DNA of 64,000 nt, taken from positions 3,748,001-3,812,000 of the forward strand of contig NC_087082.1 in assembly GCF_026151205.1 (NCBI RefSeq), read 5' to 3'. Source of the DNA: Bolinopsis microptera. Taxonomy: Eukaryota > Ctenophora > Tentaculata > Lobata > Bolinopsidae. The notes below the pieces were generated by a model. That model had not been told where the DNA came from, made no database searches, and worked only from the letters and a program-made list of their open reading frames with translations. The translations under genes and the position numbers were made by a program. Below, in pieces: positions 1-64,000 of the stretch; position 1 is the first letter of the stretch; each line of letters opens with the position of its first letter.

Positions 1-665
1 CCAAATATGCGCTGATGATTTTTCATAAACCAAAATTAGGAGATATATAAGAAAAATCATCATCAAAGAATTCCGAGGATATCTCTTTAAAACTCAACTC
101 CCAATACCTTTACTCAGCTGCTACAGACCTACAGAAAGAATAAATCTGATAAAAAACACGACAATCACTAGCATCAAATAAAATTCCTAAGCGTCTACTG
201 AAGTGTATCACAATACATCCACACAAACTTCGCTCGTTACATCCATACCCAAAACACATTCCCAATTCTGTACAAAAATAAAATATAACATTATATGTAA
301 AACCGGCACAGTTATAAGCCGGGAACACGCCCACGCGCGTGCACAAGTTTTTTTTAGTAAACAACGACAAATGAATTTAGTGAAAATCTACCCTCAAATA
401 CATACAATCATGACGAAAGATCAACATTCAACAATCAATGTGAAGTTTATCGGCAATTTGGTTGGAGTTTAGCCAATACTATCAAAAATTGAAACATTAT
501 CATTACAATCTATGTGAAAAAAACGTATAATTAAAGATCATTACATTATCAGAGCCTAGCAACGACCACACACACACACACCACAATTATTAATCCCCAC
601 TAATAATGGAATATACACGTGATACTACACATGGTGTACATCACTATTATTAACAGTGTAATCAC
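1..665. other. Gene-free stretch downstream of NPC1
   Basis: No coding sequence is supported here. Overlapping short open frames on both strands have no recognisable protein character. A short CA-repeat lies near 570-585. Part of this stretch must be the NPC1 3' UTR, because the NPC1 stop codon is at 666, but I see no convincing poly(A) signal on the minus strand. Confidence 0.5.
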
Positions 666-3600
666 TTAAACGGGGACACCATATTTAGCAGTGTTGCTAT
701 AGTCGATTTGATCGTAAACTTTAATACTCTGAGGACGATTTCTGGTACCGGTGTTGTCATTCATACTGACTACCACGCTGGCACCGCTTTTAGTGCTCTT
801 CAAGCTGCCCCCACTCCTTAGGGAGGTGGAGGGGCTTCTGGTAGCGCTGTTGTTGGGGGAGACTCTAGTTGCGTTAGCATCAATGTTCGAGTCACAGTGG
901 GTGGAGTTGTCTGTTTGCGTGACCAGCTTGTAAGATTGTAGGTTAGGGGACATGAAAGATGGGGATTCGGCTGGGTCGCAGGCGAACCGTGCTACGTTTA
1001 TCGGCGGAGAGACAGCTTCCTTGAGGTTAACACCGCTGTCTGTAGGACTGCGGTCGTTATCAGGCGTGCTGGTTTGTACTGCGTCGTACTTCGTGGAGTG
1101 AGCTTCGAAGTTATTGGTGAAGCCGATAAAGCTGAGAAGTGTGGGTAGGAAGACGAGCGAGTGAAGTGCACCCAGGATAACGATACCCAGATACATCCTA
1201 AAGTAGAAGATCTCAAATATCTGAGATTTAGCGAAGGCCAGCACGACGATTCCAACAAACTTTGTAAGTGTGATCCCACTTAGAACGGACGGACCAGTCC
1301 TAACCAGAGCATCGTAACTTTTATCCATCCTCCGATAGCCTTAGACTTGGTGAAACTTTTAACAATATGCGAGGAGAACTCCACCGAGATTCCTACACTC
1401 ATAACCAGATTTACTAAACTAACAGCGTTCAGAGTTATACCCCACAGGTACATCAGACCGAACATGTCTGCTGTGATCATAGCCACGGTAATGGTGATGA
1501 TGAGAGCAGGTCCCAGGTTGAATCCGAGGAGGATGAAGGACATGATGAAGACGGACATGATGCAGAGGAGGAGGTTAACGATTGTTTCGTCCTGGATAGT
1601 GAGGTACTGTTCGTAGAAGAGGTAGAAAACAGAGTATGGGTACACTGTCATGTTACCAACTTGGGAGGACATTTCATCTGCAATGTCTAGTGCTCGTTTG
1701 TACGCTGTTATGAAGTCCTGAAATGATATACATAAATTAGCTATGTAAGGAGTATCAAATTAAGTAGGTATATCACACATTTAAAAACATAAATCGAAAA
1801 AATGTTTTACAGATCATGACCTTAATGACCTCAATGAAACTTCTCGAAAGTCATTAAATCCAGCACATTTTTTTGAGTAAACTTACAGCAGATTTATGAA
1901 GGGGAGTGTGGTAAGCTTGGAAGTAAGCACTCTGTATAGCGACTGGTTGATCAGAATCTTTCTGCCTTCCGTACGCGAACTCCACAGCGTCAGCGTAGAG
2001 GGCGTGGCCTCCCTTCGCGCAGTATTCAGCGTTAGGGTTATCGTTCAGGAAGGAGGGCAGGTGCTGGAAAAATAGATTCGAGGGCGGCCTTTCACCATCT
2101 GAGGAAGTAGTCCGTGTGAAAATACACATAAGACATTTGTTAAATAAATATTATTATTTAGCGCAAATGGCACTAACCACGAATAAAACTCTGCCCATTA
2201 AACTTTAATAATAAATTTCTTCTAACTAACCTGATTTCTTGAGGCAAGGATAACACGTGCTAGTTCTGTCAGTAGAAGGACAGAAAGTACCGTTGAAGTA
2301 TATCCTGCAACATTCAAATGTTGGGTCTAACCATGAGAAGTAATCGTCCAGCCATGAGTTGGGAGGGGTAGCTGAAGTGATGGGATAAGGTTAGGATTAT
2401 ATCACCACTTCACCAGCATGTCGGATTACCGAGAATTCCATTAAAATATGAGGACTTGGCACTCCCTTAGCTAACAAGACAATCGAAATTAGAGTGATTC
2501 TAACAATAGGATAACTTACCAATAGTTGAGTAGTTGCTGATCGTAGACTGTCGCTTGAGGTAATTGAGAGCGCTGGTTGCGTTACAAGATCTCCCCATGC
2601 AAATCTCATCTTGCGCTGCTCGCTTTGGGAATCTCTGCCACGTGTCACCTACGAGTCAGAGTATAAATACGGAGCAAGTTTGTACATTAAACAACATCAA
2701 ATGAATTCATTAACAAATGCATTAAATAGGGTAACGTTGGGCCACATATTTTTAATAGAACAAAATTACCTTTGTTATGAAAGACGAAGTATACAGGGGG
2801 TCCCACTCTAAGCTGACTGAATATGTCACGGTAGTAATCTCCTAGATAACTGTCGTGGGGTAGAGCCACGGTCTGGTCTAATCCTATATCTATACGGTTC
2901 ATCATCCCGATACTTGCACAGGAGATGAAGATGAAGAACGCTACAACAGCCCCTCTCAGGCATTTTGAGGAGAACAGAGCAGGGGCCCAGTATTTCTCTA
3001 TAGCAACTGAAAATTGAAAAAGGGTTAGTTCCAAATGAAATACATAGTAGTTAAACTTTCATTGCCAATACACATCACTTAAATCAAAGAATTTAAGATT
3101 TGAATTTGTTTAAAATATAGAAGTTGGTTTAAATTGGAGATGTGCCTTAAACCAATAAGGACTCACCAGCGACAACACCCTTTTTGCTAGACTTGTTTTC
3201 TACTTCTTCATTTCTTAAGCAACAGAAACAGTCGTATCTTCCACTCAACTGTCGCTTCAAATCCCAAGTGATGACCTGTAATTGGGATTTGTTAATTACA
3301 TAACATATAGTGTTGAAATGTTCCTTCAAAGAAGGCTTGTACTTTAGCTAGTGATCATTAATACTTTATAAATACATTATAGATACATTATACATTATAT
3401 ACTTTACAAGGATGGTAAATGCGTTTTGGGGAGACTACGCGTAGGTACTACGCATACGTATTTCCCGATGATAAATTACGTATTTCAAATTAAGTTGCAG
3501 TAACGCGCGAAAATCTATATATAAATATTACATTACAGTATATGGAATCGTGGCCTAATTGGTTAATACGCTAGCTCCATATCAGCAGATTGCGAGTTCG

Positions 3601-6600
3601 AGACTCGGATAGGATAATTTTTTCCCATACTTTTTAGCAATTATGAATAACTAATGAATAACTAAAAATACCTCTGTAATATAACTAGCAAGGTGAAATG
3701 AAATCGTCATCCGGCCGAAAAATTTATTATAGCCGTTTTAAAAGTTTATTATAGCCGTTTTTTCTTTCCAGGCTGGATTCCTAGTCACTTTTTAAACTTA
3801 TGCCACTGGGAAGTCCGTGTTAATCCGGTAACCGGTTTCAAAATTCAAGCAAGAGAGACTTGTGATCTTAGTCTGCGAATATTGTAATAGATAAAAATGC
3901 ACTGGAACTGGGTCTCGGTTGAAAGTCTATTCCTCGAGGGAGGCATAACTGCTTTATAACCTGAGAAGCTCTGCTTTGCAGCAGACTGACTGATTGGTTG
4001 GTTCAGCATAAGAATAGCAAGTCGCTGCAGCGTTTTCATTCGAGCACCGTGAAGTCTCCAAAACGACTGTCAGTATTGCTATATTAATATACCACTGGGC
4101 CAGCGACGCACGCGCAAATATCACTAATCTGTAATCACGTATTTCGAAAGAGATACGCGCGTATTTTGAAAAATTTTACCATCAAAGAATTTAAGCGCCA
4201 AATTTTGCCGTATTTCACGTATTTCTTAGAATTTTTGAATACGGCGTATTTACAGGCGATTTTTTGACGTATTTACCATCGATGATACTTTATACATACA
4301 TTATAGAGGAAAGACTAGCAATTGTAATTTTCAGTATGATTCACATATTATTATAAGTGGGTAAAATGAGGAGAACTGACCGATAGGAAAGCAGTACACT
4401 GTAACAGGAAGTTTATAAAGACTGCAAGAGCTGCGTAGAGTGAGAAGTTCTTAACAGCCGGCATAGTGGAGAGAGCACCAAGAGAGAAGGCAACTGTTTC
4501 ACAGCACCCAGATAAGAGCATACTCGGTCCTATCCTGCCAAACACTATCGAGATCTGGACAAAGGAAGGGTTAGTCTTCTAAAGTATAAAGTTCAAAGAG
4601 TTCTAATTTTAAAAATATGTTTTCCAACTGTTTGCAAGAATGCTAAATTAAGATCAAAATAAAAACCAACCTGTTGAGGAACGTTAGATACAGATTTAGG
4701 AGGGTCTTTTTGTAGAGCTTGTACCAGGATATAGATATTATCTACTCCAACAGCCAACACGAGGAATGGTACAACCTCAATGACGATAAGAGTAGCCTCC
4801 CATCCGAAGAAGGAGAAGATACCAAGCGAGCAAGCAACAGAGCAGAGTACGATGATAACACCAGCCAACCCAACTACTGATTTAGCTTGGATAATGTTGG
4901 AGGAGCAGGAGAATTGGAGTTTACCCAGGGTCAGCGAGACGTATCTGAGGGAGGGTGTGTTCTTATGGTGCTAGGAGTGGGGTCATAATAGTGATATTTT
5001 ATTCCAACTTAATGTTTTAATTTTTTTAATAATAATTAAACTTTAAATTATTTTGTTTTGTATTCTATGGAGGACTAGAAGTGTACAGTTGCATGTCAGT
5101 TAGGGTGGAGACTCACATGAACATGAGAACGTAACTGATAAAAACAGTATAGAGATCCTGGAAACTGCTCTCTGAGATCTCGTCTTCTATAGCCCGCTCA
5201 GCGCTGAAACTCACTTTTATCTTGTCGTTCGAGTATTTCTGCGGGTAGGAGGACGCTGGTTAACATTAGTTGCAGGGAAACAAACATGCTCATAAATTGA
5301 AACCCATTGTTCTTCGAACAAAAAGTTTTGACTCATCTTCATCACCAGAATTAAGACTATTCTTTACCTTCATGTAATTAAGAAACTCTTTCTCCCACGC
5401 CAGAGCGGCAGTATTGTTAGTCAGATGATTGTTGAGAGGTATTGTTATCAGAATACTCTCAGCTGACTCGAAGTTTTCTCCGTTGTACCCTCCGTATACC
5501 AGGTTAGTTATGGCAGGTCCTCCGAACAACCCAATACAGGGAATACCTGTGTTAGCTCCGTCCATTGGGGATAGGTAGTTCCTGAAAGGAGGAGTTGGTT
5601 AGTTGGGTCCGAGAGTTGAGATAATATTTGGAACAGCAGAAGATGTGAACTAAGATATTAAATCAAACTAAATGATTTAATTTGCCCTAAGTTTTGCTGA
5701 ATTTGTTAAGTCACGTGGTTGACATGTACCTGGCACAGTAGTACATGTGGTCCAGGTAGTTCTTACTCCCTCTCTCAATATTCAAGTTATCCTGACTGTT
5801 TTGGAACCACTGTAAAGGAGATACTATCGCACAGTTGTTGTTGTCTGGAGCTAGTGGCTTGTAACACACATCCTGAAGATAGCGAGTATTATTAGGTGAA
5901 ACGTCAAATAGTGATCGGTGAATACGTTAGTACAATTAGCAGAAACAGCTCAGAATTAAAGCAGACGGAGCATAATGAATCTAAGAAGTCCAGTCAGTCA
6001 GTTAGTCATATTAAAGACTCATTATCTGGTTACTGCAAATAGTCTGATACTTCTGAGACTTATCACAGGCCTTTTCAATGATTGTAACTTTCAAAAAATG
6101 CAAAAGGCAAACTAGTTATTACGGGCATAAGCTTATTCAAGCTTCTGAAATCAGAAAAATCAAACGATTTTCAGGTAAAAAACGAAAAGTGATATTATCT
6201 ACACACCTCTAGAGATACGGTCTGACCGTTACTTTTTGCAGTGATGTTAACAAGAATGTTCTGAAGAGTCATTGCCTCGGTTAACACTTCCTTCGAGAGC
6301 ACTGATCCAAACTTCACATTCTCATGCCGCTTTGCTGCCACTTTATACTCTTCTGGCTCTTGTCCATTTGGTTTTATCACAACCTGAGATATTATTAATT
6401 TACTACGAGTTACGTAATGGCGCTTTGAAATGGTTAAGTGCGATATATCGTAAGTGTGAAAGTGTGATATTCTTTAGCAAGTAAGGAAATAACCGTTTTG
6501 TTCAGCATCGATACCTGAATCTTGGTAGGCGAGCAGTGTGAATGGTGGAACATGAAATGTTTGAGAGCCGAGTGAGATGATGAGTGTTGATATAACCGCT

Positions 6601-9600
6601 ACCTGAGTAGTTCGGTAGAAGGGGGTAAAGTGGTGGTCAAAGAAGTCCTTCTGTTGGCGGGCGGTGCTGGTGGAAGAGGACCACAGTTTAACAGGGTCAG
6701 TTGTTATCTTGAAGTAGGACAGTCCCGATGTGAACACTGCAACTCCCAGTATGGAACCTGGGTATTGACGTTTAGAGGTGCCGGATAGTCTTATGACGAT
6801 TAAGCAATTCTATTTATTTTACTAAACTTGGAGCTTAACATCTGTTAACACATTCCTATGGTATCAGCACGAACGTTGCTGGACTAATGCCGGCGTTTGT
6901 AACTATCTTAGACCCAGTAAGTGGACCAACTCTGTGGACGTACGTGATGGACCTACGGGTACAAGTTTGATATGTTTAGGGTGTTACTGGACTTACCGAT
7001 CATGCACTTTCCGGGATGTCTGCAACAGATACTGGACCAGATGTGGAAGCCGTTAGCAATGATAGTGTCAATAGTCAGTCCCTTGGACACCATCTTGTGT
7101 CCTATTTTCTTGACCAGACCACGTTTAATATCACCGATACTACTGCCACTGTCCATTGAGTCAGAGTCTCCTCTCCTTACGTAACGGTTATAGGCCCATC
7201 TTACCAGGCAGTGAAGTCCTGAAAAAGGAGGAGTTTAGAAACTGGTTGTGTTTAAAGTGTTGGCCGAGAGTTTTAAAATCATAGAACGTGAAATTGCTAT
7301 TTTTTCCAAATAAGGGAAATATTAAACATGTATTTGTTTGGAGACAAAAAAATTTGTTTAATTGATGGCGCCGTGATGAGCCGATAAAACATGTCGAGAA
7401 AACATCACATAATCAGATTACGTTGATGTTTTCCTAATCTTTGTTATGACAACGCCCAACGATAATCAGCTCATTTGAAGTTCGCAACACCTTTATACGA
7501 ACACGCTATTGACTATTGCGTAATGGACCGATATAGTCACACAGCGTGCGGAGAGTATTGAGTATTGTAATGAGAGTTTAACACGCCATACGATGAGATG
7601 ATTTACTTTTGTTTCTGATAACAATGTGAGGTAGGGAGAGAGGAGGAACAAAGGTCATCGGGATCGAATAAAGTTGGAGAATCAGGCTATTGTATTTCAT
7701 TATGTATTGTGATGCTGGTGACAAATGACAAAGAGGTTTTAGCCATGTAAATTGATAGATTGTTGTGAATGGAGTTGGTTAATATCCAGCGTGCAACATA
7801 TTATTCCAAATAGATATGAAAGGTTGTGATAATATAGTACATGCTAACCTATAAGAAAGGCGAGGAGAAGGTATAGAGCTCCCATGATAGCAGTAATTCC
7901 GTCCAGTCCGAGGATCTGGAAGGGCTCAGTGGGGGGAGGCGCTGTTACCATCATCTCGTTCTTACAAGCCTCCGAGCAGTCGTCACACGTACATGCTTCC
8001 TCTCCCTGTAACGTGGCAACTGTTAGATCCTTTCTAGTGAGTGAGTGACATTTTGACGAGAGTTAGCCTGGGAATGCGAGATTAGCCTGGGAATGCAAGA
8101 TTAGCCTGGGAATGCGAGATTAGCCTGGGAATGCGAGATTAACCTGGGAATACGAGATCAAGTGATCAAAACTGGACACAGTTAGAATCATCTCAAGAAG
8201 TAGAAAGTCTAGTTACCTCGGGAGTTGGTTCCCAGCAGTGGGTGAGAACTTCAGCTTTGAGCGGGGTGATTTCAACTGATCTGGAGTTACCGACATAGTA
8301 ATCAGTGAAGTAGGGTGCACGGGCGCCGGTGCTGTTGTCTCCTAACGTTTTCAATAGTCGCTGCAAGCAAAATGTATGTTAGATATTAGTAGGTCAGCGG
8401 TGCTTGACAATAGAACTTTTCCATATCATGTTTTCTGGAGAATTCCAGTCGAGGAATTTACAACTGGTCATTACTCATTAGGCACTATCATAGTGGTTTT
8501 GATTTCTTCAGAATGCATAAATCACGCCATTCTGAGCATACCTCAAGATTCAATGGTCTTATTCTACTCACCACGTATGTGCAGTCCATATCAGCGCAGA
8601 TCATTCCAATAGCACTCAACCCAAAACTAGTCACTTCTCTACAACTGTCAAATAATTTGACGGCGTACTCTTTGGTAAGAGAGGTTCGGTATGATCGGGC
8701 AGCAAGTGGTCCAGCAGTTGTGGGGAAAGTTTCTGGAATCTGGGGAATACCTTTATTAAAACAATCCGTTTAGCATATTGTTTTTCTTTGGTTCAAAAGA
8801 TTTTGTTACCATTGAAACTTAATCGCCTACAATTTCAATTAGCGGACTAATGGAGTAGATCAGCAATTCTGCCGGATTAGATTGCAGAATTACGTGATGG
8901 ACAGTACACACAGAGAAATTATAAGATGTAACATTGTGATGTAATACCTCCATAAAGGTACTCTGATCAGGGCTGCACATCTGCTGACAAAGGATCGTTC
9001 TAAAGTTAGCCCAGCAAGCTGCGCAGTTAGCCAACAGATTAGCTGCCAGTTTAATTTTCTCCGCAAACTCCTTGATCTGAGTAGAGTCACAGCAAACGGG
9101 CTGGTTCTGGAACATCGGACAGAAATCCTGAAATTATGTTTAAATGAAGTCATTGGTCAAGAAATGATGTAATTGTAATGTTATCTCCTGGTATATGGGG
9201 TATTATTCATTATTATTAAATATTCCTAAGATGCATTCCGATTCAATTAGAATATTGAGATGATCCAATTTGACAAGCACAGCTCAAGTTCATTACAGAT
9301 GATCATTGACGTAGTACGTATGAATTACGAAAGGAACGCCTTGTCATAGTTAGTCACGAAACCATTCATGGCCTCATGGGCTTCTGATCTGATTTGCAAC
9401 ATCAAATTTGATCGTACGATCTATCGCGAGATATATCAGGCTTCAGAACGCGCGTAGATTGCGCGTTCAGAAAATAATGTCACTATAGACGAAACTCACC
9501 GCGCCAGCCGCATATTGAAATTGAAGATTTATAAAGTTACGAGGACGGAAAATTTCGACAAGTTGAGTATGTCATGGAGTTGCCCCACCTTAAACTTATC

Positions 9601-12600
9601 AGGAAAACGATCACGACTGGTTTACGGGTAGTGCCAAATTCGCAAAATGTATGTCCCACTTTCAATCAAAATCGGATTCCATTCTACCGTGTGGCAGGTA
9701 AGAATAATTGGTTAACAAGACATGTGACTTGTTTGTGTTTATTTTGCCTGCCGACACTCCACAGCGGTAATTATTAATTAGCGCCGCATTCCAGAGGACA
9801 TGGACAAATGGCATGTGCAACGAACTAATAATAATATGTTCATGTTAAAAACGGTATGGGGGAACATATTCCCCTGGAAGTTGCTGTTCTAACCTCTGCA
9901 CTAAGATTATGATAACTAATACAGTTCATGATATCGTTATGAATGACTGGTTAGTGGTTATATGCGAATGTCTTGCAGATACCATTAGCTCACGCATTAT
10001 GAGTATAATAATGCAAAAACATATATTAATCGCGTCATTGCCGATAAAAGAACTCTCTTTCTAAAGATTCAGTGCAAGCCATCTAAAGCGAGTTCATTAG
10101 CTAGGTTTCTTCTCCGGGAGAAGTTCTCCCAAGTCAATATGGAAATATTACCAAGATCACTAGCTCCAAAATTACATCCGTACAATCCCAACATGAACCG
10201 ATATATATGCATACATACTAGATTCTAAACCAGTTAAGTTTTGCTTCAGACGCTGTTATGTGTTAAATGTATCTCAACGCAACTGTTTACTGATTGACCC
10301 AGATCGACGAATGACAACATTACAAGTTTCCTCTGGCTTCAGAATTCATAAATTAAACTTAAACATAAAATTGTGTGCCTTCCTTGTCGATAATAATTGC
10401 TAGTTTATTCATTCAAGTCTACGATATTAGTTTACTTAGTATAAATCTGGTAAATCTAATAAAATAACCAGTATTTTTAACGTGAGTATATTTTCTCAGG
10501 AAAATTTGGTGCTATCACTACATTCGAACCCTAATAAGATCTTGGCAAGAGACCATTTCCTGTTCAAAATCATTACCTAAGCCCTGATAATGGTTATCTT
10601 CAGTATTCAAATTATGACCAGGTATCTTATCTAATTATGAGTACAATGGTTTCAATTTTCGGAGGAACATCAAAGTTTGTGCCAAAATTTCCTGTTATTT
10701 ATAATATAGGACTTGTTACAACTTGTTTATTCATCCGAGCCTACGACGTTCTATATCCAAGTACAATTCAGGCGAATTCAAGTAACGAGTAAATTTAACG
10801 AAATATTCTCAGTACTTGATAACGTCTCCCGTGTCTTATCTCCGAATTAACACGATGACCAGATATCTTATCTTCGTTTGAATGCCATGGTTCGAAAAGT
10901 CACGACCATTGTGGTGAGACTTGAAGTCTCACGGAGATTCAACACGGGCTCGACTCGATTTTAGAGTTCACAAACGGGAGAAATTCGATATCGCGATAAA
11001 ATTCTCTAGAGAGTTGAAATTCAGGTCAAACAGCGTAATATGTTGTTTACGGTTTTGATTTAACATTATTACCGATGTCATGAAATCAACCGGCCACTTT
11101 TGATTAGATTTACTTGAACACTGGTAGACTGGCACAAGTCCCTGATAAATTCGCGTCTGTACCAATCAAAAAGTCTGTCAGTATTTTCCGCAGAAAATTG
11201 ACAAAATAGCAGACATTTCTCAGCCCACACCGTACAGATCTGTCTTCCTTGACTGTCACGTGCTCATCGCAAAGCCTAATTGTTTCCTAATTAAATAATC
11301 AAAATCATACGATCCGTCACAATAGATCTGTGAGAAGCGTGAAGTACAATTTCCTCTTAAAATCAGCTGATTTTATCGCAGACGTTTTTAACGAGATAAT
11401 TTCAACTCTACGGAGTAAAAAGTGTCAAAAAATTGATAAAAAAGTCGCAGGTTTGATTGCTGTTATTATAATTACGGTACGTCTGGAAAATTTAGAGGAA
11501 ATTTAGGGAAAATTGATAAGATTCTCTACTTCTGGTTAAGTACAATGAGGTGATTTGAAGAGATATTCTGTGGAATTGAGGGTTGAGTAGTGGGAGTAGT
11601 TAGGGTTCCGCTAAATCTGGCTCAGCTCTGAATGATGACTCGATTGTGGATCGGTATGCTTTGTGTAGATGTACTGTGTACATCAGAGACAAATCCTAGA
11701 AGACAATATACCTAGATAAGAAGTTAGTGCTCAGCAGAAGGTTTGGAGCTGGTTAAATCATGGCATATTGTGCCCAGCTAGATCACTACTCAGTACCCAG
11801 CTAGATCACTACTCAGTACTCAGCTAGATCACTACTCAGTACTCAGCTAGATCACTGCACTTTATGGTTAATTAACTCAGGGGCATTCCAACAATTTCTA
11901 TTGACAGATACTAAATATGTCCAGCGCGACTCAACCTGATCAAAGTTTCCAAACCTTACAACAAAAGTGCAACCGAAGCACTTGAGCGAAGCTGTCTGAG
12001 CTCAACAGGGATAAAAAAGGTCAAGTAGCTGGTCAGTGACAGTGTAAGTGAGGAGTAAGTGACGATTGGAAGGACTTGTTAACTTACACCACCGTCCTCA
12101 GTTTACTGATTGTAACTATTCTGGTACTTATTAAGGTTTACAAGCCTCTCAACACGTCAGACCCGTTAGGGTTATAACTTTATAATGTCTTACTACTACT
12201 ATAATGGCTTTGTGCGAGAGTGTGCTAGGAGGGGAGATGTGTGATTAACTGTAACATTGTCTCTTACCATTCAACATCTAAAGTCGGGAATAATAAATCA
12301 AGGGGATATCAAGGGGATATCAATGTGGAATAATACGGTTTTTGTGTCGATGTTTGAGATATTTGCAGCATTTGTATACGATCTGTCAAGTTGAAGGCCA
12401 TAAAACTTGTGAATTCAAGTTGCTACCCGCCAGACAATACAATCATGGGATATATATTGATTGAGGCTGTCGTATTAATGTCGGTATTGGTTGGAAATCT
12501 AGAGAAAATCCAGATCTACATTAACTTTCATGTACTGTGTACGGCTGCACGAGAAAATATATAAGTCCACAAGTTGCTATGGTCTTCGAATAATGCGCAG

Positions 12601-15600
12601 ATGTATTTTTGTCAATTCTCTGATGTAGCATGCACTGCACATTAAAAATTTCGTATGTCTCGTTAAAACAGCAAGTGCAGAAAATTTCGGGTCAATTTGT
12701 TAAACTTTTCCAAAAACAAGACCGCCGTTTGCCGTACAGTGAGTAAGAATTCCATCAGCTTTCTACATGTACTGTTTAGGACATGTTATATGGACTACAC
12801 CACTTTCGCTTTCTTGGTCTAGAGGGAGAATTTGGAGGATAGAGCAGTGCTCTCTTATCTTACTCTCTGTAATAAGCATGCAAATGACGAGCTCTTAGTT
12901 GCTGTCAGAAGTCACATACTAATTCATAATAAAATTGAAAGGAGACCTAACAATCTAATACCCAAATTTTATACCCAAATTAATACTCAAGTCTTATGCT
13001 CAGATTTTTCAATTTGTGGCGAGATTTTGGGTGATTGGAAAGCCTAGAATTACTTATACATAATTTCAAGTTATAATTACCAAATCACGGAATCAACCAG
13101 CGTGCCGGGTAAACGCGCATGACCAATTTGTTCTTGTACAAAATATAACCACTAACCAGAACATGCTATATTCAGCACATGAAGTAGCAGGGAACAAGCA
13201 CATCCTGTACTGAGTTTAACCAATTATATCAACTAAACCAGCGGTTCTAGAGAACTACCAGTTCATAATAATGTTTACACAATAATGCGGCTACAGTGTG
13301 TGATGTGGAAATTTGGTGTTCTGTTGTTCTTAATGGTATAATATCAACTGGCCAGTTAATACTACTTCCTGTCACTCTGAAATAGAAGAAATATTGGTGC
13401 ACAGTGCACATGCTCGGTATAAGTGTTAGCATACTTTAGTCAATATTTTACTATGCCTATTTGACGGAACCAAATTAAGCAAATGTCCACACTTTATAAA
13501 TTTAGATAAATTTACAGGACATTCTTCAGAATTTGAAGGAACACAATAATCGGGTAATATTGAGTCGTTAAGAGGGCTTGCAAAGGCAGTTGTAAGGTTC
13601 AATAACTCGAATGAGACTCAGATTTAAGTGCTAAGCATACCATTGCTTATGACTGCCCTTCAATAATTCCCAACCACGTACGACTCAACAGAAACTCGTG
13701 CTCGAACATATCGAGCCTGGAACTTTCCAGGCTTATTGGAAATTGTACTTAAACCTTCGATGGGAGTGTTCCCCATCTGTAATAACCACTTTACTGGTCA
13801 TCGGTAGCTGGCCTGCAATCGAGCTAGACCAATTTACACCTGCTCCGCCACTCCAATAACCATTAGATCTAGTTATGGGAGTGATCTTCCGATACCCGTC
13901 TTAATAACCCCCACAAAACCCAATCCAGGTGACTAATCACAGTGCAGCAGGTAGGGTAATTTACACTAATTTTACTCCTCCAAACTGGCCCCTCACTGTT
14001 ACATCGTTAACCAGTGAGTTCTGTGTAAGTAATGGCTTTATAAATATAATGACCGTATAAAGATCGCTAATCCGAGTATAGCTTCAGCTGCAAAGCCGGG
14101 TAGATAGCTGAGTTGCTCTCTCTCTCTCTCTCAAGCTCACCCTACTATCGTACGAGTTTAGCGCTCTCTCATTGGCTGAATGGTAAACATACAGGGTCTT
14201 CTCCCATTGGCTGTGCTGACACTACTGAAAGTAACGTCACGGTTATATATTATGTGAGTAGCATGGTTTTGTTACGGAATGGTTGCCAACGCGAGGAAGT
14301 GGTGGTGCAGGAAGCAGGGGGTCGGGCGGTGCGCTCTTTAGAAACATTAGCGTCACATCTTGGTCACATACGCTGGCCACTATTAAGTGTTGACATTATG
14401 TATTTATGTTCACAATCAGGCATCAGCAGATGACACTCACATGACTCTGGTCACAAGACTCTGGTCACATGACTCTGGTCACATGACCGGTACCACATTT
14501 GACAGGGTGTGAGGGTGCAGTGTAGACAGGTATAATTAAAGTGGAGTGACAGAGCTAATTGCCGGTATTTAAAGTGGCACCATGTAGGTAGGGGGAGTTA
14601 GCACAGTGCAACAACTACTTAACAACATGTCGCATGTTGTGTGAGTTCCACCGGAGGTCCCTGTCTTAATGAGAGGGAGAATATACCAGGGTGCTGGTGT
14701 TGAAACCCGGTGAAATGGAAATAGTGAGCACTTTCCGTTTAGTTAAAATTAACACCTCGTTCCAGATGTTGGGAAATAGTCATAATTCCACGCACTAAGT
14801 ATCGGGCTTGTTGTTGTAATATTATGGGGGTGGGCCTGTGGAGAATCACAATGATACTGAGCTGCGATGACAGGATGTACCCTGCCATGTGCCGATCATA
14901 ATTAGTGTAGGGCTAGTAACTGGGCCCCACTTCAATATGCCTAGCAGTTTGAGACCTTATAAGGTCCCCAAAATATGGCTGATGGCCCAAATATGCCCAG
15001 AAGACTAATTGCTGAAAATGAGCTCTTAGTCGTCCTTACAGCTGTTCCATTGTAAGCTAATCAATGGACTGACCTGAAGGAAGGTAGATCCCATTATACT
15101 GGTTGGTTTAGTGGTGTCATTATGCCATCTTTATTGGAGCTGAAGTGGGAGGCGGGTGGACACAGTAGTGTTACACACCCGTAAATTATTGCTTTTTTGT
15201 CATGTGATCTGGTAATTAGGGAGTGGTAGAGCTTGCATGCTTGTCTGGTATTATTTGTAGAATACGATTGAGAATTGTGAGGATTTTCATGATGGATTCT
15301 ATCTATGACCTGTGTATAACTGTAGTCTGTAACTTTTTGAGACTTTTATCTGTATAGTATGGAGTATGGACGGTTTTAACAGTTCAAAAACTTTTTGATG
15401 TGGTCTGACGAGATCACGAGATGGCAGTCTAATCAGAATTAGCATACATACACAAATATGATATAATATTGTAAAATATCTACATTATGTTCAGTAAAAA
15501 TGATGTAATAACCATGATTTTATACATTTTTGCACTCTACTGGTTAACCGGAATGTTTCACGGAAGGCACACTTAAACTCATTTACCAAGATTGTTCATT

Positions 15601-18600
15601 TTCTGATTGTTCATTTTCTAATCACAATTAGATTACCGCGAATTACCAGAATTCCACGCAAACTCATATAAATTCCACACTAACAATGAGAATGTCGATA
15701 CCAGGTCCCACATGTAACTTCCACACAAAATATCTCTGTTGGTCTATTTCAAGCAGTGATACAATTACAATCAATAGTTCGATACACCCACAATCCACAT
15801 TCCACACGAGAGTGTAGAATCGCATTAGCACATCACAGTTATCAAGCGCATTGTTCACATTTCATTTACATTCAATAGGATTTACTTTCAGATATAAATT
15901 TATCAACAGCTCAGCCTGAATAGACATGAAACAAACCCGTAATGAAATATGTCTAGGCTCACTGCTTCAGGAAGTTAGATAGTGATACTTGGAATGTTGA
16001 TAACAGCGGGGTAAGTTATATTGTTTTAATTTCGGTGCGGCTCGTTACACAGGACTAGAGCTCAATTCTTAGTATTGAGTATAGTATTGCCACGGTATAT
16101 TATCCCCTATAATCTATATCACATACAATCTATATCACATACAATATGTTCATATGCAAGCCTCTTGATTATATACTCATGAGCTGAGCTGTGATACACT
16201 GGTAATAGCATTAATACTCCGTATCTTCGCTTGGATTAAGACGACCAATCTAGCTGGCATGAAATTTAATTTATAGCATTTCAGCTTCTTAAACAGGTAA
16301 CCAAAGTGATCTACGTCATTTTCAATCCATCCAAACAAGACACAAGATCTCAACACGTCTAGCCAACCAGGGAACACGTCAGCTGCTATTTTAAATATGA
16401 CCTGTAGGCTGTATCCAGTCTGTGCAGAGAGCTGCTGCTGTAGCCTGTAGTAACTGGTAACTGGTAACTGGTAACTGGTAACTTGTAACTGGTAACTTGT
16501 AACTTGTGTAGATTCTGTGCAGGCACACCAGCCTGTCTGCACACTGCAGACACGCTGTTCCGTAACAGTGCGATTAGATTAATTAAAGTTGTGCAGTATT
16601 TAGCACCTGATATAGAATGAGCGGATAATATCACGACTAAGAAACTGTGTTTGTTGTCGGTTGGGGAGGAAGTGGGCTTAGCTTTTATAATAACTTTTGT
16701 TAGGGCAAAATTTTAGAATTATTTTATTGCCATCAAACTCAATATCTTCCCAAGAGCAATCACTTCCTACATATACCTGGGATATCAGATATATATCGTT
16801 AAACTTATAAAAAATCTGATAAACCTTCTGGGAAAATTCCGTGAGATATTTCAGCGAAATTTAAACAGAAATGGGCAATTTCGGGCAGTATGAACAGCTT
16901 TTACTGAGAGAAGCAGACTGTAAAAATTACATTATCTTATTTATGGCACTTATTTTAAGTGCCCTTATCAGCGAATATAATATGTTCAAAACTTGGCACC
17001 TTTATATTTCCATACCTAATCGTCACTCTAAATTTAAACCAGTTGTTATATTTAGAAAAGTTGGCTCAAATAACAGGAACACGCTAAAAGGCACGTAGCC
17101 AAGTTGATTTGAGAACAGCATGATAACAGATGGTATTTTGTTAAAATAACGGGTGCTATTAGAGACACTTTTAACATAAGAAGTGAAAGAGGGCATTTCA
17201 CTGAAGAAAACGGAGTTGTCACGAGGGAAACTGTCGTTGTAAAGTTAACAAGTCTGCTCATTAAAGTTGGAGTATATTAGCCGTAAACTGTTAGTGTTAT
17301 CATGCTGAGTGTTAGTCCTGGTTACGGTGGTTTAAAGTTTATTTCATGTAACATCCATCTTCTGACCATAAATCAAAACAACTAGACCATCACTTTGTTC
17401 GCGGTATTTTCAAAACCCGTCGATTATAAAATGCAGTAAACGCAATAATCCAGGAATTGATATCCATTTTTATGTGGAACACTACTTAAGGGTACTCAGC
17501 CCATCCTTTAATTTTTTAAATAATCATCTATATTACGTCCGTGTTATCAGCACTTAGAATTAAACTAAACGCTGGAGTAACAATATTATATTATAGTGGA
17601 GCGGAAATATTAAATTATACATATTATAAATTATATGAGTAAACGTATTGTTTCAGTTTTCAATAATTTTAGAATTAAATTTTAACAATTGCACCTCTCT
17701 ACAGAACTAGAAGACGTACTGAAACTAATAGAGCCGAATATTAAAGTGCACGCCGGGGCGGATAGTTAAAAAGCTGCTTCACGATGCAAAACGGTAGCTC
17801 TTTTTCCGTTTATCAAGATACTATTCTTTGTCTTGATCTAATATTTCATAAATTATTACACGCGATCGAGGCAAATCACATCAAGACTGTCTTTTAAATG
17901 GATTACATTGCATTTTACCATTCCTTACACACCAATTAGCTAGCGTGGAAACGACCAGGGCCGGGCCTGGGGGTCTTCCGCGAAAATTCTTCGTAACATA
18001 GTACGTAAGTTCCTACGTATTAATAACAGCTTACGAACTATCACTAAGTACATCCACGAAACTTCATAACTTTGAGAAAATTATTAGAGAGAGTGTCTTC
18101 CGCGAACCGGAGTTTACGAACTTAGTGTCCCATCATTGATAGAATTAGCGAACCATCGTGTGTGATAATTACCACCGAATAAGGGATCCCAGAGCTCCTT
18201 GTTTGGAAGTATCAAGTTTAAAATGTTGTCTTCGCAATCTAATTTGCATTGAGATCAGGGGTTACTACATTTTGGTTCTGCCATTGTTAAGGTTTGTGTG
18301 TTATTTTCTGTATTGCAAAGGTTATATACAACGAATAAACATTTTCATTTTTTAAAATGATGTACAATGAATAGTTAATTATTGTAAACCTTTTAGTAGT
18401 CCTGATATAATATAGTCCTGGTATAATGTTATCATTCCATGCTTCAAAGTATATAAAGAATATCTATTATCTATGTATTTATAAATTGAAATTTCCTTGC
18501 GGATATTTCATCTGTAGCTTCAGTTTCATGAGCTGAACGATCTGTTTTAAATTCGCGTTCATGGTATCCTGCCGGTCTAACAATTGTTTGTACTCAGCTC

Positions 18601-19939
18601 TTCTGACATCACGAGTAACAGTACGGTTACTCGAAATTGGCGGCGCTCTTGCCGCACCTGCATTAGAACGAGCACCAGTATTTATACCAGCACTTGTACC
18701 AGCACATGTACCAGCATTTGTAGCAGCACTTGTGATAGTACCAGCACCAGCACTAGTACCAGCATTAGCATCTGTGCCAGATCAGAACATTCCTTTCACG
18801 ATCGCAGCTGATATTGAGGACGACATACAAGAAGAAAATGAGGCTCGGGAGGCAGCTGCGAGACAGGGACCTTATTCGCAGCCGTCAAATAACAGCTTGT
18901 TGATGGGGTTCATGACCCGGAAATTGATTACAGATACGTATTTTAAGTGAAAGTTATTATATGCATGTATATTGTATAAATGTTTTAGTTATAATAATAG
19001 CATGACGATAGTATAATACCCTATCTAATACCAATAATGCTAATCTTAATTTTACGATTCTATTGTAGAATCATTACCTTTTATTTACTCTGATTAAAAA
19101 TGTTGAAACATACGTTCACGTTATAATCCAAAGTTGTTTAGGATAGAATTGTATTGATCGACAACGTCAGCCTGAGAATAATGACTATTTTTTCTGACTT
19201 AAGAACTAATATTTTGATCGTAAGTACACCCCAACCCGTACTTACGAACTAATCCCATTTCTATCATGTTACGTACGAACTTAAGAAGTTCGTAAACAGT
19301 TAAGTAGAAAAAAAACTCATTAGAAGTGTCACATTACTAATTATTTGTGGACTTAAGGCGAAAAATTTGGTAGTTCGTAACTGCACGCCAAAGTTCGTAA
19401 CTTTAGGAAGTCAAATGATCATAACTGTATTTCATGGATACAGATACGCATTATAAATGCAAAATCTTCGTATGTTAGTTCGTAAGTTGGACAAAGATCG
19501 TTTCGCGGAAGACCCCCAGGATCAAACAATGACCAAAAAATGAGCCCGGGAATATGCGTGTGGATTGGATTAACAGCAGTAAAAATTAGATCATCTCGGA
19601 TCCTGTGAATGTAGGATTGGAAAAATCCTAAAAATTGAAACTTTTGCACATTCTACGAGCCCTAGATACCACGGCTGATGTGATTACTGTTTAGTACGCT
19701 TATGATAATTTAACTGTTATTGTTAACAGTTAATTAAACACAAACTTACACAATACACAACATCAACCAAACAAACAAACAAACTGTACCTTCATGAGAG
19801 AAATAGCATTGCTGTCAGTGATTTCTTTAGGTTCCCCATTGTAAACGTTATAATGAATGTTGTTCTCACTGAACCCGTAGGTTACACATCTCCCCTTCTC
19901 GTGGACCAGAGAGTCTGCTACCTCATACTGACCACGAAC
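666..19939 (-). CDS. NPC1: NPC1, lysosomal cholesterol transporter (19 exons; first exon not found)
   Basis: NPC1 takes cholesterol from NPC2 in the lysosome lumen and passes it through the limiting membrane. Exons in transcript order (minus strand): 19939-19790, 9127-8948, 8739-8572, 8360-8217, 8005-7849, 7218-6997, 6757-6603, 6383-6207, 5872-5730, 5581-5368, 5238-5117, 4944-4671, 4554-4381, 3275-3167, 3006-2770, 2648-2520, 2371-2231, 2098-1887, 1717-666. All have AG acceptors and GT donors, and phases agree. Visible landmarks: cysteine-rich N-terminal domain (CCDSTQ, CSPDQS), [15 protein letters not shown] after the first loop, sterol-sensing domain ([14 protein letters not shown]) in 5238-4381, GPPVYFV, the second cysteine-rich loop (NSWLDDYF), [16 protein letters not shown] and [20 protein letters not shown]. 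About 1,386 codons are placed, more than human NPC1 (1,278), because of a longer cytosolic tail. The signal peptide is missing. The last exon needs one extra base near 1,330 to stay in frame. Family identity is certain; start and frameshift status are not. Confidence 0.95.
1329..1333 (-). other. NPC1: Apparent 1-base frameshift in last NPC1 exon
   Basis: Minus-strand frame 1717-1330 ends conserved NPC1 sequence ([19 protein letters not shown]), and conserved sequence resumes at 1328 in another frame ([18 protein letters not shown]). The junction lies in a GGAGGATGG run. Adding one base gives the same spacing between the SFT and SGITLTK motifs as in human NPC1. No GT..AG intron fits such a short gap. 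It may be an assembly indel or a true mutation that removes the last transmembrane segments. Confidence 0.75.
3415..4290. mobile_element. Possible MITE in NPC1 intron
   Basis: This stretch fills most of the NPC1 intron 3276-4380. Its two ends carry an inverted GATGGTAAAT(A/G)CG motif (near 3,412-3,425 and 4,265-4,278), and motifs of the type TACGTATTT recur near both ends (3,430-3,490; 4,135-4,270). That is the pattern of a non-autonomous DNA transposon. No transposase is present and I could not define a target-site duplication. Confidence 0.3.
3543..3615 (+). pseudogene. tRNA-like sequence with Pol III terminator
   Basis: An A-box-like TGGCCTAATTGG and a B-box-like AGTTCGAGAC are spaced as in a tRNA, and a run of six T follows at about 3,618. 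The T stem pairs in four of five positions, but the two halves of the acceptor stem do not pair. It is a tRNA pseudogene or the head of a SINE, not a working tRNA. Confidence 0.4.
8060..8155. repeat. 21-bp tandem repeat in NPC1 intron
   Basis: About five copies of a unit GATTAGCCTGGGAATGC(G/A)A lie between NPC1 exons 8005-7849 and 8360-8217. It is an ordinary short minisatellite. Confidence 0.85.
9574..9892 (+). CDS. Possible two-exon 73-aa protein inside NPC1 intron
   Basis: Not recognised. Exon 1 (9574-9697) opens with [16 protein letters not shown] and ends at a strong donor (CAG|GTAAGA). Joining it to an acceptor CCAG at 9791-9794 keeps the frame and gives exon 2 (9795-9892) ending ...NIFPWKLLF and TAA. 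The first 20 residues are basic and free of acidic residues after position 2, as in a mitochondrial targeting peptide, but there is no family match I can name. It lies on the strand opposite to NPC1, within its large intron. The splice could be chance; transcript data would settle it. Confidence 0.28.
11786..11868. repeat. 23-bp tandem repeat
   Basis: Four head-to-tail copies of CAGCTAGATCACTACTCAGT plus AC(C/T), in the large NPC1 intron. Confidence 0.85.
16446..16510. repeat. TAACTGG / TAACTTG short tandem array
   Basis: About nine copies of a 7-bp unit TAACTGG with TAACTTG variants, in the large NPC1 intron. The open frames crossing it are products of the repeat. Confidence 0.85.
17969..19521. 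mobile_element. PIF/Harbinger-like DNA transposon remnant (1.55 kb)
   Basis: The ends are inverted repeats sharing CCTGGGGGTCTTCCGCGAAA (left at about 17,969, right ending about 19,521). Both flanks inside the ends are full of AGTTCGTAA / TTACGAACT motifs, the kind of subterminal repeats bound by a transposase. An internal plus-strand frame (18,561-18,950) has an Ala/Val/Pro repeat followed by an acidic stretch and a C-terminus ending [19 protein letters not shown], which resembles the C-terminus of Harbinger transposases. No DDE core is left, so it is non-autonomous. The target-site duplication is not clear. The superfamily call is an inference. Confidence 0.5.
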
Positions 19940-22900
19940 CTGTTGGAAGAGAGATGTTAATTGTAATTATCAACTAATTAGCTAATTAACTAATCATTTC
20001 TGTGTGATTGTTAAGTTTTACAATTGTAGAATTGAAGTGGACTGTAACTGTAATTGTGAAGGTTTTGATAAAGTGAGTTGGGTGAGTTTCGGGTTAATAT
20101 AATGAGGATACGAAAACGTCGCTTGTAGTTGTTAGCTAACAAAAATGAAGGCTTGGCGATGTGGTGGGAGATACCGCGTGACACAACTGACAACTTGACA
20201 ATGCCGATCGTTTAGTTCATTTCTTAGAAAAATCGTAGCTTTCAACCGAACTCAGAACTGTACAGAATTTGTACACCTGTGCAGCTATGGTCACCATTTT
20301 TTATAGCAGCCAATTATACCAAATCTTTTCATGATAATCCATGGAAAAAGAAAAGGCCACAATAGAATAATGAATATTATATGCGATTTTGTATCAATTT
20401 TCCAGGAATTGGTTTTAATCATAGATTGTCGTCGCTGAGCTGATAGTGATTGAGATATCTCGGTCATAATGCCAAATCTCGTTCAATTGCTTGAGATAGT
20501 AGCCATTATTCAAAACTGATAAGGATGAACATTAAATAAATGCATCCTGTGTCCAATCTGCTGTATTGTAAATTAATAGAATTTCAGCCTGAATATTACG
20601 ATCAATCCTGTCTGATAATCCAGCAGCCCTCATGCTGACTACCACTGCACATATAACACATTATGGCTTCCCTGTGATACTGTGATAGTCTACACACACT
20701 CGCAAGAAAACAGTCTACAGAGATAATGTTGCGAAGTGTTGAAAGTGTGTGAAGATATACTAGCACTATCTCGGTGAGAGATCTCTAGACTTATCTAGAG
20801 TTATAATATCTAAGAACAATATCGGCAATAAAACCTGACAACCAGCTAGAGTTATCTAGACTTATCTAGAGGTATGTACAGTTATGTGGCATACTGTGGG
20901 AGCAATATCTGTAGAACCCAGAGCTCGACAAATGCTCTTTAATACTGACGCAGACGGAGTAGTAGTAGCAGTGTTGAAAGGTGGGCTGGGTGATGTAACG
21001 GGTCAAGATATACTCCTGACACGTACTCTGTTCCTGCCTAGGCATTACTACATAATATATGTTACCCAGTGTTATAACTATGCGGACCTGCCTTACCTTA
21101 CATCATACTATGTTGCACTTTTACCTAACGTCAATACTTCAATACGTTATGTGGCACTGGGGTGGGAGGAGTACATGTATTGGGGTACCAGTACTGGGGT
21201 GGGAGGGGTACACGTGCGTCGTACAGTGACCGGTGATTGTGATGTAATTGAGAAAAATCTAGTACAGACTCGTGTTTAATATCTTCTTTATTGGGTTCAT
21301 ACTTCATTATACTATTTGTTTGTTTTCATTTGAAAGTTCGAACAAAGGTTTTGTCAAGATCACATTAAAATTGAATTAAAGCCGGCATAAGTAACAGTTG
21401 CTACTTGCTTGGCGTTTATAATGTTGATGTAAAAGTAGTCATTATAGAACATATCTCTGTCTCTCAGTAGTGTAGACTGATTTTCAAGAACAAAAGTATA
21501 TTTACAAATACACAGGTCGTGAGGGAAACCACTGAATTTCTCTACCAATGACAGCCCACAATAATTTAAATTGAAATATTACGTAATATCTCCACTATCC
21601 TTGATATGTGTACAATGTACACACTAAGCATTATATGAGATGAGGAAATAGCGTCATAACCTATCGCTACACACTACATGCCGTGGTAATGACCTCCAGG
21701 GAAGGCTGTATATAATAAAGCTAAAGGGCAAGTGGTATTAGTTATATGAGGGACATTCTCATTGGTTAGATTGGATAAGAAAGAGTTATTTCTCATGTGG
21801 ACTACAATGGGTCGGCAATCGGCATAACACGCCGGGCCGTGTTAATGATTACACAGCCTGCTACCCTAGGATCAAATTAAGGCTCTTAGAGACCTAGGAC
21901 GACCAATACCATTAGTATAATTTATTTGTAAACTTAATTGCCCATCAATTTATTAGCTCATGAATTATTTTGTGTTTTTGGAGGAAAATACTGCTACCAA
22001 GTGACAAGCACATGAATTTCGTTAAGTTCTATTATTAGATTATTATCCTGTATTCCCATAACATACTGTACTTGAAAAGTAGGCAAAAGTAAGTTGCATG
22101 ATCATTGCTCAATAAAACAGCGGGAACTGTGTTATATATTTATATCAGTGCGTAATATAATTATAGTGCTGATATTAATATAAATGATGATAATCATGTA
22201 AATTCGATTATGAATATAGCGATAGACTAATGGCTGATAGTTTGATGTTGCTAAGGAATGATGCTAGGGATATGATGCAGACAGAGAATTTTTGTGATAC
22301 ATATAAAATATTTATGTAATATTTTCTATTCGGGCACGCTTGAAAGCATCAAGATGCAATAACTTCTGCTCGGGGAATAAAAATTATATTTTTCTGACAT
22401 TTTGAAGTGCAAATTCAAGGTACCCAAATTAACTAAATTAACCGACATGTCCAAATACGCCATATTAACCTATTCCAATCAGCCGATAAACTCCACAAGA
22501 AGTGCCACTTCCTGTGTTTTATCTCCACACCAGCCGTCATGTTAGTCTACATGTGTCATCACATCAGAGGACAGACGGGGTGACGTGTGAAGATCATTAT
22601 CTGAGGGGCTCACAAGATTATTTACCAGATCTGCTTACTTTATATCATACTAACCAGATAACATCTGTTAAATCACCGCATGTGAGTTTACACATGGTAC
22701 TTATTCAGTGATCACCGCTGGTGGTTGAAAAAGAGAACAATGGTTGATGAGTTCTGGAGAGTATTTAGGACTGTATTAAGATGTTGGATCTTAGTGGGCT
22801 GACTTGTATATGTGTGGTAGAAGTACTGAAAACTGTGTAACACATCATACTAAGCAATTAACGGACTGAATTAATAACATACTGTAAGTTAACTGTAACA

Positions 22901-25900
22901 CTGTAACAGTATGTACAGGTTTCAACATATTTTGTGAACACATCAAGGCAGACTCATTCTCTGGACGTTCCTGAGCAATTCTAACGCTACGAACCTGCTT
23001 GGGCCTATACTAACTTATTCATTTAAACTAACTACTAACGGCGTCACCTGGTAACGCTATGCTATATCCCAGTATTAACGGCAAATTGTAAGTTAAATTA
23101 TCCGAAAATGCACGTGGTGTGATTACCAGCGGACTATTGTGGTTGTTATTTATCGCACGTTTAAAAAGCTTGTTTATCCTTTTAGCGAGCAGCTACTTGA
23201 ACATACACTGCACCTGGATGTCACGGTAAGTTTTATGTTAACAGCTGATATTGCATCATTACTATATCTATATACGACTACCTACAATGCTATCTTTGAT
23301 TATTACCGCTAATTACCACAAGCCTTGCCGGCACAAGAAGTACATAAAGCAGTAAACTAGCTTGTAGCTAACGACCAGAGGGCGTGCCTTGCAACAAAGT
23401 GGTCTGCAGAATAGCCACTTGGTTCAAACCACTGTTTGTATACTGGAGTCAGTGGACGCGTTACGAGTTCAGTCTGGTCGGTATTAGCTAGCTGTTATTT
23501 CCAGTTCAGTCGGTGTTCAACAGTAGGATAATAAAACGAGGCAAGGAAAGTGCTACATGGTAATTGCTCTTTTATCTGGCCATTAAGATATAGAATTCAG
23601 ACTCTGTAGCGAAGCTCATTTAACGCGTATCTGGATGCTGCACTGTGAAGATGTCATATAACCGACATAGAAAAGACGGCACAGGTGTCAGTGGTAAGCA
23701 AGAAGCATGCACTTATGAGAACTTGCAGTCAAGCGCATGGAAAATAATAATCATTAACAGTACGAATATCGTCAAAGACGCACGAACTACAGTACACGAG
23801 TTGATGCCCAGATAGAAAATGCAACCCAAAAGAAACTTTCAACTGTACTGATAGGTTTTTTAAAATCAAGATTGATGTTCCAGTGGAGGGAACTTATTAT
23901 GAATTTGATGTTAACGTTTCATTTACACACTAAAATGCAAACACACTCTTAAATATTGCTGCTATTGTGCCTAGGTCTATGCTACAAATATCGATATAGC
24001 TCATGTTAAAATAGTAAATGCTTGAATCACGATAGTGAAATGAATGGTAAATGATATACAAATTTGATTCCTCGTTGAGTTTTATGTTAAACTATGAGGA
24101 GTTTGTAAATATTGACTTGGAGTATGTATGGATGTTAAAACATTCAATTTGGAGGACTGAAAACCGAATAGTGTTGAAAAACGTAACACAGATCAAATGA
24201 ATTATAAAGATACGGAAGTCGGAACAACAATCAATTTGTTGTAAAAAGTAAATAAATGAGAAAACAGACTGATATTTACCTTGGCTAAGATCCCCAACGA
24301 TAAAACTAGCAAGTAAAGCTTATCGAACATTGAAACTAGGGCAAATATTTAATACTAAGCACGTTATTTAAAAAGACACAGCGTAGAACAGTTATGCTAA
24401 GAAAGCTACGTACATGCTTTTATAGACTGCGGGAATTGACAAGCCTTCAGATATCACCTCATTTCGCGCGGCTCTATATGCTCCTTTATCAAAATAAGCG
24501 CAAATGTAGTGACTTACTAAATTGCGCGGCGGCTTGAATAAAATTGCGCGTCACGGTTAGAATTTTGATTTTTCGTAAATTTAACTGCTAACACAAATGA
24601 CTACTCATATCATTTGTGAACCGGATACTGAATAAACGATATCATGAAATTTATCATTTTGCATAAATTTTAAAATCGTGTAGTTATAATTTGATTTGAT
24701 GATTGCAGATTGTGTAATTTTATAAAACTTTGGAAATTAGCCTAATCTTTACATATGCTGTACAAGCTATTCATAACGTCCAGTCTAAGCCTGTAGCTGT
24801 ATTCATTTTGAGTGTTAAACGTTAAAAATTTATTTTAGATTTGATAGTTGTTGTTATTTCAGTAAAACACTATCAATACAACATAATACACAATAAATAA
24901 TATGTTTAAAAGTTATATGGCATTTTGTTGTCATACGTTGTATGACCCGCGGCTCCCCCTGTATCGTCGAAACTCTACAGGGGTCCACTATAGTGAAGCG
25001 ACCGTGGGGGTCACCACGTGATACAAGCATTTTGACCTCCGAATATTTTTGCTTCGTAAACGCCGCGCAACAAGTCTTATTTTATTTCGTAAAAGATGTC
25101 CACAGTTAAAATCGAGCGTCACTCTGATCTAAGATTTCGATATCTCCATTGATGATACAATTTTGACTTGAACGTTTAATAGTTATAACAATGAGCAATG
25201 AGTATAAGTTAAGACGTAATTGGTCATTATGAATTCACCACATGCTGACGTACTTATAGTTATTAGTAAGTTTTGAGAAGTTCATTCTTTCATATTTGTT
25301 TCGTTGTCGTCGTTCTAAAACCAGTCTGCGTTTAGAAATAGTGAGCGACGTGATAATTTTGTCAATATCCCTTGGTAATGTATGATCGAGGTCAATTAAT
25401 TTAATCAGCAGTGAACATGAACACAGCACTGTATTTTAGTGAGAATTGACTTTTCATATACGTCACTGTCAGACTTGCACTAGTAATTCCTGGAGGCTGG
25501 AGCTGGGGAATACAATAGAAAATGACGATAAAACTTTGCTAGCAATGCATGGGTGCCTGAACTTTGACGAAAATTCCAGTGTGCTGTAATAAAATGCATT
25601 GTCTTAAATAGCTGCTGATGACGCAGTTTTGATGATGTTATTATTATTAAATCTAAAATAGCTAATAATTTAATAAATTATTAACAGGCCCCTTAACGTG
25701 GGCAATAATATACGCTTTATAAATTATATAAACAAATTGCAGTCTATTTTTCCAATGTTGTTAAGTGTCTCTTTAGATCTGTTTTGGTGTTTCGTGGGAG
25801 TTCCCACATTTGTTGGTTGAGAATGCTCAACATAACATACATGATGCTTGACTGCTTTATTGACCCGGACAGGCACCGGGGGCAGACATCCCAACACCAT

Positions 25901-26746
25901 GCCAGTGCGTTGGGACATAGTGTTGGTCTGCTTCAGGACGTGTTAGATCCTAGAGAAGCCGCCATCCCCTCTACTGCTTTAGCTCAGCGGCAGTATGAGC
26001 CCTGGTTTCCTGCCACATTGGTACCTCTGAAAGTACAGAAAAGTGGTGGATTTCGGGGTCCAGGATCCTCCCTCTTTATTCTTTACGGTGGTATTATTTC
26101 TCTGAGATGTTTGCAGAGTCTTTATTTTATGATCTTTCTAGTTTAGTTGGATAAATCCTGGAGAGCATCATTTTGTCCCCAAAGAAATTCGACTCTTCTA
26201 ATGATGACTCTACAAAAGTTGTTCTGCAGGCTTTGTGACTTGAGTTCTAACCCTTTAACAGGCTTTGGAGCAGTTTTTACCTAACTTACAGTTTTTAACT
26301 GGTCCAGGGATACAATTTTCACTTGATAAATGAGCTGTTTCTGTGATGCAGGATGTGTCTTGCAGTAGCCATCAATACAAAATTGCCTGTTTATAAAAGT
26401 TTTTCATATATTTTGTTTTCAGCTAAAATTCTAATGGTCATTTGATATTCTTATCTGTTCAAATCAGCATCATTTAATTATCTTGTCTTCTGTTCAGTCT
26501 CCAAGATTAAGTTCTTGAATGATAATCTGTTGATGGTTAGGCTTAGGTTTTCATTTGACATGTAATACCGAATTGAAGTGCATGTTACATGTTACATTCA
26601 TTTGTCAGTGTTAGCTTTAACAGTTTCATTTATTGTGCTGTTTTTTTACCAACAAAAATGTCTATCATAATGTTCAATTAACCACTTTAACGCCCAGCTA
26701 ATAGCTTTGCTGTAAAAACATGTCACCAGGATAAAGACAATTTAAA
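19940..26746. other. Intergenic/5' region between NPC1 and the MAK-type kinase
   Basis: This stretch lies between the first NPC1 exon found (minus) and the kinase start codon (plus), so the genes are divergent and both promoters, the NPC1 signal-peptide exon and any kinase 5' UTR exons must lie here or nearby. I could not place any of them. A perfect 8-bp hairpin (CCCCTGTA..TACAGGGG, 24,956-24,982) and short TCTAGA-rich repeats (20,780-20,875) are visible. No protein family was recognised. Confidence 0.6.
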
Positions 26747-29700
26747 ATGACTGTGACAGTAGCCAACAAGTACACGCTTATGCGTGCCCTGGGAGACGGT
26801 AAGTGAATCTTACACTTGAGAGATTGGTGTTTTAGAGACTTTTTGTCAATAGTGAATGTTCAAATCGTCATGTAGGTTCAAATATTCATAACTGAAGACA
26901 TGGCTGATCAAATTATGAATCACATGTACTTTTTGTAATATGTGTATTATGTTTCGTTCCTGAGATGGCACTAATAAATTGTGTTGAACATCAATATTGT
27001 TTTATTTGAAATCATATTTCTTATCACAGGAACCTATGGGTCGGTGTGTCTAGCTAAAAATGTAGATTCCGGAGAACAAGTAGCAGTTAAAGTGTAAGTA
27101 AATTGTCAAAACGATTAATAATTGAGTGTTGATCATAGTGATCATACTTTTTATTTTGAAATATGTTTTCTTCTGACCTATATTTTTGTATAGCCTGTCA
27201 ACTTTGATATTGATATCATTACAATTGAACTCCTTATGTTTTTTTATTCAGAATGAAACGAAAGTATAAATCATGGCAAGAAGCTATGGATCTCAGAGAA
27301 GTAAAAGTAAGGAAAACTTTTGCTCGATAAACGTTAAATCTGATTTAATTAAGTCAGTCCTTCGAATGGGGAACGGAAGGAACCCAGGAAATTAGGCAAC
27401 ATTATATTATAAACAGTATACACACATGTGTTGGACTGGTTGAATCTATTTTGCTTTTGTTGATTACTTTAAAAACCACTTCCAACCAGAGATTGTTTTC
27501 AGTCCCTAAAGAAATTAAATCATGCCAATATCGTGAAGCTGAAAGAAGTCATCAGAGAAAACGACACCTTGTATTTTATATTTGAATTTATGAAAGAGAA
27601 TTTATATCAGATGATGAAAGCCAGATACGAAAAGTAAGTACGACGACATTATCCTCACCGAAGCCATACTATTTTCACCATTTCAAATACAACTTTATTT
27701 GTAACACACATGTATAATGTATATGTATAATATTTATGGACGCTAGTAAATTTGTGATCTGTAATGATAAAGAACTTCAGGAACCGGTATTTTCAAGATA
27801 ATTCGATAAGGAATATTATGTTTCAAGTGTTTCAAGGTCTTTCCTTCATGCACAAACATGGTGAGAATTAAAATATTGATAATCAACGATGCTAGAATTT
27901 TATTTATCCAGAATACCAGTGCAAGCATTTTAGATTTGATAAATTGTTACTGATTTGATCATTTTCAACGTAAAGGTTTTCATTGGCTACTTCCACATTC
28001 AGGTTATTTTCATCGGGACATAAAACCAGAAAACCTTCTGTGTAACGGTTCGGAAAACGTAAAGATAGCAGATTTTGGATTAGCACGTGAGATCAGATCC
28101 CGTCCACCGTACACTGACTACGTGTCCACAAGGTGGTACCGTGCCCCCGAGGTTCTCCTCCGCTCCACTAACTACAGTTCTCCTATTGACATATGGGCAT
28201 GTGGTGCTATTGTAGCAGAGTTATACTCTCTTAAACCACTCTTCCCTGGTAGTTCAGAGGTCAGTTATCTGTGGATTTAGGTCTCTTTGCGGATTTAGGT
28301 CTATTTACTCCTAATGTCTTACTTCTTCTGCAAAACCTACATTGATGTAACTTGCTCATTGCAAGTTATCAGTTGATTTAGGAAACTTTTCGGAAAATTA
28401 GGAGTTATGTTTCACTTCTCCAGCAGAATCTGCACGATATAATTTATTGCTAGCTCATTGTAAACGAAAACTGGTTCACTTCATCAGAAAATCTGTGACC
28501 CTGCAGATAAACGTTTGTACATAATTCAACTATTTAGATAAATTCTAAACTTATATTACTGTAACGCTATTCCCTCTGCAGGTTGATGAGATATTCAGAA
28601 TAGTCAGAGTATTAGGAACACCGTCCAAAGACGACTGGCCAGAGGGACTGAAACTAGCGCAGTCCATGAACTTCAAGTTCCCACAATGTGTTAGTTAGAA
28701 ACTAAACTCTTCCCAAATCTTTCGTTTTATACTTGAATTTTAGTTTGATCAGCAATAAGCATAAGCCTTATTCATTGATATCACGCATTACATTTTTCTA
28801 TAATTGTGGCATTAGGTCATGAGTTTTTGTGGAAAAAAACGGTCACACCTACGTTTCATAAACCAATCGCTAGACGTCAAAAAATTTCAACGATATTTTG
28901 CGAGATTTTTAACGTTTTAATATCATGCATTTATTGCATGTCTTACTTCCATCTGTTTATAAGCACTGCTAAACGCCTGAATTGTTAATTTCTCTTAAAG
29001 CCAACTACCATATTGTATATAATAATCGCTCTCAATGTTTAGTCACATTTTTAGCATAGCATGCATTCGTGTGTTATCAACTCACGCGTTGTATCAGTCC
29101 ACGTGTGCTGATCGCTGCACGTAGGTTGGTGGCAAGCAACGTATCTCAATGTTAAACACTATAGACTATTCTAGCGTCATAAGATTTCGTCACGAGACAT
29201 GCCGACATGGTAACCGTGTAACCATGTGGTGATCACCAGGTGATCTATAGTGATTATGTCACTTCCCGTGACACCATGACGAGGAGATCATATGTTAACT
29301 GTTTGGATTATTAACACCTAGTGGAGATTGTGAGAAGTTTTTAAAAAGTCTGCGGTAGACGGTAACTGTTAAAGCTTGACAAGCTTGTCAAGGCTGCACA
29401 ATTCTACATGAGACACATTACATCATTATATCATATATGATTCAGGTCAAGGGAAAATCATACGATATGATTATACATGATGATGCTTTAGACATAGACT
29501 TGCAGTTGCATCATCAGATACAATCATTACAACCTCCTTACATTTCCAGGTACCGACTCCTCTTAAGACCCTCCTCCCGAACGCCAGCGCTGAGGCTCTC
29601 CAACTCATCCAGGACTCCTTGGAATGGAACCCCAACAAGCGCCCCACCGCCGCACAGTGCCTCAAATATCCCTACTTCCAAGTTGGCGCAGATATGCCAC

Positions 29701-32700
29701 GCTCCAACTCTCAGTTCAGATCGAGGACGATGAGGCGACGCGCGAGCGGCATGCTCGGCACTATCGGACGCCGCGAGAGCAACATGTCCATGGGAGCCGA
29801 GAAACATGCCCCAGATGTATGTTTGTTTTCTTGTTTCACCTCACTTCCTTATTTGATCAAGGTATTGGGATATGGACCGTGGAGTAAGATGTTTGCAGCA
29901 CCCATGGTCCGTCTTATTGCATGATTTTGTACACAAACAATTATTCAGTGTTAGCGAATAAATAGTGATTATTGAAGATAACATTGACCTCCTCAATACT
30001 CACTTGATATATATCAGTAGGCTCTCAATATGCATGTACATGATAAAATATGATAAATATGCCAACATATTATATTTGACTAGTGCTCCAATCGCGAGAG
30101 TTTTAAGGTTTATAGTATGTACTATTTTATAGTACGTAGATGTTTACATGTTGTGTCTACCTCAAAATACACAGGTGTCTGGTGCAATTAGCTGATTGAT
30201 CACTGCATGATTTGTTGCGTGTCAAGATTATATTGACTCTGTTCTTCACCCTTCCTCCCCCTGCATTACTGTATTAGTGTTGTTCCTGGTGGTCTGAGAA
30301 CGAGAGAGAGAGAGAGATACGGTGTAATGCTTTAGAGAGACCTGTTTATTGGTTGAATACTCAGTGGTCTGTTATATTAATGGTGTTTTAGTGGGTAGTG
30401 CACGTAGTTACAGAACTTTTAAATTCAGTTGAGTGTATCTGGTCTTCTTGATTAAGGTGGTGTTTCTGATAAGACTAGGATTAGATATAACCAGGATAAG
30501 ACTTTGTGATGTGAAGCTCTCACTATACTACTATACTCACTACACTAGAGCTATCTAAAGCTCTATCTAGAGGTTATTGTTGGTTGTCTGAGTGGTCTGT
30601 AATGTTGTAATGGAGATTTAGTGGGTTATTAATATCATCTTAATAACAGAACTTTTAAATGCAGCTAAGTGTAGGTGTTGTAGGAGGTGTAACTGATAAG
30701 GAGGTGTAACTGATAACTTGATAAGGAGGCGTAACTGATAAGGAGGTGTAACTGATAAGGAGGTGTAACTGATAAGGAGGTGTAACTGATAAGGAGGTGT
30801 AACTGATAAGGAGGTGTAACTGATAAGGCTGAATTAGTTGATACAGAAATGTAGTCCCGAAGGAACCGACACGATTAACATTTACTTTATTTTCTCTGTG
30901 CCATACCATTGAACCACTGAATAGACAGTTTATTCATTGATTCAGGCGGTCAACTAGAATGGTTTTAAAATATTAGGTTACTTAACACTTCCTCTATAAA
31001 AGTCTAGATATCTAATATAATTACATAGTCTTCATCGTACTAAGCTGGTGATCACATCTTACAGATTTTGTCAATAACTGAAAAAAGACATCTGGTTATG
31101 GTTAACAAGCACCTGCTAATCCCAGGAATCGCGAACACATCAACAGAAAATATTATGCCTCGTGACCACTGATCATTAATCGTTCCTTCGAGTTACACGT
31201 GTGAGAAACCACGAGGTCGAAGCGATGCATTATTACGACATTTGATCCACCACTTAATGGATCCATAACATTTGACATTGAGCCAGCGAGCAGCCGTGTT
31301 TGCTAATTCTAGATTTATTCATGGAATAATGCTCTGTGGTTGCTATGGTTACTAATACTTGATATTCTTAAGATAGGAGATTAATCATACGGTAGGGATA
31401 TTTTAGGCATAATGAAATTCACATAAATATTAAATATATATGTGTTTTAATAGGAGTATTTGGAGGGGGTTGTGTGTTTTAATAGGAGTATTTGGAGGGG
31501 GTTGTGTGTTTTAATAGAAATATTTGGAGGGGGTTGTGTGTTTTAATAGAAATATTTGGAGGGGGTTGTGTGTTTTAATAGAAGTATTTGGAGGGGGTTG
31601 TGTGTTTTAATAGGAGTATTTGGAGGGGGTTGTGTGTTTTAATAAGAGTATTTGGAGGGGGTTGTGTGTTTTAATAGGAGTATTTGGAGGGGGTTGTGAA
31701 TCATTATGATTTATTTTATGGAGAAACTTAAATCTGCTATAATATTTTGATATGGTATCTGACTAATTAGATAGCCACACTACCATTTTATTCCAGGTTT
31801 CGTTGTTTTCATTTCCTTTCCCTGCAAACTCTTTTAATACCATCGTTCCAGACAAAGTTGTTTTCTTTTCTGAAGACTAAATTTATACCTTGATATCTTC
31901 TCTTTTCAGGCTAGAAGTTAACAACCTCTCCCCTCAGGCTAAATTAATATCACGGTTGACGGATGGTCACAATGAAAAGGTTTCCGCTCCAATCAGGCAG
32001 AATATCCTTCCAAGTATCGGAGGTTAGAAATTATTTTGTGAATAGATGCATTCCAACTGTACTAATGGTTGTTGGTTATTTTAAGTAAAGATATTTCGGA
32101 TCTGGGCAGAACTAATCAGTTAATTAAATAATTAGTCACCTTATTAATATCCTCTCTTCCTCAGTACCCTCTACAACCACGATATCGACCCAACAACGAG
32201 GCTCAGCGCGGAGAAAATGGAATGTGTCAATGAACGACAGCATCGACAAGGCACTCGACGATCTAGATGATTTGGACTTTAACGACAGTATAGTCAAGGT
32301 AAACACGTTATAATAGATCGTTCGATAAACGATCTAATTTTGTGTATTAGTAGAAATCTACATGCTTTCAAATACGAATTAGAGTTAAGAATTCTGTTAT
32401 TTTGAATGCAGAGCTGATCCATCAAATAATGATGAAATTATTTACCCGCAGGCCAAGCCAAAGACCGAGCAAGTTCAGGGTATAAAGGCGAACCAGGGTT
32501 TTCAGCCAATCGCTAGGTAAAATTCAGTTCTAACTGTCAATTTAATTTTTACAATACAATTAGGTCATTCTAGAGGTAAATCTTTGGTTTTGTCCTGTTT
32601 CTGTGTGATCCTCAAGACTAAGTTGATATTATCTCTCCAGAATAAGTTGACATCCTCTGTCCAGGCCAAGTTGATATCTTCACTCTAGGCTAAGTTGATA

Positions 32701-34844
32701 TCCCCTCTCGGATAAGTCTTATTCCAAATCAGCACTAGCATAGCATTGTTTCAAGGAGCACCCCAATGGATCTTTAAAATTTAAAAATTAATTTTGTCTA
32801 AAAAATCCAGCTATGCAACTTGATGGAGAATAGCTTCGTTTGATTTCTTTATTTTGAACGAATGTTGTTGGGACTTGAGATAAGTTAAAATAGAGTTAAA
32901 GTGGTCTGCGTATGGGTTTATTTGATGTGTTTATTATTTGATAGGTTTATTATTTGATAGGTTTATTATTTGATGGGTTTATTATTTGATGGGTTTATTA
33001 TTTGATGGGTTTATTCCCGTTCAGAATTTTGTAAATACTTTCTTTGTAATTATATGTTAATTGTTTTTGTTAAATTTATATTTGTTCTCCACTTTTTGCG
33101 TCTCATTTCCTGCATAATATTTGTTTCAAGTCAATATTTCATCATTTAGATGAATCGCCAGTTGCAGTTTAATTGAGATTTGTTTGGAAATTCTTCCCTT
33201 ATTCCTCTTTAAGTATAATCAATCAAAAACAAATCTTGTGTATAGATTCGCCTCTCGACTCCAGTCTCCATACAAAATTGATATCCTCTCCAGACTTAGT
33301 TAACATCCTCTCTCCAAACTAAGTTGTTAGTTGATATCCTCTCTCTAGACTAAGTTGATATTCTCTCTGCAGACTAAGTTGATATTATATCTAGACCAAG
33401 TTGATATGCTCTCTAGACTAAGTTGATATCCTCTCTCCAAACTGGAAATTAAATATTTGTACTCATTCCAATTAAATGATGAATAGTAGATTTTGCTCTG
33501 ATTCTGCCTCTATACAAGGCGGAGCGATAGAAGATGATAAGGGCCAAACTTTTGGCGTAAACTGAGAATTTTTTTCCTTAGAGTTCGAAGTATCGTCCCT
33601 GGAGCAAATTTAATTCACAAAATCGCAGAACTTGAGGGAATCTAAAATGTCCGTTTAAATATCAGATAATTGTCTGTGTTTTAAGAGTTTTGCTAATTCG
33701 GCTGATCTGGTTTTAAATAAACAATTTGACAAATAAAACGTTGTAAAAGTGTAAGTGTGTACTGTGTTGTGTAATGTAAATGTTGTGTATTTTTCTTCTG
33801 AATATATTTTAAATGTTGTGTTTTTTTTGCAAATTATGCGATCATATAATATAATATGTAGAACTTGTAAGTAAATATTTCGATATTTCGAATATCTCAC
33901 TTATAAGTTCGTTTAGATTCACATTCAGGACGAACCAAGCGGCAAGTGGCTTGAATATTTCCAACGCCTCAAAGTGGAGTGGGTCTAGCGGCAAATCGAC
34001 CAAACCTCTCGATGTAATTATAATTATAAAATCATTTCTTTAACAATTATCCACCTCTTTGTTATAACTATTGAAGATCTTTTCATTCAACCACAAATTG
34101 ACAATTTACCATTGTTTTATAACTTTTCACGACAGTTTAGCATGAAATAATATCCATTCATGAGCTCTTAGCGCGTGCGTATGATTGTTATCCATTGTTT
34201 TTATTTTCTTAGCATTACAAAGAAGAATCCTTTGTCAGTTGAAAACTAGTAAAGACAAGTGAATCTTCTAAATCATGTTGCTTGATTAATTAATGATTTA
34301 ATTAATTTCCACTCATGATCATCAATTGTTACATCAATGATCGTTTATACTCCCTTCATGGCCGTTTTTTTTTCTGTCACAGTATTACCGAGGACAAGCC
34401 CGTTACCGAGTGGGACAGAGCACCAATCTGAGTAACGACGGTGAACTACCTCCCCTCGCCAAGAAGCCCTCCATTTCATATTTCCCTGTATTCGGCAATA
34501 ATGCAGCTAAAAATAAAGTCGTGAGTAAAGTTATACTTGTTCAGGCGAGCTTTGGACGTTGACCACATTCTACCCTTTTTGATAAGAAAATGAAATAAAA
34601 TTTGTTGTAACTTTATAAATTGATTCGTTTTGACAAAAAGTGAAAAAACTGTATACATTTGATTAAATGTGTTCTTAAAAACTGAAACTGCATAAGTCAA
34701 CCATATCAACCGTTGAAACTCTCGCTGTTGAAAGTTGGAATCCCTCAGGCAGCGAACACAGGACCCGCACAACAGCCACAGTTTGGGCGGCGTGCTCACT
34801 TACCCGGCAGAACGGACTGGACAAGCAAATATAACCGCAGCTGA
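26747..34844 (+). CDS. MAK: MAK/CILK1 (RCK family) ciliary protein kinase, complete
   Basis: Ser/Thr kinase that limits cilium length and controls intraflagellar transport turnaround at the ciliary tip. Coding exons: 26747-26798, 27030-27093, 27252-27306, 27503-27633, 27781-27860, 28003-28259, 28582-28689, 29550-29816, 31938-32022, 32165-32298, 32452-32516, 33929-34013, 34383-34520, 34749-34844. All junctions are GT..AG, phases agree, and the sum is 1,617 nt (538 aa plus stop). Kinase landmarks: glycine loop GDGTYGSV 16-23, Lys38 in VAVK, HRD 131-133, DFG 151-153, TDY activation motif 165-167, APE 175-177. The tail keeps family motifs: ARRKWNVSM followed by an Asp-rich stretch, YYRGQARY, and the end GRTDWTSKY. 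Start chosen because the kinase domain begins directly after it (NKYTLMR). Exon 9 uses the acceptor at 31,937 because the upstream AG would give a stop. It could be the single ortholog of vertebrate MAK and CILK1. Confidence 0.95.
30680..30828. repeat. 17-bp minisatellite in kinase intron 8
   Basis: About eight copies of GATAAGGAGGTGTAACT, one of them interrupted by an extra GATAACTT-type insert near 30,715. The minus-strand frame YQLHLLIS.. is a product of this repeat. Confidence 0.9.
31441..31700. repeat. 32-bp G-rich minisatellite in kinase intron 8
   Basis: Eight copies of a 32-bp unit containing TTTTAATAGGAGTATTTGGA and a GGGGGTTG block, with single-base variants (AGGAG/AGAAA/AAGAG). 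Units are more than 95 percent alike, so expansion is recent. Confidence 0.92.
32595..32712. repeat. Imperfect tandem repeat resembling 3' splice sites
   Basis: Four or five units built on CTAAGTTGATATCCTCTCTC followed by CAG or TAG, in the intron between kinase exons 32452-32516 and 33929-34013. A second array of the same unit lies at 33,275-33,445. Each unit is a pyrimidine tract ending in an AG. Confidence 0.8.
32920..33016. repeat. 17-bp tandem repeat
   Basis: About five copies of GTTTATTATTTGATGGG (variant GATAGG), in the same kinase intron. Confidence 0.88.
33275..33445. repeat. Second array of splice-acceptor-like repeats
   Basis: About six units of the same CTAAGTTGATATCCTCTCTC type as 32,595-32,712, upstream of kinase exon 33929-34013 in the same intron. 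The units diverge more here. Confidence 0.8.
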
Positions 34845-37480
34845 TCAGGCGATATTATCTCATATCTCCTCAGTTGGTATTAGGGGATATCATTTCATAT
34901 CTCCCCCTATTTTGTATTGATGTGTGAAATTAAAGATAACTCTTTTAATTGAATGAACGTTTCTACTCATTTTTTGAGATTTTCCACTGTTTGTCGCTGG
35001 CGAATTGTATGAATATCAGTTACGTAGGATGGTAGATATCGCATACGTAGGTTTAAGTATATTACGACTTTTATGGAATTATCAGAAATATAAATTAACC
35101 GGTAGGAATAAATACGGTGCCGAGCTCGGAAGAAAGTGATTGTTAATTAAGTACCTTTTAGATTAATGTGAGATTCGTGACAAATCAATGATTGAAAAGG
35201 GATTAATTGATTACTTAGTTCGTAAATGATCTGAGAGGGGGGTCTATTTATTGAGACGTATTTTAATGTAAAAATATGTATATATGACTAAGTTATGTCA
35301 ACGGTTTTGGAGTGTTAAGTTATTTGCTTTATTTGTCATAACATCATACAATATACATATTAGAAGTATTCATATTAAATCACGAATAATTGTTATAAGT
35401 AATAGCTGGGTTAAGAATGACGGGGAAAGCTCTTTCCCTGTTCCTCATGGATTTTTGTAAACGATATAATATGTCATATCCAGTGCATACAATGCATCCA
35501 ACAATGCTAGATATATTATTTGATATTTCCCTATTCTTAATCTATCTTCTTTTGAAATTAATATAACTGAGAAAACGGAAGGGATTACTAATTTGGCATT
35601 CGAAAATCAGATTATTAAATTTTGTCTTATAGTTGAGACTCGGTGTGAGACAGCATTTTAGATGTGTAAAAATTGTGTTTATTGATTTTATTCACCGAAT
35701 CGACGTACTTTCTATTCGATGAGCCTCTAATTGTATTCCATTTTCAAAGCTGTACTTAAAACCCGTCGCTGAGTCTGCAAATGTTTTGAATCAGAAATTT
35801 CCCTGGAGCTGCATTTACTGCACAGTATTAGGTTGCTGGTTGTTGCGCGAGACGCGCGAAGTTTTGATAAATTTGTGTAAAAAGCAAACATTGTTAGTTC
35901 TTAGTGCGACGGAATTGTATCATTTTAATGCGCGTGTTTAGTGTCGTTATGAAACCAAATAACGATAGGTAAATAGGTTTGTACTTTTGAGTTGAAAAAA
36001 TGAGTGACAAGAGAAACTAAAATCGAAACGCCCCGAATAGAAGACAAACAGACTAGATAAAACCAGAACCGGTACATCGATGACAATTCACCAGTATACT
36101 GGCTTCCTTTGTTTTATAAACATTCGGATCTTTCTCAAGATCCCTGAGAGTTTACAGGGAAACTTTGTTAGAGAGCTGCCCTTGCAGAGGTGCCAAGCAT
36201 ATGGCTTTATCTCTGAGCGTCTTAACCTCAGATAGTTAGATGGACGTACCCACATGAGTCTAGTTATTAATATATTCCTCTGGCGAGTATTGAATTTTAA
36301 TATAGGTTTCGAAAATTATACTTTCACCGGTCACATTTTAGTATTTAATCGGGAAATGATAACCAATTTATTGAGTAACAGTTAAGATTTTGAGAGGCTC
36401 GTGTATAATTTCAACTTAATGTCTCGTATCACACCACGATCATGCACTATGCACGTCTCACGCTCCTTGCTTCGTCTTGGTTCTTTATCATGGCTCTTAT
36501 TATTTTTCTCGCCCAAACATTGTCACGTGATTTGGGAGCAAATTTTCATAAAACAGACTCAGATTACGTGATCAGGACAGAGGACCCTTACACAGTTTCA
36601 CCTGGGGAAAAACAACCACTATAATTTAGGATGGCTTGAAGTTATGGCTCTTACTAATTCGCTCTCCCAAAAATATTACGTGACTTTGGTTTTTATGGTT
36701 TTGCAGCCGTACAAAACGATTTTACAAATCCCAACCCTAACCCTAACCATAACCCCGAAGCTATCCAATTCCATAACCCTTACCACAACCCTAACCCTAA
36801 CCCGAGCCCTAAACAATCGAATCCATGTTTTACTAGCCTGTCACGTGACCAAAACGGTTTTTTGCCCAAAAATACACCGATTCAGATCAATTTCACAACC
36901 AAAGGGCCGTTTCACAAGAATTTTCTTAAAATTTTGGCGAGCGATTTAGTAGGAGCGTGAAGTTATATATATTTATAGTATAAGTATAACTGTCTGATTA
37001 TGAGCCTGAAGTACAGAAATTGTGAATGTAACGGTATGAAATCCATCCTGTGCTCACTCACAAGAGTTCCCACACAATGTTGAAGTGAACTGTACAGTTA
37101 TACTTATAGTGCCCCTCTATAAAATTATAAAGCGGTTTTAGGATGAATAGTTTATTTGTTATTGGGGTTGGTGGAGGGGGGTTATAATTATACTTATAAA
37201 AGGCCACTTTATAGAAGGGGATTATTGCACTTCTCTTCTCGTGTCGAACTATAGTCCAGGCATCACAATAAAGTTCGACAGAATTAAGTGGTTTTTACGA
37301 CAAAAGCATTCGTTTCTTGCTGACGATTTCAGATTTGCGAGAATTGCGCGAAAAAATAATGTTGTTCCAAAATTTAGCGATCGATCGCCTTTAGCTCTAT
37401 TCAATACACTTTTGCTTTATTGCAATAATTTCAATAGATGGGGTAATACTAATAGTCAGAATTTCTTCACAATGCAGAGC
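34845..37480. other. Gene-free stretch downstream of the kinase
   Basis: Contains the kinase 3' UTR (extent unknown). No protein family was recognised. The open frames at 36,442-36,949 and 37,241-37,564 have no domain character; the first crosses the telomere-like tract and the second runs into a short repeat element. The sequence is AT-rich. Confidence 0.5.
36732..36812. repeat. Degenerate CCCTAA telomere-like tract
   Basis: Two blocks of CCCTAA copies (36,732-36,753 and 36,787-36,812) with degenerate CCATAA / CCTTAC copies between them. The unit is the animal telomeric TTAGGG repeat read on the other strand. Confidence 0.7.
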
Positions 37481-37482
37481 TT

Positions 37483-37563
37483 GCCTGGGGACCTCAGGCT
37501 ATCATTTATTCATGATGTTCATAAAGAGATTCGGCGGAATGACAGGCCGAGCGCCGCCCAGTA
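37483..37563 (-). mobile_element. 80-bp ACTGGGC..CCAGGT short element, copy 1
   Basis: On the minus strand it starts ACTGGGCGGCGCTCGGCCTG, carries TCATTCCGCC, an AT-rich centre with ATGAACAT, then TAGCCTGAGGTCCCCAGG. The same compact design recurs at 44,167-44,243, 52,106-52,187 and 54,824-54,882, and in longer form in the two inverted arms (45,495-45,632; 60,150-60,290). No open frame. Class unknown. Confidence 0.7.
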
Positions 37564-37737
37564 AGCTCGTACTGAAAGAGTGAATGTAACGGAGAACTAT
37601 AAAAAGAAGAAGTTGCGAGTTCAAGTCACTCTGTCAAACTCAAACAGACCTGTTGTGTTTCCTAAGTAATTCGACTACTCCGTACCGTACCTTGAATAAA
37701 ATCCTGGTCAGTGGTCACGAATCACGATCATAGGCCA

Positions 37738-37930
37738 TCTGTACTAATAATCTCAAGAATCTTCTCTCTGCTCAAGATGTGTGTTTGTGCGTGTGTTCGC
37801 GTGTAATTTCCGAACGGTTGCATCAAGAAAACGGTAAAAGATATGGGACTGGATTTTTCGGTATAGTGCCAACAAAACTCTGACGAAGCCAAATGAAAAA
37901 GGTTTTTCAAATCGATCGGTGGTAAGTGGT
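37738..37930 (+). repeat. Dispersed repeat, copy 1
   Basis: This stretch matches 61,706-61,890 in the same orientation (shared blocks include GCGTGTAATTTCCGA, ATCAAGAAAACGGTAA, TTTTTCGGTATAGTGCC, ATCGGTCGGTGG-like). No coding capacity is evident. Probably part of a longer interspersed element. Confidence 0.75.
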
Positions 37931-38091
37931 TTAATTGATCATTTTGACAAATGTGATACTATCAGTACTCTGATCTCCCTGTCTTGCTCTCTCTCCCCTC
38001 TTAACAGATTTGCTATATAATTAGGTAATTTGACAGGGGACCTCAAGATTGCCTGTCAACTACTACTTCTACTAGTACTACTACTTTGTCG

Positions 38092-39004
38092 GAGCTAAGT
38101 CCGATCTACGCCAGATAACCCTCTCCATATATCCCTGTCCCGCATCAGGGTTCGCAGTTCCTCTTTAGAGTTTGTCCCAACTTCCTTCAGTAACATAGAC
38201 AAGTAGCTTTGTCTTGGTCGGCCTTGCTGTGCTCTACCGTCCGTAGGTTCCCATAAGACTAAATCACTGGCAAGTAGCTCAGGATGTCGGATGCAGTGCC
38301 CCGCCATTTTTAATCTCCTGCTTCGTAACTTGTTTGACAGCCTTGGTAGGCTACCATACAAAGTTATATTGCTGACCTTGTCCTTCCACGAGATACCCAG
38401 CACCATACGCAACATCTTTGTGTATGTCCCGTCCAAACTTTTCTCTTGAGCCTTTGGTTTCTGATCCGTAGAGCAGTACTGATTCACAAGCCGCTATGAA
38501 CAATTTAATCTTGTTGGCTGCTTGATAAGCATCGCTTAGCTTCTGTTTGCCCTCTTGAACAGCTATTCGGTTGTCTTCTGTAGCATCTGAGTGGTATTTT
38601 ATGCTACATTCCCTCAGCTTCAGCCTGGCAATCTCAACACTTGGAGTCGCTGAGATTTTACATCTTTTCTTTTTCTCCTTTTCAGGTAGTAAAAGTCGAG
38701 AAGTTGTCATATTCGCATCAATGAAGCATTGGTACCTTTCTGTTGCTGTCTGATCATCCTATTCAAGTATGGAAAAGCGGTTTTTAACTTCCACTGTGTA
38801 CCTCTCTTGTAGAGCGATATAAGTTTTAAGTTTAGACCAGTCCAGAACCGGAGCCCTCTTCTCCGTCTTGCTTATCCGTAGACTAAGCTTTACCTTTGCT
38901 ACAACAACTTGTCGAAACCGAATTGCTCGACGTACTTTTGTAAGCCGAACACCTTGACTCTGATAGAATTGGAGATAGAACTGGAGATTTCTAAGATGAA
39001 TCAC
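38092..39004 (-). pseudogene. Truncated non-LTR retrotransposon ORF2
   Basis: Minus-strand frames match the ends of an endonuclease/reverse transcriptase polyprotein: 39004-38759 has the region following the endonuclease (ends YTVEVKNRFSILE), 38710-38480 has linker sequence (LRECSIKYHSDATEDNR) and then the late RT motif IKLFIAACESVLLYGSET, and 38460-38095 has the C-terminal segment (YTKMLRMVLGISWKD, RLKMAGHCIRH, GRPRQSYL). The RT catalytic core is deleted between these parts, and there are frameshifts near 38,450 and 38,750. The 3' end runs into TAG/TAC-type trinucleotide repeats (38,060-38,085), typical of RTE/CR1-like tails. It is dead. Confidence 0.82.
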
Positions 39005-39188
39005 ATATGCCTTCTTTGGGAAGAAATTAGGAGCGAGCTTGGTTGAGCTGAAATCGTTACCACATCCCTTCTGAACTCGTTTCTCCCTGAAATAAATAGT
39101 ACGTGATGAATAAAGATGTGGGGTAGGCCATGAGTTCCCTAAAATGTTACTAGTGATAATTTGATTGACTTTTATAACTTATTCCCAC

Positions 39189-39457
39189 TTATGGATGTGA
39201 TAAAACTTCAAGAACTGACCATGATTTGGGGGAAATCATATCTTTGTTGATTTCTAGCCTTTCTGGACTAAGAGGATAGTCGCTTGTTTGATCATGAATC
39301 TCTTTTGTAATTTCAAGGTCAACCTCCAGAATGTAAGAGTGTTTGGATCCAGAGCCATAATAACACTCGTGGACCAGGCGGTAGCAACATCCTCTTTTAC
39401 CCATTCAAACTCATCAATAGGTACGGGCTCAGACATGGCATATCCGTTTTGAAAGGT
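39189..39457 (-). pseudogene. Polinton/Maverick-type DNA polymerase B fragment
   Basis: Two overlapping minus-strand frames together carry motifs of the protein-primed family B polymerases of Polintons: NGYAMSEPVPIDEFEWV (palm region, near 39,395-39,445) and, in another frame, YILEVDLE followed by DYPLSPERLEI (39,230-39,335). A frameshift near 39,340-39,370 separates them. No exonuclease, integrase or capsid genes are next to it. It is a short decayed fragment. Confidence 0.65.
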
Positions 39458-39632
39458 TGTTTATTCTATTCATCATGATTGTAGAGTATTAATTAGTATG
39501 AGATCTAACTTGTAAAATGATCAGTAAAATAACAGCCTCAAGCGATCCGAGGATGGATGTTACTGACAATTTTATTGGTGAAAAATAGCAAATAATCATA
39601 TAATATATACAATAAAGAACAATGATACTTAC

Positions 39633-39840
39633 ATTTTGTCCCTCAAACTTCCTTGCTCGTCGTCTTAGCATCCTATCCCAGATGTTGTACCGCTGTACCT
39701 CCATTTTGAATGGTATAGCTGAGGCGATAGTTATCCTCATATACCCACCCACAAACTCTATTTTGGCCAACAAGCCATGGTGATCATAAGTGATGGACAT
39801 ATCAAAATTCGGAGCAGAATGAAGCAAATGAAATGTGGTA
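39633..39840 (-). CDS. Exon-like ORF of unknown family
   Basis: A minus-strand open frame is bounded by an acceptor TTTCAG at about 39,846-39,841 and a donor AAT|GTAAGT at 39,632. It codes about 69 residues including EFVGGYMRITIASAIPF and WDRMLRRRARKFEG. It is not recognised. It sits just upstream (on this strand) of the polymerase fragment and could belong to the same dead element or to an unrelated gene; no partner exon was found. Confidence 0.3.
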
Positions 39841-40821
39841 CTGAAATTTATGTTTCATCGTCCACTTTCCATATATTTACACTCACCCTCGTTAATTAGT
39901 TTTATATTTAATTATGATAAGTCTTAAATTTAATCAATCATGTTTTATATCTCATATTTGAATTAGTTTAGGATTGCATAGCAATTAAGATTTAATTTGA
40001 TAAGTTAGTTTAGTATGTGATTGTGATAAGGATTATAGTTAGGGCAAGAGTTGATTTTTCTGTGAACAAATTCGTAACAAAGGTTTGTCTACAGGAATGT
40101 GTTGTCCATAGTCCCAGGAACCACCAAAAAAAACCGTCCAGCTGAAACTTTTGGGCAAACATTTTTATAGTCATTTTTCTCCAGGAACTCATACGCCCCA
40201 CCCCTAATATTGGTTATTCGGCTCCCGAAGGTCTTGAGATCTCCACAGGGTGTGCAAAATGACCGCAATGGCCACATTATGGCAGGCGAATGATAGTTTC
40301 AGAACGATTGGGGCTTTATTTTTCGAAATAAATGGAATTTTTCGAAATTTTTCTCAATTTTATTGAAATTTCGAAAAAAAATACACCAAACTATTTTTAA
40401 CGCTTATTTATATTAGCTTTGATCATAAATGTATCCTTTAAATCAATTTATGATTGTCCTACACAATCAATTAATAGATATTAAAATTGATTAACATTGC
40501 AACCTCAGATATAAGTATAACTTAAGATATCATTTTAAATTTTGAGAACTTTAAATAAACAAAATAAAACAATGATATAAGAAAATCCCCAATGAAAGTT
40601 ATAAAATTACATCATATTCAGTCTTGTATTTGTGAGATTTGAACTGATGTCTTTATAGTTCTTGCCTTGCTCAGAGAGCAGTATCTTGCACGGTGCGTTA
40701 GAAAGCAAGGAGAATCTTCTAAAACTGATGAAAAGGTGTCAACTTCCTTCTATTGTCAACTTCCTTCTATTGTTATATTCCCCTTTAAAATTACAAATCA
40801 TTTCTTTGGAAATTGTTAGCA

Positions 40822-40890
40822 CAGTTGACTAATATACTGCATATATAGCCAGAGGTTACAAGTTCGAAACCCAGCCGGACCATCGCAAAG
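40822..40890 (+). mobile_element. tRNA-derived SINE-like fragment
   Basis: A-box-like TTAGCACAGTTGACTAA and B-box-like AAGTTCGAAACC are spaced as in a tRNA gene. Cloverleaf pairing is poor, so this is a SINE head or tRNA pseudogene. Confidence 0.4.
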
Positions 40891-41024
40891 TGTTATAACT
40901 TATAATTGCCAATTAACTTTGAGATTGGGATCTGATTAGATGCTCATGTGATCATGTGACACACCACGTGCCACAAAATGACTACGCTAGTCACGTGAGT
41001 GAGTGAGTGAATTTTTTTACTTAA

Positions 41025-41046
41025 GGGGGGGGGGGGGGGGGGGGGG
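41025..41046. repeat. Run of 22 G
   Basis: Uninterrupted G22, directly left of the fold-back element at 41,052. Length may be inexact in the assembly. Confidence 0.9.
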
Positions 41047-41051
41047 TTCAC

Positions 41052-42309
41052 CCTGATTTTTTTGTGAAACTTGGTTTCGAGATAGCAGTTGATCAACAAA
41101 CTAGGACCGGTGACCAAACTTTTGAGGGGGTCCCGGACTCCAACCGCCAAACGGTGCTCGCGGGGCAGCCACGCCCATATTTGGTCCAAATTAGGCCCAA
41201 TTTAGCCAAATAGCTTGAACATGCCCAAAAACCAGATTTTAGGTGCTTTACGTGTATGAGCCAAAAACCATATGACCATATTTGGGCATACGCACCAAAT
41301 TTAATAGATTTTTGCCCATAAATTGGTCAAATATCAATATTTTTGAATGAAACCAACTTTATATGGAAGGTAAGCCTATACTACACATCCTCTATGATTA
41401 TCAGCTCAGTATCTACCTAACTGTGGATTCTGTGTTCAAATAATCGGAAAAATGAACAAAATCGTCCATATCTCAGTTCGCGATATTTGCGAAACTGATT
41501 TCGCTCAAAACAATAGAACTCAATAGGGTTTCAATATTTTTACATGAAATTTTCAGAATCAACGTAGAATCGCATTTCGACCTTAAGTTTTGTATTGGAA
41601 TTTTGAGTTAGGCCTTTAAAAAAATTTGGCGGCCAAATTCTGAAAAATGCCAGGCAAATTTTGGAATTTGGCCGCCAAATTTTTTTAAAGGCCTAACTCA
41701 AAATTCCAATACAAAACTTAAGGTCGAAATGCGATTCTACGTTGATTCTGAAAATTTCATGTAAAAATAATGAAACCCTATTGAGTTCTATTGTTTTGAG
41801 CGAAATCAGTTTCGCAAATATCGCGAACTGAGATATGGACGATTTTGTTCATTTTTTGCGATTATTTGAACACAGAATCCACAGATACTGAGCTGATAAT
41901 CATAGAGGATGTGTAGTATAGGCTAACCTTCCATATAAAGTTGGTTTCATTCAAAAATATTGATATTTGACCAATTTATGGGCCAAAATCTATTAAATTT
42001 GGTGCGTATGCCCAAATATGGTCATATGGTTTTTGGCTCATAACTCGGTAATTTTTTGTCCAATCTTAATTAAAATTCATATACGAGTTCAGAGGACCAC
42101 TAGCTACAAGTAAAGCACCTAAAATCTGGTTTTTGGGCATGTTCAGGCTATTTAGCTAAATTGGGCATAATTTGGACCAAATATGGGCGTGGCTGCCCCG
42201 CGGGCACCGTTTGGCGGTTGGGGTCCGGGACCCCCTCAAAAGTTTGGTCACCGGTCCTAGTTTGTTGGTCAACTGCTATCTCGAAACCAAGTTTCACAAA
42301 AAAATCAGG
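41052..42309. mobile_element. Fold-back element with 0.6-kb inverted arms
   Basis: Left arm 41,052-41,640 and right arm 41,664-42,309 are reverse complements of each other, separated by 23 nt. The right arm has about 57 extra bases near 42,040-42,105. Arms contain no open frame of note. The outermost bases are CCTGATTTTTTTGTGAAAC and its complement. It is the structure of a fold-back transposon or an inverted duplication. No target-site duplication was visible. Confidence 0.85.
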
Positions 42310-42589
42310 TTGATTTCGAGCTCGTATTGCGAAGCCGCGAAGGGGAGGCCTGCCTTCCGAGATCGCATTACAAAGGTGAAAGGGGAACCCTCGAGTCCAA
42401 AATCGTATATCGAACTTCGAAAACCGAAAAAAATATGTTTGGCCCATAATGATCAGGGTAGCATGAAACATGAACAAAAGTAGTTTCCAAGTAAACTTTG
42501 AAAATTATTGACTTAAATAAATTTCTATTAAAAAAATCGAAACCTAAATTAAAAAGTTGGCCCTTTTTGGCCCCTTGCCCAGATTTCAT

Positions 42590-42623
42590 GGGGGGGGGGG
42601 GGGCGATGGCCCCCCCCCCCCCC
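42590..42623. repeat. G14 / C14 hairpin
   Basis: Fourteen G, the six bases CGATGG, then fourteen C: a perfect homopolymer inverted repeat. Confidence 0.9.
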
Positions 42624-43070
42624 TACCTCCCCGCTTCCTACACCCCTGTGTGTTCATTGCCTTTCAGGATTTCATCAATGATGTACCGAACGCGAATTTT
42701 GTGTGCTGTTATCAATATTTTCCCATTTTTTGCCGTTGATGTTCAGAAATTATAGAATTGGTAAATAATAACTAAATATTGTTATTACTTAAAGTCTTTT
42801 TTGTCATTGTTTGTCTCGCCCTGGTCAATGATAGTAATTGCCGTAATAGTAATACGTTCCCATTATATTCCCATTATATCATTATCACTATATAGCATTG
42901 TATAGGTTAAACTGTCAATGTCAGTTGCAGAAAAAACCTTCAGTTTGAAAAAGCATTAGTGAAATACCAATGAAGTCAAATCTCCAATTTAAAATATTTT
43001 GAGAAAGTTCAAGTTATATTAAGAATTACAATTAATCGCAGATTGACCTTGATTAAGTGAGAGTACTTTT

Positions 43071-43132
43071 AATTTTCTGAAACTATTTTTGTGAAAACCG
43101 ATCGGTTTTCACAAAAATAGTTTCAGAAAATT
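43071..43132. repeat. Perfect 62-bp palindrome
   Basis: Perfect inverted repeat without spacer, centred on CCGA|TCGG between 43,101 and 43,102, arms of 31 bp. Confidence 0.92.
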
Positions 43133-43133
43133 C

Positions 43134-43415
43134 TGAATGTCGAGCTGCTGATATATTATTTATAGCTGTTGCATTACACAATTCGAAATGAATTTGAAAA
43201 AGCTTAGTCATGGTTTGTCATTTCTCAGTAATGTGAAAGTTAAGTTATAATTTGATTTTCAAAATTGGTCACTCGAGTGACCAATTTTGAAAATCAAATT
43301 ATAACTTAACTTTCACATTACTGAGAAATGACAAACCATGACTAAGCTTTTTCAAATTCATTTCGAATTGTGTAATGCAACAGCTATAAATAATATATCA
43401 GCAGCTCGACATTCA
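43134..43415. repeat. Perfect 282-bp palindrome
   Basis: Perfect inverted repeat without spacer, centred on CTC|GAG between 43,274 and 43,275, arms of 141 bp. It begins one base after the 62-bp palindrome ends. Confidence 0.92.
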
Positions 43416-43872
43416 TATAATGCACGTGCAGCAGCGAGAAAATTATTTACAGATAAGAATCGATCAATGTCGCTTACTAGCAGATTTTTAAAACAAAAGA
43501 AGCTCTGTCGCTGACTATATTATATGAAAATTTCAAAGAAATCATCGGTGATATCGGATTCGCTTCTTTGCAAAAAATCTATTGTCCTTCAATTCATTGC
43601 ATTTGCATCGACCAACCGCCTTTATCTGATTTGTGAATTTCAATAAGTGAATAAGAAGGTCATGTGACCCAGCGGCCAGCTTCACTATATAGCGAGGTGG
43701 CGGCGAGCAGGTTGGTAGCTCAAGTCAGTCATTTTACCAAACTGAGCTGTTTGGTAATGATATCTTGACTACTTTATTTACACTGTGCGTCTGTGCCTTG
43801 CCCTTAGTATTAGCTGGCACGCCAATCCCTGTACGCGGCGCTCTTTTCACACAGGAGGAGCTAAGTGCAAAG

Positions 43873-44085
43873 AAACTGCCACTAACTGCTACTAACTGCC
43901 ACTAACTGCCACTAACTGCCACTAACTGCCACAAACTGCCACTAACTGCTACTAACTGCCACTAACTGCCACTAACTGCCACTAACTGCTACAATCGCGC
44001 CCACGCATTTGCGCGCGACAGTAGCAGTTAGTGGCAGTTAGTGGCAGTTAGTGGCAGTTAGTAGCAGTTAGTGGCAGTTTTTATG
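43873..44085. repeat. Inverted CCACTAACTG decamer arrays (left arm)
   Basis: About twelve copies of CCACTAACTG (variant CTACTAACTG) at 43,876-43,993, then a GC-rich spacer with CGCGCCCACGC, then about six copies in reverse orientation at 44,021-44,085. The two arrays can pair into a long hairpin. Confidence 0.9.
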
Positions 44086-44166
44086 CGCGTCGGGATTTCA
44101 AATCGAGCGCTCATCAATTTTTATAATAGCAAGTCCGCAGCGTTTAGAGCTGCATTGTTGATTTAA

Positions 44167-44243
44167 TAACTGGGCCGCGCTCAGCCTGTAATTCCGCCGA
44201 ATCTCTATTCATTAATGAACATGATAGCCTGAGGTCCCCAGGT
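44167..44243 (+). mobile_element. 80-bp ACTGGGC..CCAGGT short element, copy 2
   Basis: Same design as 37,483-37,563, here on the plus strand, with TGGGCCGCGCTCAGCCTG at one end and AGCCTGAGGTCCCCAGGT at the other. Confidence 0.7.
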
Positions 44244-46079
44244 AACATTGTTGACTAAACCAGACTGTGCACGTTACGTTGCGCTAAATGTCAATGTTGC
44301 AGATAGCGTATACGTTTTTTAAACTATGTTTTGATTTGATTTGACTTAACTTGTAGTTACTGTTAGTTTCGACACTAAATATTTTGTTCTCGCATGAGTA
44401 TATAAATGTTTGATACGAATTATGAAATGAGAAGTCGTGTATTGTGTATATTTATATCATATCCATTGAATTATAATTATATTCATGGGACCACTACCAG
44501 CAAAAGCTCACAGTTAACAGCATTTGTTTTTATTTATGATAAGATGATAAGTTCGTTATGAGCAATTTTTAATTTAGTTCGTATCAGGCTAGGAGTCTAG
44601 TAATCGAGTTTTATTTGATAATAAAAAAAAACTTCTCTACGGTATTAGGAAAACTGCTGTGATAGATCGGAGCGCAGCAAAAAATTTAATAGCTTGTCCT
44701 GGACCGAATTCTACCAAATATTATCACTACAAGTATAACACTTTTCGGATTTAGAAGGGTGCTGTCCAGACTATGAGTGTGTTAACAGTGCGCGGTGATA
44801 TGATTGAAGCTGAAGTCAGCACTAAAAATTAAAGTAGATATTATTATTAGAAAATATATGAATTTGGGACAAAATAATTTACTATCGAAGGAAATAAATA
44901 TTAACTTTTTGATAAGAAAAGCGATTACTAACTTCAGTTACACAAACACTGCATGGCAATACGATTACAAATTGTTTAAATGTTAAATCCGGGTATCGCT
45001 ATTAGTATTGTGCTATTGTGCCAAAATTACAATATTATCTGGTCAATCGTAATCATTTGCAATTTGGAAGACCCCTCTGCTGATATGTAAACGACCCCTT
45101 ATATTAACTTGATTGTAGCAAACCGCGTGATGTTTATTGATCATCAGTTCGATAGGACAATAGTTATGAGAAAAGCTACAAAACTACAATTTCCATAACC
45201 AGTTTTAGAACTAAACGCTTGATTGAGGGTTCAGAACTTTATTTGAATAACAGGGCCTCCCACGGATTAAACAGTTTTGTGCGGAGAAAGAAGTGAAGAG
45301 AGTACGAAGCCAAAGAGTTCTCCGACAATTGTTCCATCTAGCATCACCGCAGCAACGCCAACAGCAAGCAGGGACTTATCCATGCAACCTATACAACGCT
45401 GACCCAGAATGGACATGCCACGGTACCGCACTATAATATTTGATTTGATTCTCCTTGATAGCACTAGCAGTAGCAGAATTTGCTGCTTGTAATTTCTGGG
45501 CGTTGCTGAACCTGTCATTCCGCCCTATCTGCTATAGGCATATTTTTAATCGCCATAATATGTTCAATGTTAAATCAATGTGTTTAACTTAATAAATACA
45601 AAAGCCTGAGCGAGGTACCGTTCCCAGGTAAATTCATCTTTGCAAGTTGAATTTGCGTTTCTGAAACCACTCTCTGCACTGGTAATTGTATTTAAAAGGG
45701 AACACAAAATGATGTACGTGACCAAAATTATTCCCCGCGCGACGCAATTAGATTCTCTTTCAGCATTAAGTTTCAGTTTCTGGGTAATTCGCGCGTAAAA
45801 TCATATTTGCACGTGTGCGTTCCATGTTCTCAGAATTAGGCAACGGTAAGTTTAATCTTTAACTTTAACTTTTTTGAAACAGGTGTTGTTATTTCATGCT
45901 GGGAATCCCAAAAAGTGCTTGATCGGCCAGTTCATCATTGTGTCTCGCTAAATACTTGGCTTATAGTTTCATTATGCTGATCGACTGATCATCACTGTGG
46001 ATTGGGGATGGTATTCAACTGTTGAGGGCCTACTGTAACAGCCATTGATACGCTTATAGTTATCAGACAGCAACTAACT

Positions 46080-46230
46080 GATATCCAATGGATCTCAGCC
46101 ATAGAACAATACAGGTTCAACGGTGGCTCGGAAAAGTATAATCTTCGTGGTCTTATATATGATTTTGGTCTATTAGAACGAGTTTTAAGTGAAATATATC
46201 CTCCAGAGATGATGACTAATAAAAATAATA
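46080..46230 (-). pseudogene. Non-LTR reverse transcriptase remnant at inner edge of left arm
   Basis: The minus strand carries a frame containing KTRSNRPKSYI and LYFSEPPLNLYCSMAE, the decayed counterpart of the plus-strand RT C-terminal sequence at 59,590-59,690 in the right arm. It is too short to classify alone. Confidence 0.45.
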
Positions 46231-46267
46231 CTTCAGTTCGTGAAACTGACTTTTTAGATATTAGTCT

Positions 46268-47110
46268 TAGGCCCGTATTCACCAACCTTTAGGTCATACT
46301 TAAACAGCGTTTTAAGTATGAGGTCGCACTTAAAAAGGAGTTTAAGTGGAAAATTTTAAAATGGTATTCACCAAATTCACGATTAAGTGTCACCCTTAAT
46401 TTTTAAGGGTGACACTTAAAATCCCTTAAATTCGGTATTCACCAAATCAACTCACGCTTAAGTTGGTACTTAAACTCACACTTAAAACGGATATTTTTAA
46501 GGTACACCTATATCAACCTTAAACTACAGACCTCCTACTTAAAATATTACTTTCACAGTTTACATACGTAGCAGTCACACATATACATCATGTGTTTGAT
46601 ATTTCCGACACGAGTTTTGATACTTTTGACCCTCACAAAAATTAAAATAGTTTGATGAGTAAATGTAATCGTTAAAATCTGTAGTTTATTATTTATTATA
46701 TACTAATACTAGTGCCGTTTGGAACAAAGAAAAACCATAGTGTTTCAAGAGTAAAAGTAGTAGTAGCGTTTAAAAACAATCTTAATAAAAATAATAAAAA
46801 TTACGATAAATCCGTTATGTCTCCATTCTCAAGCTCCGCGAGAAGGCCAGTCGAGAAAGGCAGATCGGTAGAGGTGGCCGTTGGTACCAGGTTGTCCCTG
46901 AGGGCCCTTAGAATCTCCAACCAAAGTTCGTGCCTTTCAGCCTGCTGCATTTGCATTTGCTGCATCTCAATTTGCTGAATTGCCAGAATCCCCTTCTTGC
47001 TTGATGAAGCTCTTCTGCCCGATCCTGCAACAGTTCTTCCCTATGTTTTGCCTTGGGTTGAAATGATGAGGTAGGAGAATTTCTCTGCCTCTCGTTCTTT
47101 ACCTCCAACG
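46268..47110 (-). mobile_element. PIF/Harbinger remnant with Myb-like regulator C-terminus
   Basis: The left end GGCCCGTATTCACCAAC-type sequence at about 46,269 and the repeated CTTAAG-rich subterminal motifs (46,290-46,500) are typical of Harbinger/ISL2EU-type ends. On the minus strand, 46,990-46,800 codes a Gln/Met-rich helix and a tail ending LAELENGDITDLS and a stop, like the C-terminus of the Myb/SANT-like protein of these transposons. Frames further upstream (46,990-47,110) are broken. The other end was not found. Confidence 0.45.
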
Positions 47111-47949
47111 AGGGTTTCCTCTTTGAGCTTGCTGGGATACCGATGCTCGAACTTGTTGCTGGAGTGCTGGGGCACTCTTCCTCCTCTTCGCCTATACATT
47201 CAAAAACTGGTCCAGTAAACCTTATTAATATTTAGACATGATAAGTAAAAGTAACTCCAATCATTTAAATTATTCGTCTGGTGTTTGTGAGATTTTTCCT
47301 CCAAATACTTTACCGGCTGATAAACATTACCGTAAATTGGGGTAAAATCGCCGTGTCGGGGAACTTCGCCACTATTTTTCAAATAATCATTTTACTGTTT
47401 TGAATTGTTAGGAGATCGAGTTTTTGTATATAATAATAGTATTGTGTTGAACAAATGGTTATAAAGGTATTCCTATTCAAAAATAAACGTTTACGATGGT
47501 AATTAAACTCAGGCAACATGAAATAATGCAATAAAGTGGCTAAAATTTCCTGCTTGCATATTTCCCATATTTTACAATTATATCCTTAATAAATTCTGTG
47601 TGACACCATTAGCATATGTCCTGTTCATTTAAGGGCGAATTTAGTTAGCCATGATGCACACAACTGATATTATAAAGTTTTCAAATTTGTGTGTGGCGAA
47701 GTTACCCTGATCTTTTGATCCCATTTGTTCGGCGAAGTTTGGCGCGAAATTCGCGCGCGGCTGGCAAAGTCACGCACGTGTATTGGCGAAGTTCGACTAC
47801 ATTTCTACTTCATCCCGGCGATGTTACCCACAGCATGCATGGCGATGTTACCCCGGCGACCAAATTGCCCATTGTAACACGCAGGCTAGAGCTAGATAAG
47901 TAAAATTGGCAGGTATACCAAGGAAATATAATTGAGTTTCGAGTGGTAT

Positions 47950-48345
47950 GGTGAAAGTGAAAGAGAATCTAATTTGTAATTATAACATCGCGCGGGGAAT
48001 AATATTGGTCACGTACGTGTAATAGTAAAACTATACTATAAGTATACGAATACCTAACGATTCCCTTAAAAATAAGGATAATCTATAAATCACTTTGACG
48101 CGGGACTGGGAAGCTATTCTCGCACATAACTTAGGAATCCAAAATTACTAGGTCTACTAGAGAAGGTTCCAAAATCAAACCAGCAATGATAAGTTTATCT
48201 TATTGAACTTTATTTAATTTTAATTTTGAATGGGCACAAATTCAAATTGACCGCTTGAGAGTCTGAGAAGAGGCCCCAGCTAGGGCATAGCGTAGATATA
48301 TTAATATCCGTTTAACCTTAAATAGTCTGCCCATTTACGTTCAAG
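47950..48345 (+). repeat. Direct repeat A (unfilled copy)
   Basis: About 395 bp nearly identical to 50,340-50,865 in the same orientation. This copy lacks the 126-bp insertion present in the other and so shows the empty site (near 48,255-48,265, GAGAGTCTG once). Confidence 0.88.
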
Positions 48346-48734
48346 TCGAGTGGTATGGTGCTTAGTGCACCGAATATGGTATAGTTTCAGAATGGCGAAG
48401 TTACCCCATATTGCAGGGTAACTTCGCCCTGATTTCAGTGGAACCAATCTAGCTGACTATTTATGCCTGGCTGATGTGGTTCATACGAAAACATTTGCTT
48501 TACCAATCCTGTTCATATGAGCTATAAACTTTTTCAAGTACTCGTGTCGTATTTTCTAAATAACATGAAATAGCTGTAAAACAAGGCGAAGTTCCCCCAT
48601 TCTACGGTACTATATTTCATGTACACATCTATTTTCCAAACAGTTTAAGTTAAAGCCTAAAGTTACCGGTACGTGACCAGAACTGCATTGAGTGCACACG
48701 TGCGAATTTGATTTTACGCACGAATTAGTTTTAA

Positions 48735-49020
48735 ATGTTAGACCAATTAGAAATTTATCTAATACACAACTTTACTTCTATACACTTCAGTGATTGGGCT
48801 GATGACTCCAGTGAAAGGGCTGGTGACTCTAGCAAAAGTGCTGGTGACGATGAGAAAGACCATAAACTGCAGGGATTCCTTCGGGAGCATGTAAGATTAT
48901 ATCCAAAGTTTGTTCGCCAATGGGGTGTGTCTGGGTGTCAAAGATCTTCAAGGTGGGTGCTACTTGTGATGAACTCTAGAAGGATGGGATGGTAATACTC
49001 GGTCTGGCCGTCTGGAAGCC
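48735..49020 (+). other. Unrecognised open frame
   Basis: An 86-codon frame with an acidic Asp/Ser-rich stretch (DSSERAGDSSKSAGDDEKD) followed by a basic segment. It lies in repeat-rich DNA without a promoter or splice context that I can identify. It may be a transposon fragment or chance. Confidence 0.15.
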
Positions 49021-50339
49021 CATAGAATTCCAGTTCAGAAACTGAGTAAGGAGGTGCGGCTACTGATGAGAAGCATCCTTAAAGTTTATTTGGGTTAGAA
49101 CGACATCTGGGTCCCTACCCTCGAAGATTATTTTCAACTTTCTTGTTGTGTTCCACAACTACCAATAAGTATACTTACCTTTATGTACATGATATCTTTC
49201 TATAACATATTCTCTACACAATATTGTTTCTCCTATAATTATATATTGTACATGACAGACATAAAACTTATCCTGACTGCCATCTTCTGTGTTCTCAGTT
49301 TACAATGGTTTCCTGCGGACCCTAATTCTTTCTAACAAAAACGTAGTCTGTGCTATCAGCTAGTTATAAGTGTCCAAGCCTATAAATAATGTTTTTCTTC
49401 TATCCGCACCCCGAGATCGAGATGTAAGCCTTCTAACGAATTACCTTCAGCAGTTGCATAACTTAAGGTAGATACCATACTATACTATTTGTATCACGTC
49501 GCGATCCCCACCGACATGTCATTACTTTCTCTAAGTAGATCTTGAAGTGAAAATCGTTTCCGATTTTAGCGTTGATGTCGCTGAAAATTTCCGTGGTTGT
49601 TAGACTTGCCAAAAGCAAAAGTTCTTACTTCTTTCTGATCAAGGTATTCCATTAGCGTTGCATTACCATTAGCCTTAGGTAAAGGTATAAAATTCGATAA
49701 CTGTTTTATCGTCTTATCGGTATCCGCGTGGTTTTCTGATCTAATTCTACCGGCCGAATGGCAAAGCGATAAACATTATTTTTCATATAATAACATATAT
49801 ATATAATAACATATATAATAACACATCCACGTTTTCCAACCAGTTTAAGTTAAATAAGGTTAACGGTGACCAGTCCTATGGACAATGACATGGAGCCTAT
49901 TACCTATGACTATAAATCTATAATAATGCAATTCACAGTTGCATTTTGACGTACTTTTGGGAGTACCAAAAGCGCGCAAACTAAATATACTAGCAGGAAC
50001 CCGTCTAACCCTAAAGTGGTGTCAAGACTCGAGAGACTAAAATAATTATTACCTATTTAATTCGCGTTTTTGACACCACTTGAGAGTCCAAATTTTGGGC
50101 ACTAAAATTATTATTCCTTGGCCAATTTTTTATTTTTTCATGCTGATTTGAAGGCCATTAAAGCATTTGACCCAGTCAAAAAAGTTTCAGTTGTATATGT
50201 TTTACGGTTTTTGCGGAAAGTCGCGTTAAAGTTGATGCCGTGGTGTCAGTAAAATGGCACGGATATATACACATATATATATATCGTCTCGCTTTATATA
50301 TAGTAAGATTTTACGCGCGAATCTGTTTTTGAAGTAAAC

Positions 50340-50865
50340 TGAAAGTGAAAGAGAATCTAATTTGTAATGACATCGCGCGGGGAATAATATTGGTCACGTA
50401 CGTGTTATAGTAAAACTATACTATAAGTATACGAATACCTAACGATTCCCTTAAAAATAAGGATAATCTATAAATCACTTTGACGCGGGACTGGGAAGCT
50501 ATTCTCGCACATAACTTAGGAATCCAAAATTACTAGGTCTACTAGAGAAGGTTCCAAAATCAAACCAGCAATGATAAGTTTATCTTATTGAACTTTATTT
50601 AATTTTAATTTTGAATGGGCACAAATTCAAATTGAACGCTTGAGAGTCTGTTGTAGCGCGATGCACTACTGGGTCGCGCGCGCATCAAATAATGCGTCTC
50701 GCAACCACTTAAATAATGCTTCTCGCAATCACTTAAGCAGATCGGCGAGATGCGAAGGATTGACATCGTCAATCAAGAGAGTCTGAGAAGAGGCCCCAGC
50801 TAGGGCATAGCGTACATATATTAATATCCGTTTAACCTTAAATAGTCTGCCCATTTACGTTGAGC
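50340..50865 (+). repeat. Direct repeat A (copy with insertion)
   Basis: Second copy of 47,950-48,345, interrupted by the 126-bp element at 50,651-50,776. Confidence 0.88.
50651..50776 (+). mobile_element. 126-bp MITE, copy 1, with 9-bp target duplication
   Basis: Starts TTGTAGCGCGATGCACTACT and ends GACATCGTCAATCAA. It is flanked on both sides by GAGAGTCTG (50,642-50,650 and 50,777-50,785), and the sibling repeat at 47,950 has the site once and uninterrupted. A 9-bp duplication is usual for Mutator-like elements; terminal inverted repeats are weak. Confidence 0.85.
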
Positions 50866-50867
50866 CG

Positions 50868-51185
50868 ACCTTATTACGTAAATGTGGCACTATGGCACTT
50901 GCGGCACTAACATGTGGCATTTGCGGCACTAACATGTGGCACTTGTGGCACTTTCATATGTAGCATGCGGCACTTGCGGCACTCACATGGGGCACTTGCG
51001 GCACTTTCATATGTAGCATGCGGCACTTGCGGCACTATCATTTGATAGGATTGCTTGCGGAGATGTGATGTATAGATAGCCTGTGATCTATGAATGCGCG
51101 GCGCGACTGTGTTTAAATGTATATGATGCATGTAATGTATAATATTACTATTAGGTAATACGCCCAATTTGTACGTGGCACGCAT
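50868..51185. repeat. GTGGCACTTGCGGCACT minisatellite
   Basis: Starts with ACCTTATTACGTAAATGTGG, as does the element at 57,338, then GTGGCACTTGCGGCACTNACAT units to about 51,040. The open frames crossing it are repeat products. Confidence 0.8.
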
Positions 51186-51481
51186 AGTGTATTGATGTGT
51201 ACACGAGTATAGTTTACCTTTGCTGATAATTTCTTGAATTACAGATACAAGTTAAGTTCTACGGCAATTGAACTGAATTTCAAGTGTTTCCCGTATTTGA
51301 TGCATAATTTAACAATATTATTATCATGAAGATTGAAGGGAGCTGATTGGAGCTTATACTTAAATTTATAGTAAATGTGAAATGGAAATCTAGCGTCCGC
51401 CAAAACAAAACAACGGGCGCAATTCTTGTTATTGCAATAAATATAATAATCAATAAACTAGAATATAATCTTGTCTTCTAT

Positions 51482-51572
51482 TCAGCTCACTCTTCTGAAA
51501 ACTCTTCCTCTACATTCTCAACCTCATCATCAACTTCATCATCTTCATCATCTTCATCATCAACATCATCAC
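51482..51572 (+). repeat. TCATCATCT microsatellite
   Basis: Imperfect (TCA/TCT)n run that gives a poly-Ser frame by chance. Confidence 0.8.
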
Positions 51573-51742
51573 CCCTGTCTTCATCGCTTTATCATATCCC
51601 AAAACTGAATACGTTGTCAAATTTGTTTTTCTCTTTTTCTTTATTCTGATTTTTTGTAAAATTTTACTCTTAAACAAATAAAAAGAGCAAAAACTTAACA
51701 GCTGAATAGTATATAAATATTAAATATTGGCAACATAAATAT

Positions 51743-51869
51743 TTGATTCACGATGTCAATCCTTCGCAGCTCGGTGAGGCACAGTGGTGCATCTCGCCGA
51801 TCTACCGAAGTGTGGTTGCGAGAAGCATTATTTGATGCGCGCGCGACCCAGTAGTGCATCGCGCTACAA
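51743..51869 (-). mobile_element. 126-bp MITE, copy 2, with target duplication
   Basis: Reverse-oriented copy of 50,651-50,776 with about 85 percent identity, inserted in the tandem array and flanked by CATAAATATT on both sides (9-10 bp). Confidence 0.85.
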
Positions 51870-52105
51870 CATAAATATTGAATAACACACAATTGATAAT
51901 ATAAAACAACTGACTAACAAAACGAACATAATAATATAAAAACTAATAATAATATAATTATACAGCAGCTTTATCATAATCATATCCAAAAACTGAGTAC
52001 GTTGTCAATTTTTTTTCTGATTTTTTGTTCAATTTTATATAACTCTCCAGCAAATACAAAATAAAAAAAGCAAAAAGTTAACAGTTGAATAGTATATAAA
52101 TATTT

Positions 52106-52187
52106 ACTGGGCGGCGCTCAGCCTGTCATTCCGCAAAATTTCCATTCGGATTATGAACATAAATATAATAGCCTAGGGTCCCCAGGT
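52106..52187 (+). mobile_element. 80-bp ACTGGGC..CCAGGT short element, copy 3
   Basis: Starts ACTGGGCGGCGCTCAGCCTG and ends TAGCCTAGGGTCCCCAGGTT. It interrupts a unit of the tandem array, so it is mobile. Confidence 0.78.
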
Positions 52188-53377
52188 TAATAGATATTAG
52201 CAACATAAATATTGAACAACGTATATTCACGCAATTGATAAAAAAAACTGACTAACAAAACGGAAAATAAAAACTAATATACAGCAGCTTTATCTCATCC
52301 CAAAACTGAATACGTTGTCAACGACAATTTTTTTCTCATTTTATTTATTCTGATTTTTTGTTAAATTTTATTCTTAAGCAAAAATTTAACAGCTGAATAG
52401 TATATAAACATTAGCAACATGAATATTGAATAAAATACAATTGATAAAACAACTGACTAAAAAACAGAACTTAAAAACTAATATACAGCAGCTTTATGAT
52501 TTATCATATCCCAAAACTGAATACGTTGTCAATGTCAATTTTTTTCTCCTTTGCTTTATTCTGATTTTTGTTAAATTTTATTCTTAAGCAAATAAAAAGA
52601 GCAAAAATTTACCAGCTGAATAGTATATAAACATTAGCATCATGAATATTGAATAACACACAATTAATTAAACAACTGACTAGTAATAGTGACTAACAAA
52701 ACGGAACATAAAAACTAATATACAGCAGCTTAATCATATCCCAAAACTGAATACGTTGTAAATTTTTTTTCTTTTTCTTTACTCTGATTTTTTGTTAAAT
52801 TTTATTCTTAAGCAAATAAAAAGAGCCAAAATTCAACAGCTGAATAGTATATAATCATTAGCATAATGAATATTGAATAACACACAATTAATTAAACAAC
52901 TGACTAACAAAACGGAACATAAAAACTAATATACAGCAGCTTAATCATATCCCAAAACTGAATACGTTGCCAATTTTTTTTCTCCTTCTTTATTCTGATT
53001 TTTTGTTAAATTGATCGCTTAAATTTAAGAGTTGTTTAAATGTAAATTATCAGTGACTGTTGACCCTTCGATCGCTTACACACAAAACTAAAGGGTTGCT
53101 TAAGGATTCTTAAGCATGCTAAATGCACGAAATTATATAAGGGCCGATTATGGATTGACTACAATGAGACACAATAAGCTGCCCAATCTATGACCAAGTA
53201 ATCTACCGACGAACGGAAGTTAGGGGCGACAAGGTTTGTTATTAAATTTGGTTAATTTTCGAACTTTGTTGACAGTGACAAATTTAAACGCCGTAGTATT
53301 ATATAGGAATGTCGCCATTAGTGATCATTCGCACTGTTGTATTGATAAAGAAAAATATTTTCTTATTTTTTCATTAC

Positions 53378-53890
53378 CTGTGGAAATGAGACACATCCAG
53401 GCTGTTGAGCACAGTAGAAGACCGGAGTCTGGGTTACTGACTGCTCGGTAGTCTCCCCTCCGCAACCACACTCGTCAGTTAAGCAATCAGAGACACCATC
53501 ACAGACGTAATATACAGGGATCAAACAAGTCCAATTTGTTGTGTCCAATACTGGATATTTGTGTATCGACATGGGGCAAGCATGAATGTCTTCAGGTGAT
53601 AGAAGTAATGTGTCCATAATCTTCATTATGTTGTTATAAAATGGTCTATTGTATGTCAATGAGGTTTCATTGACATTCCGATGAAGGAAATAGTCAACAT
53701 CATCTCTGCACGTTCTTCTCGGAAAATCTGCAAGTCCTATCGAGTAAAGAGGTGGACTTTTGTACACTTCCGTAGTTATTATTACCTTTTCTTTAGACAA
53801 GGGTTCTCGTGGGTCATTGGAGCCGAGGACGAGGTCAAGGATGAAAACTTGAATTAATATTCCTATTATTAAATGGCTCCTTCTTGTCAT
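53378..53890 (-). CDS. First exon of secreted/membrane LDLa-domain protein (orphan)
   Basis: Open frame of 171 codons from ATG at 53,890 to a donor CAG|GTAATG at 53,378/53,377. Residues 1-24 (MTRRSHLIIGILIQVFILDL..) are a signal peptide with a hydrophobic core. Several NxT/NxS sites follow. An LDL-receptor class A module (YYVCDGVSDCLTDECGC) is followed by a second module that starts with PVFYCAQQPGCVSF and is cut by the intron just before its CDG motif. LDLa modules bind calcium and ligands in receptors such as GRL101-type GPCRs. No later exon was found down to 46 kb; that space holds satellite and transposons. The gene may be cut off here or continue after a very long intron. Start chosen at the signal peptide. 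Confidence 0.65.
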
Positions 53891-53995
53891 GACACTAATT
53901 TTCAAGGACTGCCAGAAAATTCGGTATGCACGAGTGCAGCTGTCCAACGTTCAAAGAAAGAGGAAGAAAACTCGACTGCCCTATATCTAAGATAG

Positions 53996-54252
53996 TTTAT
54001 TAAATACAGAATAAATACACGAATCAACGCTCGCGTTCTTGAAGATATTATTTTTAAGAAACCACTCAGCAAAATAATATAATTTGATCAATAGCAATTA
54101 TTCCATGTTTGATGCTGTATCGAAAAATAAATTTGTAAAACTAAGCACTAAGAATAAGATCCTGATCAGTAAGAGAGCGTTGATTTGTGAGAAAGCGCGA
54201 TCCGCGAGCGTTGATTCGTGGATTAATAAACATTTATTCTGTATTTAATAAA
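53996..54252. mobile_element. 257-bp MITE with 50-bp inverted ends
   Basis: Ends pair: TTTATTAAATACAGAATAAA at the left and its complement at the right, continuing inward through ACGAATCAACGCTCGCG / CGCGAGCGTTGATTCGT. It lies about 100 bp upstream of the LDLa exon start. Target duplication not clear. Confidence 0.75.
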
Positions 54253-54477
54253 TTTTTATCGTGGTGTCTGCAGTTTCTGTTGCGGCTACTGCTGCCAAGG
54301 TATAGATAAGCGTGTTTAAGTACGCTCCCAACCGGGCAACATGTAGAGATACCGCATTTTTTCCAGCCATGCCGGTATCCAGTCTTCTCCTTTTATAGCA
54401 GAGAGGTGGAACCGTACCACAGTAGGACTCCACATCGCCGACATTGTAAACATTGTATTGCAATGTCAAATTTTAAT

Positions 54478-54685
54478 TGAATATGTAAAGTTTTTTGTCG
54501 CACTTTAGGTCGTGTCGCACTACAGTACAGGTATCGTACTGTAGTGCGACAGTGTCGGCCTTGAAAATTCTCTGTCGCACTACGGTACGTGTTGCACTAC
54601 GATCCAGGTAGCGTACTTTAGTGCGACAGTGTCGAACTTGAAGGTTTTGCACTAGGGTACGTGTCGCACTACAGTACGGAAACCA
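54478..54685. repeat. Inverted GTCGCACTACAGTACGTG repeats
   Basis: About eight copies of a GTCGCACTA(C/A)(A/G)GTAC motif in both orientations. They look like subterminal repeats of a DNA transposon; no ends were defined. Confidence 0.65.
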
Positions 54686-54823
54686 GGGGACCAGGAGAAG
54701 ACTCATAATATCAATAACAAGGTTGGAAATGTCTCGTCCGTATATAAAAGTTTGGCATTGAAATCAGATTTACCGTGGACGATCAGAGTATTATACCCAT
54801 CAACGGATGGTACCCGTAATCTT

Positions 54824-54882
54824 ACTGGGCGGCGCTCTATGCAATTGTGAACATAAATATAATAGCCTGGGGTCCCCAGGTA
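54824..54882 (+). mobile_element. Short element ACTGGGC..CCAGGT, copy 4 (internally deleted)
   Basis: Starts ACTGGGCGGCGCTC, lacks the TCATTCCGC block, ends TAGCCTGGGGTCCCCAGGT. Confidence 0.7.
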
Positions 54883-54987
54883 ACCCGTAATAAAAATGGT
54901 TAATATTTGTTTTAATTGTTCATGTTTCAGAAATTAGAACCGGCAACGAGACGCATCTCATTTTCAGCATGTTATAAACATTTAATA

Positions 54988-57028
54988 AAGGACCAGTTAA
55001 CTGAAAAATTTGTAGTCTCCAATTTGGCTAAGATTTAAATCAGCTGTGACAAACTGGCAAAGAATCGTATCGCCGAAAGAACCAATTCTCTAGCGTACTT
55101 GTAACGCGTGTTATTGCAATAATAAGCTGTGGCCTCGTGACGTCATAAAGTCCCTCAGTGCGCGCTTGCATAGCGTAATTTACATTACAAATGTTTATCA
55201 TCGTCAATAAAACACGTGTAACTCACTCAAATTTTAGAATTATGACTATTACCCTAGTTCTCCAAAATCCTTATAGTTTTGGCTATCATTCTAACTAAAG
55301 GAATAGCTGATTGGATGTACAGTGCTCACGTCATGATTTTAAACAGTGATATAGGTTCTTGAACAGTGGCGGGTGAAGGTACGGTAAGAAAGTTTCTGCT
55401 ATTACAACTTATGTCATATGTGATAATTTTGGATTGTTTTCATTGCTTAATTACACAAGCAGCTAGGGAGACTGTACCGATTATTTTCCCCCAGTCCATG
55501 AAACTCTAACGAATTTAGAAAGGATTTAGAAAGGATAAGTAGGAGTTTGTTCAGTTCCGAGAGCAATTATATTTATAGCATAGCGAAATTTATAACTTTA
55601 ATCCGTATGTGTCAGCCAGTACAGGAGACAAGAAGTCTTGCTATTTTACGGCCGTTCCTCTGGGACCATTAGTAGAAGTAGCTTCCATCAGAACAGTGCC
55701 GTGGGAACAGAATTCCCGCCAAAATACCCGGTCTCGGGTCTACCAAATAGTAATACTGTTCGGAGTGTACGGTGTGCAGTGTGTTTTGAATTAGACTTAC
55801 GGCTTACCTAGTTGTTATCCTAATTGCATTATCATCGGTACATAACATAAATAAACTACTGGTACGTTTAAATACCAAGTGCAAACGTGTTCAGTCTATC
55901 GACCCACTGAACAATTATAGAATTTCCAAGACCCTATTATTCTCTGGCCATATATTACGGCACGATCGATTGTTAGATGGCTAAACGACCAACGTTATAA
56001 TCTATACAATTCTAAAACTATGAGCTAGCACTTTAATCTAAAAATACACTTTTAATATTACTCCTGATTTTTGCATTTCACGTAAAACATTGTCGCCACA
56101 GGTTGATCATAAACAGTAACAGCTTAATTTGAGATAAATGACTTATGAGTTTCTTTAAAGTTAACTCTTAAGTTGTGTACTCCAGTCATTTATGGACATT
56201 TATGGAAATGAACCTGCAAATGTTCAAATACTCACGAAACTTTGCACAGACCTTCCTGAAGGTATGAATAAACGATTTTCGTTTGGAGACATTTTTTTGA
56301 TCGTGGAGAAAACCCAGGAGGGCCACGCCCATATTGACCCAATAACGTAACCGACCCCTTGCTTCTGAAGGTCGTAGAGACTTCCAAATAGGCTTAAACG
56401 AAGCCACATATGCATGTTTACATAGGAGTTATTGAGCAACACATGGCCTAAAATCCTTACTTTTCGAGAAATTCGCCAAAAACCATTTTGGGCGTGGTGC
56501 TGAGCCCATTTTCGATAGGATTGTGATAGAGTCTTGAGACAGGGTGCAAAAGAACCGCAATTAGCATATTAATATATGACTTACGAACAAACATATGCCT
56601 TAAAGTGCTTACTTTTTCAGTTATTGGCGAAAAACTGATTTTCGGTTCCAGAAATCATGCAAAACTATGGGTATCTGGTAACTTGGGCTATGAAGGCCCT
56701 AAAGGCTTCTGAATGTGTGCAAATTGTGCAGAATGGCCATGTTTATATACAACTTATGAAGCAACATGTACCCTAAATTACTTACTTTTCGAGTTATTCG
56801 GGGGAAAAGATTGTATTATGTCCATTTTCTACCTGTAAAATACAGTCTCACGAGCTCTTCTGCGCGCGGGAGGGACTTTATGACGTCATCGCCAAAATAA
56901 TACAAACGCTATTTACACGCGTTAGAGAGCAGTTAGAGATTTAGGAATTTCAACTCGTTGCTTAGTTTGCTATTTGTCACAATCTGTCAAAATATGAGGA
57001 TAACTTTTTTTTCAGTTAACTGGTCCTT
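54988..57028. mobile_element. 2.04-kb DNA element with TA target site
   Basis: Terminal inverted repeats AAGGACCAGTTAACTGAAAAA (54,988-55,008) and its complement (57,008-57,028), flanked by TA on both sides. Similarity continues inward with GACGTCATAAAGTCCCTC / GAGGGACTTTATGACGTC blocks (55,138; 56,869), so the arms are about 170 bp. No transposase frame is found. TA duplication suggests a Tc1/mariner-like mover. The centre holds the ~180-bp triplet at 56,270-56,810. Confidence 0.68.
56270..56810. repeat. Diverged tandem triplet of ~180 bp
   Basis: Three diverged copies sharing ACATATGC, CTTACTTTTCGAG and an ATTCGCCAAAAACC-like block (near 56,400-56,490, 56,570-56,640, 56,745-56,810). Non-coding. 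Confidence 0.55.
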
Positions 57029-57337
57029 TAAGTGTAAGTTCATATGCTCTGTTATGTGTTGAGTTCAGCTTTTATGGTTAAGGTTATCTAGGCTAACTTC
57101 AAGCTTACTGGTCTCTTGCTCGCTTCTCAGCAAGAAAGACTAGCAAGCTAGGTAACTATAAACTTAAACCGTATTACTCCAAACTCTGACCATAAACAGT
57201 AAAATTTGCTGTTTGCGTTTAACTGGTATTTAACGTGTCCAAAATAGCAGTGTTTTTGTTAATCAACAATAACAAATAATGAAATAAACCATTAGGGAAG
57301 CAATTTTTTATGTCATGGAGAGATTTGGAATGAGCCG

Positions 57338-57963
57338 ACCTTATCACGTAAATGTGGCACTGTGGCACTTGTGGCACTATATCATGTGGCACTTGCTGCA
57401 CTCACATGTGGCACATGTGGCACTAACATATGTAACATGTGGCACATGTAGTTGACCGATGATCACAATAGTAATACAATCATGTCATTTGTAATTCGTA
57501 ATCGTATGTAATTATGGTTCATATATATGATAAGAACACTGATCAATTCAAGCTTAACAAGCCAAATTATGATATCAATCATTAAACAAATTAATATCGT
57601 CTTGAGCGTTATTTATGATTGCTGATCGCAGTATGAATCGGGCAGAATTATATTTCACGATAATATCGTAAAAATCAATTTTATAACTTAAAGTTGAAGT
57701 AGCAACCAGTTCAGTTGACGATTCTTGCAACAACAAAAAAAGCAGTATTGTACCTAACTATGCAGCATATTGGAGCCACAAGTGCCACATGTGAGTGCCA
57801 CTAGTGCCGCATGCTGCATATGATAGTGTCGCAAGTGCCACATGTGAGTGCCACAAGTGCCACATGCTACATGATGATAGTGTCGCAAGTGCCACATGTG
57901 AGTGCCGCAAGTGCCACATGATAGTGCCACAAGTGCCACAGTGCCACATTTACGTTATAAGGT
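57338..57963. mobile_element. 626-bp element with TGGCAC subterminal repeats
   Basis: Inverted ends ACCTTATCACGTAAATGTGG (57,338) and its near-perfect complement (ending 57,963), each followed inward by several GTGGCACTTGTGGCACT units (right array 57,775-57,950). The centre has no open frame. The array at 50,868-51,185 is a related copy with one end. All short frames here are repeat products. Confidence 0.72.
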
Positions 57964-58149
57964 TGTCTGTTTACGTTCAAGTCAACGCCCGTACGTAACG
58001 GTAAACGTTTGAATGCCTCCGGGCTCCGAGCGTTCATTTTGATGTCCGTTTTTAACTTTAAATGGATACAATGAGATAAAACAATGTTGTCGGAATTAGA
58101 CAGTAAATAAACAATAATGAATAAAAATAAGTCACTAGTATAGCAATAA

Positions 58150-58590
58150 GCAAATAATAATGAAATTATTGCTCCTTAATTCGTGAATTTGCGTTAACAT
58201 AAATAAGGTCTCGCTGCTTGTTAACTGTGAGGCGGTTTCTTTTTTTGTAATCATCCAGTCGTACAAGCTCCAATTCGTCTCACAGGGTGAGGCTGATGTC
58301 GATTGCGACAGCGCTTTCATTGCAAAACTCTGTAGTTGCGAGTTCGGGTACCTCGCAACCGAAGTTGCTCCACCAAGAGACTGGACCGTCAGAATCTTGG
58401 CTAAAACTTGAGGCAGCGTCAGTAGAGAATAATCCCCTTTTCTCTCGGTAGAACGTGTACTGCGAAAGTATCTTCTTCTTTGTTGCGCCGTCACACCACG
58501 TGTCCATGACATCTAGAAACTCCTTCCAGACATCCTGATTCGTGTGTTGATCATATCCCTGATATATAAGCCGGGTGAACACAAAACCCT
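58150..58590 (-). pseudogene. hAT transposase C-terminal fragment
   Basis: Minus-strand frames hold the hAT dimerisation region: PVSWWSNFGCEVPEL (58,390-58,345) in one frame, then FAMKALSQSTSASPCETNWS (58,330-58,270) in another, with a frameshift between them near 58,335. Upstream is FLDVMDTWCDGATKK. N-terminal zinc finger and DDE core are missing. Dead. Confidence 0.75.
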
Positions 58591-59084
58591 ACTGAATGTA
58601 GTATATATATAGGGGGGAATGGAGCTCGAGCCACCTTTTGTTGGCAAGACTGACCATATCGCTTTTAGTTTTATAGTTTCAATTGCGAAAAGCAAAATTT
58701 GCTAACTTTAAGGTGAACAGATAATATTTGTAATAAATTACACCGATGAAACCAACAGGAATCTTAAGACTATTGTCTGAAATTCTATTATCGGCTCGAG
58801 AATTGAGCATAAATAGTCGACTTCTATTCAGAAACACTAGCGGAGTTTTAGGGCCTGAAACGTGCATGCATGCGCGCTAAAACTCTTTTCACTCATCTAG
58901 AACATGTAAAATTGCGGGAAACGATGGCGTGTCGACGTGTTAATATTTTAAATCTGATTAACGTTCCTTTATACATATGTTCCGAACGTTAAAATCATTT
59001 AGCGAACGCGTTCACAAACTATTTTTAGTGAACGTTCCGTACGTTCACTACAACTAAGCCGGGTGTCTATCAAAGTAAATACTC

Positions 59085-59690
59085 ATACTGTGACAATGGC
59101 ATCAACTGTGTGGCACCCGATATCCTAAAAAGAGTAGATATTGACAATATAATCCTTAATCTGTTTAACCGTGCTACTGCTATTAGTATTGTGGATGGAG
59201 ATTGGAGATGCTCCCGCCCATTCATGCATGGCGGATTATCAATATTGTCCCAATGTCCAAAATAGGAAATCTCACAAAGGCTGACAACTACATTAAGTGG
59301 TTCACCATCATCAATTGTCAGCAAAACTCTCAACCGCATGATCCTTATCAGTTAAGTTGAGAGAGACCCGCTCGGGGTATTCTGATGAACATACTGACAG
59401 CATGCCTACGGTATCCGTATTGTATTCCAAGGCCCATAAGTTAGGCTGATTCGACACTATGGAAAAATCCATTCTTGCAGGAGTTATGCAAGGGAATACG
59501 CTACCTGTTTGTCATAACTTATATTGAAGCTGTGTTGTGCAAAAGTCATAGAAGGTCGTGATCAATTGGCTTCAAACTCGTTGTAATAGACCAAAATCAT
59601 ATGTCATATGTAAGACCATGAAGATTATACTTTTCCGAGCCACCGTTGAGCCTGTATTGTTCTATGGCTGAGACCCATTGGATATCAGTT
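59085..59690 (+). pseudogene. Degenerate non-LTR reverse transcriptase
   Basis: Plus-strand pieces in shifting frames: APDILKRVDIDNIILNLFN (59,110-59,165), IVPMSKIGNLTKADNY (about 59,240-59,290), SIVSKTLNRMILI (59,315-59,350) and KIILFRATVEPVLFYG (about 59,620-59,670). Order and motifs match RT domain motifs 1-3 and the late FRATVEPVLLYGSE motif of CR1/RTE-like elements. Several stops and frameshifts. The last part lies inside the right inverted arm. Confidence 0.68.
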
Positions 59691-60149
59691 AGTTGCTGTC
59701 TGATAACTATAATAAGCGTATCAATGGCTGTTACAGTAGGCCCTCAACAGTTGAATACCATCCCCAATCCACAGTGATGATCAGTCGAAGCATAATGAAA
59801 CTATATAAGCCAAGTATTTAGCGAGACACAATGATGAACTGGCCGATCAAGCACTTTTTGGGATTCCCAGCATGAAATAACAACACCTGTTTCAAAAAAG
59901 TTAAAGTTAAAGATTAAACTTACCGTTGCCTAATTCTGAGAACATGGAACGCACACGTGCAAATATGATTTTACGCGCGAATTACCCAGAAACTGAAACT
60001 TAATGCTGAAAGAGAATCTAATCACTATGACTAATTGCGTCGCGCGGGGAATAATTTTGGTCACGTACATCATTTTGTGTTTCCTTTTAAATACAATTAC
60101 CAGTGCAGAGAGTGGTTTCAGAAACGCAAATTCAACTTGCAAAGATGAA

Positions 60150-60290
60150 TTTACCTGGGAACGGTACCTCGCTCAGGCTTTTGTATTTATTAAGTTAAAC
60201 ACATTGATTTAACATTGAACATATTATGGCGATTAAAAATATGCCTATAGCAGATAGGGCGGAATGACAGGTTCAGCAACGCCCAGGACT
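60150..60290 (-). mobile_element. Long-form ACTGGGC-type element in right arm
   Basis: Carries TACCTGGGAACGGTACCTCG..AGGC at one side and GGCGGAATGACAGGTTCAGC at the other, with a longer centre than the 80-bp copies. The counterpart in the left arm is 45,495-45,632. Confidence 0.6.
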
Positions 60291-61034
60291 TACAAGCAGC
60301 AAATTCTGCTACTGCTAGTGCTATCACGGAGAATCAAAGCAAATATTATAGTGGTACCGTGGCATGTCCATTCTTGGTCAGCGTTGTATAGGTTGCATGG
60401 ATAAGTCCCTGCTTGCTGTTGGCGTTGCTGCGGTGAGGCTAGCTGGAACAATTGTCGTAGAACTTTTTGGCTTCGTACTCTCTTCACTTCTTTCTCCGCA
60501 CAAAACTGTTTAATCCGTGGGAGGCCCTGTTATTCAAATAAAGTTCTAAACCCTCAATCAAGCGTTTAGTTCTAAAACTGGTTATATTATGAAAATTGTA
60601 GTTTTGTAGCTTTTCTCATAACTATCGTCCTATCGAACTGATGATCAATAAACATCACGCGGTTTGCTACAATCAAGTTAATATAAGGGGTCGTTTACGT
60701 ATCAGCAGAGGGGTCTTCCAAATTGCAAATGATTACGATTGACCAGATAATATTGTAATTTTGGCACAATAGCACAATACTCATAGCGATACCCGGATTT
60801 AACATTTAAACAATTTGTAATCGTATTGCCATGCAGTGTTTGTGTAACTGAAGATAGTAATCGCTTTTCTTGTCAAAAAGTTAATATTTATTTCCTTCGA
60901 TGGTAAATTATTTTGTCCTAACTTCATATATTTTCTAATAATATAAAATTGGTTTAGGACCAATACAATGTCAATAAGTCATGTGGCATGTAAGGCGCCA
61001 ACGACAAATTGCTAAAAGGCGCGGCGCAACTGCT

Positions 61035-61293
61035 GAAAACTGCCACTAACTGTCACTAACTGCCACTAACTGCCACTAACTGCCACTAACTGCCACTAAC
61101 TGCTACAAACTGCCACTAACTGCTGCAAACGGCGCGCACAGTGCGTGGGCGCGATTGTAGCAGTTAGTGGCAGTTAGTGGCAGTTAGTAGCAGTTAGTGG
61201 CAGTTAGTAGCAGTTAGTGGCAGTTTGTGGCAGTTAGTGGCAGTTAGTGGCAGTTAGTGGCAGTTAGTAGCAGTTAGTGGCAGTTTCTTTGCA
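61035..61293. repeat. Inverted CCACTAACTG decamer arrays (right arm)
   Basis: Same structure as 43,873-44,085: about eight forward units, a GC-rich spacer with GCGTGGGCGCGATTG, then about thirteen inverse units. Ends in GTTTCTTTGCACTTAGCTCC. Confidence 0.9.
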
Positions 61294-61364
61294 CTTAGCT
61301 CCTCCTGTGTTCAAGCTTCCTGAACATACGTGAGATCAGAACTAAGAAAGCATATATATTTTAT

Positions 61365-61415
61365 ATATCCATAGACACAGTGTTTCGTCCTATTAGGACT
61401 CATCAGTAGGGCTCA
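61365..61415 (-). ncRNA. Type I hammerhead ribozyme, downstream copy
   Basis: Minus strand: core CTGATGA (61,406-61,400), stem II GTCC/GGAC with TAATA loop, core GAAA (61,386-61,383), stem III of three pairs (ACA/TGT) with CTG loop, cleavage after C at 61,374 (GTC). Stem I pairs in four of five positions next to the core (TATGG with CCCTA). All invariant core bases are present. Confidence 0.8.
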
Positions 61416-61642
61416 AATCATCAGGGTTGATTTTTGCTGATGGCGGGAATCGAACCAGCAATCTTACGACTGCTGGCCCGGGACAATGCCACTGCACCAC
61501 CAAGCCCTTAATGATGAGGGAAAGAAATAGGTACCAGAGTGCTCTACAGACTCATTACGAGTTAGGAGCTTTGCGTTTAAGCTAAGCGGTAGATCTATTC
61601 ATTCCCCAGAGTGCTCAAGCTTAGTAAACTAGACGAGCATAT

Positions 61643-61695
61643 TTATCCATAGAGACAGTGTTTCGTCCTATTAGGACTCATCAGTATGGCTTATC
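61643..61695 (-). ncRNA. Type I hammerhead ribozyme, upstream copy
   Basis: Minus strand: CTGATGA (61,684-61,678), same stem II and loop, GAAA (61,664-61,661), predicted cleavage after C at 61,652. Stem I pairs perfectly over five positions (CCATA with TATGG). Stem III has one C-C mismatch compared with the other copy, so activity may be reduced. Confidence 0.78.
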
Positions 61696-61705
61696 TTAAA
61701 CAATA

Positions 61706-61890
61706 ATCTCAGAATGTGTGTTTTCTGTCTGTGTGCGTGTAATTTCCGAGCGGCTTAATCAAGAAAACGGTAAGAGTTACGGGGCTGGTTTTTTCGGTAT
61801 AGTGCCGACAAAACTATGAGAAAGCCAAAGGCAAATGGTAAAGGTTTTTTTAAATCGGTCGGTGGCATGGTAAGTGGATTAATTTATGGT
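61706..61890 (+). repeat. Dispersed repeat, copy 2
   Basis: Second copy of the sequence at 37,738-37,930, same orientation, directly next to the hammerhead unit. Confidence 0.75.
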
Positions 61891-63105
61891 TTTGTACCAC
61901 AAATGTTACATAAATATCTCACATTTTCTCCCTCCTCGCTCGCTCTCCCATTACTGCATATGTAGCTGAATAAGTAGCGTTGGTACATAAATCATAATTG
62001 GGTTATCCGGGTAAGATTCGCTGTCATGTTATACTATAAGCGTATTAGGGGAGTTGTTCATATCCTGTTTGGACCGCAGAGAGAGTTCATACTTTCATAC
62101 GACAATGTTAATGTTATGCGTGTTTTCAAATATTATAATACTATTATATTTGAACCGCTTTCCATTTTTTATTTAAATCGTTTTAGAAATTAACCCTTGT
62201 TAACTCCGCACCACACCCGCCTATTATTATACACTTGTATTACACTAGTATATAATACAAGTGTATAATACACTAGTATATAATCAATAATACAATAGTA
62301 TATAGACACTTTGGCAGTCAATATTTGTAGCCTACATTCAAGTATCCGTAGATTTAACAGTATAACTATAATAGATACACCCCGGCCGGCCCAGCGCGTG
62401 GGGACACGTTTTTGCTAGTAGTAGTATAGTTGTCGTTTCAAGCATCGTTAATCTCATCATCCTAGGATAATCGTGTGTCGCACAGCACTTCATTCAGTAG
62501 CGTCAGCGAGAGTAGTCGCCTGTTTGCTATAAAATGACGTGTACGTTTCGGTCACCTATATATAGTGTGGAAAAAGGGAGTGAGATATAAAAAGTCTGAG
62601 CTGAGAGAAACCTGTTGGATAAAAGCCTTTCAGGTACATGTACTTAGCACGCCTAATATAATAAAAACGGTTATCACGTGCGCCAAACACCACTATGGGA
62701 TGCAATACAAGTTGTAGGTTTATATTAATTTACCTCTACCACTACCAGGACGCGCGCCGTACAGAGTTGGACTCGTCGACGAAACAAATATTTTACGAGT
62801 ACAAATATTTTACGAAACAAATATTTTAAGAGTATCACTATCACCCGGCGGCCCGCACCCGTTAAAATACAAGTAAAACGATTACATTGCAGGTCAGAGG
62901 CACATATTAGGTGCGATGGGTGCGGGATCGCACAATTTACCGTTTTCCGCACATTTCCGCATAATTTATTGTTTTCCGCACACTTCCGCACATTTTGTAA
63001 TTTTCTGCATATTTCCGCATAATCTAGCATTTTCCGCGTAATTTCGCATAATTTTGAAATTTTCGCGTTAAGATTTTCGAGTGTAAAAACCAAAATTTGT
63101 TAAAA
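61891..63105. other. Gene-free stretch with short repeats
   Basis: Contains a palindromic ACACTTGTATTACACTAGTA-type AT repeat (62,230-62,305), a tripled AAATATTTTACGA motif (62,785-62,830), and an imperfect array of TTTTCCGCACATTTCCGCAT units (62,940-63,070). The minus-strand frame 63,093-62,725 runs through that array and is not a gene. Confidence 0.6.
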
Positions 63106-63107
63106 GT

Positions 63108-63655
63108 CGGGCCCTTTTAGGACCGTGACTCAGGCCCTTTTAGGACCGTGACTCAGGCCCTTTCGGGACCGTGACCCAGGCCCTTTTGGAACTCATACCT
63201 AGGCCACGTGACCCAGTTACCACGTGACCCAGGCCCTTTCGGGACCCTGACCCAGGCCCTTTCGGGACCGTGACCCAGGCCCTTTCGGGACCCTGACCCA
63301 GGCCCTTTCGGGACCGTGACCCAGGCCCTTTCGGGACCCTGACCCAGGCCCTTTCGGGACCGTGACCCAGGCCCTTTTGGAACTCATACCTAGGCCACGT
63401 GACCCAGTTACCACGTGACCCAGGCCCTTTCGGGACCCTGACCCAGGCCCTTTCGGGACTGTGACCCAGGCCCTTTTGGAACCCATGCCTAGGCCACGTG
63501 ACCCGGTTACCACGTGACCCAGGCCCTTTCGGGACCATGACCCAGGCCCTTTCGGGACCGTTACCCAGGCCCTTTCGGGACCATGACCCAGGCCCTTTCG
63601 GGACCGTTACCCAGGCCCTTTCGGGACCGTGACCCAGGCCCTTTCGGGACCGGGC
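63108..63655. repeat. GC-rich 23-bp minisatellite
   Basis: More than twenty units of AGGCCCTTTCGGGACCGTGA plus CCC, with a longer variant block (AGGCCACGTGACCCAGTTAC inside) that recurs three times. The unit is 23 bp, so any frame repeats with 69 bp; the long minus-strand frames are by-products. Confidence 0.92.
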
Positions 63656-64000
63656 GTACTAAATCACTCTACAGTCGATCTTCGAGATTGTTCTAGAAGG
63701 GCCCCCGACAGTTGAAACCAACTTCAATCGATGTATTTTCGGACGCTGATTCCGAATCACCCCCCATGACATAGGGTTAAAATGCTCCCCTGACGAGATA
63801 TAGGCGAAAAACTGTCTCGATCACGTGATATGACCGTATAAGGAATCTTGGATCAAATGGTTTACAAGTACTGACGATCAATGCCAACAAGCGTGTCACA
63901 TATTTGCGATCACGCATGGGATCTGATCGACTCTATCAAGAGGCGTCTTCAAATAACTGTCTCCTGATCTCTACCAGATCAAGTCACTGTTCTCAGATAA
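63656..64000. other. Window end, nothing recognised
   Basis: No open frame, repeat or RNA gene is supported here. Confidence 0.5.

What the first reader, a model, noticed from the sequence alone, without database searches (positions are those of the whole stretch)
61360..61700. tRNA-promoter unit bracketed by two hammerhead ribozymes
Seen: two copies of an intact hammerhead core (CTGATGA, stem II, GAAA, GTC cleavage site) 278 nt apart on the minus strand, with a tRNA-like A/B-box segment between them. Known: hammerhead SINEs (Sm-alpha) and retrozymes make self-cleaved monomers and circles. Inference: this is a Pol III-driven retrozyme-like SINE; one-strand tandem arrangement implies release of a 278-nt RNA. 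It abuts both the 17.5-kb inverted-repeat block and a second dispersed repeat, so it may mark a recurrent insertion site.
Basis: partly seen in the sequence, partly recalled or inferred. Interest (0 to 1): 0.8.

Follow-up and report, generated by a model that had tools for sequence, protein, structure and literature searches.

The report
Self-cutting jumping repeat in comb jelly
A short non-coding jumping DNA repeat, apparently from a comb jelly, carries a self-cutting RNA motif in its units and a possible built-in start signal, and most copies studied sit in TATATA stretches, which hints at how such elements are switched on and copied in animals.

Summary
On the minus strand of 61362-61691 there is one 278-nt unit bounded by two hammerhead cores, with Pol III-type A and B boxes between them. 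One hammerhead passes Rfam's gathering score. The other has a broken stem III pair. The unit belongs to a dispersed, partly tandem family: 71 alignments in about 40 places, plus 20 shorter copies. It fits metazoan non-LTR retrozymes, which are non-coding hammerhead repeats thought to spread through RNA circles.

Two features go beyond the papers I read. First, 22 of 26 full units carry spaced A/B boxes, whereas a review says retrozymes seem to lack promoters. Second, 48 of 52 copies have a (TA)n stretch at a junction (6 of 52 when looked for 100 nt away), with a near-constant 3' end about 8 nt past the cleavage site and scattered 5' ends. Penelope-like elements of this genome also end in (TA)n, so copying by a Penelope-type enzyme is likely. 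The window copy is damaged and lies in a duplicated 1.6-kb segment, so it does not mark a recurrent insertion site. The host looks like a ctenophore. No RNA evidence was available.

The parts
61362..61691 (-). whole retrozyme copy: hammerhead, one full 278-nt unit, second hammerhead, short tail
   Evidence: shares its outer sequence with the copy at C11:26203-26660
61644..61691 (-). upstream hammerhead; predicted cut between 61652 and 61651; stem I CCATA/TATGG intact, stem III broken (GTCTC instead of GTGTC)
   Evidence: (RF00008 30.1 bits, below gathering 48.5)
61374..61651 (-). 278-nt unit from cleavage site to cleavage site
   Evidence: family unit in L040 is 277 nt
61489..61499 (-). A-box match TGGTGCAGTGG (loose form of the consensus)
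61447..61455 (-). B-box match GTTCGATTC
61455..61476 (-). hairpin CCAGCAGTC-GTAA-GATTGCTGG between the boxes
   Evidence: coordinates; paired in the circular fold
61366..61412 (-). downstream hammerhead; predicted cut between 61374 and 61373; stem III intact, one stem I mismatch (CCCTA)
   Evidence: RF00163 Hammerhead_1 35.6 bits (gathering 34), E 3.2e-5
61341..61373 (-). 3' end: TATGGATA followed by TA-rich flank, the 3' junction common in the family

Best explanation
The element is a damaged copy of a metazoan-type non-LTR retrozyme: a non-coding retroelement of about 277 nt per unit, each full unit holding one type I hammerhead and, as a rule, one A/B-box Pol III-type promoter. Proposed cycle. 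(1) Pol III starts just upstream of the A box and reads through, because most units lack a T-run terminator (inferred). (2) In copies with two or more hammerheads the RNA cuts itself into units (the motif is shown, cutting is inferred). (3) Units with 5'-OH and cyclic-phosphate ends are ligated into circles by a host tRNA ligase (proposed from assays for other animal retrozymes, inferred here). (4) A Penelope-type reverse transcriptase nicks (TA)n microsatellites and starts cDNA synthesis inside the RNA, about 8 nt past the cleavage site. It runs for part of a unit or several units, leaving a fixed 3' end, scattered 5' ends and sometimes arrays (end structure and target shown, enzyme inferred).
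For: Hammerhead: Rfam above gathering in the window and 35.9 bits for each of 10 hammerheads in L040, L032 and L045. The hammerhead mutates less than the rest of the unit in 36 of 36 scorable loci of the 37 given (1.9% against 4.2% for the body and 10.1% for the box region).

Family: 71 alignments, 84 hammerhead patterns against 2 control, 76 hammerhead-plus-tail patterns against 0 control.

Promoter: both boxes at spacing 44-54 in 22 of 26 units, one of these (L033) by a shifted A-box match; no TTTT in 24 of 26 units.

Insertion: 48 of 52 copies have (TA)4+ within 40 nt of a junction (43 of 47 after dropping look-alike flanks), against 6 of 52 for the same test 100 nt away. Lengths 39-1816 nt. 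Target duplications of 10 nt or more in 15 of 52, against a shuffled-pair mean of 6.8 and maximum of 12. Joined flanks match an uninterrupted dispersed repeat for seven copies.

Penelope: 147 GIY-YIG matches, six loci read, five of them Penelope-like. A constant Penelope 3' end: 31 of 42 alignments stop at query base 138 and one at 139. TA runs there in 20 of 20 read; in 14 of 20 the run is at least 4 nt longer than the query's own.

Array homogeneity: C1 array units differ by 0-1, C9 units by 0. Circular fold z = -3.7.
Against: No RNA data: transcription, cleavage and circles are not shown. The Penelope loci examined with Rfam (seven) carry no recognisable hammerhead, and the unit shares no sequence with ten Penelope loci beyond chance, so the partner rests on a shared target and tail type alone. 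In the Anolis Penelope, hammerhead mutants insert as well as wild type and uncut RNA is the main substrate, so cleavage or circles need not matter for insertion. Array homogeneity is weak evidence: three of the four C1 units lie only 0.4% from an outside unit (the fourth 0.7%; L034), about as near as to each other. The C6 array mixes two subtypes in the order A A B B A (10-12 differences), which one monomer circle cannot make, and the C12 array units differ by 6-15 sites. tRNA covariance was positive, weakly, in only one of three units. 4 of 26 units fail the box test and 2 hold TTTT. Only 52 of 61 copies entered the junction statistics; 4 of the 52 (L049, L052, L071, L077) lack the TA run.
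Confidence: 0.68

Rival explanations
1. An ordinary SINE mobilised from linear Pol III transcripts: the (TA)n flank is transcribed as a tail and primes on (TA)n targets. The hammerhead is then a relic or a 3'-end device, and arrays arise by unequal exchange.
For: Most copies have one hammerhead (35 of 52) and 31 of 52 read TATGGAT-ATAT at the end, which a TA-tailed linear template explains without circles. Five copies begin about 11-16 nt upstream of the A box, where Pol III would start (one of them, L061, is outside the 52). The mixed C6 array fits exchange. Uncut RNA is the main substrate of the Anolis Penelope.
Against: Arrays of near-identical 277-nt units with clean hammerhead-to-hammerhead joints (C1, C9) and the conservation of the hammerhead. 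Two copies run on with the unit's own AAAT after GGAT (L071, L076), as from a continuous multimer or circle.
Confidence: 0.3
2. A hammerhead satellite: arrays grow and spread by recombination or extrachromosomal DNA circles, without retrotransposition.
For: Tandem arrays with up to seven hammerheads.
Against: Constant 3' end, graded 5' truncation, (TA)n targets, duplications above control and filled versus empty sites are marks of target-primed reverse transcription. 39 of 52 copies show fewer than two hammerheads.
Confidence: 0.05
3. The copying enzyme is a LINE-type non-LTR retrotransposon with a (TA)n preference rather than a Penelope element.
For: No shared sequence between the retrozyme and the Penelope loci examined; LINE ends were not examined.
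Against: Penelope elements are abundant here and end in (TA)n. Start of synthesis inside the RNA past the hammerhead resembles the Anolis Penelope. 16 of 56 copies have a flank matching a Penelope locus, though Penelope abundance alone may explain that.
Confidence: 0.2

Closest known systems
Metazoan non-LTR retrozymes (Cervera and de la Pena 2020, PMC7229834; abstract and sections 13, 14, 17 read)
   Same: Type I hammerheads in small tandem repeats (277 nt against 150-450), GC below 50%, no protein frame, self-paired predicted circle, Penelope elements in the same genome
   Different: Internal A/B boxes and a constant 3' end in (TA)n. A word search of that paper found no Pol III, SINE, ctenophore or microsatellite, and the 2020 review (PMC7761336; passages and section 9 read) says retrozymes seem to lack promoters and, in animals, any motif naming the partner enzyme. 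A later plant paper does report a promoter in the LTR of a Nicotiana retrozyme (PMC9695139, abstract in the listing only).
Schistosome hammerhead satellite/SINE (Sm-alpha; Ferbeyre 1998 not held, recalled; boxes A and B reported in PMC2576457, passages seen)
   Same: Hammerhead plus Pol III boxes A and B in a short repeat
   Different: Different phylum; sequence not compared (none held). (TA)n targeting and graded 5' truncation are not something I could check for it.
Penelope-like elements with hammerheads and internal start of reverse transcription (Frangieh 2024, PMC11167929, main text read)
   Same: AT-rich target, synthesis starting inside the RNA past the hammerhead, tandem copies
   Different: No protein coded here; hammerhead with stem III rather than the minimal Penelope type; the Penelope loci scanned in this genome lack a hammerhead
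Plant LTR retrozymes (PMC4918200, search listing only; features from PMC7229834 and PMC7761336)
   Same: Non-coding element with hammerheads in repeated parts and a proposed circular RNA intermediate
   Different: Plants use type III hammerheads in LTRs with 4-bp duplications; here type I, no LTRs

Membership tests
Metazoan non-LTR retrozyme | type I hammerhead | tested here: met
   RF00163 above gathering in the window for one of two hammerheads (35.6 of 34 bits) and for 10 hammerheads of 3 relatives
Metazoan non-LTR retrozyme | tandem repeats of 150-450 bp with one hammerhead each | tested here: met
   277-nt spacing; arrays with up to seven hammerheads
Metazoan non-LTR retrozyme | no protein frame, low GC | tested here: met
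   no open frame of 120 aa or more overlaps the element; GC 0.455 and 0.460 in two units
Metazoan non-LTR retrozyme | target duplications longer than 4 bp | tested here: inconclusive
   10 nt or more in 15 of 52, against control mean 6.8 and maximum 12; (TA)n targets blur the ends
Metazoan non-LTR retrozyme | expressed as linear and circular RNA | not testable with these tools
   no RNA data
tRNA-type SINE | internal A and B boxes at tRNA spacing | tested here: met
   22 of 26 units; shuffles 2 (strict) or 11 (loose) of 3000; box consensus recalled
tRNA-type SINE | recognisable tRNA-derived head | tested here: inconclusive
   RF00005 17.4 bits (gathering 29), E 0.15 in L040; none in the window or L032; ARAGORN only at lowered thresholds
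tRNA-type SINE | constant 3' end joined to a simple tail | tested here: met
   TATGGAT then ATAT in 31 of 52; (TA)4+ at a junction in 48 of 52
Penelope-like element | encodes reverse transcriptase and GIY-YIG endonuclease | tested here: not met
   unit too short and non-coding
Plant LTR retrozyme | type III hammerhead in LTRs | tested here: not met
   RF00163 type I match; no LTR layout seen in 61 copies

The most novel reading that the evidence does not exclude
In a ctenophore, a member of the lineage some place as sister to all other animals, a self-contained RNA-circle element carries its own Pol III promoter. A Penelope reverse transcriptase copies it by running round the circle from a nick in a TA microsatellite. 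This would supply both the promoter and the partner enzyme said to be missing for animal retrozymes.
Probability: 0.33. Interest if true: 0.75.

Novelty: new variant of a known kind. Interest (0 to 1): 0.55.

Why it matters
Two open points about animal retrozymes are how they are transcribed and which enzyme inserts them. A review I read states that they show neither a promoter nor a motif naming the partner. This family has both kinds of clue: Pol III-type boxes in most full units, and a near-constant 3' end in TA microsatellites that Penelope elements of the same genome also use. That makes both points testable with one RNA and one protein. It also appears to extend retrozymes to ctenophores. 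In the held library, one search (hammerhead, ctenophore, ribozyme) returned no paper. One search listed 40 of 305 papers; one of the 40 (PMC10886601) names both Mnemiopsis and retrozymes, but its passages concern an unrelated LTR element in Mnemiopsis and cite plant retrozymes elsewhere. The other 265 were not seen, and most subscription journals are not held.

Tried and rejected
Rejected: a chance hammerhead (84 matches against 2 control); a satellite spread by DNA recombination only (constant 3' ends and empty sites); a real tRNA gene (ARAGORN finds none at its normal threshold; the covariance model is weak or silent); a Penelope element with the same hammerhead as direct parent (none seen among the pattern matches, of which the six new places were not fetched; loci L092-L098 gave no Rfam hammerhead; loose motif matches in L088-L093 and L096, I judged accidental by eye, and L088-L091 were not scanned with Rfam). 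The first genome search, with RF00008, found nothing, but its control genomes rang nowhere either, so it says nothing. The exact hammerhead core also occurs in one viral contig (L099) with unrelated flanks. 5' ends cluster near the expected Pol III start (4 of 52 at 137-139 of the unit), but other clusters are as large, some made of duplicated loci, so I do not rely on it. Three of the 84 pattern matches (C6:8222854-8222983) have no proper stem II and look accidental. Of 21 of 52 joined-flank matches several are weak or driven by microsatellite; I count only seven (L041, L044, L045, L059, L064, L065, L067).

Not tested: whether LINEs of this genome also end in (TA)n; sequence similarity to Sm-alpha; other ctenophore genomes.

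Full report
Observation. Rfam finds the downstream one above its gathering score (RF00163, 35.6 bits, E 3.2e-5 for the whole window). The upstream one reaches only 30.1 bits with RF00008 (gathering 48.5); a G-to-C change breaks its middle stem III pair, and the sister copy at C11:26203 is intact there. The downstream one has a stem I mismatch that the sister copy shares. An A box (61499-61489) and a B box (61455-61447) stand between them.

Family. A search of the window's own genome (264.65 Mb, 232 contigs) with 461 bases gave 71 alignments, which I group by hand into 40 places (tally). A hammerhead pattern gave 84 matches against 2 for the reversed pattern. 20 places were outside the first set, apart from three accidental matches at C6:8222854-8222983. 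I read 525-528 bases around each of the 20. All are short copies truncated at the 5' end. 16 end in the hammerhead and TATGGAT with TA-rich DNA next; L071 and L076 have TA-rich DNA on the 5' side only; L083 runs into TA DNA without the GGAT; L085 has a degraded end. A hammerhead-plus-tail pattern gave 76 matches against 0, six of them at places I did not fetch. Counts are lower bounds. Arrays hold up to seven hammerheads, about 277 nt apart.

Anatomy of the unit. In L040 the unit is 277 nt, GC 0.455, without TTTT on the sense strand. As a circle it folds at -84.6 kcal/mol, z = -3.7 against 100 shuffles; the window unit gives z = -3.9. Of 26 full units, 22 keep both boxes at 44-54 nt spacing and 24 lack TTTT. 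The box variants are TGGCCCAGTGG, TAGCTCAGTGG, TGGTGCAGTGG and, by a shifted match in L033, TGGCTTGGTGG; and GATCGATAC, GATCAATAC, GTTCGATTC, GTTCAATAC. They differ at positions where the consensus (recalled, from no call) is degenerate, although their region is the most variable of the unit. That is partly by construction, since only matching units are listed, and four units fail. By mismatch rate over 37 loci given (36 with enough sites), the hammerhead has 1.9%, the body 4.2% and the box region 10.1%; the hammerhead is lower than the rest in 36 of 36. The loci were chosen by similarity to the window copy, so this is not a random sample. A tRNA origin is not established: RF00005 scored 17.4 bits on L040 (E 0.15) and nothing on the window or L032.

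Ends and targets. Of 61 copies in the fetched loci and the window I kept 52 for the junctions. Dropped were five without a terminal motif, L031 as duplicate of the window copy, L048 and L053, whose last motif is not at the 3' end, and one composite in L034. In 48 of 52 a run of four or more TA or AT steps lies within 40 nt of a junction; the same test 100 nt away gives 6 of 52, and 1 of 34 and 2 of 34 at 200 and 300 nt. Some copies have look-alike flanks and are not independent; without five of them it is 43 of 47. By side it is 40 of 52 (3') and 30 of 52 (5'), against 4 and 2 of 52 at 100 nt. The 3' end is TATGGAT, then ATAT in 31 of 52. That is 7-8 nt past the predicted cleavage site, so the template was not cut there. 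5' ends scatter over the unit and lengths run from 39 to 1816 nt. Target duplications of 10 nt or more occur in 15 of 52, against a mean of 6.8 and a maximum of 12 in 200 re-pairings. For seven copies the joined flanks align over 295-300 bases to an uninterrupted copy of the surrounding dispersed repeat in L046 or L054 at 78-94%. These are the marks of target-primed reverse transcription into TA microsatellites.

The likely enzyme. GIY-YIG matches are abundant (147). Of the six loci returned, five (L089-L093) look like Penelope-like elements: GIY-YIG with a cysteine-rich stretch, and in L091 an upstream frame that I read as reverse transcriptase by eye (Pfam named the GIY-YIG of L092 but not that frame). 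The best hit, L088, looks like a cellular gene. The Penelope 3' end is constant: of 42 alignments to one tandem junction, 31 stop at query base 138 and one at 139. I read 20 of these 32 ends. A TA run stands at each. The query itself ends in a 9-base run, so the fair measure is that 14 of 20 runs are at least 4 bases longer and 19 of 20 at least 2 longer. The Penelope junctions and loci scanned lack a Rfam hammerhead and share no sequence with the unit beyond chance. 16 of 56 retrozyme copies have a flank matching a Penelope locus, which Penelope abundance could explain. In Anolis a Penelope protein starts synthesis inside its RNA, past the hammerhead, on AT-rich nicks; hammerhead mutants did not change insertion (PMC11167929, main text read). 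The end structure here resembles that, though the offset differs.

Circle or line. The C1 array has four full units differing by 0-1 base, the C9 array two identical units 1.4% from their nearest outside relative. Both fit several rounds on one circle, but three of the four C1 units are also only 0.4% from an outside unit (the fourth 0.7%), so C1 says little. The C6 array reads A A B B A for two subtypes 10-12 differences apart, and the C12 array units differ by 6-15. So circles are possible, but template switching, exchange or multimeric transcripts must also occur. A linear TA-tailed transcript remains the main rival.

This copy. Window 61310-62894 matches C11:25092-26660 at 95.3% over 1606 aligned bases, retrozyme included. 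It was duplicated with its surroundings, is damaged in both hammerheads, and does not mark an insertion hot spot.

Host. Thirteen contigs of 15-26 Mb make up 97.5% of the assembly (contig lengths). Of 32 receptor matches I compared two with solved structures. The glutamate receptor in L105 has as its best solved relative ML032222a (E 1.2e-33), which I recall as a Mnemiopsis protein, ahead of the vertebrate receptors listed. L100 matched kainate receptors best. Together with the published n = 13 assembly of Bolinopsis microptera (PMC10232365, passages seen; 97.23% in 13 scaffolds) a lobate ctenophore is likely; the species is not proven.

Comparison. Defining features of metazoan non-LTR retrozymes that could be tested are met or inconclusive. 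The A/B boxes resemble the schistosome hammerhead repeat (PMC2576457 passages). The combination of hammerhead, Pol III-type boxes, graded 5' truncation and TA-microsatellite 3' ends I did not find in print in the searches made (listings, with the papers named above opened), in a library that lacks most subscription journals. I call it a new variant of a known kind.

Noticed in passing
window 61038-61123 and 61160-61285: Two opposed 10-bp minisatellites (AACTGCCACT and its reverse complement) form a large palindrome just beyond the element's 3' flank.
   Followed up: partly
window 44842-46189 and 59570-60943: Inverted repeat arms of about 1.4 kb at 95.7% identity, 13 kb apart.
   Followed up: no
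window 63110-63652: 23-bp/290-bp tandem array, open in two minus-strand frames as a repeated peptide.
   Followed up: no
L036 (C6:1741000-1744600): Array of five full retrozyme units in the order A A B B A, two subtypes 10-12 differences apart, at even spacing: possible template switching.
   Followed up: partly
L099 7214-7238: The same 25-base hammerhead core in a 7.3-kb viral contig (IMG/VR), with unrelated flanks and, by eye, a differently arranged hammerhead.
   Followed up: partly
L094, L095: Tandem Penelope elements joined through a short ATATATATA between inverted GTAGAAGT/ACTTCTAC stretches.
   Followed up: no
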